Of a stretch of 64,000 nucleotides of DNA, positions 1 to 64,000 are shown one piece after another (position 1 is the stretch's first letter; the number at the start of each line of letters is the position of its first letter). Location: the NCBI GenBank assembly GCA_018261735.1, contig JAGTRM010000004.1:62001-126000 (forward strand), read 5' to 3'. The position numbers were made by a program, and so were the translations under genes. Origin of the DNA: Pseudomonadota bacterium (GTDB lineage Bacteria > Pseudomonadota > Gammaproteobacteria > Burkholderiales > Chitinibacteraceae). Under the pieces are notes generated by a model, which was not told the origin of the DNA, made no database searches, and saw nothing but the letters and a program-made list of their open reading frames with translations.

Positions 1-904
1 TTTTGATTTCCGCAAACATCTGGCTGCCGAGAGCCAGCCGTTTGAAGTCGTCGCAGAACGCCAGGTGGGCTGGAGCGAACTGCCGTGGGTTTCCATTTTC
101 CTGTGGCTGAGCCTGCTGGCCGTGGCGCTGGCGGGTTTGCGCAGTGTATTGAAGCAGCGTGATGAACGTCGCCGGGCGCAAGAGCTTCTGCGCCTGGGGC
201 AGGTAGCCCGCTTGAATACGCTGGGCGAATTGGCTGCGGGGCTTGCGCACGAATTGAATCAGCCCCTGACTGCCGTACTCGCCAGCACGCAGGCGGCGCG
301 CCGATTGCTCGATGACGATGAGCCGGATCTGGCCACCGCACGGACGGCGATGCAGCAGGCGGCGGAACAGTCGCGGCGCGCCTCGGACGTGCTGGGCCGG
401 CTGCGCCGCACCGTCGAGCGCCCCGATCTCTCCGGCAATCAGCAGCAGCTCGATCTTCGCGCCGTGATCCGCGGTGTGCTGTACCTGCTGGAGCCCGAAT
501 GCCAGAAACGTCTGGTGATACCGGTGCAGGAAATTCCGGCCGATCTGCCGGCAATTTGCGCCGATCCGGTGGCGCTGGAGCAGATCCTTCACAACCTGTT
601 GATGAACGCATTGCAGGCGCTGGAGCAGGTTCCGCCGCGCGAGCGCCGGCTCACGCTGCGCGTATGCCAAGAGCAAGCCCGCTGGATATTGAGGATTGAA
701 GACAGCGGACCGGGTATCGCGCCAGATGTGCTTCCCCGCCTGTTCGAGCCATTTTTCACCACGCGCAATAATGGCTTGGGATTGGGGCTTGGCTTGAGCG
801 AAACGCTGGCGATGAGCATGGGCGCGAGGATCGTTGCGGAGAATATCTCGCCGCGCGGCGCCCGCTTCAGCCTGATTCTGCCCGATGAAAAGGCCCCCTC
901 ATGA
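1..904 (+). CDS. Sensor histidine kinase, C-terminal part (5' end outside window)
   Basis: The reading frame is open from the first bases of the window, so the gene begins upstream; an internal GTG at 65 is not a convincing start. What remains is one membrane segment (about codons 22-45 of the visible part), a dimerisation/phosphoacceptor helix with the H-box GLAHELNQPLTA (phosphorylatable His at 248-250), and a HATPase domain with N-box (LLMNALQAL), DSGPGIA and a glycine-rich G2 region (GLGLGLGL). It should autophosphorylate and pass phosphate to the FixJ-type regulator that overlaps its stop by 4 bp. The sensory domain is not visible, so the signal is unknown. The family assignment is firm. 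Confidence 0.9.
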   Translation, partial: FDFRKHLAAESQPFEVVAERQVGWSELPWVSIFLWLSLLAVALAGLRSVLKQRDERRRAQELLRLGQVARLNTLGELAAGLAHELNQPLTAVLASTQAARRLLDDDEPDLATARTAMQQAAEQSRRASDVLGRLRRTVERPDLSGNQQQLDLRAVIRGVLYLLEPECQKRLVIPVQEIPADLPAICADPVALEQILHNLLMNALQALEQVPPRERRLTLRVCQEQARWILRIEDSGPGIAPDVLPRLFEPFFTTRNNGLGLGLGLSETLAMSMGARIVAENISPRGARFSLILPDEKAPS

Positions 905-1527
905 CCCGACTGCTTTCCCCGCTGATACACCTGATCGACGACGACGAAGCGGTGCGCACAAGCCTTGCGCTACTGATCGGCACGGTCGGCCTGCGCGTGG
1001 AGTGTTGGGCCGATCCGCAGAATTTCATCGCGCAGTTCGATCGCCAGAGTATCGGCGCCATCGTGCTCGATGTGCGCATGCCCGGCATCAGCGGATTGAC
1101 GGTGCTCGAAACGCTGATGGCGCAACAGGTGGATCAGCCCGTGATCCTGCTGACCGGCCACGGCACGGTCGATATGTGTCGGCGCGCCTTCAAGGCCGGT
1201 GCGGCGGAATTTCTGGAAAAACCGGTGAATGATGAGCTGCTGCTGGAAACCTTGCAGCAGGCCGTGCGCCAGCATGTGCGCCTGCGCGAACGCAGCGAGG
1301 CCAGCCGCGAAGCGCGCGAACGCTATCTGCAGTTGTCCGAACGCGAGCGCGAAGTGCTCGGCCTGATCGTTGCCGGACTGACCAACAAGGAAATCGGCCG
1401 CGCGCTCGGCCTGTCGCCGCGCACGGTCGAAACCCACCGTGCGCACCTCTTTGCCAAGCTGGAAGTCGAATCGCTGGCACAGTTGATTCGGCAGTTTGCC
1501 GAGTTGACCGAATCGCCTGCCGGTTGA
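901..1527 (+). CDS. FixJ/NarL-type two-component response regulator
   Basis: A 208-residue protein with an N-terminal receiver domain (about 8-125; acidic pocket D13-D15, phosphoacceptor D57 in LDVRMPG, conserved T/S and K in LLTGHG and LEKPV) and a C-terminal LuxR-type helix-turn-helix (about 143-200; LSEREREVLGLIVAG ... NKEIGRALGLSPRTVETHR). It overlaps the upstream kinase gene by the ATGA stop-start, so the two are translationally coupled partners. The receiver and HTH resemble the FixJ/TodT/StyR group. The most obvious nearby target is the secreted GlcG-like gene 150 bp downstream, but no binding site could be defined; that link is inference. Confidence 0.93.
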   Translation: MTRLLSPLIHLIDDDEAVRTSLALLIGTVGLRVECWADPQNFIAQFDRQSIGAIVLDVRMPGISGLTVLETLMAQQVDQPVILLTGHGTVDMCRRAFKAGAAEFLEKPVNDELLLETLQQAVRQHVRLRERSEASREARERYLQLSEREREVLGLIVAGLTNKEIGRALGLSPRTVETHRAHLFAKLEVESLAQLIRQFAELTESPAG

Positions 1528-1684
1528 TATCTATTGCGACGTCGGTCGCGCCCCAGTCACTCAGTAGTTATACGGATGTCACCACGTAGCCGCACGAATG
1601 GTGGCACCCGCTCGGCCGGCTTAAAGTTTCCTCACGGTTTGCACAGTGCTGAACCAGCCAATTCAACCCCTGAGGAGAACACAT

Positions 1685-2176
1685 ATGTCCACGCTTGCTT
1701 TCAAACTTTCCGCCCTCGCGCTGCTTGCCACCGCCGCTGCGGCACAGGCTCAAGTTCGCACCGAAAAGAATATGTCGCTGGAGCTCGCCAACCAGATCGC
1801 TTCGGCCGGCGTTGCCGCCTGCATGGCCAATGGTTACGCCGTGGCAGTCACGGTGGTCGATCGCGCCGGTGGCGTGCGGGCGGTACAGCGTGCCGACAAC
1901 GCCGGCCCGCACACGCTCGCGGCCAGCCAGCAAAAGGCCTATACCGCCGCTTCTGCCAAGAACAATACGCAGGCCATGATGGAAGGCGCCCAGAAAACGC
2001 CGGGTGCGGCCAATCTCGTGCATATCCCGGGATTCCTGCTGTTGGGCGGCGGAGTGCCGGTCAAGGTGGGCAATGAAGTGATCGGCGCGGTGGGGATTGG
2101 CGGTGCGCCCGGTGGCCATCTCGACGATCAGTGCGCCAACATGGCGCTCGACAAGGTCAAGGATTTGCTGCGGTAA
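1685..2176 (+). CDS. Secreted GlcG/HbpS-family (DUF336) protein
   Basis: The start at ATG 1685 is chosen because a GAGGAG ribosome site lies just upstream and it gives a clean signal peptide (MSTLAFKLSALALLATAAAA, cleaved near AQAQ). The mature 140 or so residues are the GlcG/HbpS fold: AVAVTVVDRAGGVRAVQR, a central AAxKA-type helix, then GGVPVK and IGAVGIGGAPGGHLDD. Family members include the haem-binding HbpS of Streptomyces, which acts with a two-component system, and GlcG proteins near glycolate or aromatic catabolism genes. Its position directly after a kinase-regulator pair suggests an extracytoplasmic accessory of that system, but ligand binding cannot be read from the sequence. Confidence 0.88.
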   Translation: MSTLAFKLSALALLATAAAAQAQVRTEKNMSLELANQIASAGVAACMANGYAVAVTVVDRAGGVRAVQRADNAGPHTLAASQQKAYTAASAKNNTQAMMEGAQKTPGAANLVHIPGFLLLGGGVPVKVGNEVIGAVGIGGAPGGHLDDQCANMALDKVKDLLR

Positions 2177-2223
2177 CTCGCGACGGGGGCGGCCGCGCCC
2201 CTTATCTGCTTTGCCGGGAGGTG

Positions 2224-2946
2224 ATGATGATGTCGATCCGTTTTTCCATGCCGCGTATTTCATTTCTTGCGTTTATCGCATGTGCCCTGCTGAGTGGGCT
2301 GATCGCAGTATCGGCTATGGCTCAGGTCGCGCCCACCGTTGCAGAGGCGGCGGCCTATCGCGGACTGCATGCTGCTGCTCACAAAGGCGATGCAATCCAG
2401 ATCGAACGCCTGCTGGCTGCGGGTGCCAACCCGAATGTAACCGACAGCCATGGCCGTACACCCGTCCACGTTGCCACCTTTGCCGGCCAGCGCGCGGCTT
2501 TACGTGCGCTGGCCAAAGGCGGGGCCAATCTGGAGATTCTGGAAAATGATCGTTATGACGCGGTCACCATTGCCGCGGTCAATAACGATGAAGAGACCTT
2601 GCGCCTGCTGCTCTCGCTCGGTGCCAGTGCCCGGCTGACCACCAGTCGTTACGAAGGCACGGCACTGATTGCGGCCGCGCATCTGGGTCATGCCGGCGTG
2701 GTCAAACAATTGATCGCAGCCGGGGCGCCGCTGGACCATGTGAACAATCTGCACTGGACCGCGCTGATCGAGGCCATCGTGCTGGGCGATGGGGGCAAGC
2801 GCCATGTGGAAACCGTTCGCGCCTTGGTGCAGGCCGGGGCCTCCCTGAAACTCACCGACCGGCAAGGGTTTACGCCGCTCGCTTTGGCGCGTGCGCGTGG
2901 CTTTGCCGAGATCGTGAAGATTCTCGAAGATGCCGGAGCGCCCTGA
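2224..2946 (+). CDS. Exported ankyrin-repeat protein
   Basis: Three consecutive ATGs (2224, 2227, 2230) follow a GGGAGG ribosome site at 2216-2221; spacing favours 2227 or 2230. The N-terminus is a signal peptide or anchor (MPRISFLAFIACALLSGLIAV, then SAMAQ as a likely cleavage site). The rest is about five to six ankyrin repeats, seen in RGLHAAAHKGD, IERLLAAGANPNVTDSHGRTPVHVA, DAVTIAAVNNDEETLRLLLSLGA, TALIAAAHLGHAGVVKQLIAAGA and GFTPLALARARGFAEIVKIL. Periplasmic ankyrin proteins of this size occur in many proteobacteria, sometimes beside catalase genes (AnkB); no such neighbour exists here. Function is unknown beyond protein binding. Confidence 0.85.
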   Translation: MMMSIRFSMPRISFLAFIACALLSGLIAVSAMAQVAPTVAEAAAYRGLHAAAHKGDAIQIERLLAAGANPNVTDSHGRTPVHVATFAGQRAALRALAKGGANLEILENDRYDAVTIAAVNNDEETLRLLLSLGASARLTTSRYEGTALIAAAHLGHAGVVKQLIAAGAPLDHVNNLHWTALIEAIVLGDGGKRHVETVRALVQAGASLKLTDRQGFTPLALARARGFAEIVKILEDAGAP

Positions 2947-3087
2947 ATCAGCGAGTTGCCGCCTGACTCGATAAGCCCTTGATTCCTGTTGCGGCAGAGG
3001 AATCCTGATCTAGTGTCAGAAAAGGCTTGCCGCTATTTTGGAGTTTTCAGTTGCCCGGCAAGCCCGCATGCCAAACAGGAGGAAAAC

Positions 3088-3738
3088 GTGAAAAATTCAA
3101 TTGTTATCTCAGTGATCACCGCCTTGTTTTTGGTTGGCTGCGCATCCAACCCTTTCCAGGGTGAACACGGAAAAGCCGCCACCGGCGCCGCGGTGGGCGC
3201 AGGAAGCGGCGCAATCTTGGGTAGCGTGGTTTCCGGCCGGGGCGATCATGGCAAAGGTGCGGTGCTGGGTGCGGTGATCGGCGCGACGCTGGGTGGCCTG
3301 GTTGGCAACCAGATGGATAAGCAGGAAAGAGAATTGCGGCGCCAGATGGAAGGCACCGGCGTGGAAGTCAAACGCGAAGGCGATACCCTGCGCTTGCAGG
3401 CTCCCGCCAATATCACTTTCGATACCAACCGTGCGGACGTTCGACCGCAATTCCAGCCGGTGCTGGATCAGCTGGCAGGCAGTATCAACCAGTATCCGGG
3501 CACGGTGGTGCAGATCGAGGGGCATACCGATTCTGTGGGGGCAGCCGCGTATAACCAAACGTTGTCGGAAAACCGTGCCCAGAGCGTTCGCAGCTATTTG
3601 ATCCAGCGTGGCGTGGCGTCCAACCGCCTGCAGGCCATTGGCTATGGCCTTACTCGCCCGATCGCGGACAATGCCACTGCCGAGGGGCGCGCCCAAAACC
3701 GGCGAGTCGAGGTCTTGATCGTTCCTGTCGCCCTGTAA
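3088..3738 (+). CDS. OmpA-family lipoprotein with glycine-zipper segment (YiaD-like)
   Basis: The start is GTG 3088, preceded at ideal distance by a perfect AGGAGG (3077-3082). The 216-residue product begins with a lipoprotein signal ending in the lipobox LVGC (Cys18). Residues about 30-80 are Gly/Ala-rich (GAAVGAGSGAILG, GAVLGAVIGATLGGLVG), a glycine-zipper type membrane segment. The C-terminal half is an OmpA domain that binds peptidoglycan: ITFDTNRADVRP, IEGHTDSVG, NQTLSENRAQSV, GYGLTRPIADN, NRRVEVLI. The product is an envelope protein tethering outer membrane to cell wall, of the YiaD type. It stands alone, convergent with norR. Confidence 0.92.
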   Translation: MKNSIVISVITALFLVGCASNPFQGEHGKAATGAAVGAGSGAILGSVVSGRGDHGKGAVLGAVIGATLGGLVGNQMDKQERELRRQMEGTGVEVKREGDTLRLQAPANITFDTNRADVRPQFQPVLDQLAGSINQYPGTVVQIEGHTDSVGAAAYNQTLSENRAQSVRSYLIQRGVASNRLQAIGYGLTRPIADNATAEGRAQNRRVEVLIVPVAL

Positions 3739-3767
3739 CGGTGTGACCGGGGCTTCCGGCCTGTCCG

Positions 3768-5321
3768 TTACCCCTTCAAGCCCAAACGCCGGGAAAGCTT
3801 GTGCAGGTTACTGGCGTCGATCCCCAAAGCGCGCGCGGCATTGGCCCAGTTACCCTGGCATTGCGCCAGGGTTTGCCGGATCAGCTGGCGCTGATAGGCA
3901 TCGACTGCGGTCTTGAGTGGAACGCCTTCAGTTACCGCTGAAGGCGTTTCAGCATTGTTGACCGCCGGGGGTTGAAGCAACGTCAACGGCGCATGCGTCA
4001 GATCCAGATCCAGGTGTTCCGGCTCCAGCGTGACGATTTCCGTGCGCTTGGCACCGCGGCTGACCGCGCGCAGTGCGGCCCGGCTGATCACGTGTTCCAG
4101 CTCGCGTACATTGCCGGGCCAGGTATACGCGCACAGCGCCAGTTCCGCTTCCACCGAGAGCCGCAGGCTGCGCACGCCAAGGCGGGTGCGGTTCAGTTCC
4201 AGAAAACTGCCGGCCAGCAGGAGCACATCGTTGCCGCGTTCGCGCAAGGGCGGAATCAATACCGGGTAGACGGACAAGCGGTGGTAGAGGTCGGCGCGGA
4301 AATGGCCTTCGCGCACCCGGTCATGCAGTTGACGATTGGTGGCGGCCACGATACGCACATTGACCTTGTGCGGCTGGTCGGCGCCCAGGCGCTGGATTTC
4401 ACCGTTCTGCAGGGTGCGCAGCAGTTTGGCCTGTACCGGTAGCGGCAGCTCTCCGACTTCGTCCAGAAACAGCGTGCCCCCCTCGGCCGCTTCGATCCGT
4501 CCGGCCCGCTCGCCAATCGCGCCGGAAAAAGCGCCTTTAACGTGGCCGAACAACTCGCTTTCGGCCAGCGATTCGGGCAAGGCAGCGCAATTGACCTGAA
4601 CCAGCGGCCCGGTCTTGCGGCGCGATGCCCGGTGCAATCGCCGTGCAAACAATTCCTTGCCCACGCCGGTTTCGCCCAGCAGCAAGACCGGTAACTCGGA
4701 ATCGGCGACGATATCCAATTCCTGCAACAAGCCTTGCAGTTGCGGGCTTTGCCCGATGATTTCCACTTCGCCGGACGCACCTGCCACATGGGTGAGTGTT
4801 TCTTGCTCGGCCCGGCCAGCGCGCAGGCTGCGGTTTTCTTCCTCAAGCCGGGTCAGCCGGACGGCGGTTTCGATGATCAGCGCCATATGGACCAGCTCTT
4901 CGCTGGCCTTCTCGCCGAAAACATCGCCGCTTAGCGCATCCAGTGTCATCGCGCCCCACAATTTGCCTTCCAGGTAAAGACTGATTCCCATGCAATCGTG
5001 TACCGGCAGCGGTTCCCCCAGATGGTTATCGAGCAGGCCGTCATAGGGATCGGGCAGGGTACTGCCGGGTGGAAAGCGCACTGGTGCCCGGCTCGCCAAA
5101 ATCGCGGACAGGCGTGGGTGTTGCGCCACGACGAAACGGCGCCCCAGCGTTTCGCGTGCCAAACCTTCAACCGCCAACGGGCATAGGGTATCGCCTTCCA
5201 CTTTCAGCAGACCTACGGCACCGCAGTTGAAATGCATGCGCAGTGCGCTGACCAGTCGCTGCAAGCGTACTGCCCGAGGCAATTCGGTGACCAGATCGGC
5301 CAACAGCAAGGTATCCATCAT
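3768..5321 (-). CDS. norR: Nitric oxide-responsive sigma-54 activator NorR
   Basis: The order is GAF domain (about 5-165), AAA+ domain (about 190-425; Walker A GETGVGKE, Walker B GGTLFLDEVGE, arginine-finger region FRADLYHRL) and a Fis-type helix-turn-helix at the end (NWANAARALGIDASNLHKLSRRLG). The GAF domain keeps counterparts of the residues that hold the NO-sensing non-haem iron in E. coli NorR: R in HPRL, both D in PDPYDG, C in HDCMG and D in TLDAL. The sigma-54 contact loop reads GAFSGA, not the usual GAFTGA. Start codons at 5336, 5321 and 5318 are in frame; 5321 fits the family and places the proximal NorR box just upstream. It is divergent from ric, its expected target. Confidence 0.95.
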   Translation of the reverse strand: MMDTLLLADLVTELPRAVRLQRLVSALRMHFNCGAVGLLKVEGDTLCPLAVEGLARETLGRRFVVAQHPRLSAILASRAPVRFPPGSTLPDPYDGLLDNHLGEPLPVHDCMGISLYLEGKLWGAMTLDALSGDVFGEKASEELVHMALIIETAVRLTRLEEENRSLRAGRAEQETLTHVAGASGEVEIIGQSPQLQGLLQELDIVADSELPVLLLGETGVGKELFARRLHRASRRKTGPLVQVNCAALPESLAESELFGHVKGAFSGAIGERAGRIEAAEGGTLFLDEVGELPLPVQAKLLRTLQNGEIQRLGADQPHKVNVRIVAATNRQLHDRVREGHFRADLYHRLSVYPVLIPPLRERGNDVLLLAGSFLELNRTRLGVRSLRLSVEAELALCAYTWPGNVRELEHVISRAALRAVSRGAKRTEIVTLEPEHLDLDLTHAPLTLLQPPAVNNAETPSAVTEGVPLKTAVDAYQRQLIRQTLAQCQGNWANAARALGIDASNLHKLSRRLGLKG

Positions 5322-5379
5322 GGTAAATACAACCATTGTGAGGTATTAAATACCTTTCAATGATAAGGTAAAAACAACC
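5322..5379. promoter_or_regulatory. Three NorR-binding boxes (GGT-N7-ACC)
   Basis: Three copies of GGT-N7-ACC lie at 5322-5334, 5342-5354 and 5367-5379. The middle one is a perfect palindrome (AGGTATTAAATACCT, 5341-5355). The spacing is 20 and 25 bp. GGT-N7-ACC is the known core of NorR enhancer sites, which usually occur as three copies. Centres fall at about -118, -98 and -73 from the predicted ric start site, the expected distance for a sigma-54 enhancer. The leftmost box abuts the norR start codon and may also autoregulate norR. Confidence 0.88.
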
Positions 5380-5419
5380 ATTAATAAAATAATTCTTTCA
5401 AAATCAGGGTGTTGAATTC

Positions 5420-5435
5420 TGGCATGGCGATTGCA
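5420..5435 (+). promoter_or_regulatory. Sigma-54 promoter of ric
   Basis: TGGCATGGCGATTGCA matches the sigma-54 consensus TGGCACG-N4-TTGCA with one mismatch and has the invariant GG-N10-GC spacing (GG 5421-5422, GC 5433-5434). Transcription should begin near 5446, about 30 bases before the ric start codon. Confidence 0.9.
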
Positions 5436-5475
5436 ATAGATCAGGCGTTACTCACTCACTAATAGGATTACCGCC

Positions 5476-6153
5476 ATGAGCCTGCTCGAACAACCCATCG
5501 GCCAAATTGCTTGCGCACTGCCGGGCGCTACCCGTGTCTTTCATAACCACAAACTCGACTTCTGCTGCGGCGGTCACATTAGCCTGGGCGAAGCAGCGGC
5601 CAAGCGCGGCGTGGATACGCAAGCGCTGCTGGCTGAACTTGCTGCGCTGCAAGCTCAGGACGCTTCCGGGCGCGACTGGAGAGAAGCTCCTGTACCCGAG
5701 TTGATCGAGCACATCCTGCGCCGTTTCCATGACCGGCATCGTGAACAATTGCCCGAGGTCATCCGTCTTGCGCTGCGGGTGGAAGCGGTGCACGGCGACC
5801 GGCCGGATTGCCCGGTGGGTCTGGCCGATCTCTTGGAAATCATGCAGCAGGAACTGACCAACCACATGATGAAAGAAGAGCAGATCCTGTTCCCCATGCT
5901 GTTGCGCGGCAACGATAGCACGGCACAAGCCCCGATCTCGATGATGCGCTTCGAGCATGACCAGCATGGCGAGGTGCTCGAAGAGTTGGCGAGCCTTACC
6001 AACGATCTGGTGCACCCGGTGGATGCCTGCAATACCTGGCGTGCGCTGTATGCCGGGCTGATCCAGTTGCGCGAAGACCTGATGCAGCATATCCATCTGG
6101 AAAACAACGTGTTGTTCCTCAATGCGGAGCGCTCTGCTGCGGGCCAAGCGTAA
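5476..6153 (+). CDS. ric: Iron-sulfur cluster repair di-iron protein (Ric/YtfE/ScdA)
   Basis: A 225-residue Ric-family protein. It has an N-terminal ScdA-type domain with the DFCCGG motif (near residues 28-33) and a C-terminal hemerythrin-like domain whose His and Glu residues ([54 protein letters not shown]) form the di-iron site. Ric proteins restore iron-sulfur centres damaged by nitric oxide or peroxide. The upstream sigma-54 promoter and NorR boxes, and divergent norR, make NO induction near certain. Length matches E. coli YtfE (220). Confidence 0.96.
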
Positions 6154-6215
6154 ATTCTGACAGCCCCGGCCGGCAGGCTGGGGGTGTATTTGCAACTGCT
6201 GGTGTTAGGAAACAC

Positions 6216-7304
6216 ATGTTTGGAATGAGTTCAAAACAGAAGCTGGCAACTGCTATGCAGGAAAACGAGCAACTGCGAGCCGGACAGGCCAACTTGCAGG
6301 CTCGGTTCGTGCAGCTTGAAGCCGAGAATGTCCGCTTGCAGGAAGCGCTTGCGCAGCAGGCAGAAAAGGAGCGCTTTCATCGCGGCATGTTTGCCAATCT
6401 GGCTAATTTCGGCCAGTCGCTCGACGGGCTGGGCAATTCGTTTTCCGGGTTGGCCAGTGCCTTGAACCAGCAAAAATCTTCTGCCGTCGAAATGGCCGAG
6501 GAGTCCGGCAGCAGCCGCGCCGCACTTGCGCAGATGGCCGCAGACCTTGGCGTGTTGTTCGAACGGATGGAGCAGGCCTCGGCCAGTGTGGCCTCGCTGC
6601 ATGACCGTGCCAGCCAGATCGGCGGCATCATCCAGCTTATCAAGGAGGTGGCCGACCAGACCAACTTGCTGGCCCTGAACGCCGCGATCGAAGCCGCGCG
6701 TGCCGGCGAGCAGGGTCGCGGTTTTGCCGTGGTGGCTGATGAAGTCAGGAAATTGGCCGAACGCACCGCGCAGGCCACACGTGAAATCGCAGGCCTGGTC
6801 GGTCAGATTCAGGATCAGACCAGCCAGGTCAAGGATCTGATGGGGCAGGGCGCGGAAGAAGCGCAACATTGCAGCCAGGGTAGTCTGGCCGCTACCACCG
6901 GCATGCAACGTGTGCTGGATCGGGCGCAGAGCATGGAATCCGCGATCACCAAGGCGGCGCAGGTGTCTTATGTCGAACTGGCCAATCTGGAAGAGCTGGC
7001 ATTGAAACTGGAGGTCTACAAGGTTTGCATGGGGATTGCACCGTTCGGCGTCCGGGCGCTGCCAGCGGTGACCGATTGTCGCCTGGGACAGTGGTATTAC
7101 AGCGGCGATGGCAAAGAGGTCTTTTCCGGCAACGAAAAATTCCGCGCGATGGAGACGCCGCACAAGGCCGTGCATGACAAGGCACAACAGGCGCTGCAAC
7201 GCTTCCGGGAGAATGATTTAACCGGCGCGCTGGAATCGATTGCGGCAATGGAGCAGGCCAATCTGGAAGTGATGTCCGATATGGCGCAACTCGTCGAGAT
7301 ATAG
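6216..7304 (+). CDS. Soluble methyl-accepting chemotaxis protein with variant CZB domain
   Basis: A 362-residue cytoplasmic chemoreceptor without membrane segments. It has an N-terminal coiled coil (about 5-55), a signalling domain with the conserved hairpin tip ([22 protein letters not shown], about 144-165, continuing into [18 protein letters not shown]) and a C-terminal CZB zinc-binding domain (about 258-325). The CZB keeps Cys288 (DCRLGQWY) and the HxxxH pair (H316, H320), but the first zinc-ligand His is Glu260 ([10 protein letters not shown]). CZB receptors such as TlpD respond to oxidants and zinc. AGGA at 6207-6210 supports the start. It may share transcription with ric, 62 bp upstream. 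Confidence 0.93.
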
Positions 7305-7332
7305 GAGTCGAGCTTTTGGGTGGACTCCATTG

Positions 7333-7370
7333 AAAATGGCCCCGAATATTGAATTCGGGGCCATTTTTTT
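7333..7370. terminator. Bidirectional rho-independent terminator
   Basis: A perfect 15-bp inverted repeat (7333-7347 with 7353-7367), loop of 5, flanked by A residues on the left and a T run on the right. It separates the convergent chemoreceptor gene and nagD. Confidence 0.95.
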
Positions 7371-7386
7371 AGAACTTCGTTGGGAC

Positions 7387-8160
7387 TTAAAGCGAGGCCA
7401 GATCGATCTCGCCGACGTTGTTGAATACATGGTCCGGACGGTACGGGAAGGTTTCCATGATTTCCGGGCTGGTCACGCCGGAGAGCACCAGTGCGGTGGT
7501 CATGCCCGCTTCCATGCCGCCCACGATATCGGTATCCATGCGATCGCCAACCATCACCGCGTTGTCCGGGTGCACGCCCAGCTTGCGCGTGGCGAGCGTC
7601 ATCATCAGGGCATTGGGCTTGCCGACGATATAGGGCTTCTTGCCGGTGGCTGCGGAAATCGCGGCGAGAATGGTGCCGGCTGCCGGTTCCATGCCGCCTT
7701 CCACCGGGTCGATCATGTCCGGATTGGTGCCGATGAACTTGGCGCCGTGGTCGATGAAACGCACGGCTTTTTTCAGTTGTTCATAGCCGAACGAGGTGGA
7801 CTTGGCCACGATCACGTAATCCGGGTTCGATTCGGAAATCGAGAAGCCCACGTTGTAAAGCTCGCTCATCAAGCCGCCGCCGCCGATCACGAAAGCCTTG
7901 GGCGTGGGTTTGCGGTTTTGCGCCTTGAGAAACATCGCCGTGGCCATGGCGGCGGTGATGAAATTGTCTTCGGTCAGGCCGTGGACGCCCATTTGCTCGA
8001 GCTTGAGCTTGAGGTCGATCGGGGTTTGTTCTGCGTTGTTGGTCAGGAACAGAAACGGTGTCTTGCTGGCAAGCAAGCGTTGTACGAAATCCTGGGCGCC
8101 CGGGATCAGTTGTTTGCCCCGGTAAATCACGCCGTCCATATCGGAAATGATGCTTTTCAT
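7387..8160 (-). CDS. nagD: HAD-family phosphatase, NagD
   Basis: A 257-residue HAD hydrolase of the NagD subfamily (E. coli NagD 250). Motif I is DMDGVIYRG, motif II is LTNN, the C2-type cap lies between, and the end has motif III/IV (GKPNALMM ... VMVGDRMDTDIVGGMEAGM). NagD dephosphorylates nucleoside monophosphates, with UMP preferred in E. coli, in the cytosol. No nag genes are nearby; it is a single-gene unit between the bidirectional terminator and the Anbu operon promoter region. Confidence 0.94.
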   Translation of the reverse strand: MKSIISDMDGVIYRGKQLIPGAQDFVQRLLASKTPFLFLTNNAEQTPIDLKLKLEQMGVHGLTEDNFITAAMATAMFLKAQNRKPTPKAFVIGGGGLMSELYNVGFSISESNPDYVIVAKSTSFGYEQLKKAVRFIDHGAKFIGTNPDMIDPVEGGMEPAAGTILAAISAATGKKPYIVGKPNALMMTLATRKLGVHPDNAVMVGDRMDTDIVGGMEAGMTTALVLSGVTSPEIMETFPYRPDHVFNNVGEIDLASL

Positions 8161-8268
8161 TGTGGTTTCTCCCTGTTTTAAAACTAGGCTGGAGTTTAGC
8201 GCCCCAGCCCTTTGGCTGTCATTTCAATAGCATGAATTGTGGCTGAATTAGCAGTGAATTGATCCAGC

Positions 8269-8285
8269 TGCACCATGCAGGCGCA
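8269..8285. promoter_or_regulatory. NtrC-like enhancer site
   Basis: TGCACC-N5-GGCGCA differs by one base from the NtrC consensus TGCACC-N5-GGTGCA. Its centre is about 108 bp before the predicted start at 8385, close to the classical position at glnA. No second good copy was found. Confidence 0.6.
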
Positions 8286-8358
8286 TGGTTTTCTGCAAGT
8301 AGGCGCGGCCTTGGTGCGTGGCGTTGACCGAACCTGCCGCTTTCACGTGCATGATGCG

Positions 8359-8374
8359 TGGCACGCTTCCTGCA
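8359..8374 (+). promoter_or_regulatory. Sigma-54 promoter of the Anbu operon
   Basis: TGGCACGCTTCCTGCA carries a perfect -24 element (TGGCACG), a -12 element CTGCA with one mismatch to TTGCA, and exact GG-N10-GC spacing (8360-8361, 8372-8373). The predicted start is near 8385, 26 bases before the first gene. Confidence 0.82.
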
Positions 8375-8410
8375 TTACGCAAGTGGTAATGATTCCGGAT
8401 TGCCCAAGCT

Positions 8411-9829
8411 ATGATGAATTCCGCATTTTACGATGAAATGACGCAGGCAACGGGCGAACCCCGCCCGCATTACCGCGAGTACTGCAAATGGCTGAAAGAA
8501 ACTGCGGCGGAACGCTTGGCGCGCAAGCAAGCCGAAGCCGACCTGACTTTCCGCCGACTGGGCATCACCTTTGCGGTGTATGGCGAAGAGGCCGGCACCG
8601 AGCGCCTGATCCCGTTTGATCTGTTGCCGCGCATCATTCCGGCCCAGGAGTGGAAAGCGTTGGCCGAGGGTCTTCGCCAGCGGGTGCGGGCACTCAATCT
8701 GTTCATTCACGATATTTATCATAACCAGGACATCCTCAAGGCCGGGCTGATTCCGCCCGAGCAAATCCTGAAAAATGCCCAATACCGGCCGGAAATGCAG
8801 GGTGTCGACGTGCCGGAAGGCATCTATACCCATATCGCCGGCGTTGATGTGGTGCGCGCCGGTGCGGGTGAATTCTTCGTGCTGGAAGACAATCTGCGCG
8901 TGCCTTCCGGTGTTTCCTACATGCTGGAAGACCGCAAGATGATGATGCGGCTGTTTCCGGAGCTGTTTGCCCGCCACAAGATCGCGCCGGTCGAGCATTA
9001 CCCGGACATGCTGCTCGACAACCTGCGCTCCTGCGCCCCGAAAGGCGTGAGCGATCCGACCGTGGTGGTGATGACGCCGGGCAGCTATAACTCGGCCTAT
9101 TTCGAACATGCGTTTCTGGCGCAGCAGATGGGTGTGGAGCTGGTCGAAGGGCGCGATCTCTTCGTGCGCGACGATGCGGTTTACATGCGCACCACGCAAG
9201 GCCCGCAACGCGTCGATGTGATCTACCGCCGCATCGACGATGATTTCCTTGATCCGCTGGCTTTCCGCCAGGATTCGATGCTCGGCGTGCCGGGCTTGCT
9301 CTCGGTCTATCGCGCCGGCCGGGTGACGCTGGCCAATGCGATTGGCGCCGGCGTGGCGGATGACAAATCCATCTACCCGTATGTGCCCGAGATGATCCGC
9401 TTCTATCTGGGCGAGGAGCCGTTGCTCAACAACGTGCCGACCTGGATGTGCCGCAAGCCGGACGATCTGGCGTACGTGCTCGATCATTTACCGGAACTCG
9501 TGGTCAAGGAAACTCACGGTGCCGGTGGCTACGGCATGCTGGTGGGTCCGGCGGCCAGCAAGGATGAGATCGCCCGTTTCCGAGAGCTACTGATCGCACA
9601 TCCAACGCAGTACATTGCCCAGCCGACCCTGGCGCTTTCCACATGCCCGATCTTTGTCGAATCCGGCATTGCCCCGCGCCATATCGATCTGCGCCCGTTC
9701 GTGCTCTCCGGCAAGGAAATCAAGATGGTGCCGGGCGGACTGACGCGTGTGGCGTTGCGCGAAGGCTCGCTGGTGGTGAATTCCTCGCAGGGCGGGGGCA
9801 CGAAAGACACCTGGGTTCTGGAGGAGTAA
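8411..9829 (+). CDS. Circularly permuted ATP-grasp protein (DUF404/DUF407 type), Anbu operon
   Basis: A 472-residue protein of the circularly permuted ATP-grasp type 2 family. Recognisable blocks include FRRLGITFAVYGEE, FDLLPRIIPAQEW, VDVVRAGAGEFFVLEDNLRVPSGVSYMLEDR, VVVMTPGSYNSAYFEHAFLAQQMGVELVEGRDL, VDVIYRRIDDDFLDPL, and the nucleotide/metal-binding end ELVVKETHGAGGYGM ... RHIDLRPFVL. ATP-grasp ligases of this class are predicted to join an amine to a carboxylate through an acyl phosphate. It is the first gene of the operon; the next start codon is two bases after its stop. Substrate unknown. Confidence 0.93.
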   Translation: MMNSAFYDEMTQATGEPRPHYREYCKWLKETAAERLARKQAEADLTFRRLGITFAVYGEEAGTERLIPFDLLPRIIPAQEWKALAEGLRQRVRALNLFIHDIYHNQDILKAGLIPPEQILKNAQYRPEMQGVDVPEGIYTHIAGVDVVRAGAGEFFVLEDNLRVPSGVSYMLEDRKMMMRLFPELFARHKIAPVEHYPDMLLDNLRSCAPKGVSDPTVVVMTPGSYNSAYFEHAFLAQQMGVELVEGRDLFVRDDAVYMRTTQGPQRVDVIYRRIDDDFLDPLAFRQDSMLGVPGLLSVYRAGRVTLANAIGAGVADDKSIYPYVPEMIRFYLGEEPLLNNVPTWMCRKPDDLAYVLDHLPELVVKETHGAGGYGMLVGPAASKDEIARFRELLIAHPTQYIAQPTLALSTCPIFVESGIAPRHIDLRPFVLSGKEIKMVPGGLTRVALREGSLVVNSSQGGGTKDTWVLEE

Positions 9830-9831
9830 AT

Positions 9832-10776
9832 ATGTTATCCCGCACCGCAGATCAACTTTACTGGATGGCGCGCTATATCGAGCGTGCCGAGAACATCGCC
9901 CGTCTGCTGGATGTCACCTGGCAGATGTCGCTGGTACCGCAAACGACCGATGTGGCCAATCGCAGCTGGCTGGCCGCACTCAACTGCAATGGCATGGCGC
10001 AGGCGTATCTCGACCGGCACGGTGCCGTTGATGGCGCCAAGGTGCTGCATTTCCTGGCTTTCGATGAACTGAACGCCTCCAGCATCTACAACTGCCTGCG
10101 CGCAGCACGGGAAAACGCCCATGCCGTGCGCGGCACTCTGACGCAGGAAATGTGGGAGACCGTCAACTCAACCTGGCTGGAAATGGCGCAGCGCGCGGCG
10201 CGGCCGCTGTCCGAAGTCGATCACGGCGAATTTTTCGAGTGGGTCAAACGGCGCTCGTCGCTCTCGCGCGGGGTGACCTTCGGCACCATGCTGCACGACG
10301 AAGCTTTTCACTTCATCCGCTTGGGCACCCACCTCGAACGTGCCGATAACACGGCCCGCCTGCTCGATGTGAAATACCACCTGCTAGCGGCGGGGCTGAC
10401 CAGCGGGGGAGCCGGCGATTACTACCAATGGGGCGCATTGCTGCGCTCGGTCTCGGCCTTTGAAATCTATCGCCGGGTCTATCGCGACGTGATGACGCCA
10501 ACGCGTGTGGCCGAACTCCTGATCCTGCGCGATGACATGCCGCGTTCCTTGCGGACCTGCTTGGAAGCGGTGGATGCCGCCTTGAACAAGATCGCCAATC
10601 GTCATTCAGCTGAAACCATCCGCCGGGCCGGGCAGTTGCATGCCGAGCTGCGCTATGGCCGCATCGAGGATATTTTTGCCGATGGCCTGCACCACTTTTT
10701 GACGCGCTTCACCGAGCGTATTTCTGACCTGGGTAACCGGATCGGACAGGATTTTTTGCTGCCTTCCTTGCTCTAA
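9832..10776 (+). CDS. Alpha-E domain protein (DUF403), Anbu operon
   Basis: The start is ATG 9832, with GAGGAG upstream and two bases after the ATP-grasp stop. The 314-residue all-alpha protein shows the alpha-E signatures MLSRTADQLYWMARYIERAENIARLLDV at the N-terminus (quoted in part: YWMARYIERAENIARLLD) and HFIRLGTHLERADNTARLLDV in the middle (RLGTHLERADNTARLLDV), with conserved ExxD/ERA repeats. The family is almost always encoded beside permuted ATP-grasp genes and is predicted to support that reaction, but no activity is established. The function here is inferred from context. Confidence 0.92.
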   Translation: MLSRTADQLYWMARYIERAENIARLLDVTWQMSLVPQTTDVANRSWLAALNCNGMAQAYLDRHGAVDGAKVLHFLAFDELNASSIYNCLRAARENAHAVRGTLTQEMWETVNSTWLEMAQRAARPLSEVDHGEFFEWVKRRSSLSRGVTFGTMLHDEAFHFIRLGTHLERADNTARLLDVKYHLLAAGLTSGGAGDYYQWGALLRSVSAFEIYRRVYRDVMTPTRVAELLILRDDMPRSLRTCLEAVDAALNKIANRHSAETIRRAGQLHAELRYGRIEDIFADGLHHFLTRFTERISDLGNRIGQDFLLPSLL

Positions 10777-10821
10777 GAACCTATCTCAGTAGTAGAGCAA
10801 AAAAGCAATACAGGAGAAACC

Positions 10822-11628
10822 ATGCTACTTAACATCCAGCACGAAACCATTTACCAGTATTCGCACCCGGTCGATTACACCATCCAGCATCTGCGCCTGA
10901 CCCCGCGCATGGAAGCACAACAGCGCGCGCTGAACTGGAAAATCTCTGCGCCGGGGCGTTATCAGCGCCATACCGATGCCTACGGCAATATTGGCCACAT
11001 TTTGGTGATGGATTCGCCGCACCATGAAATCCGCATCGTGGTCAGCGGCCAGATTTCGGTGGATGAACAGAATGCCCATCGCCCCTCCGATGGCGGCGAA
11101 GTGCCTGTCCTGGCCTACCTGCAGGAAACCCGGCTGACGCAGGCCGACGAGGCGGTGCGCGATCTGGCCCGGCGCCATCTCGAACCGCATGGTGCGCGCA
11201 TCGATACGCTGTTCAAACTGATCGGCTCGATCCAGGAAAAGGTGGCATATATCCCTGGCAGCAGCGATGTGCAAAGTACGGCGATTCAAACGCTGGCGCA
11301 GGGTAGCGGTGTTTGTCAGGATCATGCCCACCTGTTCATTGCCTGCTGCCGCGCCATGGATCTGCCGGCGCGCTATGTCAGCGGCTATATCCATCCGGGC
11401 GGCAGCCTGCATGCCGCGAGCCACGCCTGGGCCGATGTCTGGGTGGAAGGATTGGGCTGGATCAGCTTCGATATCACCCACAATCGCTTTACCGGCCCGG
11501 AACACTGCCGGCTGGCGGTCGGGCGCGATTATCTCGATGCCTGTCCGGTACGCGGCGTTCGACGTGGCGGTGGCGAAGAAGCGATGGCGGTGAAAGTAAT
11601 GGTGAGTCACGGTGCCCAGCAACAGTGA
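10822..11628 (+). CDS. Transglutaminase-like cysteine protease, Anbu operon
   Basis: A 268-residue protein with an N-terminal bacterial transglutaminase-like beta region (HETIYQYSHPVDYTIQHLRL, quoted to 20) and a catalytic core holding the triad Cys165 (GSGVCQDHAHL), His201 (ASHAWADVW) and Asp217 (ISFDITHN). Members act as proteases or amide-forming/cleaving enzymes. It follows the alpha-E gene by 45 bp and has an AGGAG site (ACAGGAGAAACC). In this operon it could process or cleave amide bonds made by the ATP-grasp enzyme; that is inference. Confidence 0.93.
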   Translation: MLLNIQHETIYQYSHPVDYTIQHLRLTPRMEAQQRALNWKISAPGRYQRHTDAYGNIGHILVMDSPHHEIRIVVSGQISVDEQNAHRPSDGGEVPVLAYLQETRLTQADEAVRDLARRHLEPHGARIDTLFKLIGSIQEKVAYIPGSSDVQSTAIQTLAQGSGVCQDHAHLFIACCRAMDLPARYVSGYIHPGGSLHAASHAWADVWVEGLGWISFDITHNRFTGPEHCRLAVGRDYLDACPVRGVRRGGGEEAMAVKVMVSHGAQQQ

Positions 11629-11654
11629 CTACGAACAGGTTCTAATGATGGAAG

Positions 11655-11675
11655 AGGCGGGCACAAGACCCGCCT
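11655..11675 (+). other. Hairpin just before the Anbu start
   Basis: AGGCGGG and CCCGCCT (7-bp perfect stem, 7-base loop) end five bases before the AGGAG site of the Anbu gene. There is no T run, so it is probably not a terminator; it could set relative expression of Anbu or protect a processed mRNA end. Confidence 0.5.
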
Positions 11676-11690
11676 GAAACAGGAGAAGCA

Positions 11691-12413
11691 ATGACTTATT
11701 GCGTGGCCATGCGGCTGGATGCCGGGCTGGTGTTTCTTTCCGATTCCCGCACCAATGCGGGTGTGGACCATATCAACACCTTTCGCAAGATGACGGTGTA
11801 CGAACGCGCGGGTGACCGGGTGCTGGTGCTCTTGAGCTCGGGCAATCTGGCGATCAGCCAGGCAGTGACTACGCTGCTGCAGGAAAGCAACCATGCCGCA
11901 GAGGGGCATTGCCTGATGAATGCCCCGACCATGTTTGAAGCCGCCCGCGTGGTGGGGGATGCCCTGCGTGAAGTGCGTCGGCGCGATGCGGAAGATCTCA
12001 AGGAGTTCGGCATTGAATTCACCGCGGCCTTCATCCTGGGCGGGCAGATCGCCGGCGAAGCGCCGCGCCTGTTCCAGATTTACGCGGCGGGCAATTTTAT
12101 CGAAGCAACGCCGGAAACCCCGTATTTCCAGATCGGCGAATCCAAATATGGCAAACCGATTATTGACCGGGTGATTCATCGCGGCCGCTCGCTGGCCGAA
12201 GGGGCCAAGTGCGCGCTGATTTCCATGGATTCAACGATCCGCTCCAACCTGTCGGTTGGCTTGCCCCTGGATCTGCTGGTCTACGAGCGCGATGCCTTAT
12301 GTGTGGCCAAGCATGTCAGCATTGAAAACGATGATCCCTATTTCAATCTGATCCACAATCAGTGGGGTGAAAGCCTGCGCCAGGTGTTTGCCGAGCTGCC
12401 CGATATGCCCTGA
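11691..12413 (+). CDS. Anbu, proteasome-like Ntn-hydrolase
   Basis: A 240-residue protein of the Anbu (ancestral beta subunit) family. Removal of Met1 exposes Thr as the catalytic nucleophile (MTYCVAMRLDAGLVFLSDSR). Counting from that Thr, Asp17 (SDSR) and Lys32 (FRKM) occupy the usual proteasome-type catalytic positions. The conserved middle (FTAAFILGGQI, YFQIGESKYGKPIIDR, SMDSTIRSN) also fits. Known Anbu proteins assemble into open helical rings rather than closed proteasomes; a physiological substrate is not known. It ends an operon with ATP-grasp, alpha-E and transglutaminase genes, the hallmark Anbu neighbourhood. Confidence 0.95.
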   Translation: MTYCVAMRLDAGLVFLSDSRTNAGVDHINTFRKMTVYERAGDRVLVLLSSGNLAISQAVTTLLQESNHAAEGHCLMNAPTMFEAARVVGDALREVRRRDAEDLKEFGIEFTAAFILGGQIAGEAPRLFQIYAAGNFIEATPETPYFQIGESKYGKPIIDRVIHRGRSLAEGAKCALISMDSTIRSNLSVGLPLDLLVYERDALCVAKHVSIENDDPYFNLIHNQWGESLRQVFAELPDMP

Positions 12414-12524
12414 GAACCTGTTTTACGATTTCGCTGTGGTATGTGTCATTTGCCGGAACCGCAATCCCGGAATGCGGAAGACCGGCAATATGGCTTGTCC
12501 GTCCCGGAGCCTTCCCTCCCGCGC

Positions 12525-12530
12525 TATAAT
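12525..12530 (+). promoter_or_regulatory. Putative -10 element of tyrS
   Basis: A perfect TATAAT 33 bases before the tyrS start codon. No convincing -35 element is seen at 16-18 bp upstream. Confidence 0.5.
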
Positions 12531-12563
12531 TCCGCCTTTGCGCCCTTGTCCGAACTGTTGAAA

Positions 12564-13802
12564 ATGACCGATACCGCTGAAAAAACCCTTCATCCCGATA
12601 CGCTGGCTGCGCTGGAAGTAATCAAGCGCGGTGCGGAAGAAATCATCCCGGAAAACGAGTTGATCCAGAAGCTGGAAAAAAGCCGCACGAGCGGCGTGCC
12701 GCTGAAGATCAAGCTGGGCATGGACCCGACTGCGCCCGATCTGCATCTCGGTCATACCGTGGTGATCAACAAGCTGCGCCAGTTGCAGGATCTGGGCCAT
12801 CACGCGCAGTTTCTGATCGGTGATTTCACCGGCCGCATCGGCGATCCGACCGGCAAGAACACCACGCGCCCGCCGTTGACCGAAGAGCAGGTCAAGGCCA
12901 ACGCGCAGACCTACGCCGACCAGGTTTTCAAGATTCTCGATCCGGCCAAGACCGAGATCATGTTCAACTCGACCTGGCTGAATGAACTCGGCGCGGCCGG
13001 CATGCTGAAGCTCGCCGCGTCGATGACCGTGGCGCGCATGCTGGAGCGCGACGATTTCGGCAAGCGCTTCAAATCGAACCAGCCGATTGCGATTCACGAA
13101 TTCATGTATCCGCTGATGCAGGGCTACGATTCGGTGGCGATGAAGTCGGACATGGAGCTCGGCGGCACCGACCAGAAATTCAACCTGCTGATGGGCCGCA
13201 TGCTGCAACAGCAGCACGGCCAGTCGCCGCAAGTGGTACTGATGATGCCGCTGCTCGAAGGTCTCGACGGCGTGAACAAGATGTCCAAATCGCTGGGCAA
13301 CTATATCGGCATCAGCGAACCGGCCAACGAGATCTTTGGCAAGGTGATGAGCGTTTCCGACACCCTGATGTGGCGCTACTACGAGCTGCTGTCTTTCCGC
13401 CCACTCGCCGAAATCCGCCAGTTCAAGGCCGAAGTCGAAGCTGGTCGTAACCCGCGTGATTTGAAGGTGCTGCTGGCGCAGGAATTCGTCGCCCGCTTCC
13501 ACAATCAGGCGGCGGCCGAAGCGGCGCTGGCCGATTTTGAAACCCGCTTCAAGAAGGGCGAAATCCCGGACGAGATGCCGGAATTCACGCTGCCGGCCGA
13601 AGGCGAGGGCATTACCGTCACCCATGCGCTGAAGGAAACCCAGCTTTGTGCGTCCACTTCGCAAGCGATGCGTGATATCCAGGGTGGCGCGGTGAAGATC
13701 AACGGCGAAAAGGTCAGCGACAAGGCCGTGCTGATCGCCAAGGGTGAAACCGTGGTACTGCAAGTTGGCAAGCGCAAGTTCGCGCGGGTCAGCGTCGCTT
13801 GA
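12564..13802 (+). CDS. tyrS: Tyrosyl-tRNA synthetase
   Basis: Class I tyrosyl-tRNA synthetase of 412 residues. ATG 12564 is chosen because upstream in-frame sequence is not conserved and contains the promoter -10. The HIGH motif appears as HLGH (61-64, [10 protein letters not shown]), the KMSKS loop as NKMSKSLG (239-243), and tyrosine recognition residues include MQGYDSV and LGGTDQKFN. The C-terminus is an S4 RNA-binding domain ([17 protein letters not shown]). The short spacing and HLGH type put it in the TyrZ-like subgroup rather than the E. coli type. It lies after the Anbu operon but likely has its own promoter. Confidence 0.96.
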
Positions 13803-13857
13803 TCTGTTCTGACGTGACCGCACGCTGTTGCGGCTTGGTACGGGCGAGGAACTGCCC

Positions 13858-14268
13858 ATGAGCCGCTTGCCGCCGGTCACGCTCTCTCCAGACGAAATCG
13901 AGTTCAGTGCCATCCGCGCGCAAGGCGCGGGTGGCCAGAACGTGAACAAGGTTTCCAGCGCGGTGCATCTGCGCTTCGATATCCCGCACTCATCCCTGCC
14001 CGACGAGTACAAAGAACGCCTGCTGGCGTTGAATGATCAGCGCATCAGCAAGGACGGTGTGGTGGTGATCAAGGCGCAGCAGTATCGCAGCCTGGAATCC
14101 AACCGCGCCGATGCGCTGCAGCGGCTGATGGCGCTAATCGAGAGCGTCGCCAGCGCCCCCAGCGTGCGTCACGCGACCAAGCCGAGCTACAGTTCACGGC
14201 GCAAACGCGTCGACAGCAAGGTGCGCCGCGGCGCGATCAAGGCCTTGCGCGGCAAGGTCTCGGAATAA
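13858..14268 (+). CDS. arfB: Alternative ribosome-rescue factor ArfB (YaeJ), GGQ hydrolase
   Basis: A 136-residue class I release-factor-like protein. The GGQ motif is at 25-27 (AQGAGGQNVNKVSSAVHLRF). The C-terminus is a basic tail (YSSRRKRVDSKVRRGAIKAL) that in ArfB enters the mRNA channel of stalled ribosomes. It lacks codon-recognition domains, so it hydrolyses peptidyl-tRNA on ribosomes stalled without a stop codon. The start ATG 13858 has GCGAGGA upstream. Length matches E. coli ArfB (140). Confidence 0.95.
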   Translation: MSRLPPVTLSPDEIEFSAIRAQGAGGQNVNKVSSAVHLRFDIPHSSLPDEYKERLLALNDQRISKDGVVVIKAQQYRSLESNRADALQRLMALIESVASAPSVRHATKPSYSSRRKRVDSKVRRGAIKALRGKVSE

Positions 14269-14335
14269 ACCCCGCATTGGCTCAGGTCTTCCGGGCTACA
14301 ATCCCCCTCTAATTCATTACCGCAGCAGGTTCACC

Positions 14336-15076
14336 ATGTCCGAAGATTCAATCCGCCTTTCCAAACGCATGGCCGAGCTGGGCTTGTGCTCCCGCCGCGA
14401 AGCCGATGAATTCATCGAGCGTGGCTGGGTCAAGGTCGATGGCGTGGTGGTCGATGTACTAGGCAGCCGCGTGCGGCCCGAGCAACGCATCGAGCTGGTT
14501 CGCGAGGCTGAAGGCGTACTGGCCGAGCGCGTGACCATCGTGCTCAACAAGCCGGTCGGTTATGTCTGCGGACCGGCGGAACCGGGCGAGCGCCCGGCTT
14601 GGCAGCTGGTCAAGGAAGACACGCGTTTCGTGCTGGATAAATCCGGCATCCATTATGTGCGCCGGCATCATAGTGGGCTTTCACCGGCCGGCTGGCTCGA
14701 TGTGGATTCCTCGGGCCTCTTGGTGCTGACGCAGGATGGGCGCATTGCTCGCAAGCTGCTGTCGAGCGCCAAGGATTACGAACAGGAATACCTCGTCGAT
14801 CTTCACGTGCCGATGGGGGAAGATACGCTGGCGCGGCTCAATACCGGGCGACTCAAGGTCGAAGGCGCAGAAGTGCCGTCGCTGAAAGCCAGCCGGCAGA
14901 ACGATCTGCAGCTGCGCATCATCCTGCGCGAAAACCGCAACCGGCTGGTGCGCCAGATCTGCGATCTGGTCGGCCTGCGCGTGGCAGCAGTGCGCCGAAT
15001 TCGTATCGGGCGCATCGCACTGAACGAACTGCCACAAGGGCAGTGGCGTTATCTACGCGCTGACGAGCGTTTCTGA
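14336..15076 (+). CDS. rluF: 23S rRNA pseudouridine synthase, RluF-like
   Basis: A 246-residue protein with an N-terminal S4 domain (about 5-55; IRLSKRMAELGLCSRREADE) and a RsuA/RluB/E/F catalytic domain. The catalytic Asp is D122 in GWLDVDSSGLLVLT, where the family usually has GRLD, so a Trp replaces the Arg next to the active site. Other blocks are LNKPVGYVCG, DYEQEYLVDL, NRNRLVRQICDLVGL and LPQGQWRYL; the last resembles RluF more than RluB or RluE. RluF modifies U2604 (and U2605 weakly) in E. coli. The subgroup assignment is moderate. Confidence 0.82.
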   Translation: MSEDSIRLSKRMAELGLCSRREADEFIERGWVKVDGVVVDVLGSRVRPEQRIELVREAEGVLAERVTIVLNKPVGYVCGPAEPGERPAWQLVKEDTRFVLDKSGIHYVRRHHSGLSPAGWLDVDSSGLLVLTQDGRIARKLLSSAKDYEQEYLVDLHVPMGEDTLARLNTGRLKVEGAEVPSLKASRQNDLQLRIILRENRNRLVRQICDLVGLRVAAVRRIRIGRIALNELPQGQWRYLRADERF

Positions 15077-15145
15077 CCGGATTCAGGCTGGTCGGCACTG
15101 CAAAGCGGTTTCTGCCTGTCCGGTAGGCTGACTGGCCATCTTCCC

Positions 15146-15832
15146 CTACAATGCAAAATCCACTGCGGCCAGTGCGTGCAGTACCGTGGTATCGAACAGG
15201 GCAATGGGCGTGTGCGACTGCTGTAGTAACAACGGCAGTTCGGTGCAGCCCAAAATTAGCCCCTCAGCACCTTGCACTGCCAGTTTGTCGGCAATGCGTA
15301 GCAGTGTGTGGCGCGAGTAGTCCAGCATCTTGCCTTGGCAAAGTTCGTCGAAAATGATCCGGTGGACTTCGGCACGGTCGGCTTCGTTCGGAATCACGGC
15401 CTCAATGCCATACTGCGCCAGATGTTCGGCGTAGAAGGGCTGCTCCATGGTGAAACGGGTGCCGAGCAGGCCCACCTTGCGCAGACCGTGCTCGCGGATC
15501 GCAATGGCCGCCGCGTCGGCAATATGCAGCAGCGGCACGCCGATCGCGGCTTGCACTTGTGGCGCAACCTTGTGCATGGTGTTGGTGCCGATCAGGATGC
15601 ATTCCGCACCGGCGCTTTCCAGCTTGCGTGCACTGTTAGCCAGTACCTCGGCCATCTCGGCCCACTGACCGGCACGTTGCATCGCGGCGATCTCGGCAAA
15701 GTTCACGCTGGCGAGCACGACGCGCGCCGAGTTCAGCCCGCCCAGGCGTTCCGCTACGGCACGGTTCATGGTTTGGTAGTAAAGAGTGGTGGATTCCCAG
15801 CTCATGCCGCCGATCAGGCCAATTGTTTTCAT
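15146..15832 (-). CDS. ygeA: Broad-specificity amino acid racemase, YgeA/RacD family
   Basis: A 228-residue Asp/Glu racemase-family protein. N-terminal MKTIGLIGGMSWEST and TNTMHKVA, LLGTRFTMEQ, IIFDELCQG and LGCTELPLLL closely match E. coli YgeA. In E. coli the active pair is Thr83 and Cys197; here the equivalents are Thr83 (GTNTMH) and Cys196 (LGCTE). Product: a cytosolic PLP-independent racemase acting on several amino acids such as homoserine. ATG 15832 is used because it begins the conserved N-terminus. It is divergent from a Lrp-type regulator gene, 116 bp away. Confidence 0.9.
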   Translation of the reverse strand: MKTIGLIGGMSWESTTLYYQTMNRAVAERLGGLNSARVVLASVNFAEIAAMQRAGQWAEMAEVLANSARKLESAGAECILIGTNTMHKVAPQVQAAIGVPLLHIADAAAIAIREHGLRKVGLLGTRFTMEQPFYAEHLAQYGIEAVIPNEADRAEVHRIIFDELCQGKMLDYSRHTLLRIADKLAVQGAEGLILGCTELPLLLQQSHTPIALFDTTVLHALAAVDFAL

Positions 15833-15916
15833 CGTGTGCGTTCCGGTAGGTGATGAAAAGATTATCTGGCGTATCGGCGGGAAAATGTTTGCGTTGTTTT
15901 GAGAAGTGGCTAATAT

Positions 15917-15947
15917 TTGGCAAATATTTTCCAATATATTGGCAAAA
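15917..15947. promoter_or_regulatory. Likely Lrp-type operator between ygeA and the regulator
   Basis: An A/T-rich stretch holding a perfect 12-bp palindrome CCAATATATTGG (15931-15942) and two direct copies of TTGGCAAA, at 15918-15925 and 15940-15947 (about two helical turns apart). It lies immediately before the regulator start codon. Lrp/AsnC proteins bind such repeated A/T-rich sites and autoregulate. Confidence 0.6.
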
Positions 15948-15948
15948 C

Positions 15949-16419
15949 ATGAAAACAAAACTCGACCGTATCGATCTGGCCCTGCTCGATATCCTGCAGC
16001 AGGATGCCGATTTGCCGCTGAACGAGCTCGCCAGCCGGGTTAACCTCTCGCCCACGCCGTGCTGGCGGCGCATCCAGCGCATGCAGGAAGCCGGCATTAT
16101 CCGGCGCAAGGTGGCATTGCTCGATGCGGAAAGGCTCAATGTCAGCGTTACGGTGTTTGTCTCGGTGCGCGCTGCGCGCCACAGCATGCAATGGGCCGAA
16201 GCATTCTGCAGCGCGATCAGCGCGATTCCCGAAGTGGTCGAGTTCTACCGCATGAGCGGCGACGTCGATTACCTGCTGCGCGTGGTGGTGCCGGACATCA
16301 AGGCTTTCGATGCGGTCTACAAGCGCATGATCGCCAGCGTGGAACTGCAGGACGTGAGTTCCAGCTTTGCGATGGAGCAATTGAAGTACACTACGGCTTT
16401 GCCACTCGATTACGTTTAG
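15949..16419 (+). CDS. Lrp/AsnC-family transcriptional regulator
   Basis: A 156-residue regulator: N-terminal winged HTH (about 3-60; LDRIDLALLDILQQDADLPL, LASRVNLSPTPCWRRIQRMQ) and a C-terminal RAM (AsnC) ligand-binding domain (VPDIKAFDAVYKRMIAS, quoted from the core; SGDVDYLLRVVV). Members form octamers and sense amino acids. The start at ATG 15949 is where homology to Lrp begins. Divergent placement next to a racemase gene suggests it controls that gene in response to an amino acid; the ligand cannot be inferred. Confidence 0.93.
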   Translation: MKTKLDRIDLALLDILQQDADLPLNELASRVNLSPTPCWRRIQRMQEAGIIRRKVALLDAERLNVSVTVFVSVRAARHSMQWAEAFCSAISAIPEVVEFYRMSGDVDYLLRVVVPDIKAFDAVYKRMIASVELQDVSSSFAMEQLKYTTALPLDYV

Positions 16420-16487
16420 GCGGCCGGTTGCACGTGTTTCACGTTGCCGGCATTCAGATAATTCAACCACTCGCAAAGGCGGCCATT

Positions 16488-16817
16488 ATGCACAAGGAAT
16501 ACCGACTCGAAAAAAACCAGATCAAACCGCTCGCCGAAGGCCATGGCCTGTGTGTGGTGAGTGACCTGATCACGGTCGAAGGACATCCTGTGGGTTACGC
16601 CTATCGCGAAGAACCCGAAGACGACGCCGACAGCGGCTGGCGCTTTCTGGCCGGTACCGAGAGCGATGCCTACATCGACAACACCAAGAACTTCAGCGTG
16701 CTCGATGTGAACGTGGTCGCGAATTACGACGAAGCGATTGTTTCCCTGCTGGATGAACCGGTCGGCGCGGAATTCGACCGGGGCGAGGACGGGATGTTTC
16801 TTGATGCGAATGAATAA
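16488..16817 (+). CDS. DUF2185 (Imm33-like) protein
   Basis: A 109-residue acidic protein beginning at ATG 16488 (MHKEYRLEKNQIKPLAEGHG). The core CVVSDLITVEGHPVGYAYRE, DADSGWRFLAGTE and NVVANYDEAIVSLLDEPVG is the DUF2185 domain, also listed as an immunity-protein-like domain (Imm33). No toxin gene lies beside it, so it is probably a free-standing cytosolic protein of unknown function. It is convergent with dbpA across a terminator. Confidence 0.8.
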   Translation: MHKEYRLEKNQIKPLAEGHGLCVVSDLITVEGHPVGYAYREEPEDDADSGWRFLAGTESDAYIDNTKNFSVLDVNVVANYDEAIVSLLDEPVGAEFDRGEDGMFLDANE

Positions 16818-16840
16818 CGGGGAAACAAGCCGTTAGAAGG

Positions 16841-16868
16841 AAAAAGCCTCCGGACCGGAGGCTTTTTG
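16841..16868. terminator. Bidirectional terminator between DUF2185 gene and dbpA
   Basis: A nearly perfect inverted repeat (AAAAAGCCTCCGG and CCGGAGGCTTTTT) with A and T tracts on its two sides. Confidence 0.92.
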
Positions 16869-16890
16869 CATTATTCAGCTTCAGTAGCGG

Positions 16891-18276
16891 TTATTCGCCG
16901 ACAAAACGCATTTTGAAACTTTTCCCCTTGATGTTGCTGCGCGAGAGCTTGCGAATTGCCTGCTCGGCGATGCTGCGGTGCAGTGCCACGTAAGTGAAGT
17001 TTTCAAACACACTGATCTTGCCCACATGGGTGCCTGCGATCCCGGCATCGCCGGTGAGCGCGCCCAAGAGATCGCCGGGGCGCAGCTTGTCTTTCTTGCC
17101 GCCGGCAATGCACAGCGTAATCATCGGCGGCAGCAGTGGGCCTTCGTTGCTGGGCGTGAGTTCGGCCAGATCATGCCAGGCCACCTTGCCGCCCTGGTAT
17201 TCCTCGATGAACGTTACCCATTTCTTCTCGTTTTGCGCCGCCAGACTCAATGCCAAGCCTTTTTCCGCGCCGCGACCGGTGCGGCCGATGCGGTGGATGT
17301 GCACTTCGGTATCGCGCGAGACATCAACGTTGATCACGGCATCGAGCGTGGAAATATCCAGCCCACGCGCGGCGACATCGGTGGCGACCAGCACCGAGCA
17401 GCTCTGGTTGGCAAAGCGCAGCAGAATCTCGTCGCGCTCGCGCTGTTCCAGTTCGCCATACAGCGCCAAGGCAGAATAGCCTTGCGCTTGCAGTTCGGCG
17501 GCCAGTTCTCGGCAGTGGATTTTGGTGTTGCAGAACGCGAGCGTCGAAGTTGGGCGGAAATGATCGAGTAGCCTGCCGACCGTCGCGTTGCGCTCGGCCG
17601 GGTCGATCAGGTAAAAGCGCTGTTCGATGCGGCTGGCATCGTGCTGCGCCTCGACCTTGACTTCCAGCGGTTCGCGCAGGAAGCGCGAACTGTCCTTGCG
17701 GATGCTGTCCGGATAGGTGGCGGAAAACAGTAGCGTCTGGCGACGCTTGGGGCAGGCGTCGACGATATAGCGGATCTCGTCGTAAAAGCCCATGTCGACC
17801 ATGCGGTCGGCCTCATCCAGCACCAGCGTACTGATGGTCTTCAGGTTGAGCGAGCCACGGCTCAAGTGGTCCTGGATGCGACCAGGCGTGCCGACGACGA
17901 TATGCGCGCCGTGTTCGAGCGAGCCGATCTGCGGGCCCATCGGCACGCCGCCGCACAGGCTCAGGATCTTGATGTTGTCGATCGCCCGTGCGAGCCGGCG
18001 CAATTCTTTGGCGACCTGGTCGGCAAGTTCGCGCGTCGGACAGAGCACCAGTGCCTGCACGGCGAAATAGCTCGGGTTCAGATGGTGCAGGATGCCGATG
18101 CCGAATGCGGCCGTCTTGCCGCTGCCGGTCTTGGCCTGAGCGATCAGATCGCGCCCGTCCAGAATGGCGGGCAGGCTCTGTGCCTGGATCACGGTCATCT
18201 GGTGATAGCCAAGGCTGTCCAGATTTTGCAGCATGGCGGGGCGCAGGGCCAAAGTCGAAAAAGAAGCTTTATTCAC
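16891..18276 (-). CDS. dbpA: DEAD-box RNA helicase DbpA
   Basis: RecA-like helicase core with motif I (AQAKTGSGKTAAFG), Ia (PTRELADQ), II (DEAD in LVLDEADRMVDMGF), III (SAT), V (VATDVAARGLD) and VI (HRIGRTGRG), followed by the DbpA RNA-binding domain (TLCIAGGKKDKLRPGDLLGA, GKISVFENFTYVALHRSIA) that recognises hairpin 92 of 23S rRNA. It acts in 50S subunit assembly. Start: GTG 18276 gives 461 residues, close to E. coli DbpA (457); a TTG at 18330 is in frame but adds non-conserved sequence. No strong ribosome site is seen for either. Confidence 0.93.
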   Translation of the reverse strand: MNKASFSTLALRPAMLQNLDSLGYHQMTVIQAQSLPAILDGRDLIAQAKTGSGKTAAFGIGILHHLNPSYFAVQALVLCPTRELADQVAKELRRLARAIDNIKILSLCGGVPMGPQIGSLEHGAHIVVGTPGRIQDHLSRGSLNLKTISTLVLDEADRMVDMGFYDEIRYIVDACPKRRQTLLFSATYPDSIRKDSSRFLREPLEVKVEAQHDASRIEQRFYLIDPAERNATVGRLLDHFRPTSTLAFCNTKIHCRELAAELQAQGYSALALYGELEQRERDEILLRFANQSCSVLVATDVAARGLDISTLDAVINVDVSRDTEVHIHRIGRTGRGAEKGLALSLAAQNEKKWVTFIEEYQGGKVAWHDLAELTPSNEGPLLPPMITLCIAGGKKDKLRPGDLLGALTGDAGIAGTHVGKISVFENFTYVALHRSIAEQAIRKLSRSNIKGKSFKMRFVGE

Positions 18277-18400
18277 AATGACTTGGCTTTCATAAAAGGG
18301 ATGCAAGTCTAACAGGCGCACCGAGTGCAAGCCAGTCCGCTAAAATGAAACATCGTTTAATTATCCATTTTTGGCGTTCTATCTGAAGTTGAATTGGTTA

Positions 18401-18406
18401 TATAAT
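18401..18406 (+). promoter_or_regulatory. Putative -10 element of the cupin gene
   Basis: A perfect TATAAT 33 bases before ATG 18434. The -35 region is weak. Confidence 0.5.
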
Positions 18407-18433
18407 CAGGCCACTTATCAAGGGAGATCGACC

Positions 18434-18760
18434 ATGTTTGTTTATAACAGCGAGTGCCAGATGGAAGATCTGGGCGGCGGTGTCAGCCGCAAGATTCTGG
18501 CCCACAACGGTGGCTTGATGCAGGTTGAAGTGCATTTCACCGATGGCGCCATCGGCCCGATGCACAGCCATCCGCACGAGCAACTGACCTATGTATTGTC
18601 CGGCGAATTCGAATTCACGATCGGTAACGAAACCAAGATCGTGAAAGCTGGCGATACGCTCTACAAAGAGCCGAACATCATGCATGGCTGCGTGTGCACT
18701 AAGGCCGGCGTGCTGCTTGATACCTTTACCCCGCAACGTCAGGATTTCCTAAAGAAATAA
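18434..18760 (+). CDS. Single-domain cupin protein, KdgF-like
   Basis: A 108-residue cupin starting at ATG 18434 with AAGGGAG upstream. Cupin motif 1 supplies metal ligands HSHPHEQ and E near YVLSGEFEF; motif 2 supplies PNIMHG. The overall pattern (LGGGVSRKILAHNGGLMQVE ... FTPQRQDFL) resembles KdgF, which converts unsaturated uronates to keturonates in pectin and alginate breakdown. No uronate genes are nearby, so the substrate is open. It is a single-gene unit with its own promoter and terminator. Confidence 0.82.
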   Translation: MFVYNSECQMEDLGGGVSRKILAHNGGLMQVEVHFTDGAIGPMHSHPHEQLTYVLSGEFEFTIGNETKIVKAGDTLYKEPNIMHGCVCTKAGVLLDTFTPQRQDFLKK

Positions 18761-18776
18761 AACGGCGCTCGCGTGT

Positions 18777-18810
18777 AAAACACCGGTCTTTCGAGGCCGG
18801 TGTTTTGTTT
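18777..18810 (+). terminator. Rho-independent terminator after the cupin gene
   Basis: A 10-bp stem (AAAACACCGG at 18777-18786 with CCGGTGTTTT at 18797-18806) followed by more T residues. Confidence 0.9.
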
Positions 18811-18907
18811 TCTGCTACCTTTAAGCGCGCCACGGTCGTTTTTTTACATGACGCAACCTTGCCATACGCAGCAAAATATTTTTGATTTTGAACCGAAAGG
18901 AAACAGC

Positions 18908-19906
18908 ATGCTGCAACGTGAACTTGGAACATCCGGCATCCGGGCTTCGGCCATCGCCATGGGCGCCTGGGCCATCGGCGGCGGTTCCTGGTGGGGTGAA
19001 AACGATGATGCGCTGTCGGTCCGCGCGATCCATACCGCGCTGGATGAAGGCATCAATCTGATCGATACCGCGCCAGTCTACGGGTTCGGTCACAGTGAAG
19101 AGGTGGTGGGGCAAGCCATCAAGGGCCGGCGCGATCAGGTGGTAATTGCCACCAAGTGCGGCTTGCGCTGGCAGCGGCAGGATTTCGGCGCCTTCTACTT
19201 TGAGCGCGATAGCCGGCGCGTTTTCAAGAGCCAGCATCCGGATTCGATCCGGGAAGAGATCGAGATCAGTCTCAAGCGCCTGGGTACCGATTACATCGAC
19301 CTTTACCAGACACACTGGCCGACGCTGACCCCCGAGAGTGAACCGATATCCGCCACGATGGAATGCCTGATGCAGCTGAAGGCTGCAGGAAAAATCCGCG
19401 CGATTGGCGCTTCCAATGTCAGTCTTGAGCAAATTCAGGAATATCAGCGCCATGGCGTGCTGGATGTGGTGCAGATGCGCTACACCATGCTGGATCGCAA
19501 GATTGAAGGCGCACTACTGGATTATTGCCAGGCGCAGAACATCGCCGTCCTGGCGTATTCGCCGCTGGAGCAAGGCCTTTTGACCGGCAAGGTCGGCATG
19601 GATCGGATATTTGGCGAAGGCGAAATCCGTGCCGGCAAGGCCTGGTTCGCGCCGGTCAATCGTCAACGTGTGCTGGATATGCTGGCTGGTTGGCACGACC
19701 TGAACCGCAAGTATCAATGCGATTCTAGCCAGTTGGTGATTGCCTGGACCATCGCCCAGCCCGGTGTGACCCATGCCCTGTGTGGCGCACGCAAGCCCGA
19801 ACAGGTGCAGGATAATGCTGGTGCAGGACGTTTGGTGCTTGAACCGGCCGATATCCTGCGCATGCGCCGTGATGTGGAAGCGCTGGGCGAGCCGCTGCCG
19901 GTATAA
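18908..19906 (+). CDS. Aldo/keto reductase
   Basis: A 332-residue NADPH-dependent oxidoreductase of the AKR superfamily, starting at ATG 18908 with AAAGGA eight bases upstream. The catalytic tetrad is visible: Asp and Tyr in IDTAPVYGFGHSEE, Lys in VIATKCG and His in YQTHWP. Further blocks are RAIGASNVS, AYSPLEQGLLTGK and ALCGARKPEQV (cofactor site). It resembles general-stress/YajO-type reductases, but the substrate cannot be named. A single gene, followed at 60 bp by yceH. Confidence 0.92.
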   Translation: MLQRELGTSGIRASAIAMGAWAIGGGSWWGENDDALSVRAIHTALDEGINLIDTAPVYGFGHSEEVVGQAIKGRRDQVVIATKCGLRWQRQDFGAFYFERDSRRVFKSQHPDSIREEIEISLKRLGTDYIDLYQTHWPTLTPESEPISATMECLMQLKAAGKIRAIGASNVSLEQIQEYQRHGVLDVVQMRYTMLDRKIEGALLDYCQAQNIAVLAYSPLEQGLLTGKVGMDRIFGEGEIRAGKAWFAPVNRQRVLDMLAGWHDLNRKYQCDSSQLVIAWTIAQPGVTHALCGARKPEQVQDNAGAGRLVLEPADILRMRRDVEALGEPLPV

Positions 19907-19965
19907 AGGCATGGGCAAGTGATGCAGGCAGGGGCACAATAGCGACCTTACCAAGGAGTTGCCCC

Positions 19966-20649
19966 ATGCCAGTCAGCCTTCCGCCACTTTCCCTGCTGGA
20001 AACCCGGGTGCTGGGCGTGCTGTCGGAGAAACAGCGCACCGTACCCGACACCTATCCGCTTACCCTGAATGCCCTGGTCGCCGGTTGCAACCAGAAAACC
20101 AGCCGCGATCCGGTTATGGACGCAAGCGAAGCCGATGTCCAGGCCGCGCTCGATGAATTGCGCAGCCACAGTTTGATCATCGAATCGAGCGGTGGCCGGG
20201 TGCCGCGCTATGCGCACAATATCGAGCGCGTTTTGCAGGTTCCCACCCAATCCACCGCCATTCTCACTGCGTTGATGTTGCGCGGCCCGCAAACGGCCGG
20301 CGAACTGCGTATCAACTGTGATCGTCTGCACCGCTTTGCCGATATCTCGGCGGTGGAGGCGTTTCTTGCTGAGCTGTCCGAGCGCAGTGCCGGGGCGCTG
20401 GTGCAGGAATTGCCGCGCCAGCCCGGGTCGCGCGAAAATCGCTGGATGCATCTGTTGTCCGGCGCGCCCAGCGCCGAGATGTTGCAGGCTGCAGCGTCGG
20501 CTTCTGCACCGGTATCGCAATCATCCCAGGTGGTGAGCGTCGTCGATGCGATGGGCGGGCGCGTGACCGAGCTTGAAGCCGAAGTGGCGCAGCTGAAAAA
20601 GAAGCTGGCGCAGCTTTGTCAGGAGCTGGGTGTTTCGCTCGACGACTGA
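19966..20649 (+). CDS. yceH: YceH-family protein (DUF480)
   Basis: A 227-residue protein with two winged-helix modules (about 1-90 and 95-175) typical of YceH: LSLLETRVLGVLSEKQRTVP, YPLTLNALVAGCNQKTSRDP, LILR-type ILTALMLRGPQTAGELR, and RENRWMHLLSG. The C-terminus ends in a short coiled coil (RVTELEAEVAQLKKKLAQL). The family is widespread in proteobacteria and its function is not established. AAGGAG precedes the start. Confidence 0.92.
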   Translation: MPVSLPPLSLLETRVLGVLSEKQRTVPDTYPLTLNALVAGCNQKTSRDPVMDASEADVQAALDELRSHSLIIESSGGRVPRYAHNIERVLQVPTQSTAILTALMLRGPQTAGELRINCDRLHRFADISAVEAFLAELSERSAGALVQELPRQPGSRENRWMHLLSGAPSAEMLQAAASASAPVSQSSQVVSVVDAMGGRVTELEAEVAQLKKKLAQLCQELGVSLDD

Positions 20650-20653
20650 TTGC

Positions 20654-20815
20654 TCAGACGATGGGGCGAGCCATATGGAGCAGGCATTCTGGAATGTCTT
20701 CGCTGAAATCGGCACGGTTGTAGCAGTTGTCCAGGTTCGAGCAATGACTGAAAACGTAGTTGCCCGCGCTGTCTGCCAAATGCTGCGCCCGGGTCAATGT
20801 GATGCGGCTATGCAC
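20654..20815 (-). CDS. Possible small Cys-containing protein (53 aa from GTG), start uncertain
   Basis: The reverse strand of the yceH-to-20991 gap is open from 20890 to the stop at 20654. The frame has no ATG before residue 48 of the GTG-initiated form; GTG 20815 is the best ordinary start, without a visible ribosome site. The predicted sequence looks protein-like (HLADSAGNYVFSHCSNLDNC, NRADFSEDIPECLLHMARPI), with Cys and His spaced as in small metal-binding proteins. It may be a real gene with an unusual start or a 5'-truncated remnant. No family recognised. Confidence 0.35.
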   Translation of the reverse strand: MHSRITLTRAQHLADSAGNYVFSHCSNLDNCYNRADFSEDIPECLLHMARPIV

Positions 20816-20990
20816 GACCGGACAAAGGGCGGACAGATCGGAGGGGAGGGGCGAGGTTTTGATGGTCTTGCTCCGTCGTAACTCTGGGAATTAGTAGGCT
20901 TTCATGCCGACCTGATGGTTTGCATGGTATCAATAGCGAATAACGTGCGGCATGCTAATCTGTCTGCCGCGCTATAACAAGGAGTTGTAA
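20816..20990. other. Remainder of the yceH downstream gap
   Basis: With the possible small gene above, this accounts for the 341-base interval after yceH. The reverse-strand frame continues open to 20890 without an ATG; the last 30 bases hold the ribosome site (AAGGAG) of the next gene. No hairpin or promoter stands out. Confidence 0.5.
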
Positions 20991-21350
20991 ATGTTCATCG
21001 TTGACCGTTCGGCTGCAATCTTGAAGCCACGCCAGCCTTTTCTTGACTGGCTGAATAACTTGCCCGGCAACGACATTATCCTGAGCCTGGATGAGGTGCG
21101 CAGTGATTGCACCGTGGTGATGATTCCCGAGGTGACCGAAGCCGAAGATGGTATTGCTTTCATTGATGATGTGGCGGACAAGCTGTTCGAAATGGAGTTG
21201 TCGTCCTGGGTCTCGGATGAAAAACTCTGGCCACAGAAGCGTAATCTCAAACTGTTCTGGGAATGGTTTGACGTGGAAGTGCACCTGGGCGTGATGGATA
21301 TGGTTTCCGACGAGATCCACAATACGCCGTCGGATCATGGCTATCATTGA
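20991..21350 (+). CDS. Small acidic conserved-looking protein of unknown function
   Basis: A 119-residue acidic cytosolic protein with a strong AAGGAG site and ATG 20991. It has no signal peptide or membrane segment. The most distinctive part is the second half (DVADKLFEMELSSWVSDEKLW and RNLKLFWEWFDVEVHLGVMD, each part of an alpha/beta pattern), rich in aromatic and acidic residues. I do not recognise a named family. Codon use and the ribosome site mark it as a real gene. It precedes the SIMPL gene by 30 bp and may share its transcript. Confidence 0.75.
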   Translation: MFIVDRSAAILKPRQPFLDWLNNLPGNDIILSLDEVRSDCTVVMIPEVTEAEDGIAFIDDVADKLFEMELSSWVSDEKLWPQKRNLKLFWEWFDVEVHLGVMDMVSDEIHNTPSDHGYH

Positions 21351-21380
21351 TAGGTGTTGATTGCTTGGGCGAGGTGCATT

Positions 21381-22076
21381 ATGCAAAGACAGGTTGCTGC
21401 CATTGTTCTGGCGTTGTGCTCAACGCTCAGTTTCGCTGAAGAATTGCCGGCCAATACCGTCAATTTTGATACGGTGCTGAGCCGGGAAGTCGCCAACGAT
21501 ACTGCCCAGGCCACGCTGTTCGTCGAGCTCTCCGATGCCGATCCCGCCCGGCTGTCTGAACGGGTCAATCTGGCCGTTGCCGCCGGCGTGAAGCTGGCGC
21601 GTCAATCTGGCAGCGCCCAGTCGATCAATACCGGGTATTCCACGTATCCGCTCTACAACAAGAGCAACAAGCAGGAGGGTTGGCGCGCCCGTGGCGAGTT
21701 GCGCCTGACTTCGCGCGATTTTGCGGCGTTGGCTCGGCTGATCGGCGAGTTGCAGAAAATGCAGGGTGGGTTGCCGCTGCAATTGGCCGAGGTGCGCTAC
21801 AGCGTGTCCGATGAGGCGCGCAAGAAGGCCGAAGACGAATTGATCGAGGAAGGCCTACGCGGTTTTCGCAGCCGCGCGGCGCTGATGCAGAAAGGCTTGG
21901 GCAGCAAGGGCTGGAAATTGCTCAATCTGACGGTCAATACCCAGTCCATGCGCCCGCCTGTGATGTACCGTGCTGCGCCGGCGGCTGAAATGTCGCTGGC
22001 GGCGAGCCCCGCGCCGGTCGAGGGCGGCGAAAGCCGCTTGAGCGTCAGCATTCAAGGCCGCATCCAGCTCGAATGA
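21381..22076 (+). CDS. Periplasmic SIMPL-domain (DUF541) protein
   Basis: ATG 21381 begins a signal peptide (MQRQVAAIVLALCSTLSFAE). The 231-residue product is a SIMPL domain: FDTVLSREVANDTAQATLFV, VNLAVAAGVKLARQS, NTGYSTYPLYNKSNKQEGWR, ELRLTSRDFAALARLIGELQ, LRGFRSRAALMQKGLGSKGW and a C-terminal strand. Family members (YggE, BP26) are periplasmic or outer-membrane-associated, linked to oxidative stress or oligomeric channel-like assemblies. It overlaps the next gene by the ATGA stop-start. Confidence 0.87.
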   Translation: MQRQVAAIVLALCSTLSFAEELPANTVNFDTVLSREVANDTAQATLFVELSDADPARLSERVNLAVAAGVKLARQSGSAQSINTGYSTYPLYNKSNKQEGWRARGELRLTSRDFAALARLIGELQKMQGGLPLQLAEVRYSVSDEARKKAEDELIEEGLRGFRSRAALMQKGLGSKGWKLLNLTVNTQSMRPPVMYRAAPAAEMSLAASPAPVEGGESRLSVSIQGRIQLE

Positions 22077-22513
22077 CCCCGCCTGAACTTCGGATTATCC
22101 CCTCGCACATGGCGCGGCACGGTTCACTCGTACTGCACCTGCTTGCTGCAAGTACAGCCCTGCTGTTACCTTTGATCTGGTCGATTCCCGCCTTGTTGTT
22201 TGTTCTGGCGCATTTCATCTGGGATCGCCGGCGGCCCGCCTTGCCGTGTGACCTGCAAATATTGCCCGATGGCAGGGTAAGCCTGATCCGTTGCAATATG
22301 CCCACGCAATCGGCCGATATTCTGCCTTCCAGTCTGATTACTTCCTGGCTGATGGTTTTGCACCTGCGAACAGATGCTGGACGGATACACCTGTCGTTGT
22401 GGCCCGATAGTGCGGAGCGCGATGCGCTGCGCCTGTGGCGAGTATGGTTACGCTGGAGTTTGCCGACCTTGCGGCGCAGATTGACCGAATCAGAAGAGGC
22501 CGGTCAGGACTGA
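22073..22513 (+). CDS. YgfX-like membrane protein
   Basis: A 146-residue protein with two adjacent hydrophobic segments at about 17-50 (LVLHLLAASTALLLPLIWSI, ALLFVLAHFIWD) followed by a beta-rich cytosolic domain (LPCDLQILPDGRVSLIRCNM, LRTDAGRIHLSLWPDSAERD, ALRLWRVWLRW). This organisation matches the YgfX/CptA family, studied as a membrane partner of SdhE in enterobacteria. It overlaps the SIMPL gene by 4 bp and is convergent with nadB. Confidence 0.72.
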   Translation: MTPPELRIIPSHMARHGSLVLHLLAASTALLLPLIWSIPALLFVLAHFIWDRRRPALPCDLQILPDGRVSLIRCNMPTQSADILPSSLITSWLMVLHLRTDAGRIHLSLWPDSAERDALRLWRVWLRWSLPTLRRRLTESEEAGQD

Positions 22514-22539
22514 CCGTTGTTCGGGGCTTTGAAATATTG

Positions 22540-22568
22540 CGCCTCTCCCGCACGGCGCGGGAAAGGCG
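22540..22568. terminator. Weak hairpin between ygfX-like gene and nadB
   Basis: Imperfect inverted repeat (CGCCTCTCCCGC with GCGGGAAAGGCG) in the convergent gap. There is no good T run, so terminator function is uncertain. Confidence 0.35.
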
Positions 22569-22582
22569 ATCGGGTTGGCGGA

Positions 22583-24169
22583 TTACGCCGGTGGCGTGAG
22601 GATGGTGGATACCGCCTCGGAATTGAGATCGGGGTAATCACGGCTGAAGTGAAGCCCGCGACTTTCCTTGCGGGCTAGGGCAGAGCGCACGATCAGCTCG
22701 GCGGTCTGCACCAGGTTGCGCAACTCGATCAAATCGTTGGAAACGCGGAAATTGCTGTAGTAATCGTGGATTTCACCTTGCAGCAGGCGAATGCGGTTGA
22801 GTGCGCGTTCCAGGCGTTTATTGGTGCGCACAATGCCGACGTAGTCCCACATGAAACGGCGCAATTCATCCCAGTTGTGCGAGATCACGACTTCCTCGTC
22901 GGCATCGTCAACCTGGCTCTCATCCCATTCAGGGATATTCGGCAATGCTCCCGTGGTATCGGCAAGGATCCGTTCCGCAGCGGCCTTGCCAAGCACCAGA
23001 CACTCGAGCAGGGAATTGGATGCCAGCCGGTTTGCGCCATGCAGCCCGGTACAGGCCACTTCGCCGACGGCAAAAAGCTGGGCGATATCGGTGCGGCCTT
23101 CCAGATCGGTGACCACGCCGCCGCAGGTGTAATGCGCGGCGGGAACGACTGGGATCGGTTCGCGGGTGATGTCGATGCCCAGTTCCAGACAGCGCTGGTA
23201 AATGGTCGGGAAGTGTTCTTTGACGAATGCATCCGGTTTGTAGGAAATATCCAGGTAGACGCAGTCGAATCCGCCTTTTTTCATTTCGAAGTCGATTGCA
23301 CGGGCGACCACATCGCGCGGAGCTAGTTCGGCGCGTTCATCGTGCTTGGGCATGAAGCGGGTTCCGTCGGGCAGGCGCAACAGACCGCCTTCGCCGCGCA
23401 CGGCTTCGGAGATCAGGAACGATTTGGCGTGCGGGTGATAGAGACAGGTGGGGTGGAACTGGATGAACTCCATGTTTTCCACCCGGCAACCTGCGCGCCA
23501 GCCCATGGCGATGCCGTCACCGGTCGAAATGTCCGGGTTGGTGGTGTAGAGGTAGACTTTGCCGGCGCCGCCGGTTGCCAATACGGTAAAGGGCGCCAGT
23601 ATGGTTTCCACATGGTCGCCTTGCTTGTCGTAGACGTAGGCGCCCCAGCAGCGCTTGGGTTGCTGCTCGTTTTCCCTCTCGGTAATCAAGTCCAGTGCCA
23701 CGTGCTCTTCCAGAACAGTGATGTTCGGGTGGGCGGCAACCTTGATTGCCAGGGTGTCGATCACGGCTGCACCGGTGGCATCGGCCGCGTGAATGATACG
23801 GCGATGGCTGTGGCCGCCTTCACGGGTCAGATGGTAGCCCTGGTAACTGGTTTCACTGCCTTCATCTCGCGTGAATGGCACGCCCAGATCGATCAGCCAG
23901 TCGATCGCGGCGCGCGAGTGCTCGACAATGAAGCGGGTTGCTTCGGTATCGCACAGTCCCGCGCCGGCAATATGGGTGTCACGGATATGCATCTCGATGC
24001 TGTCGGCATCGTTCAATACGGCGGCGATTCCGCCTTGTGCCAGGCCGCTGCCGCCTTCACGCAGCATGCGCTTGGTGACGAGGCCGACTTTTTTCGACTC
24101 TGCAAGATGCAGGGCCATGGTCATGCCGCCCAAACCGCTGCCGATAATAAGAACGTCGAAGGCACGCAT
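22583..24169 (-). CDS. nadB: L-aspartate oxidase
   Basis: A 528-residue flavoprotein that oxidises L-aspartate to iminoaspartate, the first step of NAD synthesis. The FAD-binding Rossmann motif begins the protein ([20 protein letters not shown]). Further signatures are [20 protein letters not shown], the substrate region [50 protein letters not shown] and [23 protein letters not shown] 24169 is chosen because it begins the Rossmann fold. It is divergent from rpoE, as in E. coli. Confidence 0.97.
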
Positions 24170-24313
24170 TTTCTTCTTCCGCACGTAATGGATTGACGAG
24201 TGTGCTAGTTTAGCAGAAGGGCGAGGGGGCTTTGCGGGTGTTGCAAAAAGCTGCCATGTCCCCATTTAGTGCGTCATAACGTGGATACACTTTGTTTTGC
24301 CACCCTGACATGC

Positions 24314-24937
24314 ATGGAGTGTTCTTTGGAGACGCGCAATGAACGCGATCTTGACCAGGAATTGGTTGTTCGCGCCCAGGCTGGCGATAAACGGGCTTTC
24401 GAGTTGCTGGTCATCAAGTACCAGCGCCGGATAGCCCGCCTATTGTCACGCCTGATTCGCGATCCGGCAGAGATTGAAGATGTCACGCAAGAAGCCTTTA
24501 TCAAGGCTTATCGTGCCCTGCCGGCCTTTCGTGGCGAGAGTGCGTTTTATACCTGGCTTTACCGCATTGCCATCAATACGGCCAAGAATTACTTGGCCGC
24601 CAGTGGTCGACGCCCCCAGATCTCGGCGGGATACAGTGACGAAGATGGCGAGACTCTTGATGTAGCTGAACAAATCCCCGATTACCATACGCCGGAATCT
24701 GAACTCTCCAACCAACAGATTGTCTCTACCGTGAATGCGGTTGTGGATAGCTTGCCGGACGAGTTGCGTACGGCCATTACCTTGAGGGAAATGGACGGGT
24801 TAAGCTATGAGGAAATCGCCAGCTTGATGAATTGCCCGATTGGCACCGTGCGCTCTCGGATTTTCCGGGCGCGGGAGGCGATTGCGAGCAAACTGCGCCC
24901 GTTGCTGGAATCGGTTGGCAAAGATAAACGCTGGTAA
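24314..24937 (+). CDS. rpoE: Extracytoplasmic stress sigma factor RpoE (AlgU/sigma-E)
   Basis: ECF sigma factor with region 2 (KRAFELLVIKYQRRIARLLS ... DVTQEAFIKAYRALPAFRGE, quoted as DVTQEAFIKAYRALPAF) and region 4 (LPDELRTAITLREMDGLSYE, GTVRSRIFRAREAI). Near-identity to E. coli RpoE in SAFYTWLYRIA and NTAKNYL makes the call firm. Start: ATG 24314 lacks a ribosome site; TTG 24326 has GGAG six bases before it (24316-24319) and may be the real start. It directs the envelope-stress regulon and heads the cluster with rseA, rseB, rseC and degP. Confidence 0.96.
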   Translation: MECSLETRNERDLDQELVVRAQAGDKRAFELLVIKYQRRIARLLSRLIRDPAEIEDVTQEAFIKAYRALPAFRGESAFYTWLYRIAINTAKNYLAASGRRPQISAGYSDEDGETLDVAEQIPDYHTPESELSNQQIVSTVNAVVDSLPDELRTAITLREMDGLSYEEIASLMNCPIGTVRSRIFRAREAIASKLRPLLESVGKDKRW

Positions 24938-24951
24938 AGGATGAATTGAAA

Positions 24952-25428
24952 ATGAGCAAAGAAAAACTTTCAGCGTTGATGGACGATGAACTTGATCCTC
25001 GTGAACTGGACGATCTGCTCAATGCCTTGCGTGAGAATGATGCGCTGCTGGCGGATTGGCACGATTGGCGTTTGACTTCCGATGTGTTGAAAGGCCATGC
25101 GAACTGTCCGTCGGTTTTCATGGCGAGCTTTTCCGAGCGGCTGGCAGCCGAGCCGATCGTGGTCGCGCCACGGCGCATGTTGCGCAAGCAGCAATCGGTT
25201 AGACGTTTGCTGGCTCCGCTGACCGTGGCTGCATCGGTGGCCTTCGTGGGTGTGGCCGTGTGGCGGTTCAACCAGCCGCAAGAGTCTTTGGCCCCCATGG
25301 CCCAGGTGGCCCAGGAAACCGAATCCACACTGCGCGCCTATCTTGCCGCGCATCGTGAAAGCGACGGCAATCCTTTTGCCGAGCGTGAAGTGGTTTATGT
25401 CAATTTCCAATCGGTTGATTCGCACTGA
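24952..25428 (+). CDS. rseA: Anti-sigma-E factor RseA/MucA
   Basis: A 158-residue single-pass inner membrane protein. The N-terminal cytosolic domain (SKEKLSALMDDELDPRELDD) is the RseA sigma-binding region; the membrane span is LLAPLTVAASVAFVGVAVW (near 88-106); the C-terminal periplasmic tail would be cut by DegS-type proteases. It sequesters sigma-E until envelope stress. The start is ATG 24952; an in-frame TTG at 24946 is closer to the AAGG site. It overlaps rseB by the stop-start TGATG. Confidence 0.92.
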   Translation: MSKEKLSALMDDELDPRELDDLLNALRENDALLADWHDWRLTSDVLKGHANCPSVFMASFSERLAAEPIVVAPRRMLRKQQSVRRLLAPLTVAASVAFVGVAVWRFNQPQESLAPMAQVAQETESTLRAYLAAHRESDGNPFAEREVVYVNFQSVDSH

Positions 25429-26405
25429 TGAAGCACTGCCGTTATTTTTTCATTTTGATGGCGCTGTGCTCGGGTTTGACCGTAGCAGCCGAGAGTTTGT
25501 CCAGTGCCGAATCGTTGCGTTTGCTTGAGCGGGTAGCGCGCGCACCGATGCTGACCGATTTTCAGGGTGTGTATGTCCAGCAGCACGGCGAATATATGGA
25601 GAGCATTCGTGTCTGCCATGTAGTTGAAGGCGGCATTGTCAGCGAGCGCCGCGAAACGCTGGATGGCCCCCCGCGTGAAATGGTTCGCCATGGTGACCAG
25701 GTGAGTGTTTACCTGCCGGAGGGCGACCGCATCAAGAATTTCGATCCACGCATTTCTGGCCGTTTGTTCCCGAGATTATTGCCGGACAATCCGGGCGAAA
25801 TTCTTGCCAATTACACCCTGCGCAGAACCCAGCGCGAACGCATCGCCGGATTGGATGCGGATGTCATCGAACTGGAGCCGCGAGACCGCCTGCGTTATCC
25901 GCACCGTTTGTGGGTACATACCGAGACCGGGTTGTTGCTCAAGGCGGTCACGCTGGGTTTCAAGCGCGAGATCTATGATCTTCAAGCCTTTTCCCAATTG
26001 GTGCTTGGCTCCGGCGTGGATCGAAACCAGCTCAAGCCGACTCATCCGGTGCGTCCGGTTGCGATGGAATCTGCATCATCTACTGCCGCTGTTTTCCCCG
26101 TGCTCTGGGATGGCAAGGCGTTACCGGCTGGATTCCGTGTGTTGCAGCAAAGCCAGCGCGTGATGCAAGGGCGAAACAAGCCGGTTGTTCATCATGTGTT
26201 TTCCGATGGCTTGGTGACGGTATCCGTTTTTGTCGAACCCATGAAGGCGAGTTCGCCATTGGGTGGAACGCGTCAGGGCGCTTTGAGCGTTTTTGGGCGG
26301 CAGGAGGGGAATTATCACATCACGGTGTTGGGCGAGGTGCCGCTCGAAACGGTAGAGCTTTTTGCCAAAGCCTACAAGCAGGCCGAGAAACAAGGTCAGA
26401 AATGA
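25428..26405 (+). CDS. rseB: Sigma-E regulatory protein RseB/MucB
   Basis: A 325-residue periplasmic protein with signal peptide (MKHCRYFFILMALCSGLTVA, cleaved after AAE region). Two domains: an N-terminal LolA/LppX-like fold (MLTDFQGVYVQQHGEYMESI, GGIVSERRETLDGPPREMVR) and a C-terminal domain (ALPAGFRVLQQSQRVMQG, VVHHVFSDGLVTVSVFVE). RseB binds the periplasmic part of RseA, blocks its cleavage, and releases on sensing lipopolysaccharide. It overlaps rseC by 4 bp at the end. Confidence 0.94.
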   Translation: MKHCRYFFILMALCSGLTVAAESLSSAESLRLLERVARAPMLTDFQGVYVQQHGEYMESIRVCHVVEGGIVSERRETLDGPPREMVRHGDQVSVYLPEGDRIKNFDPRISGRLFPRLLPDNPGEILANYTLRRTQRERIAGLDADVIELEPRDRLRYPHRLWVHTETGLLLKAVTLGFKREIYDLQAFSQLVLGSGVDRNQLKPTHPVRPVAMESASSTAAVFPVLWDGKALPAGFRVLQQSQRVMQGRNKPVVHHVFSDGLVTVSVFVEPMKASSPLGGTRQGALSVFGRQEGNYHITVLGEVPLETVELFAKAYKQAEKQGQK

Positions 26406-26878
26406 TTGAAAGTGAAGCCGTCGTAATCCGGGTCGAATCCGAGCATGCCTGGGTGCGCATTCGCCCGCATAGCCCCTGCGGCAATTGTGATCCGGAAACG
26501 GGTTGCAAAACCGTGGCCATGACCCGGTTGTTCCGTGGCAATAACCAGGAGTTTCGGGTCAGCAATCCACTGCAGGCCAAGGCGGGCGATCTGGTGCGGG
26601 TCGCCATTGCGGACGGGTTGCTGCTGCGCAGCGCATTGTGGGGGTACGGCTTGCCGCTGTGCCTGCTGCTGACAGGGGCAATCGCCGGCTATTTTGCTTT
26701 TCCCGGGTCCCGTCAGGATATGGCGACTTTGGTGGGCGCTTCGGCGGGTATCGGCGCCGCCCTGTTGCTTCTCAAGTTTCTGCGGCTATCAAGCAGTGTA
26801 GAACCGGCGATTGTAAAAAAACATGAGCCGGGCCTGCCCATGCTTTCTTCATGCAAGAAAAATACAAACACTCTATAG
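26402..26878 (+). CDS. rseC: RseC/MucC-family membrane protein
   Basis: A 158-residue protein with an N-terminal Cys-rich motif (C26, C29, C35 in SPCGNCDPETGCKT) and two membrane spans (GYGLPLCLLLTGAIAGYFAF and MATLVGASAGIGAALLLLKF). RseC/MucC family members modulate sigma-E signalling or act on the SoxR-reducing system; their exact role is open. It overlaps rseB by ATGA. The tail after residue about 130 is polar and not conserved. Confidence 0.9.
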   Translation: MIESEAVVIRVESEHAWVRIRPHSPCGNCDPETGCKTVAMTRLFRGNNQEFRVSNPLQAKAGDLVRVAIADGLLLRSALWGYGLPLCLLLTGAIAGYFAFPGSRQDMATLVGASAGIGAALLLLKFLRLSSSVEPAIVKKHEPGLPMLSSCKKNTNTL

Positions 26879-26892
26879 AGGATGATGACTCC

Positions 26893-28299
26893 ATGAAAAG
26901 ATGGCTCATGGCCGGTTTGACGGCGTTTGGATTGATGGCGGGAGTACAGGCTGCACAGCAGGCTTTGCCCGACTTTACCCAGTTGGTTGAAAAAGAAGGC
27001 AAAGCCGTGGTCAATATCTCGACCACTTCGACCGTGCGGGAATCCGGTACGGCATCCGGCATGGATGATGAAACGCTGGAATTTTTCCGCCGCTTTGGTT
27101 TCCCGGTTCCTCCGGGAATGGGGCGGGGGCAGCCGCGCGAGCGGCAGACGCAATCGCTGGGCTCGGGTTTTATCGTTGAAAGCAACGGTTTTATTCTGAC
27201 CAATGCCCACGTGGTGGCGGGTGCCAATGAAATTACGGTCAAACTGACCGACAAGCGCACTTTCAAGGCCAAGGTGATCGGTTCGGATGCGCGCACCGAT
27301 GTGGCGTTACTGAAAATCGAAGCCAGCGGCCTGCCCAAGGTGGTGATCGGCGACGTCAACAAGCTCAAGGTTGGCGAATGGGTGGTGGCAATTGGTGCGC
27401 CGTTCGGTCTGGAAAACACCGTGACGGCCGGCATTGTTTCGGCCAAGGGTCGCAATCTGCCTGACGAGAATTTTGTGCCGTTTATCCAGACCGATGCCGC
27501 GGTCAATCCCGGCAATTCCGGTGGCCCGCTGTTCAATCTGAATGGCGAAGTCGTGGGAATCAATTCGCAGATTTACAGTCGCTCCGGCGGCTATATGGGC
27601 CTCTCGTTTGCCATCCCCGTTGATGTGGCCATGAAGGTGGCTGATGAGCTCAAGCTGCATGGCAAGATCCAGCGGGCCCGCATGGGTGTGACCATTCAGG
27701 ATGTCAGTGAAGAGTTGGCCAAGGGTTTTGGCTTGGCCAAGGCATCCGGCGCGCTGGTCAATGCCATTGAAAAAGACGGCCCGGCGGACAAGGGTGGAAT
27801 CAAGTCGGGAGATATTATCCTGAAATTCAACGGTCAACCGGTGGCAACCTCTTCAGATTTGCCCAGGTTGGTATCCAGTTCCAAGCCTGGCAGCAAGGCC
27901 GTGATTCAAGTCTGGCGCGACAAAAAAATGCATGAGCTGAGCATGGTGTTGGGCGAACTCGATCAGTCGGACAAAGCCAGCGCCCGTCGTGAATTCAAGG
28001 GCAAGCAACCGGTTGAAGATAGCGGCCGTTTTGGGTTGACGCTGCAGGAACTCTCGCCGGCTCAGCTCAGGGAAACGGGGCTGAAGTTCGGCTTGCTGAT
28101 TGTCGAGGCCACGGGGGCCGCTGCCAAGGCGGGCTTGCAGGAGGGCGATGTGATTGTCGGTATGGGTAGTCAGGATCTGACCAGCCTGAACCAGTTCAAG
28201 CAAAGACTTGCAGCACTCAAGGCCGGCGAGAGTGTGCCGTTGCGCATCGTTCGCAATGGCCAATCGCTTTATCTAATGATGAAAACGCCGGAAAAATGA
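26893..28299 (+). CDS. degP: Periplasmic serine protease/chaperone DegP (MucD)
   Basis: A 468-residue HtrA protease with signal peptide (MKRWLMAGLTAFGLMAGVQA). The catalytic triad is His106 (TNAHVV), Asp136 (ARTDVALL) and Ser209 (NPGNSGGPL), followed by two PDZ domains (about 255-345 and 375-465). It degrades or refolds misfolded envelope proteins and is an expected sigma-E target. ATG 26893 is used because it starts the signal peptide, with GAGG upstream. It overlaps the next gene by ATGA, extending the operon. Confidence 0.96.
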   Translation: MKRWLMAGLTAFGLMAGVQAAQQALPDFTQLVEKEGKAVVNISTTSTVRESGTASGMDDETLEFFRRFGFPVPPGMGRGQPRERQTQSLGSGFIVESNGFILTNAHVVAGANEITVKLTDKRTFKAKVIGSDARTDVALLKIEASGLPKVVIGDVNKLKVGEWVVAIGAPFGLENTVTAGIVSAKGRNLPDENFVPFIQTDAAVNPGNSGGPLFNLNGEVVGINSQIYSRSGGYMGLSFAIPVDVAMKVADELKLHGKIQRARMGVTIQDVSEELAKGFGLAKASGALVNAIEKDGPADKGGIKSGDIILKFNGQPVATSSDLPRLVSSSKPGSKAVIQVWRDKKMHELSMVLGELDQSDKASARREFKGKQPVEDSGRFGLTLQELSPAQLRETGLKFGLLIVEATGAAAKAGLQEGDVIVGMGSQDLTSLNQFKQRLAALKAGESVPLRIVRNGQSLYLMMKTPEK

Positions 28300-28532
28300 A
28301 TTCCGCGTTGAAACTGTACGGCAGGGAATACTGCGGTTTGTGCCGCATGATGCGCGATGAGCTGGCGGCGCTTGGTGTAATGCCGATCTGGGTTGATGTG
28401 GATGATGATCCTGCGCTGGAGGAGCGATATGGCGAGCTGGTGCCGGTTCTGGTCGCTCCCGGAGACAGGATTCTCTGCCACTACCACCTGGATCGGACCG
28501 CGCTGGATGCGTATCTGCTTGAATTCCGATAG
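28296..28532 (+). CDS. Small glutaredoxin-like protein (DUF836)
   Basis: A 78-residue thioredoxin-fold protein with the redox motif CGLC near the N-terminus ([13 protein letters not shown]) and the cis-Pro region ([12 protein letters not shown]). It overlaps degP by 4 bp. DUF836 proteins are typical between degP and lepA in betaproteobacteria; disulfide reduction is a likely role but the partner is unknown. Confidence 0.88.
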
Positions 28533-28560
28533 AATCGCGGCCATTCGCTCATTGTTTACT

Positions 28561-28587
28561 GGGGCACGCACCGCGTGCCCCATTTCT
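28561..28587 (+). terminator. Hairpin before lepA
   Basis: A perfect 9-bp stem (GGGGCACGC at 28561-28569, GCGTGCCCC at 28573-28581, loop ACC) followed by ATTTCTT. It may terminate the rpoE-degP transcript or attenuate lepA, whose start is 26 bases downstream. Confidence 0.6.
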
Positions 28588-28606
28588 TATGTGTTTTGAA
28601 GGTTCA

Positions 28607-30400
28607 ATGGATCATATTCGCAATTTCTCCATCATTGCCCACATCGACCATGGCAAGTCGACGCTGGCTGATCGTTTTATCCAGCTTTGCGGCGGCCTCG
28701 AGCTGCGCGAGATGAGTGCGCAGGTGCTCGATTCGATGGATATCGAAAAAGAGCGCGGAATTACCATCAAGGCGCAAACCGCAGCCTTGCAGTACAAAGC
28801 GCGCAACGGCGAGGTTTATAACCTCAATCTGATCGATACTCCGGGCCATGTCGATTTCAGCTATGAAGTCAGCCGCTCACTCGCGGCTTGCGAAGGCGCG
28901 CTGCTGGTGGTCGATGCCTCGCAGGGCGTCGAGGCGCAGACGGTTGCCAACTGCTATACCGCGCTCGAGCAAGGTGTAGAAGTGTTCCCGGTGCTGAACA
29001 AGATCGATCTGCCCGCCGCTGATCCGGATCGCGTGGCGCAGGAAATAGAAGACATCATCGGCATTGAGGCAATCGATGCCATCCACTGCTCGGCCAAGAG
29101 CGGCATCGGCGTGGAAGACATCCTGGAAATGGTCGTTGCCAAGGTGCCACCGCCGCGCGGCAAGCTCGATGCGCCGTTGAAAGCATTGATTATCGATTCC
29201 TGGTTTGACAACTATGTCGGCGTGATCATGCTGGTGCGCGTGGTCGATGGCGAACTGAAGCCCAAGGACAAGATCCTGTTCATGTCTTCCAAGGCACAGC
29301 ATTTGTGCGAACAGGTCGGCGTGTTTACTCCGAAATCGGTACAGCGCGATGTGCTGCGTGCCGGTGAAGTGGGTTTTGTGACTGCCGGCATCAAGGAACT
29401 GGCGAGCGCCAAGGTGGGCGACACGATCACGCTGGCGCAACGGCCTGCTGCCGAGGCGTTGCCCGGCTTCAAGAACGTGCAATCCCAGGTATTTGCCGGG
29501 CTGTATCCGGTCGAAAGCCATGATTACGAGAACCTGCGCGACAGCCTGGAAAAGTTGAAGCTTAACGATGCCAGCCTGCAATACGAGCCCGAAGTCTCGC
29601 AGGCGCTGGGATTCGGTTTCCGCTGCGGTTTCCTCGGCCTCTTGCACCTGGAAATCGTGCAGGAGCGTCTGGAGCGCGAATTCGACATGGATCTCATCAC
29701 TACGGCGCCAACCGTGGTGTATGAGCTGCTGATGCGCGATGGCAGCATCATTCACATCGAAAATCCGTCGAAATTGCCCGATGCCTCGCGCTACCAGGAA
29801 ATCCGCGAGCCGATCATCACCGCGACCATTCTGGTGCCGCAGGATTACGTGGGTTCGGTCATTACCCTGTGCAACCAGAAGCGCGGCAACCAGGTCAACA
29901 TGCAGTACATGGGCCGCCAGGTGATGCTGACCTACGATCTGCCGATGGCGGAAGTGGTGATGGATTTCTTCGACAAACTGAAGTCGGTCAGCCGCGGCTA
30001 TGCTTCGCTCGATTACGAATTCAAGGAATTCCGCGCAGCAGACCTTGTCAAGCTGGATGTGCTGGTCAATGGCGAGAAAGTCGATGCGCTGTCCTTGATC
30101 ATTCACCAGTTGTCGGCGCGTTATCGCGGTCGTGAACTGGTTTCCAAGATGCGCGAGCTGATTCCGCGCCAGATGTACGATGTCGCGGTGCAGGCTGCAA
30201 TCGGAAGCACGATCATCGCCCGCGAAAACGTCAAGGCGATGCGCAAGGACGTGCTGGCCAAGTGTTATGGCGGCGATATTTCGCGCAAGCGCAAACTGCT
30301 GGAAAAACAGAAGGCAGGCAAGAAACGCATGAAGCAGGTCGGCAATGTGGAAATCCCGCAAGAAGCCTTCCTTGCCATTCTGCAAGTCACGGACAAATAA
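28607..30400 (+). CDS. lepA: Translation elongation factor 4 (LepA)
   Basis: A 597-residue translational GTPase. G1 is [10 protein letters not shown]3 DTPGHVD, G4 NKIDL, with GERGIT-type switch ([15 protein letters not shown]). Domains II and III/V resemble EF-G, and the LepA-specific C-terminal domain ends with [20 protein letters not shown]. It back-translocates or remodels ribosomes, notably in 30S biogenesis and under stress. ATG 28607 with AAGG upstream. It is followed at 9 bp by lepB, the usual arrangement. Confidence 0.98.
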
Positions 30401-30409
30401 GGATTACGC

Positions 30410-31372
30410 ATGAATACCTGGTTGATGATTGGTATTGCCGCTTTGATTGTTGGCCCCGTATTGATAGCCATTGGAGCAAAGCAGGCACGCAAAGACAGCG
30501 AGCCGCCGCAACTGGTTCAACACGGGTATCTTGCTCTGGTACTCGGTGCTTTCATCCTGTTGGTGCAGTTTTTTTCCATTGCTGCGGCGATGCTGGTTTT
30601 TGTCCTGGTTTCCGGCGTAATCTGGGCCCTGGATCGCTTGGTGCTGGCTAAGAAGCGTACGACTGCATTGGCCCCGGACTGGGTGGAATATGGGCGCAGT
30701 TTTTTCCCCGTGATTCTGACGGTGTTTGTCCTGCGATCATTTCTGGTCGAACCGTTCCAGATCCCGTCATCCTCAATGCGCCCCGGTCTGGTCGTGGGTG
30801 ATTTCATCCTGGTGAACAAGTTTTCCTATGGCATTCGCACCCCGATCGCCAACAATGTGCTGATTCCGGTGGGAACGCCCCAGCACGGCGATGTCATGGT
30901 TTTCAGCTATCCGGAAAATCCATCGATCAGTTATATCAAGCGGGTCATTGGTTTGCCGGGTGATACGGTAACCTATAAAGGAAAGCGTCTGACCGTGAAT
31001 GGGGAGCCGGTAAAAACCGAGGCGGCAGGCGAGCATCTTTATTTCGAGCAAAGCGTGGAACCCGTGGTCAATCGGCAATTTACCGAGGTTTTTGGTACGC
31101 ACTCCTATAACACCCTGGAGATTCCTCAGCAGCCTGCATTTGACTTGGGCAAGATTTCCGATTTTCCCTATCGCGAAAATTGCCGCTATGATGATGATGC
31201 ATTCACTTGCAAAGTACCTCAGGGCCACTATTTCATGATGGGAGACAATCGCGACCATAGTGCCGACAGCCGTTACTGGGGGTTTGTTTCGGAGAAGTAT
31301 GTGATTGGCAAGGCCTTCCTGGTTTGGCTGAATATCAAGCAGCTGGGTCGGATCGGGACATCCATTCGCTAA
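30410..31372 (+). CDS. lepB: Signal peptidase I
   Basis: A 320-residue inner membrane protease that removes Sec and Tat signal peptides. Two N-terminal membrane spans (LMIGIAALIVGPVLIAIGA; LALVLGAFILLVQFFSIAAA) and a third hydrophobic stretch precede the catalytic periplasmic domain with Ser122 (PSSSMRPG) and Lys177 (YIKRVIGLPGD). The box MGDNRDHSADSRYWG closes the fold. It is cotranscribed with lepA. Confidence 0.97.
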   Translation: MNTWLMIGIAALIVGPVLIAIGAKQARKDSEPPQLVQHGYLALVLGAFILLVQFFSIAAAMLVFVLVSGVIWALDRLVLAKKRTTALAPDWVEYGRSFFPVILTVFVLRSFLVEPFQIPSSSMRPGLVVGDFILVNKFSYGIRTPIANNVLIPVGTPQHGDVMVFSYPENPSISYIKRVIGLPGDTVTYKGKRLTVNGEPVKTEAAGEHLYFEQSVEPVVNRQFTEVFGTHSYNTLEIPQQPAFDLGKISDFPYRENCRYDDDAFTCKVPQGHYFMMGDNRDHSADSRYWGFVSEKYVIGKAFLVWLNIKQLGRIGTSIR

Positions 31373-31383
31373 AGGAAAACAGG

Positions 31384-31752
31384 ATGAAAAAACAGCAGGG
31401 ATTATCGTTTTTTGGCTTCATCATTCTTGCCATCTTTGTGGCTGCCGCAGCGATCACCGGTTTCAAAGTGGTACCGGCATATACCCAGTATTTCAGTATC
31501 AAGTCGACCATCGCGCGGCTGGCAAAGGAAAGCAGTGGGGCAACGCCCGCATCGATCCGGGAATCATTCTCCAAGAGTGCCGAAATTGGTTACATCACAG
31601 ATGTTTCCAGTAAGGATCTCAAGATTGCCCAAATTGGCGGTGTAACACGAATCGCTGTTGAATATGAAAAAGTGGTGCCTTTGGTCGCCAATATCAGCCT
31701 GCTGCTTGACTTCAATATTGATGAAGCATCCGGCAAATCCGCAGGGGATTAA
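31384..31752 (+). CDS. DUF4845 membrane-anchored protein
   Basis: A 122-residue protein with a single N-terminal membrane anchor (LSFFGFIILAIFVAAAAITG) and a small soluble domain (TIARLAKESSGATPASIRES, DVSSKDLKIAQIGGVTRIAV). DUF4845 proteins sit between lepB and rnc in many beta/gammaproteobacteria. Function unknown. The start ATG 31384 has AAACAGG upstream. Confidence 0.87.
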   Translation: MKKQQGLSFFGFIILAIFVAAAAITGFKVVPAYTQYFSIKSTIARLAKESSGATPASIRESFSKSAEIGYITDVSSKDLKIAQIGGVTRIAVEYEKVVPLVANISLLLDFNIDEASGKSAGD

Positions 31753-31757
31753 GCAAA

Positions 31758-32465
31758 TTGTCCGTTGTCTTGCCTGCCGAGCGCCTTGAAAAAGCGCTCG
31801 GTTATTCATTTGCAGAGCGGCAGCGACTCAAGCAGGCGCTGACTCACCGCAGCTATTCGTCCCAACACAATGAACGTATCGAGTTTGTCGGTGACGGCAT
31901 ACTCAACGCTTTGGTTGCGCGCATGCTCTATCTGGCTTTTCCGCAAATGCCGGAAGGGGAGCTTTCGCGCACACGGGCCAGTCTGGTGTGTCAGGACTCG
32001 CTGGCCTTGATTGCGGCCAAGCTTAACCTGGGGGAGTACCTTTCCCTGGGCGAAGGCGAACTCAAGAGTGGCGGGCACAAACGCCCGTCCATACTGGCCG
32101 ATGCGCTGGAAGCTGTTTTGGGTTCGATCTGGCTCGATGGCGGTTTTGCGGCTGCAGAAGAAGTCATAACGCGCTTGTTTGCCGAGCGCATCGCGGCCAT
32201 TGATCCCAATGCAGGCTCCAAGGATGCTAAAACCGCGCTGCAGGAATGGCTGCAGGCACGCAAATATTCGCTGCCGGCTTATACCATCTTGCGCCAGGAA
32301 GGCGAATCGCCGGACCAGGTATTCGAGGTGAGTTGCGCTGTTGCTGAAAATACCATCACGACGCGTGCTGAAGGCCCCAGCCGTCGTGCCGCAGAACAAT
32401 TGGCTGCAGCCGAGGCGTTGCGCCTTCTGATCGAGCGCCATCCAGGTAAAGGAAAGAAGAAATGA
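31758..32465 (+). CDS. rnc: Ribonuclease III
   Basis: A 235-residue double-strand-specific endoribonuclease. The signature is [16 protein letters not shown] (catalytic Glu42 and Asp46) plus [17 protein letters not shown]; the C-terminal dsRNA-binding domain runs from about 155 ([20 protein letters not shown]) to the basic end. It processes rRNA and mRNA. The start is TTG 31758, six bases after the DUF4845 stop, and it overlaps era by ATGA. Confidence 0.97.
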
Positions 32466-33388
32466 ACGAATTGGAAGAAGTAGGCGCCGAAATGTTTCGT
32501 TGCGGTTTTGTGGCCATCGTCGGGCGTCCCAATGTGGGCAAGTCCACACTGCTCAACCACCTGATCGGGCAAAAAATCAGCATTACTTCGCGCAAGGCGC
32601 AGACCACCCGTCATCGCATTACCGGCGTGTTGACCACGGATTCCGCGCAGTTCGTATTTGTCGATACGCCCGGGTTTCAGACCAAATATCGCAATGCGCT
32701 CAATCAGGCAATGAACCGCAGCGTGACGACTACGCTGGCTGATGTCGATGTAATTCTTTTTGTGGTGGAAGCCGGCCGATTCGGCCCAGCCGATGAAGAG
32801 GTTCTCAAGCTGCTGCCGAAGTCTCGCCCGGTACTGCTGGTCATCAACAAAATGGATGAGCTGGCAGACAAGGGCAGCATGTTGCCTTTTGTGGAAAGCA
32901 TCTCCAAGCGTTTCGACTTCCATGCCATCGTGCCGGTTTCCGCACAAAAGAAGCAGAAACTCGATGTGTTGATGAAGGTAGTAGAGCCGTTGTTGCCAGA
33001 ATCCACCCCGTTTTACGATGAAGAACAGATCACAGATCGCAATGAGCGTTTTCTTGCCGCCGAAATCATTCGCGAGAAGATTTTCCGCCTGCTGGGCGAT
33101 GAATTGCCCTATTCCATGACGGTTGAAATCGAACAGTTCGAGGAAGAAGTACTGCCACGTGATGGCAGCGAGTTGCGCCGGATTCATGCCGCAATCCTGG
33201 TTGACCGTGATGGCCAAAAAGCCATCCTGATTGGCAAAAATGGGGAAAAACTCAAGAAAATCGGCACTGATGCCCGTCTCGATATGGAAAAGCTGTTTGA
33301 TGCGAAAGTCCATCTCGAGATTTGGGTTAAGGTAAAGAGTGGGTGGGCGGACGATACACGGCTGATTCGTCAGTTTGGTTACGAATAA
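32462..33388 (+). CDS. era: GTPase Era
   Basis: A 308-residue ribosome-assembly GTPase. G1 GRPNVGKST (21-29), switch G2 (RKAQTTRHR), G3 DTPG, G4 NKMD, then a C-terminal KH domain (about 225-308; [20 protein letters not shown]) that binds the 3' end of 16S rRNA. Overlap with rnc is the classic operon arrangement. Confidence 0.98.
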
Positions 33389-33408
33389 GCGCGCCAACGA
33401 CGATTGCC

Positions 33409-34137
33409 GTGGCGAAATCAAAGCCCCTGCGCATCGATGCGCAACCTGCTTTTGTCCTGCACCAGTATCCTTACCGGGAAACCAGCCGGCTGCTTGAAGT
33501 ATTCAGCCGGGATCATGGCCGCCTTGCCTTGGTAGCACGCGGTGCGCAGCGGCCTGGTTCGCAACTGCGGGCGGTATTGCTGGGCTTTCAGCCGGTCATG
33601 CTTTCCTGGTTTGGTACGGGCGAAGTCAAAACCCTGCATTCCGCGGAATGGCAGGGCGGTATTCCCCAGCCAACCGGACTGCCGTTACTGTGCGGTTTCT
33701 ATCTGAACGAGCTTTTACTGCGTCTGTTGCCCCGCGATGAACCCAACCCCGCTCTGTTTGCCGCGTATTTTGAAGCCGTCCGGGATTTGGCCATTTTCTC
33801 CAGTGAAAAAGATTCCGTTGAGCCGATACTGCGCAATTTCGAGCGGCAGCTGTTGCAGACGACGGGCTATGGGCCGGATTGGCGGGTTACCAGCAGTGGT
33901 GAACCGGTTATTGCCGGTCTCGAATACGTGTTTTTACCGGGGCAGGGCATTGTTCCTGCCCGAGCGGACCTCCCCCGTTATGACGGTAGTGCCTTGCTTG
34001 CCTTTGCCTGTGGCGACATGCAATCGGAAAAGGTACTGGGGCAGTCCAAGATGCTGATGAGGCAGGCGTTTTCTGCCATTCTGGGTGACGAGCCCTTGCA
34101 TACCCGGCAACTCTTGCTTGATTTGCAGAAACTGTGA
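33409..34137 (+). CDS. recO: DNA repair protein RecO
   Basis: RecO mediates RecA loading on single-stranded DNA in the RecF pathway. The N-terminal OB fold (AFVLHQYPYRETSRLLEVFS, GRLALVARGAQRPGSQLRAV) and helical C-terminal part (LPLLCGFYLNELLLRLLPRD, ILRNFERQLLQTTGYGPDW) match. A zinc-binding four-Cys set is absent, as in other proteobacterial RecO. Start GTG 33409 (242 residues) is inferred from the conserved N-terminus; no clear ribosome site is seen. It lies 20 bp after era. Confidence 0.93.
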   Translation: MAKSKPLRIDAQPAFVLHQYPYRETSRLLEVFSRDHGRLALVARGAQRPGSQLRAVLLGFQPVMLSWFGTGEVKTLHSAEWQGGIPQPTGLPLLCGFYLNELLLRLLPRDEPNPALFAAYFEAVRDLAIFSSEKDSVEPILRNFERQLLQTTGYGPDWRVTSSGEPVIAGLEYVFLPGQGIVPARADLPRYDGSALLAFACGDMQSEKVLGQSKMLMRQAFSAILGDEPLHTRQLLLDLQKL

Positions 34138-34194
34138 TGTTTTCTTTTCATTGCGGGATGCCGCAGACTATTTTTTGTTAGAGCGCGAGAAATC

Positions 34195-34941
34195 ATGATC
34201 CAGCTTGGTGTCAATATCGATCACGTGGCCACTTTGCGCAACGCCCGTGGCACAACCTACCCCAGTCCGATCCTTGCCGCACAACTTGCCGAACAAGCCG
34301 GTGCCGACCTGATTACCCTGCATTTGCGCGAAGACCGCCGCCATATCCGCGATAATGATGTGCGTCTGATCCGTGAAGTCGTGCAAACCCGGATGAATCT
34401 GGAAATGGCGCTTACTCCGGAAATGCTGGCCCATGCGTTGGAGATCAAGCCACATGATGTTTGCATCGTGCCTGAACGCCGCGCGGAGGTCACCACCGAA
34501 GGCGGGCTGGATGTCAAAGGGCACTATGCTCTGGTTGCTGAATACACGCAAAAACTGACACTCGCCGGTATCCGCGTTTCCATTTTTATTGATCCTGATC
34601 CCGAACAGATTACACTGGCCCACCAGGCAGGTGCTCCCGTAATTGAAATCCATACGGGACGGTATGCGGATGCCGCAAACCCCGCTGAACGCGAAAAGGA
34701 GCTGCAACGAGTCAAAACGGCCGCAGAGTTTGCCGCGTCGTTGGGATTGGTGGTCAATGCGGGACATGGGCTCAATTATCATAATGTTCAACCGGTTGCA
34801 GCCATTCTACAAATCAGTGAACTGAATATTGGCCACGCCATTATTGGCCATGCGGTCTTCGTGGGCTTGGAGCGGGCAATTAAAGAAATGTACGGCTTGA
34901 TGCGCGAAGCCCGTTCCGAGGCGGTAAAGGCGGCGCGCTAA
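34195..34941 (+). CDS. pdxJ: Pyridoxine 5'-phosphate synthase
   Basis: A 248-residue TIM-barrel enzyme that condenses 1-deoxyxylulose 5-phosphate with 3-amino-2-oxopropyl phosphate to form pyridoxine phosphate. Signatures include [64 protein letters not shown] and [14 protein letters not shown]. The start ATG 34195 lies 57 bp after recO. In many proteobacteria acpS follows; here the next gene is a SpoIIAA-like protein. Confidence 0.97.
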
Positions 34942-35019
34942 AAAGCGGTAAATGTATCCGGATGCTTCTATGCTGGAATTGGACGTGCAGTGTAGCGAAA
35001 CAACGGAAAGGAGTTTGCC

Positions 35020-35391
35020 ATGATCTCCCTGTCTCATGAAGACGGCTATTATCACGCAGTGGTTTTCAACGAATTTACACTGCAGGATTTTCATGAATTC
35101 GAACAATGCGTTGCATATGCAGCCAAGTTTGAAGGGCCCGCACGTATTTTGGTTGACTTGCGAAATATGTCGGGATATACGCTGGATATGGCTTTTGAGG
35201 ATGTTAATTTCACAAAAGAACACGGCCGGGACATAGAAAGAATTGCTGTGCTTACCATTGATCAATGGGTGACATGGTCTGCCTGGTTGGCACGCATGCT
35301 GACAGGAGCAGATATCCAGGTATTTGAAGAACAGGATGATGCTATTTACTGGTTATCGCACTCTGAGCCGGAGGCAACCAAAGCGGGTTGA
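35020..35391 (+). CDS. SpoIIAA-like (STAS-related) protein
   Basis: A 123-residue protein with strong AAGGAG and ATG 35020. The layout (YYHAVVFNEFTLQDFHEFEQ, ARILVDLRNMSGYTLDMAFE, IERIAVLTIDQWVTWSAWLA, VFEEQDDAIYWL) is the SpoIIAA-like family (PF11964 type), a STAS-fold relative of anti-anti-sigma factors. It lacks an obvious phosphorylatable Ser at the STAS position. It precedes a PilZ-like gene by 28 bp and the two probably form an operon. The role is unknown. Confidence 0.78.
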   Translation: MISLSHEDGYYHAVVFNEFTLQDFHEFEQCVAYAAKFEGPARILVDLRNMSGYTLDMAFEDVNFTKEHGRDIERIAVLTIDQWVTWSAWLARMLTGADIQVFEEQDDAIYWLSHSEPEATKAG

Positions 35392-35419
35392 TGACGACTG
35401 ACAACGGAAACAGTGACTC

Positions 35420-37138
35420 ATGCTAGATCGACTTACCTCTTTGCTGACCCGGCATAAAGTGCCACTTGCCAGCGCCAAGGCCGCGCAGTCATGGTGGCGG
35501 CCGCTTGATGAGACTGATCCGGAAAATCAGCTGTTGAAGGTGGATCATGCCGTTTCTGATTTCTTGGTAGGCAAGCAGCCTCTTTCACTTGATATCCTGC
35601 AGTCTTTGTTATGGCTGGATAACGCGGTGCAACCAGCACTTGAGTCGATATGCTTCCAGTATGTTTCCAATCCGCGCATGCCAAGGGAAATCGAACAAAA
35701 GCTCTGGCGCTTGATTCATGGCTTTTCACAAAGAATGGTCGAAGCCTACGGTCGATATGTGCAGGCCGGCGGGGGTGAAAACAGCAATAACTCATTTGAT
35801 TCCGAAATGCCAAAAATCCTGGCTCGGTCATTGCGTTATCTTGCCATCCAGGCGAAATGGCATTATTTCCGGTTTGAAAAGGCTACCCCAAAGCTTTGGA
35901 AAATGGCCAATCAATATTATCGGCTTGCTGAAATTGAGAATTTCGATAGCAATCCTTTTACGCTCTATCCCAGTATTTCTGAACAAGTTACATCATGCGC
36001 GGATGAATATATCCAGATGCTGATGCTGGCCACGGTTTCCAACAATAATTTGACAGCCATGCAAATGGATAATTTGGATACCTGGCTCGAACGCTGGTCC
36101 AAGTTATTGCAATTGGACCGGAACTACCATAGTGAGCAACATCATTACCGTGTGTCCTTGCTTGGCTCAAACGGGCCACAAAAGATCGATACGACAATGA
36201 CTGGAGAGCTCTGTCGTTACTGGGGCGTCGGGGAATTGGTCCGCTGCATTCATGAAAAACTGGTCCAACTCGAAGGGGGAGCAACACCTCAAAGCCTTGA
36301 ATTGGGTGAAAAAATTCCGTCGGTGGGCGTGATTGAACTGCTCAAGCAACTCGATCAGTTCTGGACGATGAGCATGCGGCATAGCCAGATTCAGCGCATG
36401 GAACGGTTCAAGGTCAACAAATCAGTGCACGTGATCCATGGGCTTGATAGCTTGTGTACTCATATTCGTGAAGATAATAACCGCCATCGACAAGAATTTG
36501 GCACTGAAAAAAGTACCGGCAAGGCGGATTTTGATGAAGTCATGGATATGCGTCTTTATGGATTCGTATCTGATCGAACGCGGAGCAAACTGGCGCAAAA
36601 TCCCCATGCCTTGCAGGATAACAAGCAACAAGTCTGGCAGACATGGATTGTCGACAACGAAAGTGTGAGCGGTTTGGGGACGGTGCTGAATTCCAATACC
36701 AACGAGTGGGTCAAGCCCGGGCGTTTGATCGGTGTTCGGTTTGACGAAAAAGACAATTGGCGTGTGGGTGTTGTGCGCCGATTGAATCGACTCAATCATG
36801 ATGAGCTTTTCGCTGGTATTCAAATATTGGCAAATACGCCGGTTACGGTCACGATGCGCTCCGATGAGCTAGACCGGATGGAAGGCATTACGGTAACAGA
36901 CCCCGGGTTTCATGGCGGGATTGACTTGCCCAACGTGAAAATGGCGCTTTATTTGCCCCATAAAGTTGAAGGAGCAAACATCAATTCACTGATCATGCGT
37001 GCGGCGGACTATAGCCCCAATCGGGTTTGCCGGGTTCAAGCGCGTGACAAGGTGTTTTCCGTGAGTCTTGGCGTGGTGCTGGAAAAAGGGGTTGACTGGA
37101 CCTGGGTGACAGTCAATGTCCTGAACAAGGAAAAATGA
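35420..37138 (+). CDS. Large protein with C-terminal PilZ-like domain
   Basis: A 572-residue cytosolic protein. The first 400 or so residues are helical, without a domain I can name. The final ~150 residues look like a PilZ-related beta barrel (QTWIVDNESVSGLGTVLNSN, VKPGRLIGVRFDEKDNWRVG, VVRRLNRLNHDELFAGIQIL). The VDNESVSGLG element recalls the PilZ DxSxxG motif, but the upstream RxxxR of c-di-GMP binders is not clearly present, so ligand binding is doubtful. A/T content is higher than in neighbouring genes. Follows the SpoIIAA-like gene. Function unknown; the operon hints at a signalling pair. Confidence 0.7.
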   Translation: MLDRLTSLLTRHKVPLASAKAAQSWWRPLDETDPENQLLKVDHAVSDFLVGKQPLSLDILQSLLWLDNAVQPALESICFQYVSNPRMPREIEQKLWRLIHGFSQRMVEAYGRYVQAGGGENSNNSFDSEMPKILARSLRYLAIQAKWHYFRFEKATPKLWKMANQYYRLAEIENFDSNPFTLYPSISEQVTSCADEYIQMLMLATVSNNNLTAMQMDNLDTWLERWSKLLQLDRNYHSEQHHYRVSLLGSNGPQKIDTTMTGELCRYWGVGELVRCIHEKLVQLEGGATPQSLELGEKIPSVGVIELLKQLDQFWTMSMRHSQIQRMERFKVNKSVHVIHGLDSLCTHIREDNNRHRQEFGTEKSTGKADFDEVMDMRLYGFVSDRTRSKLAQNPHALQDNKQQVWQTWIVDNESVSGLGTVLNSNTNEWVKPGRLIGVRFDEKDNWRVGVVRRLNRLNHDELFAGIQILANTPVTVTMRSDELDRMEGITVTDPGFHGGIDLPNVKMALYLPHKVEGANINSLIMRAADYSPNRVCRVQARDKVFSVSLGVVLEKGVDWTWVTVNVLNKEK

Positions 37139-37185
37139 TTTTTCCGTGGAGTAAATGTTCGTTGAATCAATCGGTTGTGGATGTT

Positions 37186-37240
37186 CAGACCTGATCTGGA
37201 CATGCATTTTCGAGAGCGTGCAATGACCAGATCGGGCCTG
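37186..37240. repeat. Interrupted inverted repeat between the PilZ-like gene and rdgC
   Basis: CAGACCTGATCTGG (37186-37199) and CCAGATCGGGCCTG (37227-37240) pair over 14 positions with one mismatch and one wobble, loop 27. It sits in the convergent gap without a T run. It may be a weak terminator or a protein-binding site. Confidence 0.45.
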
Positions 37241-37255
37241 TATTTCTACCCCAGA

Positions 37256-38170
37256 CTAATTTCCTTGTTTGCTTTCTCCGCCGAGCGCTGCGAGCAGTGC
37301 CGGAAAGAAACGACGTAGTTCACCGACCAACAGTGCGAGCGATGAATCGAACAGCGCGGCTTGGTCAGAAGCATCTGCATCCTCCAATTCTTCCTGCACC
37401 ACATCGAGCATGGCCAGTCGCTTGATTTCCAGTTTGTCGGAAAGCAAGAAGGCTAGCCGATCCTCCCAGACCAAGCCAAGACGACTGACAAGTTTGCCGT
37501 TGACGAGGTTTTGGCGCACTTCGTCGGATTCCAGGTGTTGGCGGGTAAAGCGTGCGACCGCCCCATCATCACCCGGGAAACGCAATTCGCAATCCGCATC
37601 CAGCGTAAATGGCTCTGCGGCACCTTCTTGCAGCCATAGCGTCATTGCGGTTTGCGGGGATGTTTGGGTGTCTATCAATTGCGTCGGCAGGCTGCCCAAG
37701 GCCTCCCGCAGGACGGAAAGCAGGTTTTCTGTCTTGCTGGCAGAGCCCCCTTCAACCCAAATCCAGCCATTTTCCAAGTCGATCAGTGCACGTTGGCTGC
37801 GGCTCTTGGCAAATGCGCGTGGAATCAACTCTTCGGCAATGTGTTCACGGATTTCACGGATTTCACGCCGGCCGACACGGCGATTTTCATCCGCTTCGAT
37901 TTTTTGGATACGGTTGTCGGCTTGCTGATTGACTACTGCTGCAGGAAGCAGTTTTTCCTCGGTTTTAAGGCAGACCAGCACGGCATTCTGATAACTGGGC
38001 GCATAAAGGTCAGGCATGTGCGCTGCGGGAGGGATCCAGCCCTGAGAAAAAAGATCATGAGTGCTGCAGGGTACAAACGGCTTGCTTGCAAGGGCAGTAG
38101 CGATCTTTTCCTGGGTCAGGTTGTGATCTGCGGCGAGACGGTAGGATTGAATATTACGAAACCAGAGCAT
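37256..38170 (-). CDS. rdgC: Recombination-associated protein RdgC
   Basis: A 304-residue protein (E. coli 303) forming a ring around duplex DNA. Start is ATG 38170 because RdgC begins MLWFRNIQSYRL. Further signatures: KPFVPCSTHDLFSQGWIPP, EEKLLPAAVVNQ, REIREIREHIAEELIPRAFA, LREALGSLPTQLI, FTRQHLESDEVRQNLVNGKL and LVGELRRFFPALLAALGGE. It modulates RecA activity and is cytosolic. Convergent with the PilZ-like gene; 100 bp separate its start from the ATPase stop. Confidence 0.95.
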   Translation of the reverse strand: MLWFRNIQSYRLAADHNLTQEKIATALASKPFVPCSTHDLFSQGWIPPAAHMPDLYAPSYQNAVLVCLKTEEKLLPAAVVNQQADNRIQKIEADENRRVGRREIREIREHIAEELIPRAFAKSRSQRALIDLENGWIWVEGGSASKTENLLSVLREALGSLPTQLIDTQTSPQTAMTLWLQEGAAEPFTLDADCELRFPGDDGAVARFTRQHLESDEVRQNLVNGKLVSRLGLVWEDRLAFLLSDKLEIKRLAMLDVVQEELEDADASDQAALFDSSLALLVGELRRFFPALLAALGGESKQGN

Positions 38171-38271
38171 GACAAATCCATCGGGTGAGGGTGCGCAATT
38201 GTATATGCATGAGGGATTTGTTGGTGGTTCGCTCATCGATGAAATTTGCTGGCGCCGACAGAACCCACTGG

Positions 38272-40812
38272 TCAGGAACGGAATGTATCGATGACTTTTC
38301 CGCTCAGCACGGCACATATTCCTCCAGTCACGGCGCAGACCAGGGCCAAAAAATAGTGCCATGGTATCGGTGGGGCGAAGCCGAACAGCGGGGCGAGTAT
38401 CGGCTGGTAAATAATCAGCGCAATCAGTCCCAACGAGCCCGATGCTACGCCTGCAAACGTCCAGTTCACGGTGGCCCAGTGCAACCCGGGATCTCGATTC
38501 ACATAGACCAGACCTAAGTTGCCCAGTACCAATGCAAAAAAACCGAGTGTGCGGGCCTGTGCTTCTTCGGCGCCCGCCATTCCTGCAAACCAATATGCCA
38601 CCAAGGTGGCGCCGAGGATCGAAGCACCCTGTACCATACTGCGCAGCATGGTTTTGGAGCTGAACAGATGTTTGCCCCGAGGGCGCGGGGGCTCACGCAT
38701 CAGCTTGTCAGGAGCAGGCTCTGCTTCAAAGACGATGGAACAGGTCGGACTGATGACCAGTTCCAAAAAGGCGACATGTGCCGGTGTCAGCATCATTGGC
38801 AAACCAAAGAGCAAGGGCAGCATGGCGATGCCGATGATTGGCAGATGCGCGGCGATGGCATAGGTAACAGCTTTGACCAGGTTGTGGTAGATTCCGCGTC
38901 CCATGCGCATGGCATGGACGATGGCGGCAAAGTCGTCGGCTACCAGCACCAGATCGGCCGCTTCGCGGGCCACATCGGTACCGCGCTTACCCATGGCAAT
39001 GCCGATATGCGCTGCCTTCAATGCTGGCGCATCGTTGACGCCATCCCCGGTCATTGCCACCACATCTCCACAGCGTTTGAGTGCATTTACCAGCTGCAGC
39101 TTCTGCGCCGGCGCGATGCGGGCGAAGACATTGGCGGTACTGGCCCGCAGGATGAGTTCATCATCATCCATTTGTGCCAACTGGTTGCCTGTCAAGACAT
39201 CGTGAGCCGGGATGCCGGCTTCACTCGCAATGGCACGGGCGGTTGCCGGGTGATCGCCGGTAATCATTACGACGCGAACCCCGGCGGCATGACACTGCGC
39301 AATCGCTTGCGGTACTTCCGGCCGTAGGGGATCTGCAAGCCCAACCATGCCGACCAGTTCAAAACCAAAATCATGCTGGATATCGGGCCAAACTTCGGGT
39401 TGATGCCGGGCGCGGGCCACGGACAGTACGCGCAAGCCGCGTTTTGCCATGGTTTCTGCTTGAGCCAGCAGGGCTGTAGTTTCATCTGGCGGCAGATGAC
39501 AAAGATCAGCGACGGCTTCCGGTGCCCCTTTGCAGGCAACCGGGCAATGACTGAATCCGGGAGCCTGCCAAAGATGGCTCATGGCCAGCATCTCCGGCGA
39601 GAGTTCATACTCCCGGGAAAGTGTCCAGTCATTGTGCAGGTGCTCGGTGCCGGAAAGGTGTACTTGCCCAAGCTGATGAATCGCCAGTTCCATGGGATCC
39701 AGCGGTTCCAGTTCACTGGCCAGGACGCCATACTCGACCAGTTCATGAAAAGCTTCCGGCAAGGACGATTTGCTCGATTCATCCACATCAAGCAATGCAT
39801 CGCCGACAGCCAGCATGCGTACCGCCATGCGGTTGCAGGTGAGTGTTCCTGTCTTGTCAACGCACAGTACCCGTGTTTCACCCAGGGTCTCGATCGCAGA
39901 AAGTCGCCGAGTCAGCACGCCATAAACCGCGATTCGGCGTGCACCCAGGGCCATGAATACTGTGAGAATGACCGCAAACTCTTGTGGCAACAGGCTCATT
40001 GCCAGCATGATTCCGGCTAAGAATCCTTCTATCCACTGGCCGCGAAGCAGGCCCATCAGCAGCAATACCGTGAAACACACGGCACCGCCCAACAAGGTAA
40101 AGCCCCGGATGAAACGCCGGGTTTCTTGCTGCAACGGGGAGGGCGCATCCTCCAGCGCTGAGAGACTGGCGCCAATCTGGCCCAACTGGGTATGCGCACC
40201 GATGGCACTGATTCGCAGGATGCCCTGGCCGCGTACGACCACCGTCCCGGCACAAAGGTCTGCACGGGTGCGTGGAACAGCCGTCGGTAAGACAAACTTT
40301 GAGACTGGCAACGATTCGCCGGTGAGCATCGATTCATCTACTGCCAGTTCGTGCGCGGAAAGCAACATGCCGTCGGCTGGACAGCGTTCGCCTTCACCCA
40401 CTTGCACCACATCTCCGGGAACCAGCTGTTCTGCGGGAATACGCTGCCAGAGGTCATTCCGCAACACTTGTGCATAAGGCGCAGCCAGATCCTTCAGCGC
40501 TGCCAGCGCCTTGGCTGTCCGGTGTGACTGCAGGGAGGTCACGACCACGATGATCAGCACAAAGCCCATCAACAGTATGGCTTCGTGGATGTCGCCGAGC
40601 AGCATGTAGAGACTGCCGGCCGCAATCAATAGTAGAAACATCGGTTCGGTCAATGTCTCCCGCAACACAACAAGCAATGGATGTGATTGCGGTGCATTCA
40701 GCCGGTTCGGACCCCATTGTGTCTGCCGTATGGCTGCCTCGGCAGTGGTGAGTCCAATGAAATGATCAGCATTTGTATTCACGGGGGGATTGTCAAGATG
40801 GATCAGATTCAA
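38272..40812 (-). CDS. P-type cation-transporting ATPase
   Basis: An 846-residue P-type ATPase. The actuator motif is TGES (164-167), the phosphorylation site D319 (CVDKTGTLT), the hinge TGDGVNDAPALKAAHIGIAM. About ten membrane spans can be seen (two pairs before and after the catalytic loops, then six at the C-terminus). The M4 motif reads SLLPQEF, where Ca2+ pumps have PEGLP, and M6 reads FLELVISPTCSIVFE; so it is P2-like but the transported ion cannot be assigned. It stands alone between rdgC and hsp20. Calcium, magnesium or another cation are all possible. Confidence 0.9.
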   Translation of the reverse strand: MNLIHLDNPPVNTNADHFIGLTTAEAAIRQTQWGPNRLNAPQSHPLLVVLRETLTEPMFLLLIAAGSLYMLLGDIHEAILLMGFVLIIVVVTSLQSHRTAKALAALKDLAAPYAQVLRNDLWQRIPAEQLVPGDVVQVGEGERCPADGMLLSAHELAVDESMLTGESLPVSKFVLPTAVPRTRADLCAGTVVVRGQGILRISAIGAHTQLGQIGASLSALEDAPSPLQQETRRFIRGFTLLGGAVCFTVLLLMGLLRGQWIEGFLAGIMLAMSLLPQEFAVILTVFMALGARRIAVYGVLTRRLSAIETLGETRVLCVDKTGTLTCNRMAVRMLAVGDALLDVDESSKSSLPEAFHELVEYGVLASELEPLDPMELAIHQLGQVHLSGTEHLHNDWTLSREYELSPEMLAMSHLWQAPGFSHCPVACKGAPEAVADLCHLPPDETTALLAQAETMAKRGLRVLSVARARHQPEVWPDIQHDFGFELVGMVGLADPLRPEVPQAIAQCHAAGVRVVMITGDHPATARAIASEAGIPAHDVLTGNQLAQMDDDELILRASTANVFARIAPAQKLQLVNALKRCGDVVAMTGDGVNDAPALKAAHIGIAMGKRGTDVAREAADLVLVADDFAAIVHAMRMGRGIYHNLVKAVTYAIAAHLPIIGIAMLPLLFGLPMMLTPAHVAFLELVISPTCSIVFEAEPAPDKLMREPPRPRGKHLFSSKTMLRSMVQGASILGATLVAYWFAGMAGAEEAQARTLGFFALVLGNLGLVYVNRDPGLHWATVNWTFAGVASGSLGLIALIIYQPILAPLFGFAPPIPWHYFLALVCAVTGGICAVLSGKVIDTFRS

Positions 40813-41071
40813 GAATAGACCACGGCACCTTGGCGATCAGGCATCGTCGCATTTGCATAAGATCCAGCGTACAACCGGCCTGAGCTGGATGTGGTGAGTG
40901 TCTCTGTTTGGTTCGGGGCAGTTACGGTGCGCTGTTGCGCAAATCAGGCACCGCAGCGGGTGAAAAGCAAACCGTTACCCTGGATTTGTTTGAAATAATT
41001 CAAGTAGATAAATAAAGCGCTTGTCCTAAACTGGTGATAAGGGGGGTGAGACAGGATTCAAGGAGGTTATC
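40813..41071. other. Intergenic region between the P-type ATPase gene and hsp20
   Basis: A divergent 259-bp interval. It becomes A/T-rich near 40988-41015 (TTTGAAATAATTCAAG), a likely promoter area, but neither a convincing sigma-70 pair nor a heat-shock (sigma-32) promoter could be defined. The ribosome site of hsp20 (CAAGGAGG) is at its end. Confidence 0.5.
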
Positions 41072-41509
41072 ATGGCCAATATTATTAGACGCAACCTGGA
41101 TACTTTGCTGGATGATCCATTGCGTAGTGTGGATGATCTTTTCCGGGGTTTCTTTGTTCGGCCTATCGAGTATGAAGGTGGACCGAGGATCAGCCTGGAT
41201 GTGAGGGAGGATGACAAAGCCTATACCGTGCATGCTGATTTGCCAGGCGTAAAAAAGGAAAACATTGATGTGCAGGTAGAAGGCAATGTGGTGCGCATTT
41301 CCGCTGAAAACCGACAGGAGCGGGAAGAAAAGCAGGGGGAAAAGGTGATCCGTTCCGAGCGTTATATAGGACGGGTGTCGCGCAGCTTCACTTTGGGGGT
41401 TGATGTCGACGAGAGCGCGGCGACCGCCAAGTTCGAGAATGGTGTGCTTGAGTTAACCTTGCCGAAGAAGCCTGTGCCTGATCAGCGGCGCAAGCTGACG
41501 ATTGAGTAG
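41072..41509 (+). CDS. Small heat-shock protein, Hsp20/alpha-crystallin family
   Basis: A 145-residue chaperone. Short N-terminal arm, then an alpha-crystallin domain (about 45-140: ISLDVREDDKAYTVHADLPG, VKKENIDVQVEGNVVRISAE, RYIGRVSRSFTLGVDVDES, KFENGVLELTLPKK). It would hold unfolding proteins under stress as large oligomers. Strong AAGGAGG site precedes ATG 41072; a strong terminator follows. Confidence 0.95.
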   Translation: MANIIRRNLDTLLDDPLRSVDDLFRGFFVRPIEYEGGPRISLDVREDDKAYTVHADLPGVKKENIDVQVEGNVVRISAENRQEREEKQGEKVIRSERYIGRVSRSFTLGVDVDESAATAKFENGVLELTLPKKPVPDQRRKLTIE

Positions 41510-41556
41510 GCAAGCGTCAACAGAACCTGAGTAGTCGTGTTGAAGCTATGGGATTG

Positions 41557-41588
41557 AACGCCGCAAGTGCGCTTGCGGCGTTTTTTTT
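41557..41588 (+). terminator. Rho-independent terminator after hsp20
   Basis: An 11-bp stem (AACGCCGCAAG, CTTGCGGCGTT) with loop TGCG and a run of eight T residues. Confidence 0.96.
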
Positions 41589-41688
41589 ATCTTGTGCGGT
41601 AAGACAATAAAGGTGGTTGAGTCGATTTCTTACAGCGATGCATCCGGCGTCGTTATACTGATAAAAATGAGTAAGGGAACGCGACAGA

Positions 41689-44037
41689 ATGGCAGAGTTG
41701 GGTAATGGAAGATTTCGTCTGGAACGCAATCTGGGGCAGGGAGCCCAAGGCACAGTCTACCTTGCTGTGGATACGCGTCTGGATCGCAAGGTCGCCATCA
41801 AAATGTTGCGGGCAGGCGAACAACCTTCGGAGTTGACCGAGGCACGTTTGATCAGCAAGTTGCAGCATCCCAATATTGTTGCCCTGCATGATGTGTTCAT
41901 TGAGAGCGGGCGAACGGGCCTGGTGTTTGAGTATGTCGAAGGAGAGACCCTGACCGCGATGCTTCACCGGGATGGGGCGCTAACTCCGGTGCGGGCGGCG
42001 GAGTTGATGCTGGGTGTGCTGGATGGTTTGAGCTACGCGCATTCGCAAGGTGTCATTCACCGCGACATCAAGCCACAGAACATCATGATCGACCGTAGCG
42101 GGCGTGCTCGTATCATGGATTTTGGCGTGGCAACGCGGCAGGCTGGCCAAATAGGAATGAGCGGTACCGTGGGCTATATGGCCCCGGAGATGATCAAGAA
42201 TTTACCCGTAGATGCACAAGCGGATGTTTTTGCCGCAGGCATGACGCTATACCAGATGCTTACCGGCATTTTGCCTGTCGAGGCGGGATCGCTTTTTGCG
42301 ACTTTGAATCGGGCCGTGAACGCACCAATTGCATTGCCATCGTCGATTCGTCCAGGCATTGATGAAAAGCTGGATCATCTGGTGATGGTAGCCTTGTTTA
42401 AAGATCCCCAAGAGCGCTACGCCAATGCGGGTGCAATGCACGCAGCATTGTTGTCCTGGTCGGAATCGGGAAAAGAGACCGGGCCGGAAACCGCAGGATC
42501 CGGACGGCATAGCACGCTCGACTTCCTGTTGCGCCGGATGAGCTATACCGCTGATTTTCCTGCATTGTCGCAGACCATCAGTGCCATCAACCGAATCAAC
42601 AATTCAGATTCGGAACGATTGCAAAACCTTTCCGATGCCATTCTTAAAGATTTTTCACTGACCAATAAACTGTTGCGAATTGTCAATTCAGCAACATATG
42701 GCCAATTTGGTGGTGCCATCAGTACGATTTCCCGAGCCATTGTCATTCTTGGCTTCGACAATATTCGCAGCATGGCGATCACATTGCTCCTGTTTGAACA
42801 TATGCGCGACAAGGCTCAGGCGGAGAAATTGCGCGAAGTCTCGCTTAAAAGTTTTTTCGGAGGGCTTTTGGCCAGTGCCATTGGTAAAAAAAGTGGTTGG
42901 CGCGATGTCGAAGAAGCGCAAATTTGCGGCATGTTTCATTTCCTGGGCAAGTTGTTGACGCTTTACTACTTTCATGAGGAAAGCCAGGAAATCGCCAAAC
43001 GGGTTGAACAAACCGCCGAAAATGAAAATATGGCGGCACAAGCCATACTGGGAATCGGCTTCCGCGAGCTGGCAATTGGTGTGGCGGGCAACTGGAATTT
43101 CCCGGAGCGCATCGTCGGCAGCATGCGTGAAATGCCGGATGGCGTGATCAAGGCGCCTCAAAATCAAACAGAGCGCTTGCGACTGTTTGCCAATCTTGCC
43201 GGCGAATTGATCCCCGTCGTCGAGAAAACGCCCACTGACGCGCAGAAGCACCTGTCAAAAGTGATATTACGTTTTGGCAAAGTACTCGGCTGGTCCGAGC
43301 GAGAGTTTCAAAATTGCTTGCAGGATGCTTCTGCGCAGTATCTGAATTATTTGTCCATCTTGGGCGTGCAGCAGCGAGGCAGCCATTTCTGCAAGCAAAT
43401 ACGTAAAACGGTTGCCCATGGTGACGTTGAACATGGGAATGAGTTGGCTAGAGAAGACGCGCTGGAAGATGCCTTGCAGGCGGCCGAGGTCTCCGCTGAA
43501 GAATCTGCTCCGTTGAATTCGTCCGCCATTCTCTCCGCCGGGGTGCAAGACATTACCAATACCCTGGTCAGTGGTTTTAGCCTCAATGATTTATTGAGGA
43601 TGATTCTGGAAACCATGTTTCGCGGAATAGGGTTCAACCATGTGCTATTTTGTACGCGCGATCTCAAACAGCCGCGCATGATGGCTCGTTTTGGTTTCGG
43701 CCCGGACATTCAGAAAATAATTTCCGGATTCAGTTTTGATACCCGCCAGACCAGTGACGTGTTCCAGCTGGCCTTGGCGCGCAATGCCGATATTTTGATT
43801 GAAGATATAGATGCCGAATTGATTCAAAACCGCATCCCTGCATGGTTCAGGAGTACCGTACCGGCCAAGACCTTTATTATTTTCCCTGTGGTTCTCGATA
43901 AAAAACCCATTGGCATTTTTTACGGAGACCGTACGGATGCGCATAGTCTAAAGATACCGGCTGACCAGCTTAACTTGCTGAAAACATTAAGAAATCAGGC
44001 AATTCTTGCGATTAGGCAAAAACAACTTGAAGGATAA
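41689..44037 (+). CDS. Fusion of Ser/Thr protein kinase, HDOD and GAF domains
   Basis: A 782-residue cytosolic protein. Residues 8-265 are a Hanks-type kinase with all key residues: GQGAQGTV loop, Lys38 (VAIK), Asp126 (HRDIKPQN), Asp144 (DFG) and APE. Residues about 285-480 are HDOD (FPALSQTISAINRINNS, ILKDFSLTNKLLRIVNSATY, ISRAIVILGFDNIRSMAI). The end (about 620-775) is GAF (ILETMFRGIGFNHVLFCTRD, FIIFPVVLDKKPIGIFYGD). The kinase likely senses through GAF and acts on unknown substrates; HDOD proteins regulate signalling. A TATACT lies about 30 bp before the start. Terminator downstream. Confidence 0.93.
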   Translation: MAELGNGRFRLERNLGQGAQGTVYLAVDTRLDRKVAIKMLRAGEQPSELTEARLISKLQHPNIVALHDVFIESGRTGLVFEYVEGETLTAMLHRDGALTPVRAAELMLGVLDGLSYAHSQGVIHRDIKPQNIMIDRSGRARIMDFGVATRQAGQIGMSGTVGYMAPEMIKNLPVDAQADVFAAGMTLYQMLTGILPVEAGSLFATLNRAVNAPIALPSSIRPGIDEKLDHLVMVALFKDPQERYANAGAMHAALLSWSESGKETGPETAGSGRHSTLDFLLRRMSYTADFPALSQTISAINRINNSDSERLQNLSDAILKDFSLTNKLLRIVNSATYGQFGGAISTISRAIVILGFDNIRSMAITLLLFEHMRDKAQAEKLREVSLKSFFGGLLASAIGKKSGWRDVEEAQICGMFHFLGKLLTLYYFHEESQEIAKRVEQTAENENMAAQAILGIGFRELAIGVAGNWNFPERIVGSMREMPDGVIKAPQNQTERLRLFANLAGELIPVVEKTPTDAQKHLSKVILRFGKVLGWSEREFQNCLQDASAQYLNYLSILGVQQRGSHFCKQIRKTVAHGDVEHGNELAREDALEDALQAAEVSAEESAPLNSSAILSAGVQDITNTLVSGFSLNDLLRMILETMFRGIGFNHVLFCTRDLKQPRMMARFGFGPDIQKIISGFSFDTRQTSDVFQLALARNADILIEDIDAELIQNRIPAWFRSTVPAKTFIIFPVVLDKKPIGIFYGDRTDAHSLKIPADQLNLLKTLRNQAILAIRQKQLEG

Positions 44038-44057
44038 AAGGTTTCATTGTTGTTTTT

Positions 44058-44079
44058 GTTGTGCGACGCACAACTTTTT
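44058..44079 (+). terminator. Rho-independent terminator after the kinase fusion gene
   Basis: A 7-bp stem (GTTGTGC, GCACAAC), loop GAC, followed by TTTTT. Confidence 0.8.
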
Positions 44080-44148
44080 CCTTGACTTCCGTGGTTTCCT
44101 GATCAAAAATCAAGTTATATTGCAATGCACAAACCACGGAGACCTGAC

Positions 44149-44697
44149 ATGACTACCCCGCAACAGCAGTTTTCTGAACTCAGTCAAGCCAACCTGGAAA
44201 AAACCATCAGGCTGACCAATATTGCCATTTCCGGTGCAGAGCGCCTTTTCAATCTGCAACTTGAGATCGCACGTGATCTGCTGGCTGAGAATGCCGCGAC
44301 TGCCAAATCGCTGGCGGCAGTAAAGAATGTGCAGGATTTGGTCGAGTTGCAAAAAACGCTTTCGCAACCTTCCGTGACTAAAACCATGGCGGTGGCTCGC
44401 ACCGTGTATGAAACAGCCAGCGCCACTCAGAATGAGCTCAACAAGCTGGTGGAAGAACAGCTGATCGATTTCAACAAAAACCTGCTTGCTTCGCTTGATA
44501 CCGCGATTGCCCAAGTCCCTGCAAGCTCGGCTGCCATGTCCGTAATCAAGAATGCGGTGGAAAGTGCAACCAACGCTTATGGCACGGTTACCAAGACAAC
44601 CCAACGCATCGCCAGCGAATTGGCCGAAGCAACAGTGACCGCTGTTGAAACGTCCGGTAAAGCTGCAACCAAGTCTACAACGCGAAAATCGTCCTGA
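44149..44697 (+). CDS. phaP: Phasin-family protein
   Basis: A 182-residue helical, amphipathic protein with start ATG 44149 and GGAG upstream. Phasin signatures: LEKTIRLTNIAISGAERLFN, LQLEIARDLLAENAATAKSL, VKNVQDLVELQKTLSQPSV, and an Ala/Lys-rich C-terminus (TSGKAATKSTTRKSS) that may bind DNA or granules. Phasins coat polyhydroxyalkanoate granules. No PHA synthase genes lie in the window. Own terminator downstream. Confidence 0.9.
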   Translation: MTTPQQQFSELSQANLEKTIRLTNIAISGAERLFNLQLEIARDLLAENAATAKSLAAVKNVQDLVELQKTLSQPSVTKTMAVARTVYETASATQNELNKLVEEQLIDFNKNLLASLDTAIAQVPASSAAMSVIKNAVESATNAYGTVTKTTQRIASELAEATVTAVETSGKAATKSTTRKSS

Positions 44698-44709
44698 TTT
44701 GTCCGATTT

Positions 44710-44751
44710 AGGCATAAAAAAACCCTGTTAAATCAGGGTTTTTTTATGCCT
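44710..44751. terminator. Bidirectional terminator between the phasin gene and its convergent neighbour
   Basis: An 18-bp perfect inverted repeat (AGGCATAAAAAAACCCTG, CAGGGTTTTTTTATGCCT), loop of six, with A/T tracts inside the arms. Confidence 0.96.
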
Positions 44752-44793
44752 GAAAAGGTTGTTTTGTACTGGTTCAAAAGCATGACTCGGTTG

Positions 44794-45444
44794 TTATCGT
44801 TGTGGTTGAAATACGCTGATCATTTGGGCGATTTGACGCGCGGGTGATTCATGTTGATCCAGAAAGCAGGCAAGCGCCCTTTGACGCTCTGGCAGAGCTG
44901 CAGAGAAGTGTTCATCCGATGATGCAGCCAGGTATTCAGCGGCAAAAGAACCCGATTGTTGTTGGGTTTGAACCAGTTGTGCCAATTGAGGTAAAAGACA
45001 AGACAAATCAATTGGGGTTTGCAGTGTGTGGCCGAGTCGATTTAATAGGGCGAGCAAAAATGCAGCCGAGCCTGCGCCGCCGACATGCCACCAGCCATAA
45101 GAACAGGGCGCCAAGCAGTTCAATACGGAAGCCAGGGCGTGAAGATCTGCTGCTTTGCCACCAACCAGCGCCATGAAGCCATATTGAGCAGCTTGGGGGG
45201 ATTCGATCAGGGCGGCTTCCGCGTAATGGATGCCATCTTGCGTCAATCGGGTGGCGGCTATCTGGGCAAGATGAAAGTCATTGGGTTGCAAGACCAGCAG
45301 GCCATCTCCAGGCTTTACTGCTGGAGGAGTGTCACCGGCATCGATTGCTGCCAGGGTGATTTTGCAGATTTTGGCGGGGATGGCATGAATACGATGTGAC
45401 ACCGTCTCAACCAAACGCGAAGGAAGGGTAACAACGATGTGCAT
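44794..45444 (-). CDS. Diverged 3-hydroxyisobutyrate dehydrogenase-like protein lacking the nucleotide fold
   Basis: A 216-residue protein. Its middle resembles the linker and C-terminal part of 6-phosphogluconate/3-hydroxyisobutyrate dehydrogenases (YAEAALIESPQAAQYGFMAL, VGGKAADLHALASVLNC, WHVGGAGSAAFLLALLNRLG), but the N-terminal GxGxxG Rossmann signature is missing; the start (MHIVVTLPSRLVETV) is beta-like without the glycines. It is probably not an NAD(P)-dependent enzyme. Its start lies 17 bp after the fnr stop, so the two are likely cotranscribed. The relationship is by eye and should be read as moderate. Confidence 0.6.
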   Translation of the reverse strand: MHIVVTLPSRLVETVSHRIHAIPAKICKITLAAIDAGDTPPAVKPGDGLLVLQPNDFHLAQIAATRLTQDGIHYAEAALIESPQAAQYGFMALVGGKAADLHALASVLNCLAPCSYGWWHVGGAGSAAFLLALLNRLGHTLQTPIDLSCLLPQLAQLVQTQQQSGSFAAEYLAASSDEHFSAALPERQRALACFLDQHESPARQIAQMISVFQPQR

Positions 45445-45461
45445 GTTCCCCTCTCCGATAT

Positions 45462-46211
45462 TCAGTCCTGACAGGTGCTGAGTATTTTTTTAATGCCTTC
45501 GTGGTTAATGATCTCGATCAGGCGGTTCTGTACCTTGATAAGTCCTTGATCCTGAAAGCGCGAAAGGATCCGGCTGACCGTTTCCAGTTTAAGGCCGAGA
45601 TAGCTACCAATTTCTTCCCGGGTCATACGCAGGTGGAAACTAGTCGCAGAATAGCCGCGCAAGGCGAAACGCTGAGATAGATTCAGCAAAAACGCAGCAA
45701 GACGTTCTTCCGCTTTCATATTTCCCAGAAGTAGCATGACGCCGTGGTCGCGCACGATTTCCCTGCTCATCACCTTGTAGAGATGGTGCTGCAGGGCGGG
45801 GACTTCACGCGCCAAGTTTTCAATTTCAGCAAAGGGCAGTTCGCAGACTTCGCTGTCTTCCAACGCAATGGCATCGCAGGTGTGAACATCCGAGCTGATG
45901 GCGTCCATGCCCATGAGCTCGCCGGACATATGGAAGCCTGTAACTTGCTCTCTACCGTCTTCAGAGATGACACTGGACTTGAAAAAACCGACTCGGACGG
46001 CAAACAGTGAGCGAAATGGCTCCCCTGCCCGGTAGAGGCCGTCTCCCCGCTTGACCGGACGGCCCTGGGTGATGAGCGAGTCGAGCTCGCGCATTTCCTC
46101 CGGGTTAAGTCCGATGGGTAAGCAAAGCTCGCGCAAACTGCATGTGGAGCAATTCTGCCGCAGTTGTCGGATAGAAATGTCGCGTACCTGAATGGGGGAT
46201 AGCATGGTCAT
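45462..46211 (-). CDS. fnr: Anaerobic regulator Fnr
   Basis: A 249-residue CRP/FNR-family regulator. Cys21, Cys24, Cys30 (NCSTCSLRELC) and Cys123 (SEVCELPF) are the ligands of the oxygen-labile [4Fe-4S] cluster as in E. coli FNR. The cyclic-nucleotide-type sensor fold follows (LYRAGEPFRSLFAVRVGFFK), then the HTH (MTREEIGSYLGLKLETVSRI), whose ExxSR-type recognition helix predicts TTGAT-N4-ATCAA sites. It is divergent from hemN with an FNR box between. Confidence 0.97.
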   Translation of the reverse strand: MTMLSPIQVRDISIRQLRQNCSTCSLRELCLPIGLNPEEMRELDSLITQGRPVKRGDGLYRAGEPFRSLFAVRVGFFKSSVISEDGREQVTGFHMSGELMGMDAISSDVHTCDAIALEDSEVCELPFAEIENLAREVPALQHHLYKVMSREIVRDHGVMLLLGNMKAEERLAAFLLNLSQRFALRGYSATSFHLRMTREEIGSYLGLKLETVSRILSRFQDQGLIKVQNRLIEIINHEGIKKILSTCQD

Positions 46212-46268
46212 AACAAATTTGATCTAGCGTGAGTTATCACTGTTTTGTTCTGCGTGCTTGTCAACTGC

Positions 46269-46282
46269 TTGATACTGGTCAA
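46269..46282. promoter_or_regulatory. FNR box upstream of hemN
   Basis: TTGAT-ACTG-GTCAA matches TTGAT-N4-ATCAA with one mismatch. A plausible -10 (TAAAGT, 46306-46311) puts the start near 46317 and the box centre at about -42, the class II activator position. It lies 68 bp before the chosen hemN start. Confidence 0.72.
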
Positions 46283-46349
46283 CGAGAACGCTACGTATTC
46301 GCCGCTAAAGTTCGACGAGCATGGTCACTATTTATCAGGAAACTACTTC

Positions 46350-47765
46350 GTGTTGCTTTATTCTGACCCGGTTTCTGAGTTACAAAAAATTGAATTCGAT
46401 CATCATCTGATTGCCCGCTACAGTGGCAAGGGGCCTCGTTACACATCTTATCCAACGATTGACCGGTTCAATGACAAATTCACAGCACAAGATTACCAGC
46501 ACATACTATGCCAACGTGCGCCCGGCGCTACGACCAAGCCGCTATCAATTTATGTTCACTTACCATTTTGCAGTGAGAGCTGCTACTACTGTGCCTGTGA
46601 CAAGGTTATTACCCAAGATCATACACAGGCAGATATTTATCTAGATTATGTTATTCGTGAAATAAACCTTCAAGCAGATCAAGTTTCCCACCGAGCAAAG
46701 GTCGCACAACTCCATTTGGGTGGAGGAACTCCGACATTTTTGTCGGATGCCCAGTTGAAACGCTTGATGGAGACAATCCGACGCCGTTTCGATCTGTTAC
46801 CAGGCGGGGAGTTCTCCATAGAGATCGATCCCCGCACTGTGAAATCCCCAACCGTTGCTCTGTTGCATGAGCTTGGTTTTAGCAACATGCATATTACTTT
46901 TCAGGATGGCGATCCTGCAGTGCAGCAAGCCGTTAATCGTATCCAGAGCGAAGAGGGAACCCGCCGCGTGATTGAAGATGCCCGCAATTGCGGCTTTAGC
47001 TCAATCAGTTTCGATTTGATCTATGGCTTGCCCAGGCAAACCATGGCGTCGGTTCAAACAACGCTTCATCATGCCTTGCAGATGCGTCCGGATCGATTTG
47101 CTCTTCACAATTACACGCACATTCCGGAACGCTTCATGCATCAACGGCATATTCATCAGGAGGAGCTTCCATCCCCTGAGGTAAAACTTGAGATGCTAGG
47201 TAACAGCACCAAGCAGTTGACCGATGCCGGCTTTGTTTTTATCGGCATGGGCCATTTTTCTTTGCCAACTAACGAGCTGGCGATTGCTCAACGGCGTGGG
47301 CAGTTACATTGGAATTTTCAAGGGTACTCAACCTATGCAGAATGCGATCTCATGGCTTTTGGTGTTTCTGCGATCAGCAAGGTTGGAGCGACTTATTGCC
47401 AAAACGCTAAACGGCTGCCCGATTATTATGCGATTATTGATTCAGGTCAACTGCCAGTTGACCGCGGGTTACGCCTGAGCCGTGATGATTTGCTGCGCCG
47501 ATCAATAATCCAGTCTTTGATTTGCCAGTTTGAGCTGAGTTTTCAGCCGATCGAAATTGGGTACTTGATTGATTTCAAGAAGTATTTTGAAAGCGAGTTG
47601 GCTGACCTGATCCCGATGGCTGCAGATGGGCTGCTGGTTATTGAAGATGAGCGGATATGTGTGCTGCCGTCGGGCCGGCCCCTAGTGCAGGCGATTGCCA
47701 TGACTTTTGATCGCTACTTGCGTACCCCGGCCGAGGCTGGTGCAAGTCATTCCAACATAATTTAA
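46350..47765 (+). CDS. hemN: Oxygen-independent coproporphyrinogen III oxidase-like protein (HemN)
   Basis: A radical-SAM protein of 471 residues from GTG 46350 (AGGAAA eight bases upstream; an ATG at 46245 lies before the FNR box). The cluster motif is intact (YVHLPFCSESCYYCACDKV), with GGGTPTFLS, FSIEIDP and DLIYGLPRQ. Two normally constant HemN motifs differ: GVQDF reads ITFQDG and GMDHF reads GMGHF. It may therefore be a HemN with shifted activity. Expression under oxygen limitation by Fnr is likely. Codon use is more A/T-rich than neighbours. Confidence 0.88.
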   Translation: MLLYSDPVSELQKIEFDHHLIARYSGKGPRYTSYPTIDRFNDKFTAQDYQHILCQRAPGATTKPLSIYVHLPFCSESCYYCACDKVITQDHTQADIYLDYVIREINLQADQVSHRAKVAQLHLGGGTPTFLSDAQLKRLMETIRRRFDLLPGGEFSIEIDPRTVKSPTVALLHELGFSNMHITFQDGDPAVQQAVNRIQSEEGTRRVIEDARNCGFSSISFDLIYGLPRQTMASVQTTLHHALQMRPDRFALHNYTHIPERFMHQRHIHQEELPSPEVKLEMLGNSTKQLTDAGFVFIGMGHFSLPTNELAIAQRRGQLHWNFQGYSTYAECDLMAFGVSAISKVGATYCQNAKRLPDYYAIIDSGQLPVDRGLRLSRDDLLRRSIIQSLICQFELSFQPIEIGYLIDFKKYFESELADLIPMAADGLLVIEDERICVLPSGRPLVQAIAMTFDRYLRTPAEAGASHSNII

Positions 47766-47806
47766 ACAAGCCGGCGTGTCCGGCCGTTACCGAGGCCGGT
47801 GAGTCG

Positions 47807-48469
47807 ATGCTTGAACTGGATTATTGGGCCCTCTTTCTTGCCGGGCTCCTGGGGGGCGGGCATTGTGCTGGCATGTGCGGTGGAATCGTAACGGCGTTCA
47901 GTCTGCAGCTTCCTTCTGGCAAGTACTGGCCTTGGCATCTTGCTTTCAATGCTGGCCGTATCTTGGGGTATGGCTTTATTGGTGTCTTGTTGGGAGGGCT
48001 TGCAGGCTGGGTGTCTCGCGGCGCGCTTGAGCAGGTGCAAAACGCGTTATGGGTTGTATCGCGCTTGTTGCTGGTTGGTATTGGTTTGCAGATTGCGGGC
48101 TGGTCGAGCTGGGTTCGATGGATCGAAAAACTGGGCCTGCCGATCTGGCGAAAAGTTCAACCCTTGCTGGCGAATTTGCTTCCGGTGCGCAATATCGGGC
48201 AGTGCCTGGCTGCAGGGGCGCTCTGGGGATGGCTTCCTTGTGGTCTGGTCTATACCGCCAGCCTGGCGGCGATGTCGAGCGCAGACCCTGTCAAAGGTGG
48301 GGGCTTGATGCTCCTGTTTGGCCTCGGCACGCTCCCTAACTTATTGCTTATATCCGCAGGCAATGAATTGTTGCGGGATCTTTTGCGCAACGTGCGAGTT
48401 CGGCGCCTGTTGGGTTTGATTTTGATCGCAGTGGGGATTTACCCCCTGCTGCACAGACTTATCGCTTGA
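47807..48469 (+). CDS. DsbD-like (TauE/SafE-type) membrane protein with GHCxGMCGG motif
   Basis: A 220-residue protein with about six membrane segments. The motif GGGHCAGMCGGIV near residue 16 and a second WLPCGLVYTA are typical of the DsbD_2/CcdA-like family (PF13386) found beside cbb3 oxidase and fnr genes in proteobacteria, where roles in copper or thiol handling are suspected. It lies 41 bp after hemN in the same direction and may be in the same Fnr-controlled unit. The transported ion or electron route is not known. Confidence 0.85.
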   Translation: MLELDYWALFLAGLLGGGHCAGMCGGIVTAFSLQLPSGKYWPWHLAFNAGRILGYGFIGVLLGGLAGWVSRGALEQVQNALWVVSRLLLVGIGLQIAGWSSWVRWIEKLGLPIWRKVQPLLANLLPVRNIGQCLAAGALWGWLPCGLVYTASLAAMSSADPVKGGGLMLLFGLGTLPNLLLISAGNELLRDLLRNVRVRRLLGLILIAVGIYPLLHRLIA

Positions 48470-49645
48470 TCAGTGCAGGTGGCGCGGCTGTTCTGGTGCC
48501 TCTTCCGGCGTTTCGGTATGCATTAACTCGCCGTCGGCATTCGGGTAGAGCGCCGCGCCGCAATCGTCGCAATAATCCAGCGGAAATTCATGTTCGTGCG
48601 TCACAATGTTGGCTATGCCACATTCACGCAGCACGGCCTCGATCTGGCCAAAGCAATCGGTTTGTTCGTCTTCCCCGTCCAACAATGGCCAGACAACGCC
48701 ATGTATGACATCGGAGCTGTCGCGCAGCATAAAACCGATCCGGTATTCTTCCAGGCGGCGGCTGTGGCAGGGGGCGATAGCGGCGGTGATTTGTCTGGGC
48801 TCGACGTTCAATGCCAATTGCAAAAATGACACCGTGGCGCGGATTGCATAGGCGCGCGACGCCTGATCCGCTTCGCGCCAAGCTGCGAAATAGGTAAGGG
48901 GGAGCAGGGGCTCGAAGGCGCAACCGGCAAAGAGCGGATGTAGTGCTGAACTACCTTGCTTGCGCCACTGCGCTTCGGCTTCACTGCGGCTTCCGTCGTC
49001 TTCCTGCCAGCGGAACAAAGCTTCGCCTTTGGGGGCTGCGACAACGGCCAATATATAACGCGTATCAGAGAGAAACTGGTTTGTTGCAGGCATTTGCCCG
49101 GGATCGAACGCAAGAGTTCCGTTGCGTGGCGCCAACTCGGTCAAGGCTTCGGCCAGTTGCGTGGTGTTGCAGTAGCCTTGCGGTAGTTGGTCTGGGCTGA
49201 ATAGGTAGTCGGCCAAGCCTACTTTGACGCCGCTGGCCAGAACATGCGCGCAAAGATGGGTACGTACCAGTTGGGTCATCTCCCGGCCCAGTGGGCCGGA
49301 GGGAATGGCATAGCGAGACCAGGACAGCAGCGGGGCGGCGATCAGCAATGCTTGCCATTCCTTGCCATCAAGCATGAAGCTGCGTGTTTCGCAGCACGAT
49401 TCGATGACATCGGCGAGTTCATTCCAGGCGCGGTTGTCTGATTTGGCGAGTGCATCGAGCGCGGTGTTGAGGGTTTCTTCCTCGTTGCTGACGAGGATTT
49501 CATTGATCAGCAGTTCCAGTGCGTGTTGCCAGAAACGATCCTCGGTCATATTGCTGGAAGCAGCCAAGCCATTGGCCAGGCGGATCAATTCGTCGGCTTC
49601 CGCTGTGTGGCGACTTCTGCGTGCGGAGCGGGGACGTTTGAGCAT
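48470..49645 (-). CDS. DUF2863 family protein
   Basis: A 391-residue cytosolic protein with ATG 49645 and AGAGGAAA upstream. Signatures of the betaproteobacterial DUF2863 family: RHTAEADELIRLANGLAASS, APLLSWSRYAIPSGPLG, VGLADYLFSPDQLPQGYCNT, FLSDTRYILAVVAAPKGEAL, ALNVEPRQITAAIAPCHSRR and the Cys-containing end LDYCDDCGAALYPNADGEL. The CDDC suggests a metal-binding knuckle. Convergent with the DsbD-like gene (adjacent stops). Function unknown. Confidence 0.85.
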   Translation of the reverse strand: MLKRPRSARRSRHTAEADELIRLANGLAASSNMTEDRFWQHALELLINEILVSNEEETLNTALDALAKSDNRAWNELADVIESCCETRSFMLDGKEWQALLIAAPLLSWSRYAIPSGPLGREMTQLVRTHLCAHVLASGVKVGLADYLFSPDQLPQGYCNTTQLAEALTELAPRNGTLAFDPGQMPATNQFLSDTRYILAVVAAPKGEALFRWQEDDGSRSEAEAQWRKQGSSALHPLFAGCAFEPLLPLTYFAAWREADQASRAYAIRATVSFLQLALNVEPRQITAAIAPCHSRRLEEYRIGFMLRDSSDVIHGVVWPLLDGEDEQTDCFGQIEAVLRECGIANIVTHEHEFPLDYCDDCGAALYPNADGELMHTETPEEAPEQPRHLH

Positions 49646-49773
49646 GGCAATTTCCTCTGGAATTCTGTTGTTTGATGCTGAAATTCGGCATTTCCTTCGC
49701 GCTTGATTCTACCAGTTTGCACTTTCAACTGCCGGCGCTTTCTTGTTTGGCGCAGTGGCGATTACAACCCGCG

Positions 49774-50292
49774 CTATCTTATTTCTGCCATAAGACAAAC
49801 GGCATCGGGCCCATAGTGGTTCAATTTTTCTTGCAAGGCTGGGCTTGGTGAGCGGTGCTTGCAAAAGCCTTGTTGGTGCCAGAATGCTTGCGAGCCTTGC
49901 ACCGCGACCAGCATGGCTTTGCGCAAGCGTTGCATCCTGGCCCAGGTCATGGCCTGCCGGATCAGGGCTTGCGCCATACCCTGCTTGCGTGAATCCGGAT
50001 GTATCGCGAGATCGTGCAGGAAAAATGTATCGGCATGCTCGGGTAATCGCTCCAATACCTGGTTGAGTGCCGGCGGTTCATTAGCATGCCAGGGGTGGGT
50101 AAACAAATAGCCCAATGACCCTTTTTCACTTTCTGCGAGCCAACAGCTTTGTGGGGACAGGGAGCATTTGGCCAGGAGTGCCTGCGTGGATTCGAGCAGG
50201 TGAGCCGGGTAGCAGGCCGACTGGATGAATTGGATGCTGGCGGCATCGTCTGCATGTATGAGCCGGATGCGGTAATTAAGAGGCAACGACAT
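49774..50292 (-). CDS. GNAT-family acetyltransferase
   Basis: A 172-residue N-acetyltransferase. ATG 50292 begins the conserved fold (YRIRLIHADDAASIQFIQ); the acetyl-CoA site is FFLHDLAIHPDSRKQGMAQA, where the usual R/QxxGxG/A becomes RKQGMA; the C-terminal strand is QGSQAFWHQQGFCKH. Substrate unknown. It lies 73 bp downstream of the helicase gene on the same strand but behind a terminator, so it probably has its own promoter. Confidence 0.88.
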   Translation of the reverse strand: MSLPLNYRIRLIHADDAASIQFIQSACYPAHLLESTQALLAKCSLSPQSCWLAESEKGSLGYLFTHPWHANEPPALNQVLERLPEHADTFFLHDLAIHPDSRKQGMAQALIRQAMTWARMQRLRKAMLVAVQGSQAFWHQQGFCKHRSPSPALQEKLNHYGPDAVCLMAEIR

Positions 50293-50318
50293 GGGCTGTA
50301 AGTGAATTGATGGGCAAG

Positions 50319-50350
50319 AAAAAGGCCGGCCTGTTTGGTGGCCGGCCTTT
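50319..50350 (-). terminator. Terminator of the RhlE-type helicase gene
   Basis: An 11-bp perfect stem (AAAGGCCGGCC, GGCCGGCCTTT), loop of eight, with a T run on the minus-strand transcript. Confidence 0.9.
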
Positions 50351-50365
50351 GGTGTAACGGGCGGG

Positions 50366-51739
50366 TTAGTTAGCCCAGCCGCCACGATTGCTGGGCTGGC
50401 TACTGCTGCGACGTTGGCCGAAGTCGCGTTTGCTGCGACCGTCGGTTGAGCCGTGCGGGGTGCTGTGCGAGTTGCCGCCAGGGCGTTTGTCGAACGAGCG
50501 ACCTTCACCGCCACGTTTGGCGCCATAGCTCTTGCCGCCGTTACGGGCACCGTCGCGTGGTTTGTTGCGTTCCGGCTGGAAGTTGGATTCCAGACCAGGC
50601 AGCACCAAAGTCTCAAAGTTGACTTTGTACAGGCGGCGAATGCGGGTTAGTGGTTGGAAGTCATTGCGACCGACCAGAGAAACGGCACGGCCTGAGCGAC
50701 CTGCGCGACCGGTACGGCCGATGCGGTGAATATAATCTTCAGCAAAACGCGGCAGGTCAAAATTGACCACCATGCCGATGCCGGCCACGTCGATGCCGCG
50801 TGCGGCAACGTCAGTGGCAATCAGCATATCGATATCGCCACGGCGCAGACGATCTAGCGTGCGACGACGATCGCGTTGGGCCAGATCGCCGTGCATGGCT
50901 GCGGCGCGGAAGCCTTCCAGTTTCAGCCATTCGGCCACGGCATCGGCATCGGCCTTGGTGGCGGTGAATACGATGGACTGGCTGCCTTCGTTTTGCTTCA
51001 GCAGTGCAGCGGTCAGTTTGAGCTTGTGGTCATAGCCGTCGGCGTAGTGCACGGCTTGGTCGATTTGCGGCTGCGGTGTGGTTTGCGGTGCCATTTCGAT
51101 CAGCTGCGGTGCGCGCAGCATCGGGCCGGCGAATTCTTGAATCGATTCAGTCAGCGTGGCCGAGAACAGGGCGGTCTGGCGATCCTTCGGCAGGCCGGCA
51201 ACAATGGTTTCCACTTCGTCGATAAAGCCCATGTCGAGCATGCGGTCGGCTTCATCCAGCACCAGCATTTCCAGACGGCGGAAATCAATGCGGCCGCCGC
51301 GCATCAGATCGTTCAGGCGACCCGGAGTGGCAACCAGTACATCCAGCGGTTGAGCCAGCAGGCGGTTTTGCACCGGATAGGGAACACCACCGACGAAACT
51401 GGCTACTTTGCAGCGCGGGATGCGACGGGCGAAATCGGTCGCAACCTTGGCAACTTGTTCGGCAAGTTCGCGTGTCGGAGTCAGCACCAGGATGCGCGGG
51501 CCGCGGCCATGATGCTTGGGTTCTTTCAGCAGGCGTTGCATGGCCGGCAGCAAGAAGGATGCAGTCTTGCCGGTGCCGGTTTGGGCCGAGGCCATGACAT
51601 CGTGGCCTGCCAGCAGAACGGGAATGGTTGCGGCTTGAACCGGGGTCGGCTCGACGATGCCTTGCTGGGCAAGATCGCCCACGATTTGTGGCGAGAGGCC
51701 GAGTTGGACAAAAGCATTACTTTGCACGCTATGGGGCAT
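50366..51739 (-). CDS. DEAD-box RNA helicase, RhlE type
   Basis: A 457-residue helicase. Motifs: Q motif (FVQLGLSPQIVGDLAQQGIV ... PTPVQ), I (ASAQTGTGKTASF), II (LDEADRMLDMGF), III (SAT), V (IATDVAARGIDVAG), VI (HRIGRTGRAGRSG). The C-terminal tail is long, basic and rich in Gly/Ser/Arg (NGGKSYGAKRGGEGRSFDKR), typical of RhlE and cold-adapted helicases. It likely aids ribosome assembly or mRNA turnover. ATG 51739 has AAGGAAA upstream. A long leader with a 5' hairpin precedes it. Confidence 0.92.
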   Translation of the reverse strand: MPHSVQSNAFVQLGLSPQIVGDLAQQGIVEPTPVQAATIPVLLAGHDVMASAQTGTGKTASFLLPAMQRLLKEPKHHGRGPRILVLTPTRELAEQVAKVATDFARRIPRCKVASFVGGVPYPVQNRLLAQPLDVLVATPGRLNDLMRGGRIDFRRLEMLVLDEADRMLDMGFIDEVETIVAGLPKDRQTALFSATLTESIQEFAGPMLRAPQLIEMAPQTTPQPQIDQAVHYADGYDHKLKLTAALLKQNEGSQSIVFTATKADADAVAEWLKLEGFRAAAMHGDLAQRDRRRTLDRLRRGDIDMLIATDVAARGIDVAGIGMVVNFDLPRFAEDYIHRIGRTGRAGRSGRAVSLVGRNDFQPLTRIRRLYKVNFETLVLPGLESNFQPERNKPRDGARNGGKSYGAKRGGEGRSFDKRPGGNSHSTPHGSTDGRSKRDFGQRRSSSQPSNRGGWAN

Positions 51740-51863
51740 TGGGGTATTTCCTTGAGGTGGTTCACAGGCCGATACGGACCGGCTCGGCATCGACGCTAAC
51801 CGTGAACAACCGCAAAATCCAATGACTTCAGGCGGGAAAGGGTCAGGGGCGATGGTGTAATCG

Positions 51864-51928
51864 AAAAACCGTTCCCTGCTGGAACGGGTGAAGCCGCGCA
51901 ATTATCCAGTTTCGCGATGCCAAGTCAA
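51864..51928 (-). promoter_or_regulatory. Promoter and leader hairpin of the RhlE-type helicase gene
   Basis: On the minus strand TTGACT (51928-51923) and GATAAT (51906-51901), 16 bp apart, form a good sigma-70 promoter with a start near 51894. About six bases later a 7-bp hairpin (CCGTTCC, loop AGCAG, GGAACGG; 51887-51869) is followed by TTTTT (51868-51864), a shape that resembles a terminator at the 5' end of the mRNA, 125 bases before the start codon. Confidence 0.7.
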
Positions 51929-52054
51929 CAACTCAATGTTTTATTGTGAAAAATTCCAGAGAGGCGGTAGGGCGTGGTGTTGGAATTATGTAGTCTTTCT
52001 TGATTCTGTCCCGATATTCGCTTGGGTGTGAGTACAAAACCCAAGGTGAATAAT
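51929..52054. other. Spacer between the helicase promoter and msrA
   Basis: Together with the leader above this makes a 315-base gene-free stretch. It holds a weak inverted repeat (CTTGGGT 52021-52027, ACCCAAG 52039-52045) just past the msrA stop, without a T run. Nothing else is evident. Confidence 0.5.
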
Positions 52055-52582
52055 TCAATCACGCATGATCGTAGCAAATTGCGCTAGGGCTTTTTTGACT
52101 TTGGGCGCTACCACCAGGGCACAGTAGCCTTGCTCCGGGTTTTGCTGAAAATAATCCTGGTGATAATCCTCTGCTGGCCAAAAAGTACTGGCTGGTACCA
52201 GTTGAGTGACGACGTGATTGAACCCTTGTGCCGCCAGAGTTTGGATCTTGTGTTGAGCCGTTGCTTGTTGCGATGTTGAATGCCAGAAAATGGCCGAGCG
52301 ATATTGTGTGCCGATATCGTTGCCTTGGCGATTGAGCGTGGTGGGGTCGTGAATGGTGAAAAACACATCCAGCAAGGTTTCATAACTGATCTGAACGGGA
52401 TCGAAGTGAATTTCAATCACTTCGGCATGGCCGGAATCGCCATTGCAGACTTGGCGGTAGCTGGGGTGATCGAGATGCCCGCCCATGTAGCCGGAAACCA
52501 CGGATGACACACCGCGGAGACGCTGAAAAACGGCCTCAAGGCACCAGAAGCAGCCGCCGGCAAAGGTTGCAATTTCGGTCAT
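52055..52582 (-). CDS. msrA: Peptide methionine sulfoxide reductase MsrA
   Basis: A 175-residue thiol enzyme that reduces methionine-S-sulfoxide in proteins. The active-site motif is GGCFWC (nucleophile Cys11, Cys14), followed by [58 protein letters not shown] and [12 protein letters not shown]. It overlaps the queF stop by four bases (ATGA), so the two are cotranslated. Confidence 0.97.
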
Positions 52583-53403
52583 TGGCGTGCCGTCCTCTGG
52601 TTGGATGGCAAAGGCGTGCTGTAGTTGCTGCGCCACGGATTGATATCCAGCCCCCCGCGACGAGTGTAGCGCGCGTAAACCGCCAGCCGCAGCGGACGGC
52701 ACTGGCGCAGTATATCCATGAAGATTCGTTCGACGCACTGTTCGTGAAATTCGTTATGATTTCTGAACGAAATCAGATATTTGAGCAGGGATTCGCGATT
52801 GATGGGTGCGCCGAAATAGCGGATCTGCACACTGGCCCAATCCGGCTGGCCAGTAACCAGGCAATTGGATTTGAGCAGGTTGGAGGACAGCGTTTCCTCG
52901 ATCGGTGGCTGGGCTTCGCAATGCAGCAGCTCTGGCGCGGGCTGGTAGGTATCGACCTCGATATCGAGGTTGTCGATGCAGTAACCTTCCAGCGTGGTGA
53001 TGCGCTGACTGCCGAAGCGATCGGGCAACATCAGATCGACCGAGACGGGTTTTCCTGCTGCAGCGCTCAGATCGTGCACCAGGCGGGCTAGCAATTCGGT
53101 TTCATCGGCCAGCCGGGTCTGGTTGAACGAGTTCAGGTAAAGCTTGAAAGACTTCGACTCGATGATGTTCGGGCTATCGGCCGGAATCAGGAAAGTGGCC
53201 AGCGCCACCTGGGGTTTGCCGCGCAAATTGAGCCAGGACAGCTCGTAGGCGTTCCAGATATCTACGCCCATAAAGGGAGGCGTACCGGGAATACCGATTT
53301 CCTCACGCTTGCTCGCGCGCGGAATCGGGAACAGCAGATCCGGGGCGTATTCGGCCTGATAGGTGACTGCTTTGCCGAGAGGGGAGAGGTGTGCTTCGTT
53401 CAT
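52579..53403 (-). CDS. queF: NADPH-dependent 7-cyano-7-deazaguanine reductase
   Basis: A 274-residue enzyme that reduces preQ0 to preQ1 in queuosine synthesis. It is the long (YqfA/QueF bimodular) type, as in E. coli (282). Signatures: [35 protein letters not shown] and the catalytic Cys region [20 protein letters not shown], then [19 protein letters not shown]. It lies between lexA-type gene and msrA on the minus strand; the start follows the lexA-type stop by 15 bp, so the three may be cotranscribed. Confidence 0.97.
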
Positions 53404-53418
53404 ACTGGAATGCTTCTG

Positions 53419-54006
53419 TTAACGGTATTTTCTGATCAGACCCACCATCACGCCATAAATTTCCAGTCCTTCGCGGGGACGGATCGGGGCGTATTCGGCG
53501 TTTTCTGGCTGCAGCAGGAAACCAAGTTTATCTTTGGCCAAGGTCTTGAGTGTGTATTCGCCATCGACGATGGCAATGACCTTGTCGCCCAGATTCGCGG
53601 CATGGCGCTTTTCCACGACGGCAATATCGCCGTCATGAATCCCCGCTTCAATCATCGAATCGCCCTTGACCCGGACAAGTACCGTGGTGGAAGGGCGAGG
53701 GATCAGGTATTCATCGACGGTGAGCGCATCGCTCATCGCATCGTTGGCTGCGGCGGGCAGGCCAGCGGGTACCGGAAAATCGGCGAGTTCGCGCTCGAAG
53801 AAGCGCTTGGTCGGAGCCAGGCGCCGATCGGGCGTCATCTCGATATAGCCAGCCAGGGTCAGGCGCTTTACCAGGGCGGAGACGGCCGATTTTGAAGCCA
53901 TGCCGAGCATTTCCCCGATCACGGCGTAGGAAGGCAAGCTGCGGTATTGGGAGAAATAATCCTGCAACTTGCCGAGGTATTCGTTATCGCGGTTCGGGTT
54001 GCCCAT
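53419..54006 (-). CDS. LexA-family self-cleaving repressor
   Basis: A 195-residue protein: N-terminal winged helix (about 8-68; LQDYFSQYRSLPSYAVIGEM, SKSAVSALVKRLTLAGYIEM) and C-terminal S24 peptidase domain with Ser117 (KGDSMIEAGIHDGD) and Lys154 (VDGEYTLKTL). The likely self-cleavage site is Ala81-Gly82 (VPAGLP). It should repress its own gene and SOS genes until RecA triggers cleavage. The HTH is not the E. coli type, and two GAAC-N4-GTTC palindromes precede it. Start ATG 54006 has GGAG five bases away. Could be an SOS LexA or a paralogue. Confidence 0.85.
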   Translation of the reverse strand: MGNPNRDNEYLGKLQDYFSQYRSLPSYAVIGEMLGMASKSAVSALVKRLTLAGYIEMTPDRRLAPTKRFFERELADFPVPAGLPAAANDAMSDALTVDEYLIPRPSTTVLVRVKGDSMIEAGIHDGDIAVVEKRHAANLGDKVIAIVDGEYTLKTLAKDKLGFLLQPENAEYAPIRPREGLEIYGVMVGLIRKYR

Positions 54007-54019
54007 GGGTGCTCCAGTC

Positions 54020-54031
54020 GAACAATCGTTC
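54020..54031. promoter_or_regulatory. LexA-family operator, copy 1
   Basis: GAACAATCGTTC, a GAAC-N4-GTTC palindrome, 13 bases before the start codon. In context CGAACAATCGTTCA, very close to the Bacillus SOS box CGAAC-N4-GTTCG. Confidence 0.72.
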
Positions 54032-54043
54032 AGATAGACTAGT

Positions 54044-54055
54044 GAACGTCCGTTC
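54044..54055. promoter_or_regulatory. LexA-family operator, copy 2
   Basis: GAACGTCCGTTC, the second GAAC-N4-GTTC palindrome, with its centre 24 bp from that of copy 1. Confidence 0.72.
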
Positions 54056-54120
54056 TGCTGTCAAGCCTTTGCTTACAGCAGCGCATTGCTTGTTGGCAAC
54101 TGACTCCCGGGATTGGGTGT

Positions 54121-55518
54121 TTACTTTACCGGGACGCCGTGCCAGTCGAGTTTTTCATGCAATTTGACCACATTGCCAATAATGATCAGCGCCGGAGGTT
54201 TGACGTGATGCTGTTCGATCAGCGCGGGCAGGGTGGCCAATGTGCCGGCCACCGTTTTTTGTTCCGGGGTGGTGGCTTTTTCGATGATGGCCGCCGGGGT
54301 GTCGGCGGCGCGGCCGTAAGCGATCAGGCGTTCGCAAATGCGGGGGGCTTCCTTGATCCCCATGTAAATCACAAGGGTTTCCGTTGGGCTGGTCAGGCGT
54401 GCCCAGTCGAGTTCGGTTTCACCTGCCTGGCGGTGGCCGGTAACAAAAGTCACCGATTGCGCGTAATCGCGGTGGGTGAGCGGAATGCCGGCATAGCAGG
54501 AGGCGCCTGCGGCTGAGGTAATGCCGGGAACCACTTCGAACGGGATACCGTTTTGCGCGAGTTCGTCGATTTCCTCGCCGCCACGGCCGAAGATGAAGGG
54601 ATCGCCCCCTTTGAGGCGCAAGACGGTTTTGCCTTCCTGGGCCAGTTTGACCAGCAGTTTGTTGATTTCTTCCTGAGGCAGGGCATGGTCGCTGGCTTTT
54701 TTGCCGACGTACCGGCGTTTGGCATCCCGGCGTACCAAGTTGAGAATCGCAGGAGAAACCAGGTTGTCGTAAAGCACGACATCGGCTTTTTGCATCAGCC
54801 GCAATGCGCGGAAAGTCAGCAAGTCGGGATTGCCCGGACCGGCGCCCACCAGATAGACCGCGCCTTGCTGCAGCTGATTGGCCTGCGCTTGCTCCAGTTC
54901 CGCAGCCAGTGCCTCTGCCGCGCCGCGCTCGTCCCCGGCCAAGGCTTTTTCTGCGGCAGCACCTTCCAGTGCGTTTTCCCAGAAGCGGCGGCGCTCGCGT
55001 TCGCGGTCGCCGAAACGGGCCTTGACCTGATCACGGAATTGCCCGGCCAGACGCGCCAGTACGCCATAACCATGCGGCAGCCAGGCTTCAATCCGGGCGC
55101 GCAGGTGCCTGGCCAATACCGGTGCTTGCCCACCGCTGGAAATGGCAATCATCAGCGGAGAGCGATCAACGATGGAGGGGACGATAAAACGGCAAAGTTC
55201 CGGGTGATCGACCACGTTGACCAAAATGCCGGCAGCTTCGCATTCGGCGTGAATCGCGGTATTGACTTGGCTATTGTCGGTCGCGGCGATCACCAGACGC
55301 ATGCCTGCGGTGTCGCCTGCTTGCCAGTCTCTTGCTATGTGCGTTGCCCGGTGGTTGTGAACTTGTTCCTGCAGGCCGTCGGTGAGTTGCGGGGCGACGA
55401 TCGTGAGTTTTGCACCGGCGGCCAATAACAGCCCGACTTTGCGCTGCGCGACCTCACCTCCGCCCACGACCAGGCAAGGCTGATTTTTCAGGTCGATGAA
55501 GACGGGGAAATATTCCAT
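54121..55518 (-). CDS. cysG: Sirohaem synthase CysG
   Basis: A 465-residue trifunctional enzyme. The N-terminal module (about 1-210) has the NAD-binding dehydrogenase/ferrochelatase ([20 protein letters not shown]) and the C-terminal module (about 215-460) is uroporphyrinogen III methyltransferase ([67 protein letters not shown]). It makes sirohaem for sulfite/nitrite reductase. ATG 55518 starts the family N-terminus. Stands alone; no cys or nir genes are adjacent. Confidence 0.97.
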
Positions 55519-55614
55519 GGCTGCGCCCAAGTAATGAGTCGATTGTAATCCGGCTATTTTATAGACGCAGCGGCGAAGTCTGTAGTCTTGTTGGTTATAT
55601 GCTTGGAAGTGAGC

Positions 55615-56370
55615 TTAGTGACTGCGCCGGAAAACGCGATAACGCAGTCGCATGTCATCGAGTAGTGGCAAGAGGGTGAGAACTACCAGCAGCAAGGCAA
55701 GTGGTAGCGTGGTGGCATAGCCAAGCTGCTTGAATCCCACCCCTCCCATGATTCCGCCGGCGACAAACATCAAGATCAGCTTGCACTGGATGCGCAGTCT
55801 GCGCCTGTCCGCTTCTATTCGGCCCAGCTCTTGGCTGTGGTTGAAGTAGATCAGACGTCCGAGTTCGATGCCGAAATCGGTTACCAGCCCGGTAATGTGG
55901 GTGGTGCGAATTTCAGAATGGGAAATTTTGGTAATGACGGCGTTTTGCAGTCCCATGGTAAAACACAGAATAATCACGGTTTCCGGCAAGCGAAACGCAA
56001 ACCGCTCATCCATCACTGATCCCATCAGCCCGAAGAGCAGGAGTAATCCGGCTTCCAGCAACAGCGGCAAGGCAAACTGGCTGCGCAGCCGTCGCCGTTT
56101 GGCCCAGTTCACCATCAGGGAACTGGTCATCGCCCCGCCCAGGAATGCGCAGAGTGCGGAGAGTCCGCCCAACGCCAGCGCAAGATTACCGAGCGCGATA
56201 TTGTCGGCCATCAGCGAAACAATGCCCGTCATGTGCGAGGTATATTGACCGACCGCTAGGAATCCGCCGGCATTGGTCGCACCGGCGACAAAGGCCAGCG
56301 TGGCGCCCAGGCGAATATTGGCCTGGGGCGTGCGCTGGGTGGCGGTCATTTTACGAATAGACGGAATCAT
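55615..56370 (-). CDS. YoaK-like DUF1275 membrane protein
   Basis: A 251-residue inner membrane protein with about six to seven spans. DUF1275 signatures: LGATLAFVAGATNAGGFLAV, GQYTSHMTGIVSLMADNIAL, CFTMGLQNAVITKISHSEIR, TTHITGLVTDFGIELGRL. The substrate or role is unknown. Start at ATG 56370. It lies 66 bp from lysS on the same strand and probably has its own or a read-through promoter. Confidence 0.87.
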   Translation of the reverse strand: MIPSIRKMTATQRTPQANIRLGATLAFVAGATNAGGFLAVGQYTSHMTGIVSLMADNIALGNLALALGGLSALCAFLGGAMTSSLMVNWAKRRRLRSQFALPLLLEAGLLLLFGLMGSVMDERFAFRLPETVIILCFTMGLQNAVITKISHSEIRTTHITGLVTDFGIELGRLIYFNHSQELGRIEADRRRLRIQCKLILMFVAGGIMGGVGFKQLGYATTLPLALLLVVLTLLPLLDDMRLRYRVFRRSH

Positions 56371-56397
56371 GGGTTTGTCTTGGGTGTACGAAATGCA

Positions 56398-56422
56398 CAA
56401 CGCCGGCACAGGGCCGGCGTTG
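56398..56422 (-). terminator. Hairpin between lysS and the YoaK-like gene
   Basis: A 10-bp perfect stem (CAACGCCGGC, GCCGGCGTTG), loop of five, 15 bases beyond the lysS stop. No T run follows, so it may be a weak terminator or an mRNA-end hairpin. Confidence 0.45.
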
Positions 56423-56436
56423 CAGGGGCAGACAGA

Positions 56437-57951
<1,515 letters not shown>

Positions 57952-58070
57952 GGTGCTTTCCATCGCTTGGGCGCCTGGCGCCCGCAGGTTCAAATAGTCG
58001 AATATTCATAGTGCGGGAAAAAGAACAACGCGCCCGGTGCGGCGCAGTGGTCGTTTCCCGGTAAGTCGAA

Positions 58071-59174
58071 TTACACGCCCTGTTTCAGGCTGGCTTCGAT
58101 GAAGCCATCCAGGTCACCATCCATCACGCCCTTGAGGTTGCCTACCTCGTAGCTGGTGCGTAGATCCTTGATGCGGCTCTGGTCGAACACGTAAGAGCGA
58201 ATCTGGTGGCCCCAGCCGATGTCGGCCTTGCCGGCTTCGAGGGCTTGCTGGGCTTCCATGCGTTTGCGCAGCTCGGCTTCATAAAGCTTTGCGCGCAGCA
58301 TTTTCATGGCTTCATCGCGGTTCTTGTGTTGCGAGCGGTCATTCTGGCACTGCACGACAATGCCGGACGGATTGTGTGTAATCCGCACGGCCGAGTCGGT
58401 CTTGTTGATGTGCTGACCGCCTGCGCCCGATGCGCGATAGGTATCGATGCGCAGATCGGCCGGGTTGATTTCAATTTCGAAGCTGTCGTCGACTTCCGGG
58501 TAGACAAAGACCGAGCAGAACGAGGTGTGGCGACGCGCGTTCGAATCGAACGGCGAAACGCGGACCAGGCGGTGCACGCCGGTCTCAGTGCGCAGGTAGC
58601 CATAGGCATATTCGCCGGTCAGCTTGATCGTGGCGCTGGTGATGCCGGCGACTTCGCCATCCGAGACTTCCATGACTTCCACGTTGAAGCCCTTGCGCTC
58701 GCCGTAGCGCACATACATGCGCAGTAGCATGCCGGCCCAGTCCTGGGCCTCGGTGCCGCCGGCGCCCGACTGGATGTCGACAAAACAGGGATTGGGATCC
58801 ATCGGGTTGTTGAACATGCGGCGGAATTCGAGCGCGGCGATTTCTGCGCTGATCTTGGCGACGTCGGCTTCGACAGCGTGCAGCGTTTCTGCATCGTCTT
58901 CGCTTTTTGCCATGTCGAAAAGATCGCGGCTGTCGGCGATTTCGCCGGTCACGCGGTCAAGTACGACGACGACATCCTCCAGCGCCTTGCGTTCGCGGCC
59001 CAATTCCTGCGCTTTTTTCTGATCGTTCCAGATATCCGGGTCTTCGGTCAGGCGCACGACTTCTTCCAGCCGGTCGCGTTTGCCGGGATAGTCGAGATAA
59101 CGCCGCAATTCCTCGGTGCGTGTGCCAAGGTCGACAAGCGTGTTCTCGATCTGATTTAACTGTTCAGCTTCCAT
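58071..59174 (-). CDS. prfB: Peptide chain release factor 2, without programmed frameshift
   Basis: A 367-residue class I release factor for UGA/UAA. SPF recognition motif ([16 protein letters not shown]) and GGQ ([16 protein letters not shown]) are intact. In E. coli an in-frame UGA after RGYL forces a +1 shift; here the same place reads CGTTATCTCGACTAT (RYLDY) in one frame, so translation is continuous and the autoregulatory frameshift is absent. ATG 59174 gives the expected N-terminus. It lies upstream of lysS on the same strand. Confidence 0.97.
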
Positions 59175-59435
59175 TGCTGCTAATCCGATTCTGCGACTGC
59201 AAAACCGGGAATTATATACCAGCATGCCCGCAACGGTTGTCAAGAAATGTGCCGAGTCAAGTTGAACCCTCTTGGCTTTGCTTTGTACTTGATTAGACAG
59301 ACGTTGTTCCAGCAGGCGACAGACTATCGTTGAAGGGTGTTGAGCAAACAGTGTTTTTTTTTACATCACTTTGGGTATATTGTTGTTTTCAGAGTGGACG
59401 CACAAGAAACGTTGTGCATTCTTGCGGGGGCGGTA
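59175..59435. other. Intergenic region between prfB and the DUF1631 gene
   Basis: A divergent 261-base interval. No gene, hairpin or clear promoter pair was identified, though it must carry promoters for both sides. Confidence 0.5.
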
Positions 59436-61607
59436 ATGAGTCAGCCAGTCATGCCAGATTTTGGAAGAGGGAGTCCTGCGCAATTCGCAGCGCTTGCCGA
59501 TCCCAAGTTGTTGGCGTGCCGTGATATCGCGCTGCAACTGCTACTCCAGTCGTTTGATGGTTTTTTTAGCCGGCTGGAAAATGATTTTTTCGAACTGGCA
59601 GAAAAATCCTCCGAACGCTCGTTGCGCGAGATTTATTTCGCTGCGCGTGCCGAAACACTGGCCAAGCGCGGCTTGATCAAAGCTGAATTCCGCCAGCAGT
59701 TTCTCGATGCCTTCGATCAGCGCTTGCAAGAACTGGAAAGCGAAGAGCGCGGGGTGCGTTACCTCAACAAGGATGAGCCCAAGACTGAGCTGTCGTTGGT
59801 GGCCAATGAGGAATATGAAGAAAACCTGACCGTCAGCAGTATGGCCAGTGCGTTCAAGCTCACGGGTGGTGAAGATCTGCGGCAGATGGAATCGCGCCTG
59901 GCCCGATTGGTTCCAGGCAAGGCCGAGCAGAATGCCGCCAATCCGATCTGTCCGGAGGCGATTTGCGAAGCGATGCTGAGGGCCTGCCGGCAGATTGAAA
60001 GCGGCGTTGAAGCGCGCATTGTGGCATTGCGCGCATTCGAATCTCAGCTTACCCAGCAAGTGGGAGGGATCTACCGGCAAGTCAACGAGTTTCTGGTGCA
60101 GCAAAATGTTCAGCCGGTAAGTTACAAGTCACATCCGCAACCAACAAGCGGGTACAGGCCGCCTCGGCGGGAGGATCCGCCGCCTGCCTCCGCGACACCA
60201 TCCGAAAATCCTTCAGTAACAGCAGGTGCCGCGCCTTTGTCGCCGGGCCTGGTGAATATGATGGTTCCTGCCGCGCTGGCAGCGCATCTGGAGCGGTTGC
60301 TGAGCGGATCTGCGCAGCAAGCGCCACAAACTGCAGTACAAAGCGCAACGGAATTTTCTTTTCTCAATCAATTGCAGCACCGTTTGCCGGAAGACCCTGT
60401 TGCACTGGAAGGTGAGACTTTGCTTCCGGCTTCCGGAAATCTGATATCGCTGCTGCAAACCACGCAGTGGGCCCAGGGTCTGGCGCAGATGGATGCCATG
60501 ACCTTGAATCTGGTCGCGTTGCTGTTCGATCGCTTGTTTGAAGATTCTCGCCTGCCCGAGGCGATCAAGGGTTTGATTGGCCGCCTGCAGATTCCCGTCC
60601 TGAAAGTGGCGCTGCTCGATAGTGCTTTTTTCTCGCGCAAGCAGCATCCCGCGCGCCAGTTGCTCGACCGCCTGGCGGAAGCCGCAATTGATTGGCATGA
60701 CGATGCCGATGCGGGCAATCCGCGTTTTGACAAGCTATCGGCCATCGTGACCTGGATTGTGGTGAATTTTGAGGATGATGTTGGTATCTTCGATCAGGCG
60801 CTGGTGGACTTGGAATCGTTTTTGCTGGCCGAGGCGGATGCGGCAACCAGTCAGATTCAGGATGATGCGCAAGAACTGGCGGTGGCCGAACTCAATGAAC
60901 TCGGCCTGGCAACAGCGGAAAGCCTTGTCGGTGCCCGTTTGTTCAAGCGCGATGTGCCCGCACTGGTAGATGAGTTTGTCCGGCGCTGGTGGGTGCCGGC
61001 GCTGGCCAAAGTCTACGGAGTCGAGGGGGAGAATGAGCCCCGTTTTGTGGCCTACGTGACTGCGCTGGATGATCTGCTCTGGAGTGTGGAGCCCAAGCGT
61101 GGGGCCGAGGAGCGTCTCCAGCTGGTCAATTGTTTGCCCCGCATGCTGAAAACACTGGAAGAAGGAACGGCAGAGGCCGGGATGGCCGCACAGGAGTGGC
61201 AGGCGTTCATGTCCGAGCTCGTGCATTGCCACGCTTCCGCCATTCGCAATGGCATGCGGCCGCCGTCTGCGGCACCGGTTTTTGCACCTGCGGTCGCTGA
61301 AGTCGCCGCACCAATACCGGAGCCGGTTTACGAGTTGCCTCCTGTTTTGCTGGAAGAGTTGCCCAAGCGCTGGGCGTGGGTCGATTTGCAGGAAGAGGAT
61401 GGGAGTCACCACAAATTGCGCCTTACTTGGATCAGCCCGCAAGGAACGCGTTTCCTGTTTACCAATCGCGTCGGCGCCAATGGGCACACATTCACCCGGA
61501 CCGAGATCGAAACTTTGATTCGCAATGGCCGCTTGCGGCATGAGGATTGGTCAGGCAGCCTGACCGATGGCGTGTTTGATGAGCTGCGCCATACTTTGTC
61601 TGCTTGA
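59436..61607 (+). CDS. DUF1631 family protein
   Basis: A 723-residue cytosolic protein from ATG 59436. DUF1631 blocks are visible: CRDIALQLLLQSFDGFFSRL, FFELAEKSSERSLREIYFAA, RQQFLDAFDQRLQELESEER, VALLFDRLFEDSRLPEAIKG, LIGRLQIPVLKVALLDSAFF and HPARQLLDRLAEAAIDW. A central Pro/Ala linker (about 255-290) splits it. The C-terminal part (WAWVDLQEEDGSHHKLRLTW, FLFTNRVGANGHTFTRTEIE) looks like a small beta barrel. Widespread in betaproteobacteria with no established role. Confidence 0.85.
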   Translation: MSQPVMPDFGRGSPAQFAALADPKLLACRDIALQLLLQSFDGFFSRLENDFFELAEKSSERSLREIYFAARAETLAKRGLIKAEFRQQFLDAFDQRLQELESEERGVRYLNKDEPKTELSLVANEEYEENLTVSSMASAFKLTGGEDLRQMESRLARLVPGKAEQNAANPICPEAICEAMLRACRQIESGVEARIVALRAFESQLTQQVGGIYRQVNEFLVQQNVQPVSYKSHPQPTSGYRPPRREDPPPASATPSENPSVTAGAAPLSPGLVNMMVPAALAAHLERLLSGSAQQAPQTAVQSATEFSFLNQLQHRLPEDPVALEGETLLPASGNLISLLQTTQWAQGLAQMDAMTLNLVALLFDRLFEDSRLPEAIKGLIGRLQIPVLKVALLDSAFFSRKQHPARQLLDRLAEAAIDWHDDADAGNPRFDKLSAIVTWIVVNFEDDVGIFDQALVDLESFLLAEADAATSQIQDDAQELAVAELNELGLATAESLVGARLFKRDVPALVDEFVRRWWVPALAKVYGVEGENEPRFVAYVTALDDLLWSVEPKRGAEERLQLVNCLPRMLKTLEEGTAEAGMAAQEWQAFMSELVHCHASAIRNGMRPPSAAPVFAPAVAEVAAPIPEPVYELPPVLLEELPKRWAWVDLQEEDGSHHKLRLTWISPQGTRFLFTNRVGANGHTFTRTEIETLIRNGRLRHEDWSGSLTDGVFDELRHTLSA

Positions 61608-61668
61608 GTTGCGAAAAACCGCTTTCCGCTCTCGGTGAGTTTCGGCAACTCTGCTAGACTTGCCGCCC

Positions 61669-63564
<1,896 letters not shown>

Positions 63565-63631
63565 TTCATTCCTTGATGAAGCGCGGCTTTCAATTCAAGG
63601 CAGCGCCCCTTTAAACAATATTGTGAGCACG

Positions 63632-64000
63632 ATGCTGGAATTCTTATCCTGGGCCCAGTTGTTTGGCTACCTGGCATTTTTGCTGGGGGTCGGCTCGTTC
63701 CTGCAGATCAACGACCGGCATTTCAAGCTTTGGATGACGGGCGAGTGCGTGGCGTATGCCGTGCATTTCTTTTTGCTGGGCAACCCGACGGCGGTGGCCA
63801 GCACGCTGGTGTCGGCCAGTCGCTCGGTCATTTCAATGTACACGCGCTCGCTCTGGCTGGCCTGGGCGATTGTCCTGCTCAATATTGGCCTCGGCATCGT
63901 GTTCGTCAAACATCCGGCCGATGCCTTGCCGCTGATAGCTTCGAGCATGGCCACGCTGGCGCTGTTCCGGCTGCAGGGTATCCGCCTGCGCTTTGTCATG
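63632..64000 (+). CDS. YgjV-family inner membrane protein (3' end outside window)
   Basis: The frame from ATG 63632 is open to the end of the window (123 codons). The visible part has about four membrane segments (WAQLFGYLAFLLGVGSFLQI, ECVAYAVHFFLLGNPTAVAS, WLAWAIVLLNIGLGIVF, LIASSMATLALFRLQGI) and matches YgjV (VHFFLLG, TRSLW, ALFR). The function of the family is unknown. About 60 residues are missing at the C-terminus if it is YgjV-sized. Confidence 0.85.
   Translation, partial: MLEFLSWAQLFGYLAFLLGVGSFLQINDRHFKLWMTGECVAYAVHFFLLGNPTAVASTLVSASRSVISMYTRSLWLAWAIVLLNIGLGIVFVKHPADALPLIASSMATLALFRLQGIRLRFVM

Follow-up and report, generated by a model that had tools for sequence, protein, structure and literature searches.

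A noncanonical, Gallionella-type LexA preceded by GAAC-N4-GTTC boxes is the probable SOS master repressor of Chitinibacteraceae

The window analysed here, a 64-kb stretch of DNA from a Chitinibacteraceae genome, carries on its minus strand a gene for a LexA-like protein of 195 amino acids (Table 1). Pfam profile searches matched this protein to Peptidase_S24 (PF00717, 85.1 bits) and, just below the 23.7-bit cut-off, to the LexA DNA-binding domain (PF01726, 22.4 bits). The NCBIfam LexA equivalog TIGR00498 scored 102.4 bits against a cut-off of 110.95, which places the protein below the score of a canonical LexA. The S24 C-terminal domain was also a close match to UmuD. By reference to known LexA proteins, we take the winged helix-turn-helix to span residues ~4-65, the cleavage pair to be A81-G82, and the catalytic residues to be S117 and K154. 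The pair and the dyad are invariant in a 22-sequence alignment; the protein has the S24 domain, the Ala-Gly pair, and the Ser-Lys dyad of a LexA. The adjoining genes, ORFs that we read as queF- and cysG-like, are presumably chromosomal housekeeping genes.

The AlphaFold model of the protein (mean pLDDT 81, pTM 0.64, weak linker) comprises a three-helix winged helix with a two-strand wing and an S24 domain. In the PDB, the ten structures closest to it are all full-length LexA, with rmsd values of 5.8-11.4 indicating that the inter-domain arrangement is not reproduced. The pTM and the weak linker, like the TIGR00498 score, count against the interpretation reached below. As modelled, the N-terminus appears to be a LexA-type winged helix, with PF01726 just under its cut-off. 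The recognition helix region reads SKSAVSALVKRL, in comparison with SPNAAEEHLKAL in E. coli LexA, in agreement with a reading made from the DNA alone (the sequence-only reading), which had called the winged helix unlike that of E. coli. In the alignment, SKSAVSALVKRL is also unlike the canonical LexA of the same order and the Bacillota rows (e.g. SSSTVHGHL).

Table 1. Features at the lexA locus of the window, and examples of a protein family in related genomes
Feature	Position	Strand	Basis or remark
lexA, noncanonical (Gallionella-type), 195 aa	53419..54006	-	ORF; PF00717; residues; model and LexA fold matches
Putative LexA box 2, GAACAATCGTTC; minus-strand reading GAACGATTGTTC	54020..54031		between inferred promoter and start codon; comparable box in relatives
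Putative LexA box 1, GAACGTCCGTTC; minus-strand reading GAACGGACGTTC	54044..54055		between inferred -35 and -10; comparable box in relatives
Inferred -35, TTGACA	54059..54064	-	directly upstream of box 1; read from sequence
Inferred weak -10, TAGTCT	54036..54041	-	spacer 17; 3/6 consensus bases; inference only
~115-aa family, example	L228:1586-1927	+	
~115-aa family, example	L245:1143-1484	-	
~115-aa family, examples	L309-L335		

Two perfect GAAC-N4-GTTC palindromes precede the gene, 24 bp apart from start to start and at distances of 13 and 37 bp from the ATG. Both had been noted in the sequence-only reading, whose interval, 53419-54055, does take in the gene and the two boxes. On the coding strand, we read the order TTGACA, box 1 inside a 17-bp spacer, TAGTCT, box 2, and ATG, in which the promoter elements are putative. 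TTGACA or a near form also stands before box 1 in the upstream sequences of many relatives. A consensus promoter scan returned nothing above threshold, which we count against the interpretation reached below. GAAC-N4-GTTC occurs at three sites in the window against 0.79 expected, and at least three were present in 6 of 100 shuffles; the third site (57187) lies inside a 518-aa ORF read as lysS. A pair of boxes within 60 bp was found in none of 400 first-order simulations of the window.

Among the best 80 of 350 relatives, the closest named proteins were those of Formivibrio citricus and a Formivibrio MAG (91% identity), followed by Silvimonas, Andreprevotia, Chitinilyticum, and Chitinibacter (75-82%) and then by Gallionella/Nitrosomonadales loci (54-58%). 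Bacillota LexAs were among the more distant of these 80 matches (32-38%). The ranking points to a Formivibrio-like organism within Chitinibacteraceae. A TIGR00498 search of 43 Chitinibacteraceae genomes, representing 11 genera, detected one full-length LexA-like match per genome, and the cut-off was passed in none of them (0/43); of 44 rows, a partial one (L141, a UmuD-like match) was left out of the lexA and recA counts. Allowing at most one mismatch per box, at least one box lies upstream of lexA in 43/43 genomes and two in 36/43; a single box is confined to one genus, where it is the rule in all seven genomes. A perfect box precedes recA in 43/43 genomes, against 0.08 expected from shuffles. 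Operator-like boxes were thus found before lexA itself and before recA in every family genome. The recA box of the window's own genome, GAACGATTGTTC, begins 53 bp before the start codon and is identical to lexA box 2.

The canonical operator, CTGT-N8-ACAG, precedes recA as a perfect site in 0/43 family genomes and with one mismatch in 3/43. The own genome contains 12 such sites, compared with 20 for the reversed control, and none of the 12 perfect sites lies on the contig of lexA (C30) or that of recA (C57). The genome, which is 93.8% complete, encodes three S24 proteins, namely this LexA and two UmuD, and no canonical LexA was found in it. GAAC-N4-GTTC operators in combination with a sole LexA, the arrangement of the Gallionella type, are what the genome presents. 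The sequence-only reading had proposed a search for a second lexA and had named a canonical one, together with CTGT-N8-ACAG sites elsewhere in the genome and no binding to the boxes, as the finding that would speak against it; the search gave no canonical lexA in the own genome and nothing above the TIGR00498 cut-off in the family, and the sites that do exist are those just described.

To describe the regulon, we scanned the own and related genomes for further boxes. Genome-wide, GAAC-N4-GTTC is not enriched in the own genome (67 sites versus 109 for the reversed control), a result that counts against our interpretation. Such a count is uninformative; what discriminates is whether a site lies upstream of a gene, and the tighter form GAACGAAYGTTC. 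We inspected 39 of the 67 sites and the recA site, and many sites without G at position 5 were left out, which makes the own regulon given here an incomplete one. Boxes were also located before recG (C1:66212), two umuDC/SRAP divergons (C16:74305 and C56:72159), and a C5-cytosine methyltransferase gene (C36:219234). Most of the other sites among the 39 lie inside ORFs and are likely due to chance. Each own umuD is followed by an ORF read as umuC, with a divergent SRAP gene across the common box; the SRAP family was identified by a profile match in a relative. The two umuD copies differ in open length, at 112 aa counted from the first listed start (L018:1528-1866) versus 149 aa (L016:1474-1923), and because of this difference the N-terminus of the C16 copy may be incomplete. 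The C5-cytosine DNA methyltransferase (L112:1536-3011, from contig C36) gave a weak N-terminal HTH match, and its box, identical to the recA box, lies 23 bp before the start.

Across the 43 family genomes, GAACGAAYGTTC occurs 212 times, in comparison with 63 for the reversed control. We picked 40 of these sites by hand from twelve genomes, excluding those of lexA and recA; one further site, on contig 39 of G016, was missed. Twenty-eight of them adjoin umuD/SRAP, recN, imuA, recG, dprA, a FAN1-like VRR nuclease gene, a SymE-like gene, or a gene of the ~115-aa family described below; since the neighbour queries were drawn from the same 40 loci, these neighbours are grouped rather than tested. 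recN was named by its SMC_N match, and SymE-like is a reading by eye, with no Pfam or NCBIfam match. The remaining 12 sites have no recognised SOS neighbour and count against our interpretation. One of the 12, L219, at a contig start, was scored as empty because its box lies off the fixed place used, and a SymE-like ORF is present there. The sequence-only reading had suggested a scan for the box before recA, uvrA, imuABC, or dnaE2; boxes stand before recA, umuDC, recN, imuA, and recG in the own or related genomes.

Several loci deserve separate description. SymE-like proteins of ~80 aa, as judged by eye, stand behind SOS boxes in several copies in one genome (L214, L215, L216 (G001 contig 7), L217, and L219), and the one copy searched had no Pfam, NCBIfam, or PHROG match. 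In G014, the ORF of an IS1595-type transposase (PF12762, PF12760; L208:528-1541, minus strand) begins at a GAACGTTCGTTC box, located at 1501. Two genomes, G031 and G032, hold 47 of the 212 GAACGAAYGTTC sites, and of the 24 places listed for them at least 15 are no more than ~85 bases away from a contig end, which points to a repeated element. The repeated contig-end elements of these genomes (L368-L373) carry a GAACGTTCGTTC box shortly before an ATG. The IS1595-type and contig-end elements are possibly SOS-regulated insertion sequences, and the G014 and G031/G032 elements may be of one kind. SOS control of an ISCR transposase is the topic of a 2026 paper (PMC13393415).

Besides an SOS system with changed specificity, the sequence-only reading had offered a paralogue of LexA with a private regulon. 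Such a paralogue would control a small set of genes beside a canonical LexA, as LexA2 does. Some bacteria carry two LexA types, and the LexA2 of Pseudomonas putida or Xanthomonas exemplifies such a second LexA; a score below the canonical TIGR00498 cut-off would also suit a protein of this kind. The coexistence with canonical LexA that characterizes a LexA2-type second LexA was found neither in the own genome nor in the family genomes. A private paralogue is at variance with the absence of a canonical LexA from the own genome and of any match above cut-off from 42 relatives, and with boxes that reach recA in 43/43 genomes and umuDC, recN, imuA, and recG in the own or related genomes; we regard it as very improbable. 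Alternatively, the protein could be an S24 repressor derived from a phage or mobile element, with the boxes serving its own promoter only. This would account for an S24 C-terminal domain close to UmuD and would fit the box-bearing mobile elements of relatives, but not the LexA-like winged-helix N-terminus with LexA structures as best fold matches, the single full-length copy in each family genome, the presumed housekeeping neighbours, or the boxes before recA in all 43 genomes. The lack of a canonical LexA and the recA boxes lead us to reject both alternatives, the second of which is scarcely credible.

We conclude that the product of the gene is very probably the only LexA of this Chitinibacteraceae genome and its SOS master repressor, a Gallionella/Nitrosomonadales-type protein of changed DNA specificity that appears to replace the canonical CTGT-N8-ACAG LexA family-wide. 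The changed specificity suggested by the sequence-only reading is supported by the boxes before SOS genes and by a canonical LexA not being found. In the proposed mechanism, a LexA dimer would bind GAAC-N4-GTTC, in the family commonly in a form near GAACGAAYGTTC. At the lexA promoter, box 1 would lie between the -35 and -10 elements and box 2 just downstream, resulting in autorepression, and the single boxes of recA, recG, and umuDC would play the same repressive role. Upon DNA damage, RecA filaments would be expected to trigger self-cleavage, in which the S117/K154 dyad would cut LexA between A81 and G82, and the cleavage would open the regulon.

A tree of 55 LexA rows, drawn with a midpoint root and with bootstrap values not fully settled, placed the Chitinibacteraceae LexA in one clade (100/99). 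A larger clade of 42 rows (100/99) comprises the Chitinibacteraceae proteins, the Gallionella-type LexA, and LexAs from ten further families of the order; canonical and Bacillota LexA fall outside it under the midpoint root. By this grouping, the window protein appears to belong to the Gallionella-type clade of noncanonical betaproteobacterial LexA. The tree also bears on the possibility that a Bacillus-type LexA and its operator were jointly taken over from Gram-positive bacteria. The palindrome equals the Bacillus LexA box, and Bacillota LexAs do appear among the distant matches given above. However, the Bacillota LexAs form their own group (97/90), which lies with canonical LexA and apart from the 100/99 clade under the midpoint root, and the recognition helix reads SKSAVSALV here versus SSSTVHGHL there. 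Such an acquisition seems exceedingly unlikely.

Replacement of the canonical repressor, as we propose for Chitinibacteraceae, can be viewed against the other families of the order. Among the named loci, the 160 bp upstream of the match contain a perfect GAAC box in 31/32 cases (L051 has none, and L049 was left out). For the comparison with other families, we assembled 30 loci, of which 10 full-length noncanonical and 8 canonical ones were counted and 12 UmuD-like or other S24 loci were left out. The full-length LexAs from ten other families are 48-65% identical to the window protein, with a perfect GAAC box in 9/10 and a perfect CTGT box in 0/10, whereas the eight canonical loci show a perfect CTGT box in 5/8 and a GAAC box in 0/8; one of the eight (L280) was not alignable. 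TIGR00498 matched in 272 of 300 genomes of the order and exceeded its cut-off in 163. Four families (f14, f20, f37, and f43) contain both LexA types, in different genomes, a distribution compatible with exchange or replacement inside families. In genomes outside Chitinibacteraceae, recA has a perfect GAAC box upstream in only 3/10 of those that carry this LexA type, and a CTGT box in 2/12 of those with the canonical type. These counts weigh against our interpretation, and because the boxes are so sparse we do not conclude that control of recA goes with the LexA type in those families.

Within Chitinibacteraceae, a family of ~115-aa proteins (Table 1) was present once each in 27/43 genomes and in 8/11 genera, and was absent from the window's own genus. 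A perfect SOS box lies within 200 bp upstream in 27/27 cases, against 0.07 expected, and at least two perfect boxes precede 18/27 of the genes. Eight of the 27 loci had been found through the box, which leaves 19/19 unselected for it, although many of the loci are closely related. In four of the 27 cases the match runs across a stop codon. Searches of Pfam, NCBIfam, PHROGs, and PDB sequences gave no match for the family. Outside Chitinibacteraceae, weak matches appeared in only two of 399 genomes of the order, with at most 11 candidates scored per genome, so that some may be missed. The conserved, boxed protein constitutes a concrete new candidate SOS gene, and an SOS checkpoint role for it is a guess. 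Tentatively, and with the odds in our judgement somewhat against it, the canonical lexA might have been lost in this betaproteobacterial branch, which NCBI assigns to Neisseriales, and the SOS response rebuilt on a Gallionella-type LexA that recruited lineage effectors, with the ~115-aa family as a possible checkpoint protein (e.g. in division arrest) alongside IS1595-type transposases with LexA-box promoters.

A LexA of this kind is reportedly known from work by Sanchez-Alberola et al. in 2015 (J Bacteriol), in which the LexA of Sideroxydans lithotrophicus is said to bind GAACGaaCGTTC, to replace the standard LexA, and to control a normal SOS set. The noncanonical LexA is reportedly conserved in Gallionella, with Nitrosomonadales and Methylophilales as further predicted carriers, and it is reported to be unrelated to the standard betaproteobacterial lexA and laterally spread. 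The reported publication of this LexA and motif in Betaproteobacteria reduces the surprise of our observation. What is added here is a noncanonical LexA system throughout Chitinibacteraceae, in all 43 genomes examined, although the 2015 study may already mention the family. No paper came up in literature searches that paired LexA with Chitinibacter, or with Gallionella and a binding motif. A LexA/GAAC-N4-GTTC system known from iron-oxidising and other betaproteobacteria accordingly extends to a further family. Since TIGR00498 stays under its cut-off in all 43 genomes, annotation by the canonical model or by CTGT boxes misses this LexA. lexA and SOS boxes are described as absent from Laribacter, Chromobacterium violaceum, and Neisseria, with loss in a common ancestor proposed, in the available part of that report, where Chitinibacteraceae do not come up (PMC3135505). 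These genera share the NCBI order Neisseriales with Chitinibacteraceae but lie outside the family, and the absence of lexA stated there merits rechecking with the present LexA type and motif.

In comparison with known systems, the window LexA shares with canonical proteobacterial LexA (TIGR00498, E. coli type) the S24 domain with its Ala-Gly and Ser-Lys residues, a winged-helix N-terminus, and the probable SOS role. It is unlike canonical LexA in its ~30-35% identity to the canonical loci of the same order, its recognition helix, its score below the TIGR00498 cut-off, and its operator, which is not CTGT-N8-ACAG. With the LexA of Bacillus subtilis (DinR) it has in common the operator half-site and spacing, whereas the Bacillota proteins occupy a separate branch and have a different recognition helix. 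The noncanonical LexA of Bacteroidetes likewise represents an SOS network with a changed repressor and motif; that protein has a lambda CI-like N-terminus and other motifs, in contrast to the LexA-like winged helix of the window protein (PMC8565304). The Sideroxydans/Gallionella LexA is alike in protein clade (54-58% identity; 100/99), in the GAAC-N4-GTTC box, and in having boxes before lexA. The two differ in taxonomic family, in the recognition helix (SKSAVSALV here and SKSWVKAIL in Gallionella), in the second lexA box, which is usually perfect in Chitinibacteraceae and usually GCAC...GTTC-like in Gallionella loci, and in the extra putative regulon members of Chitinibacteraceae.
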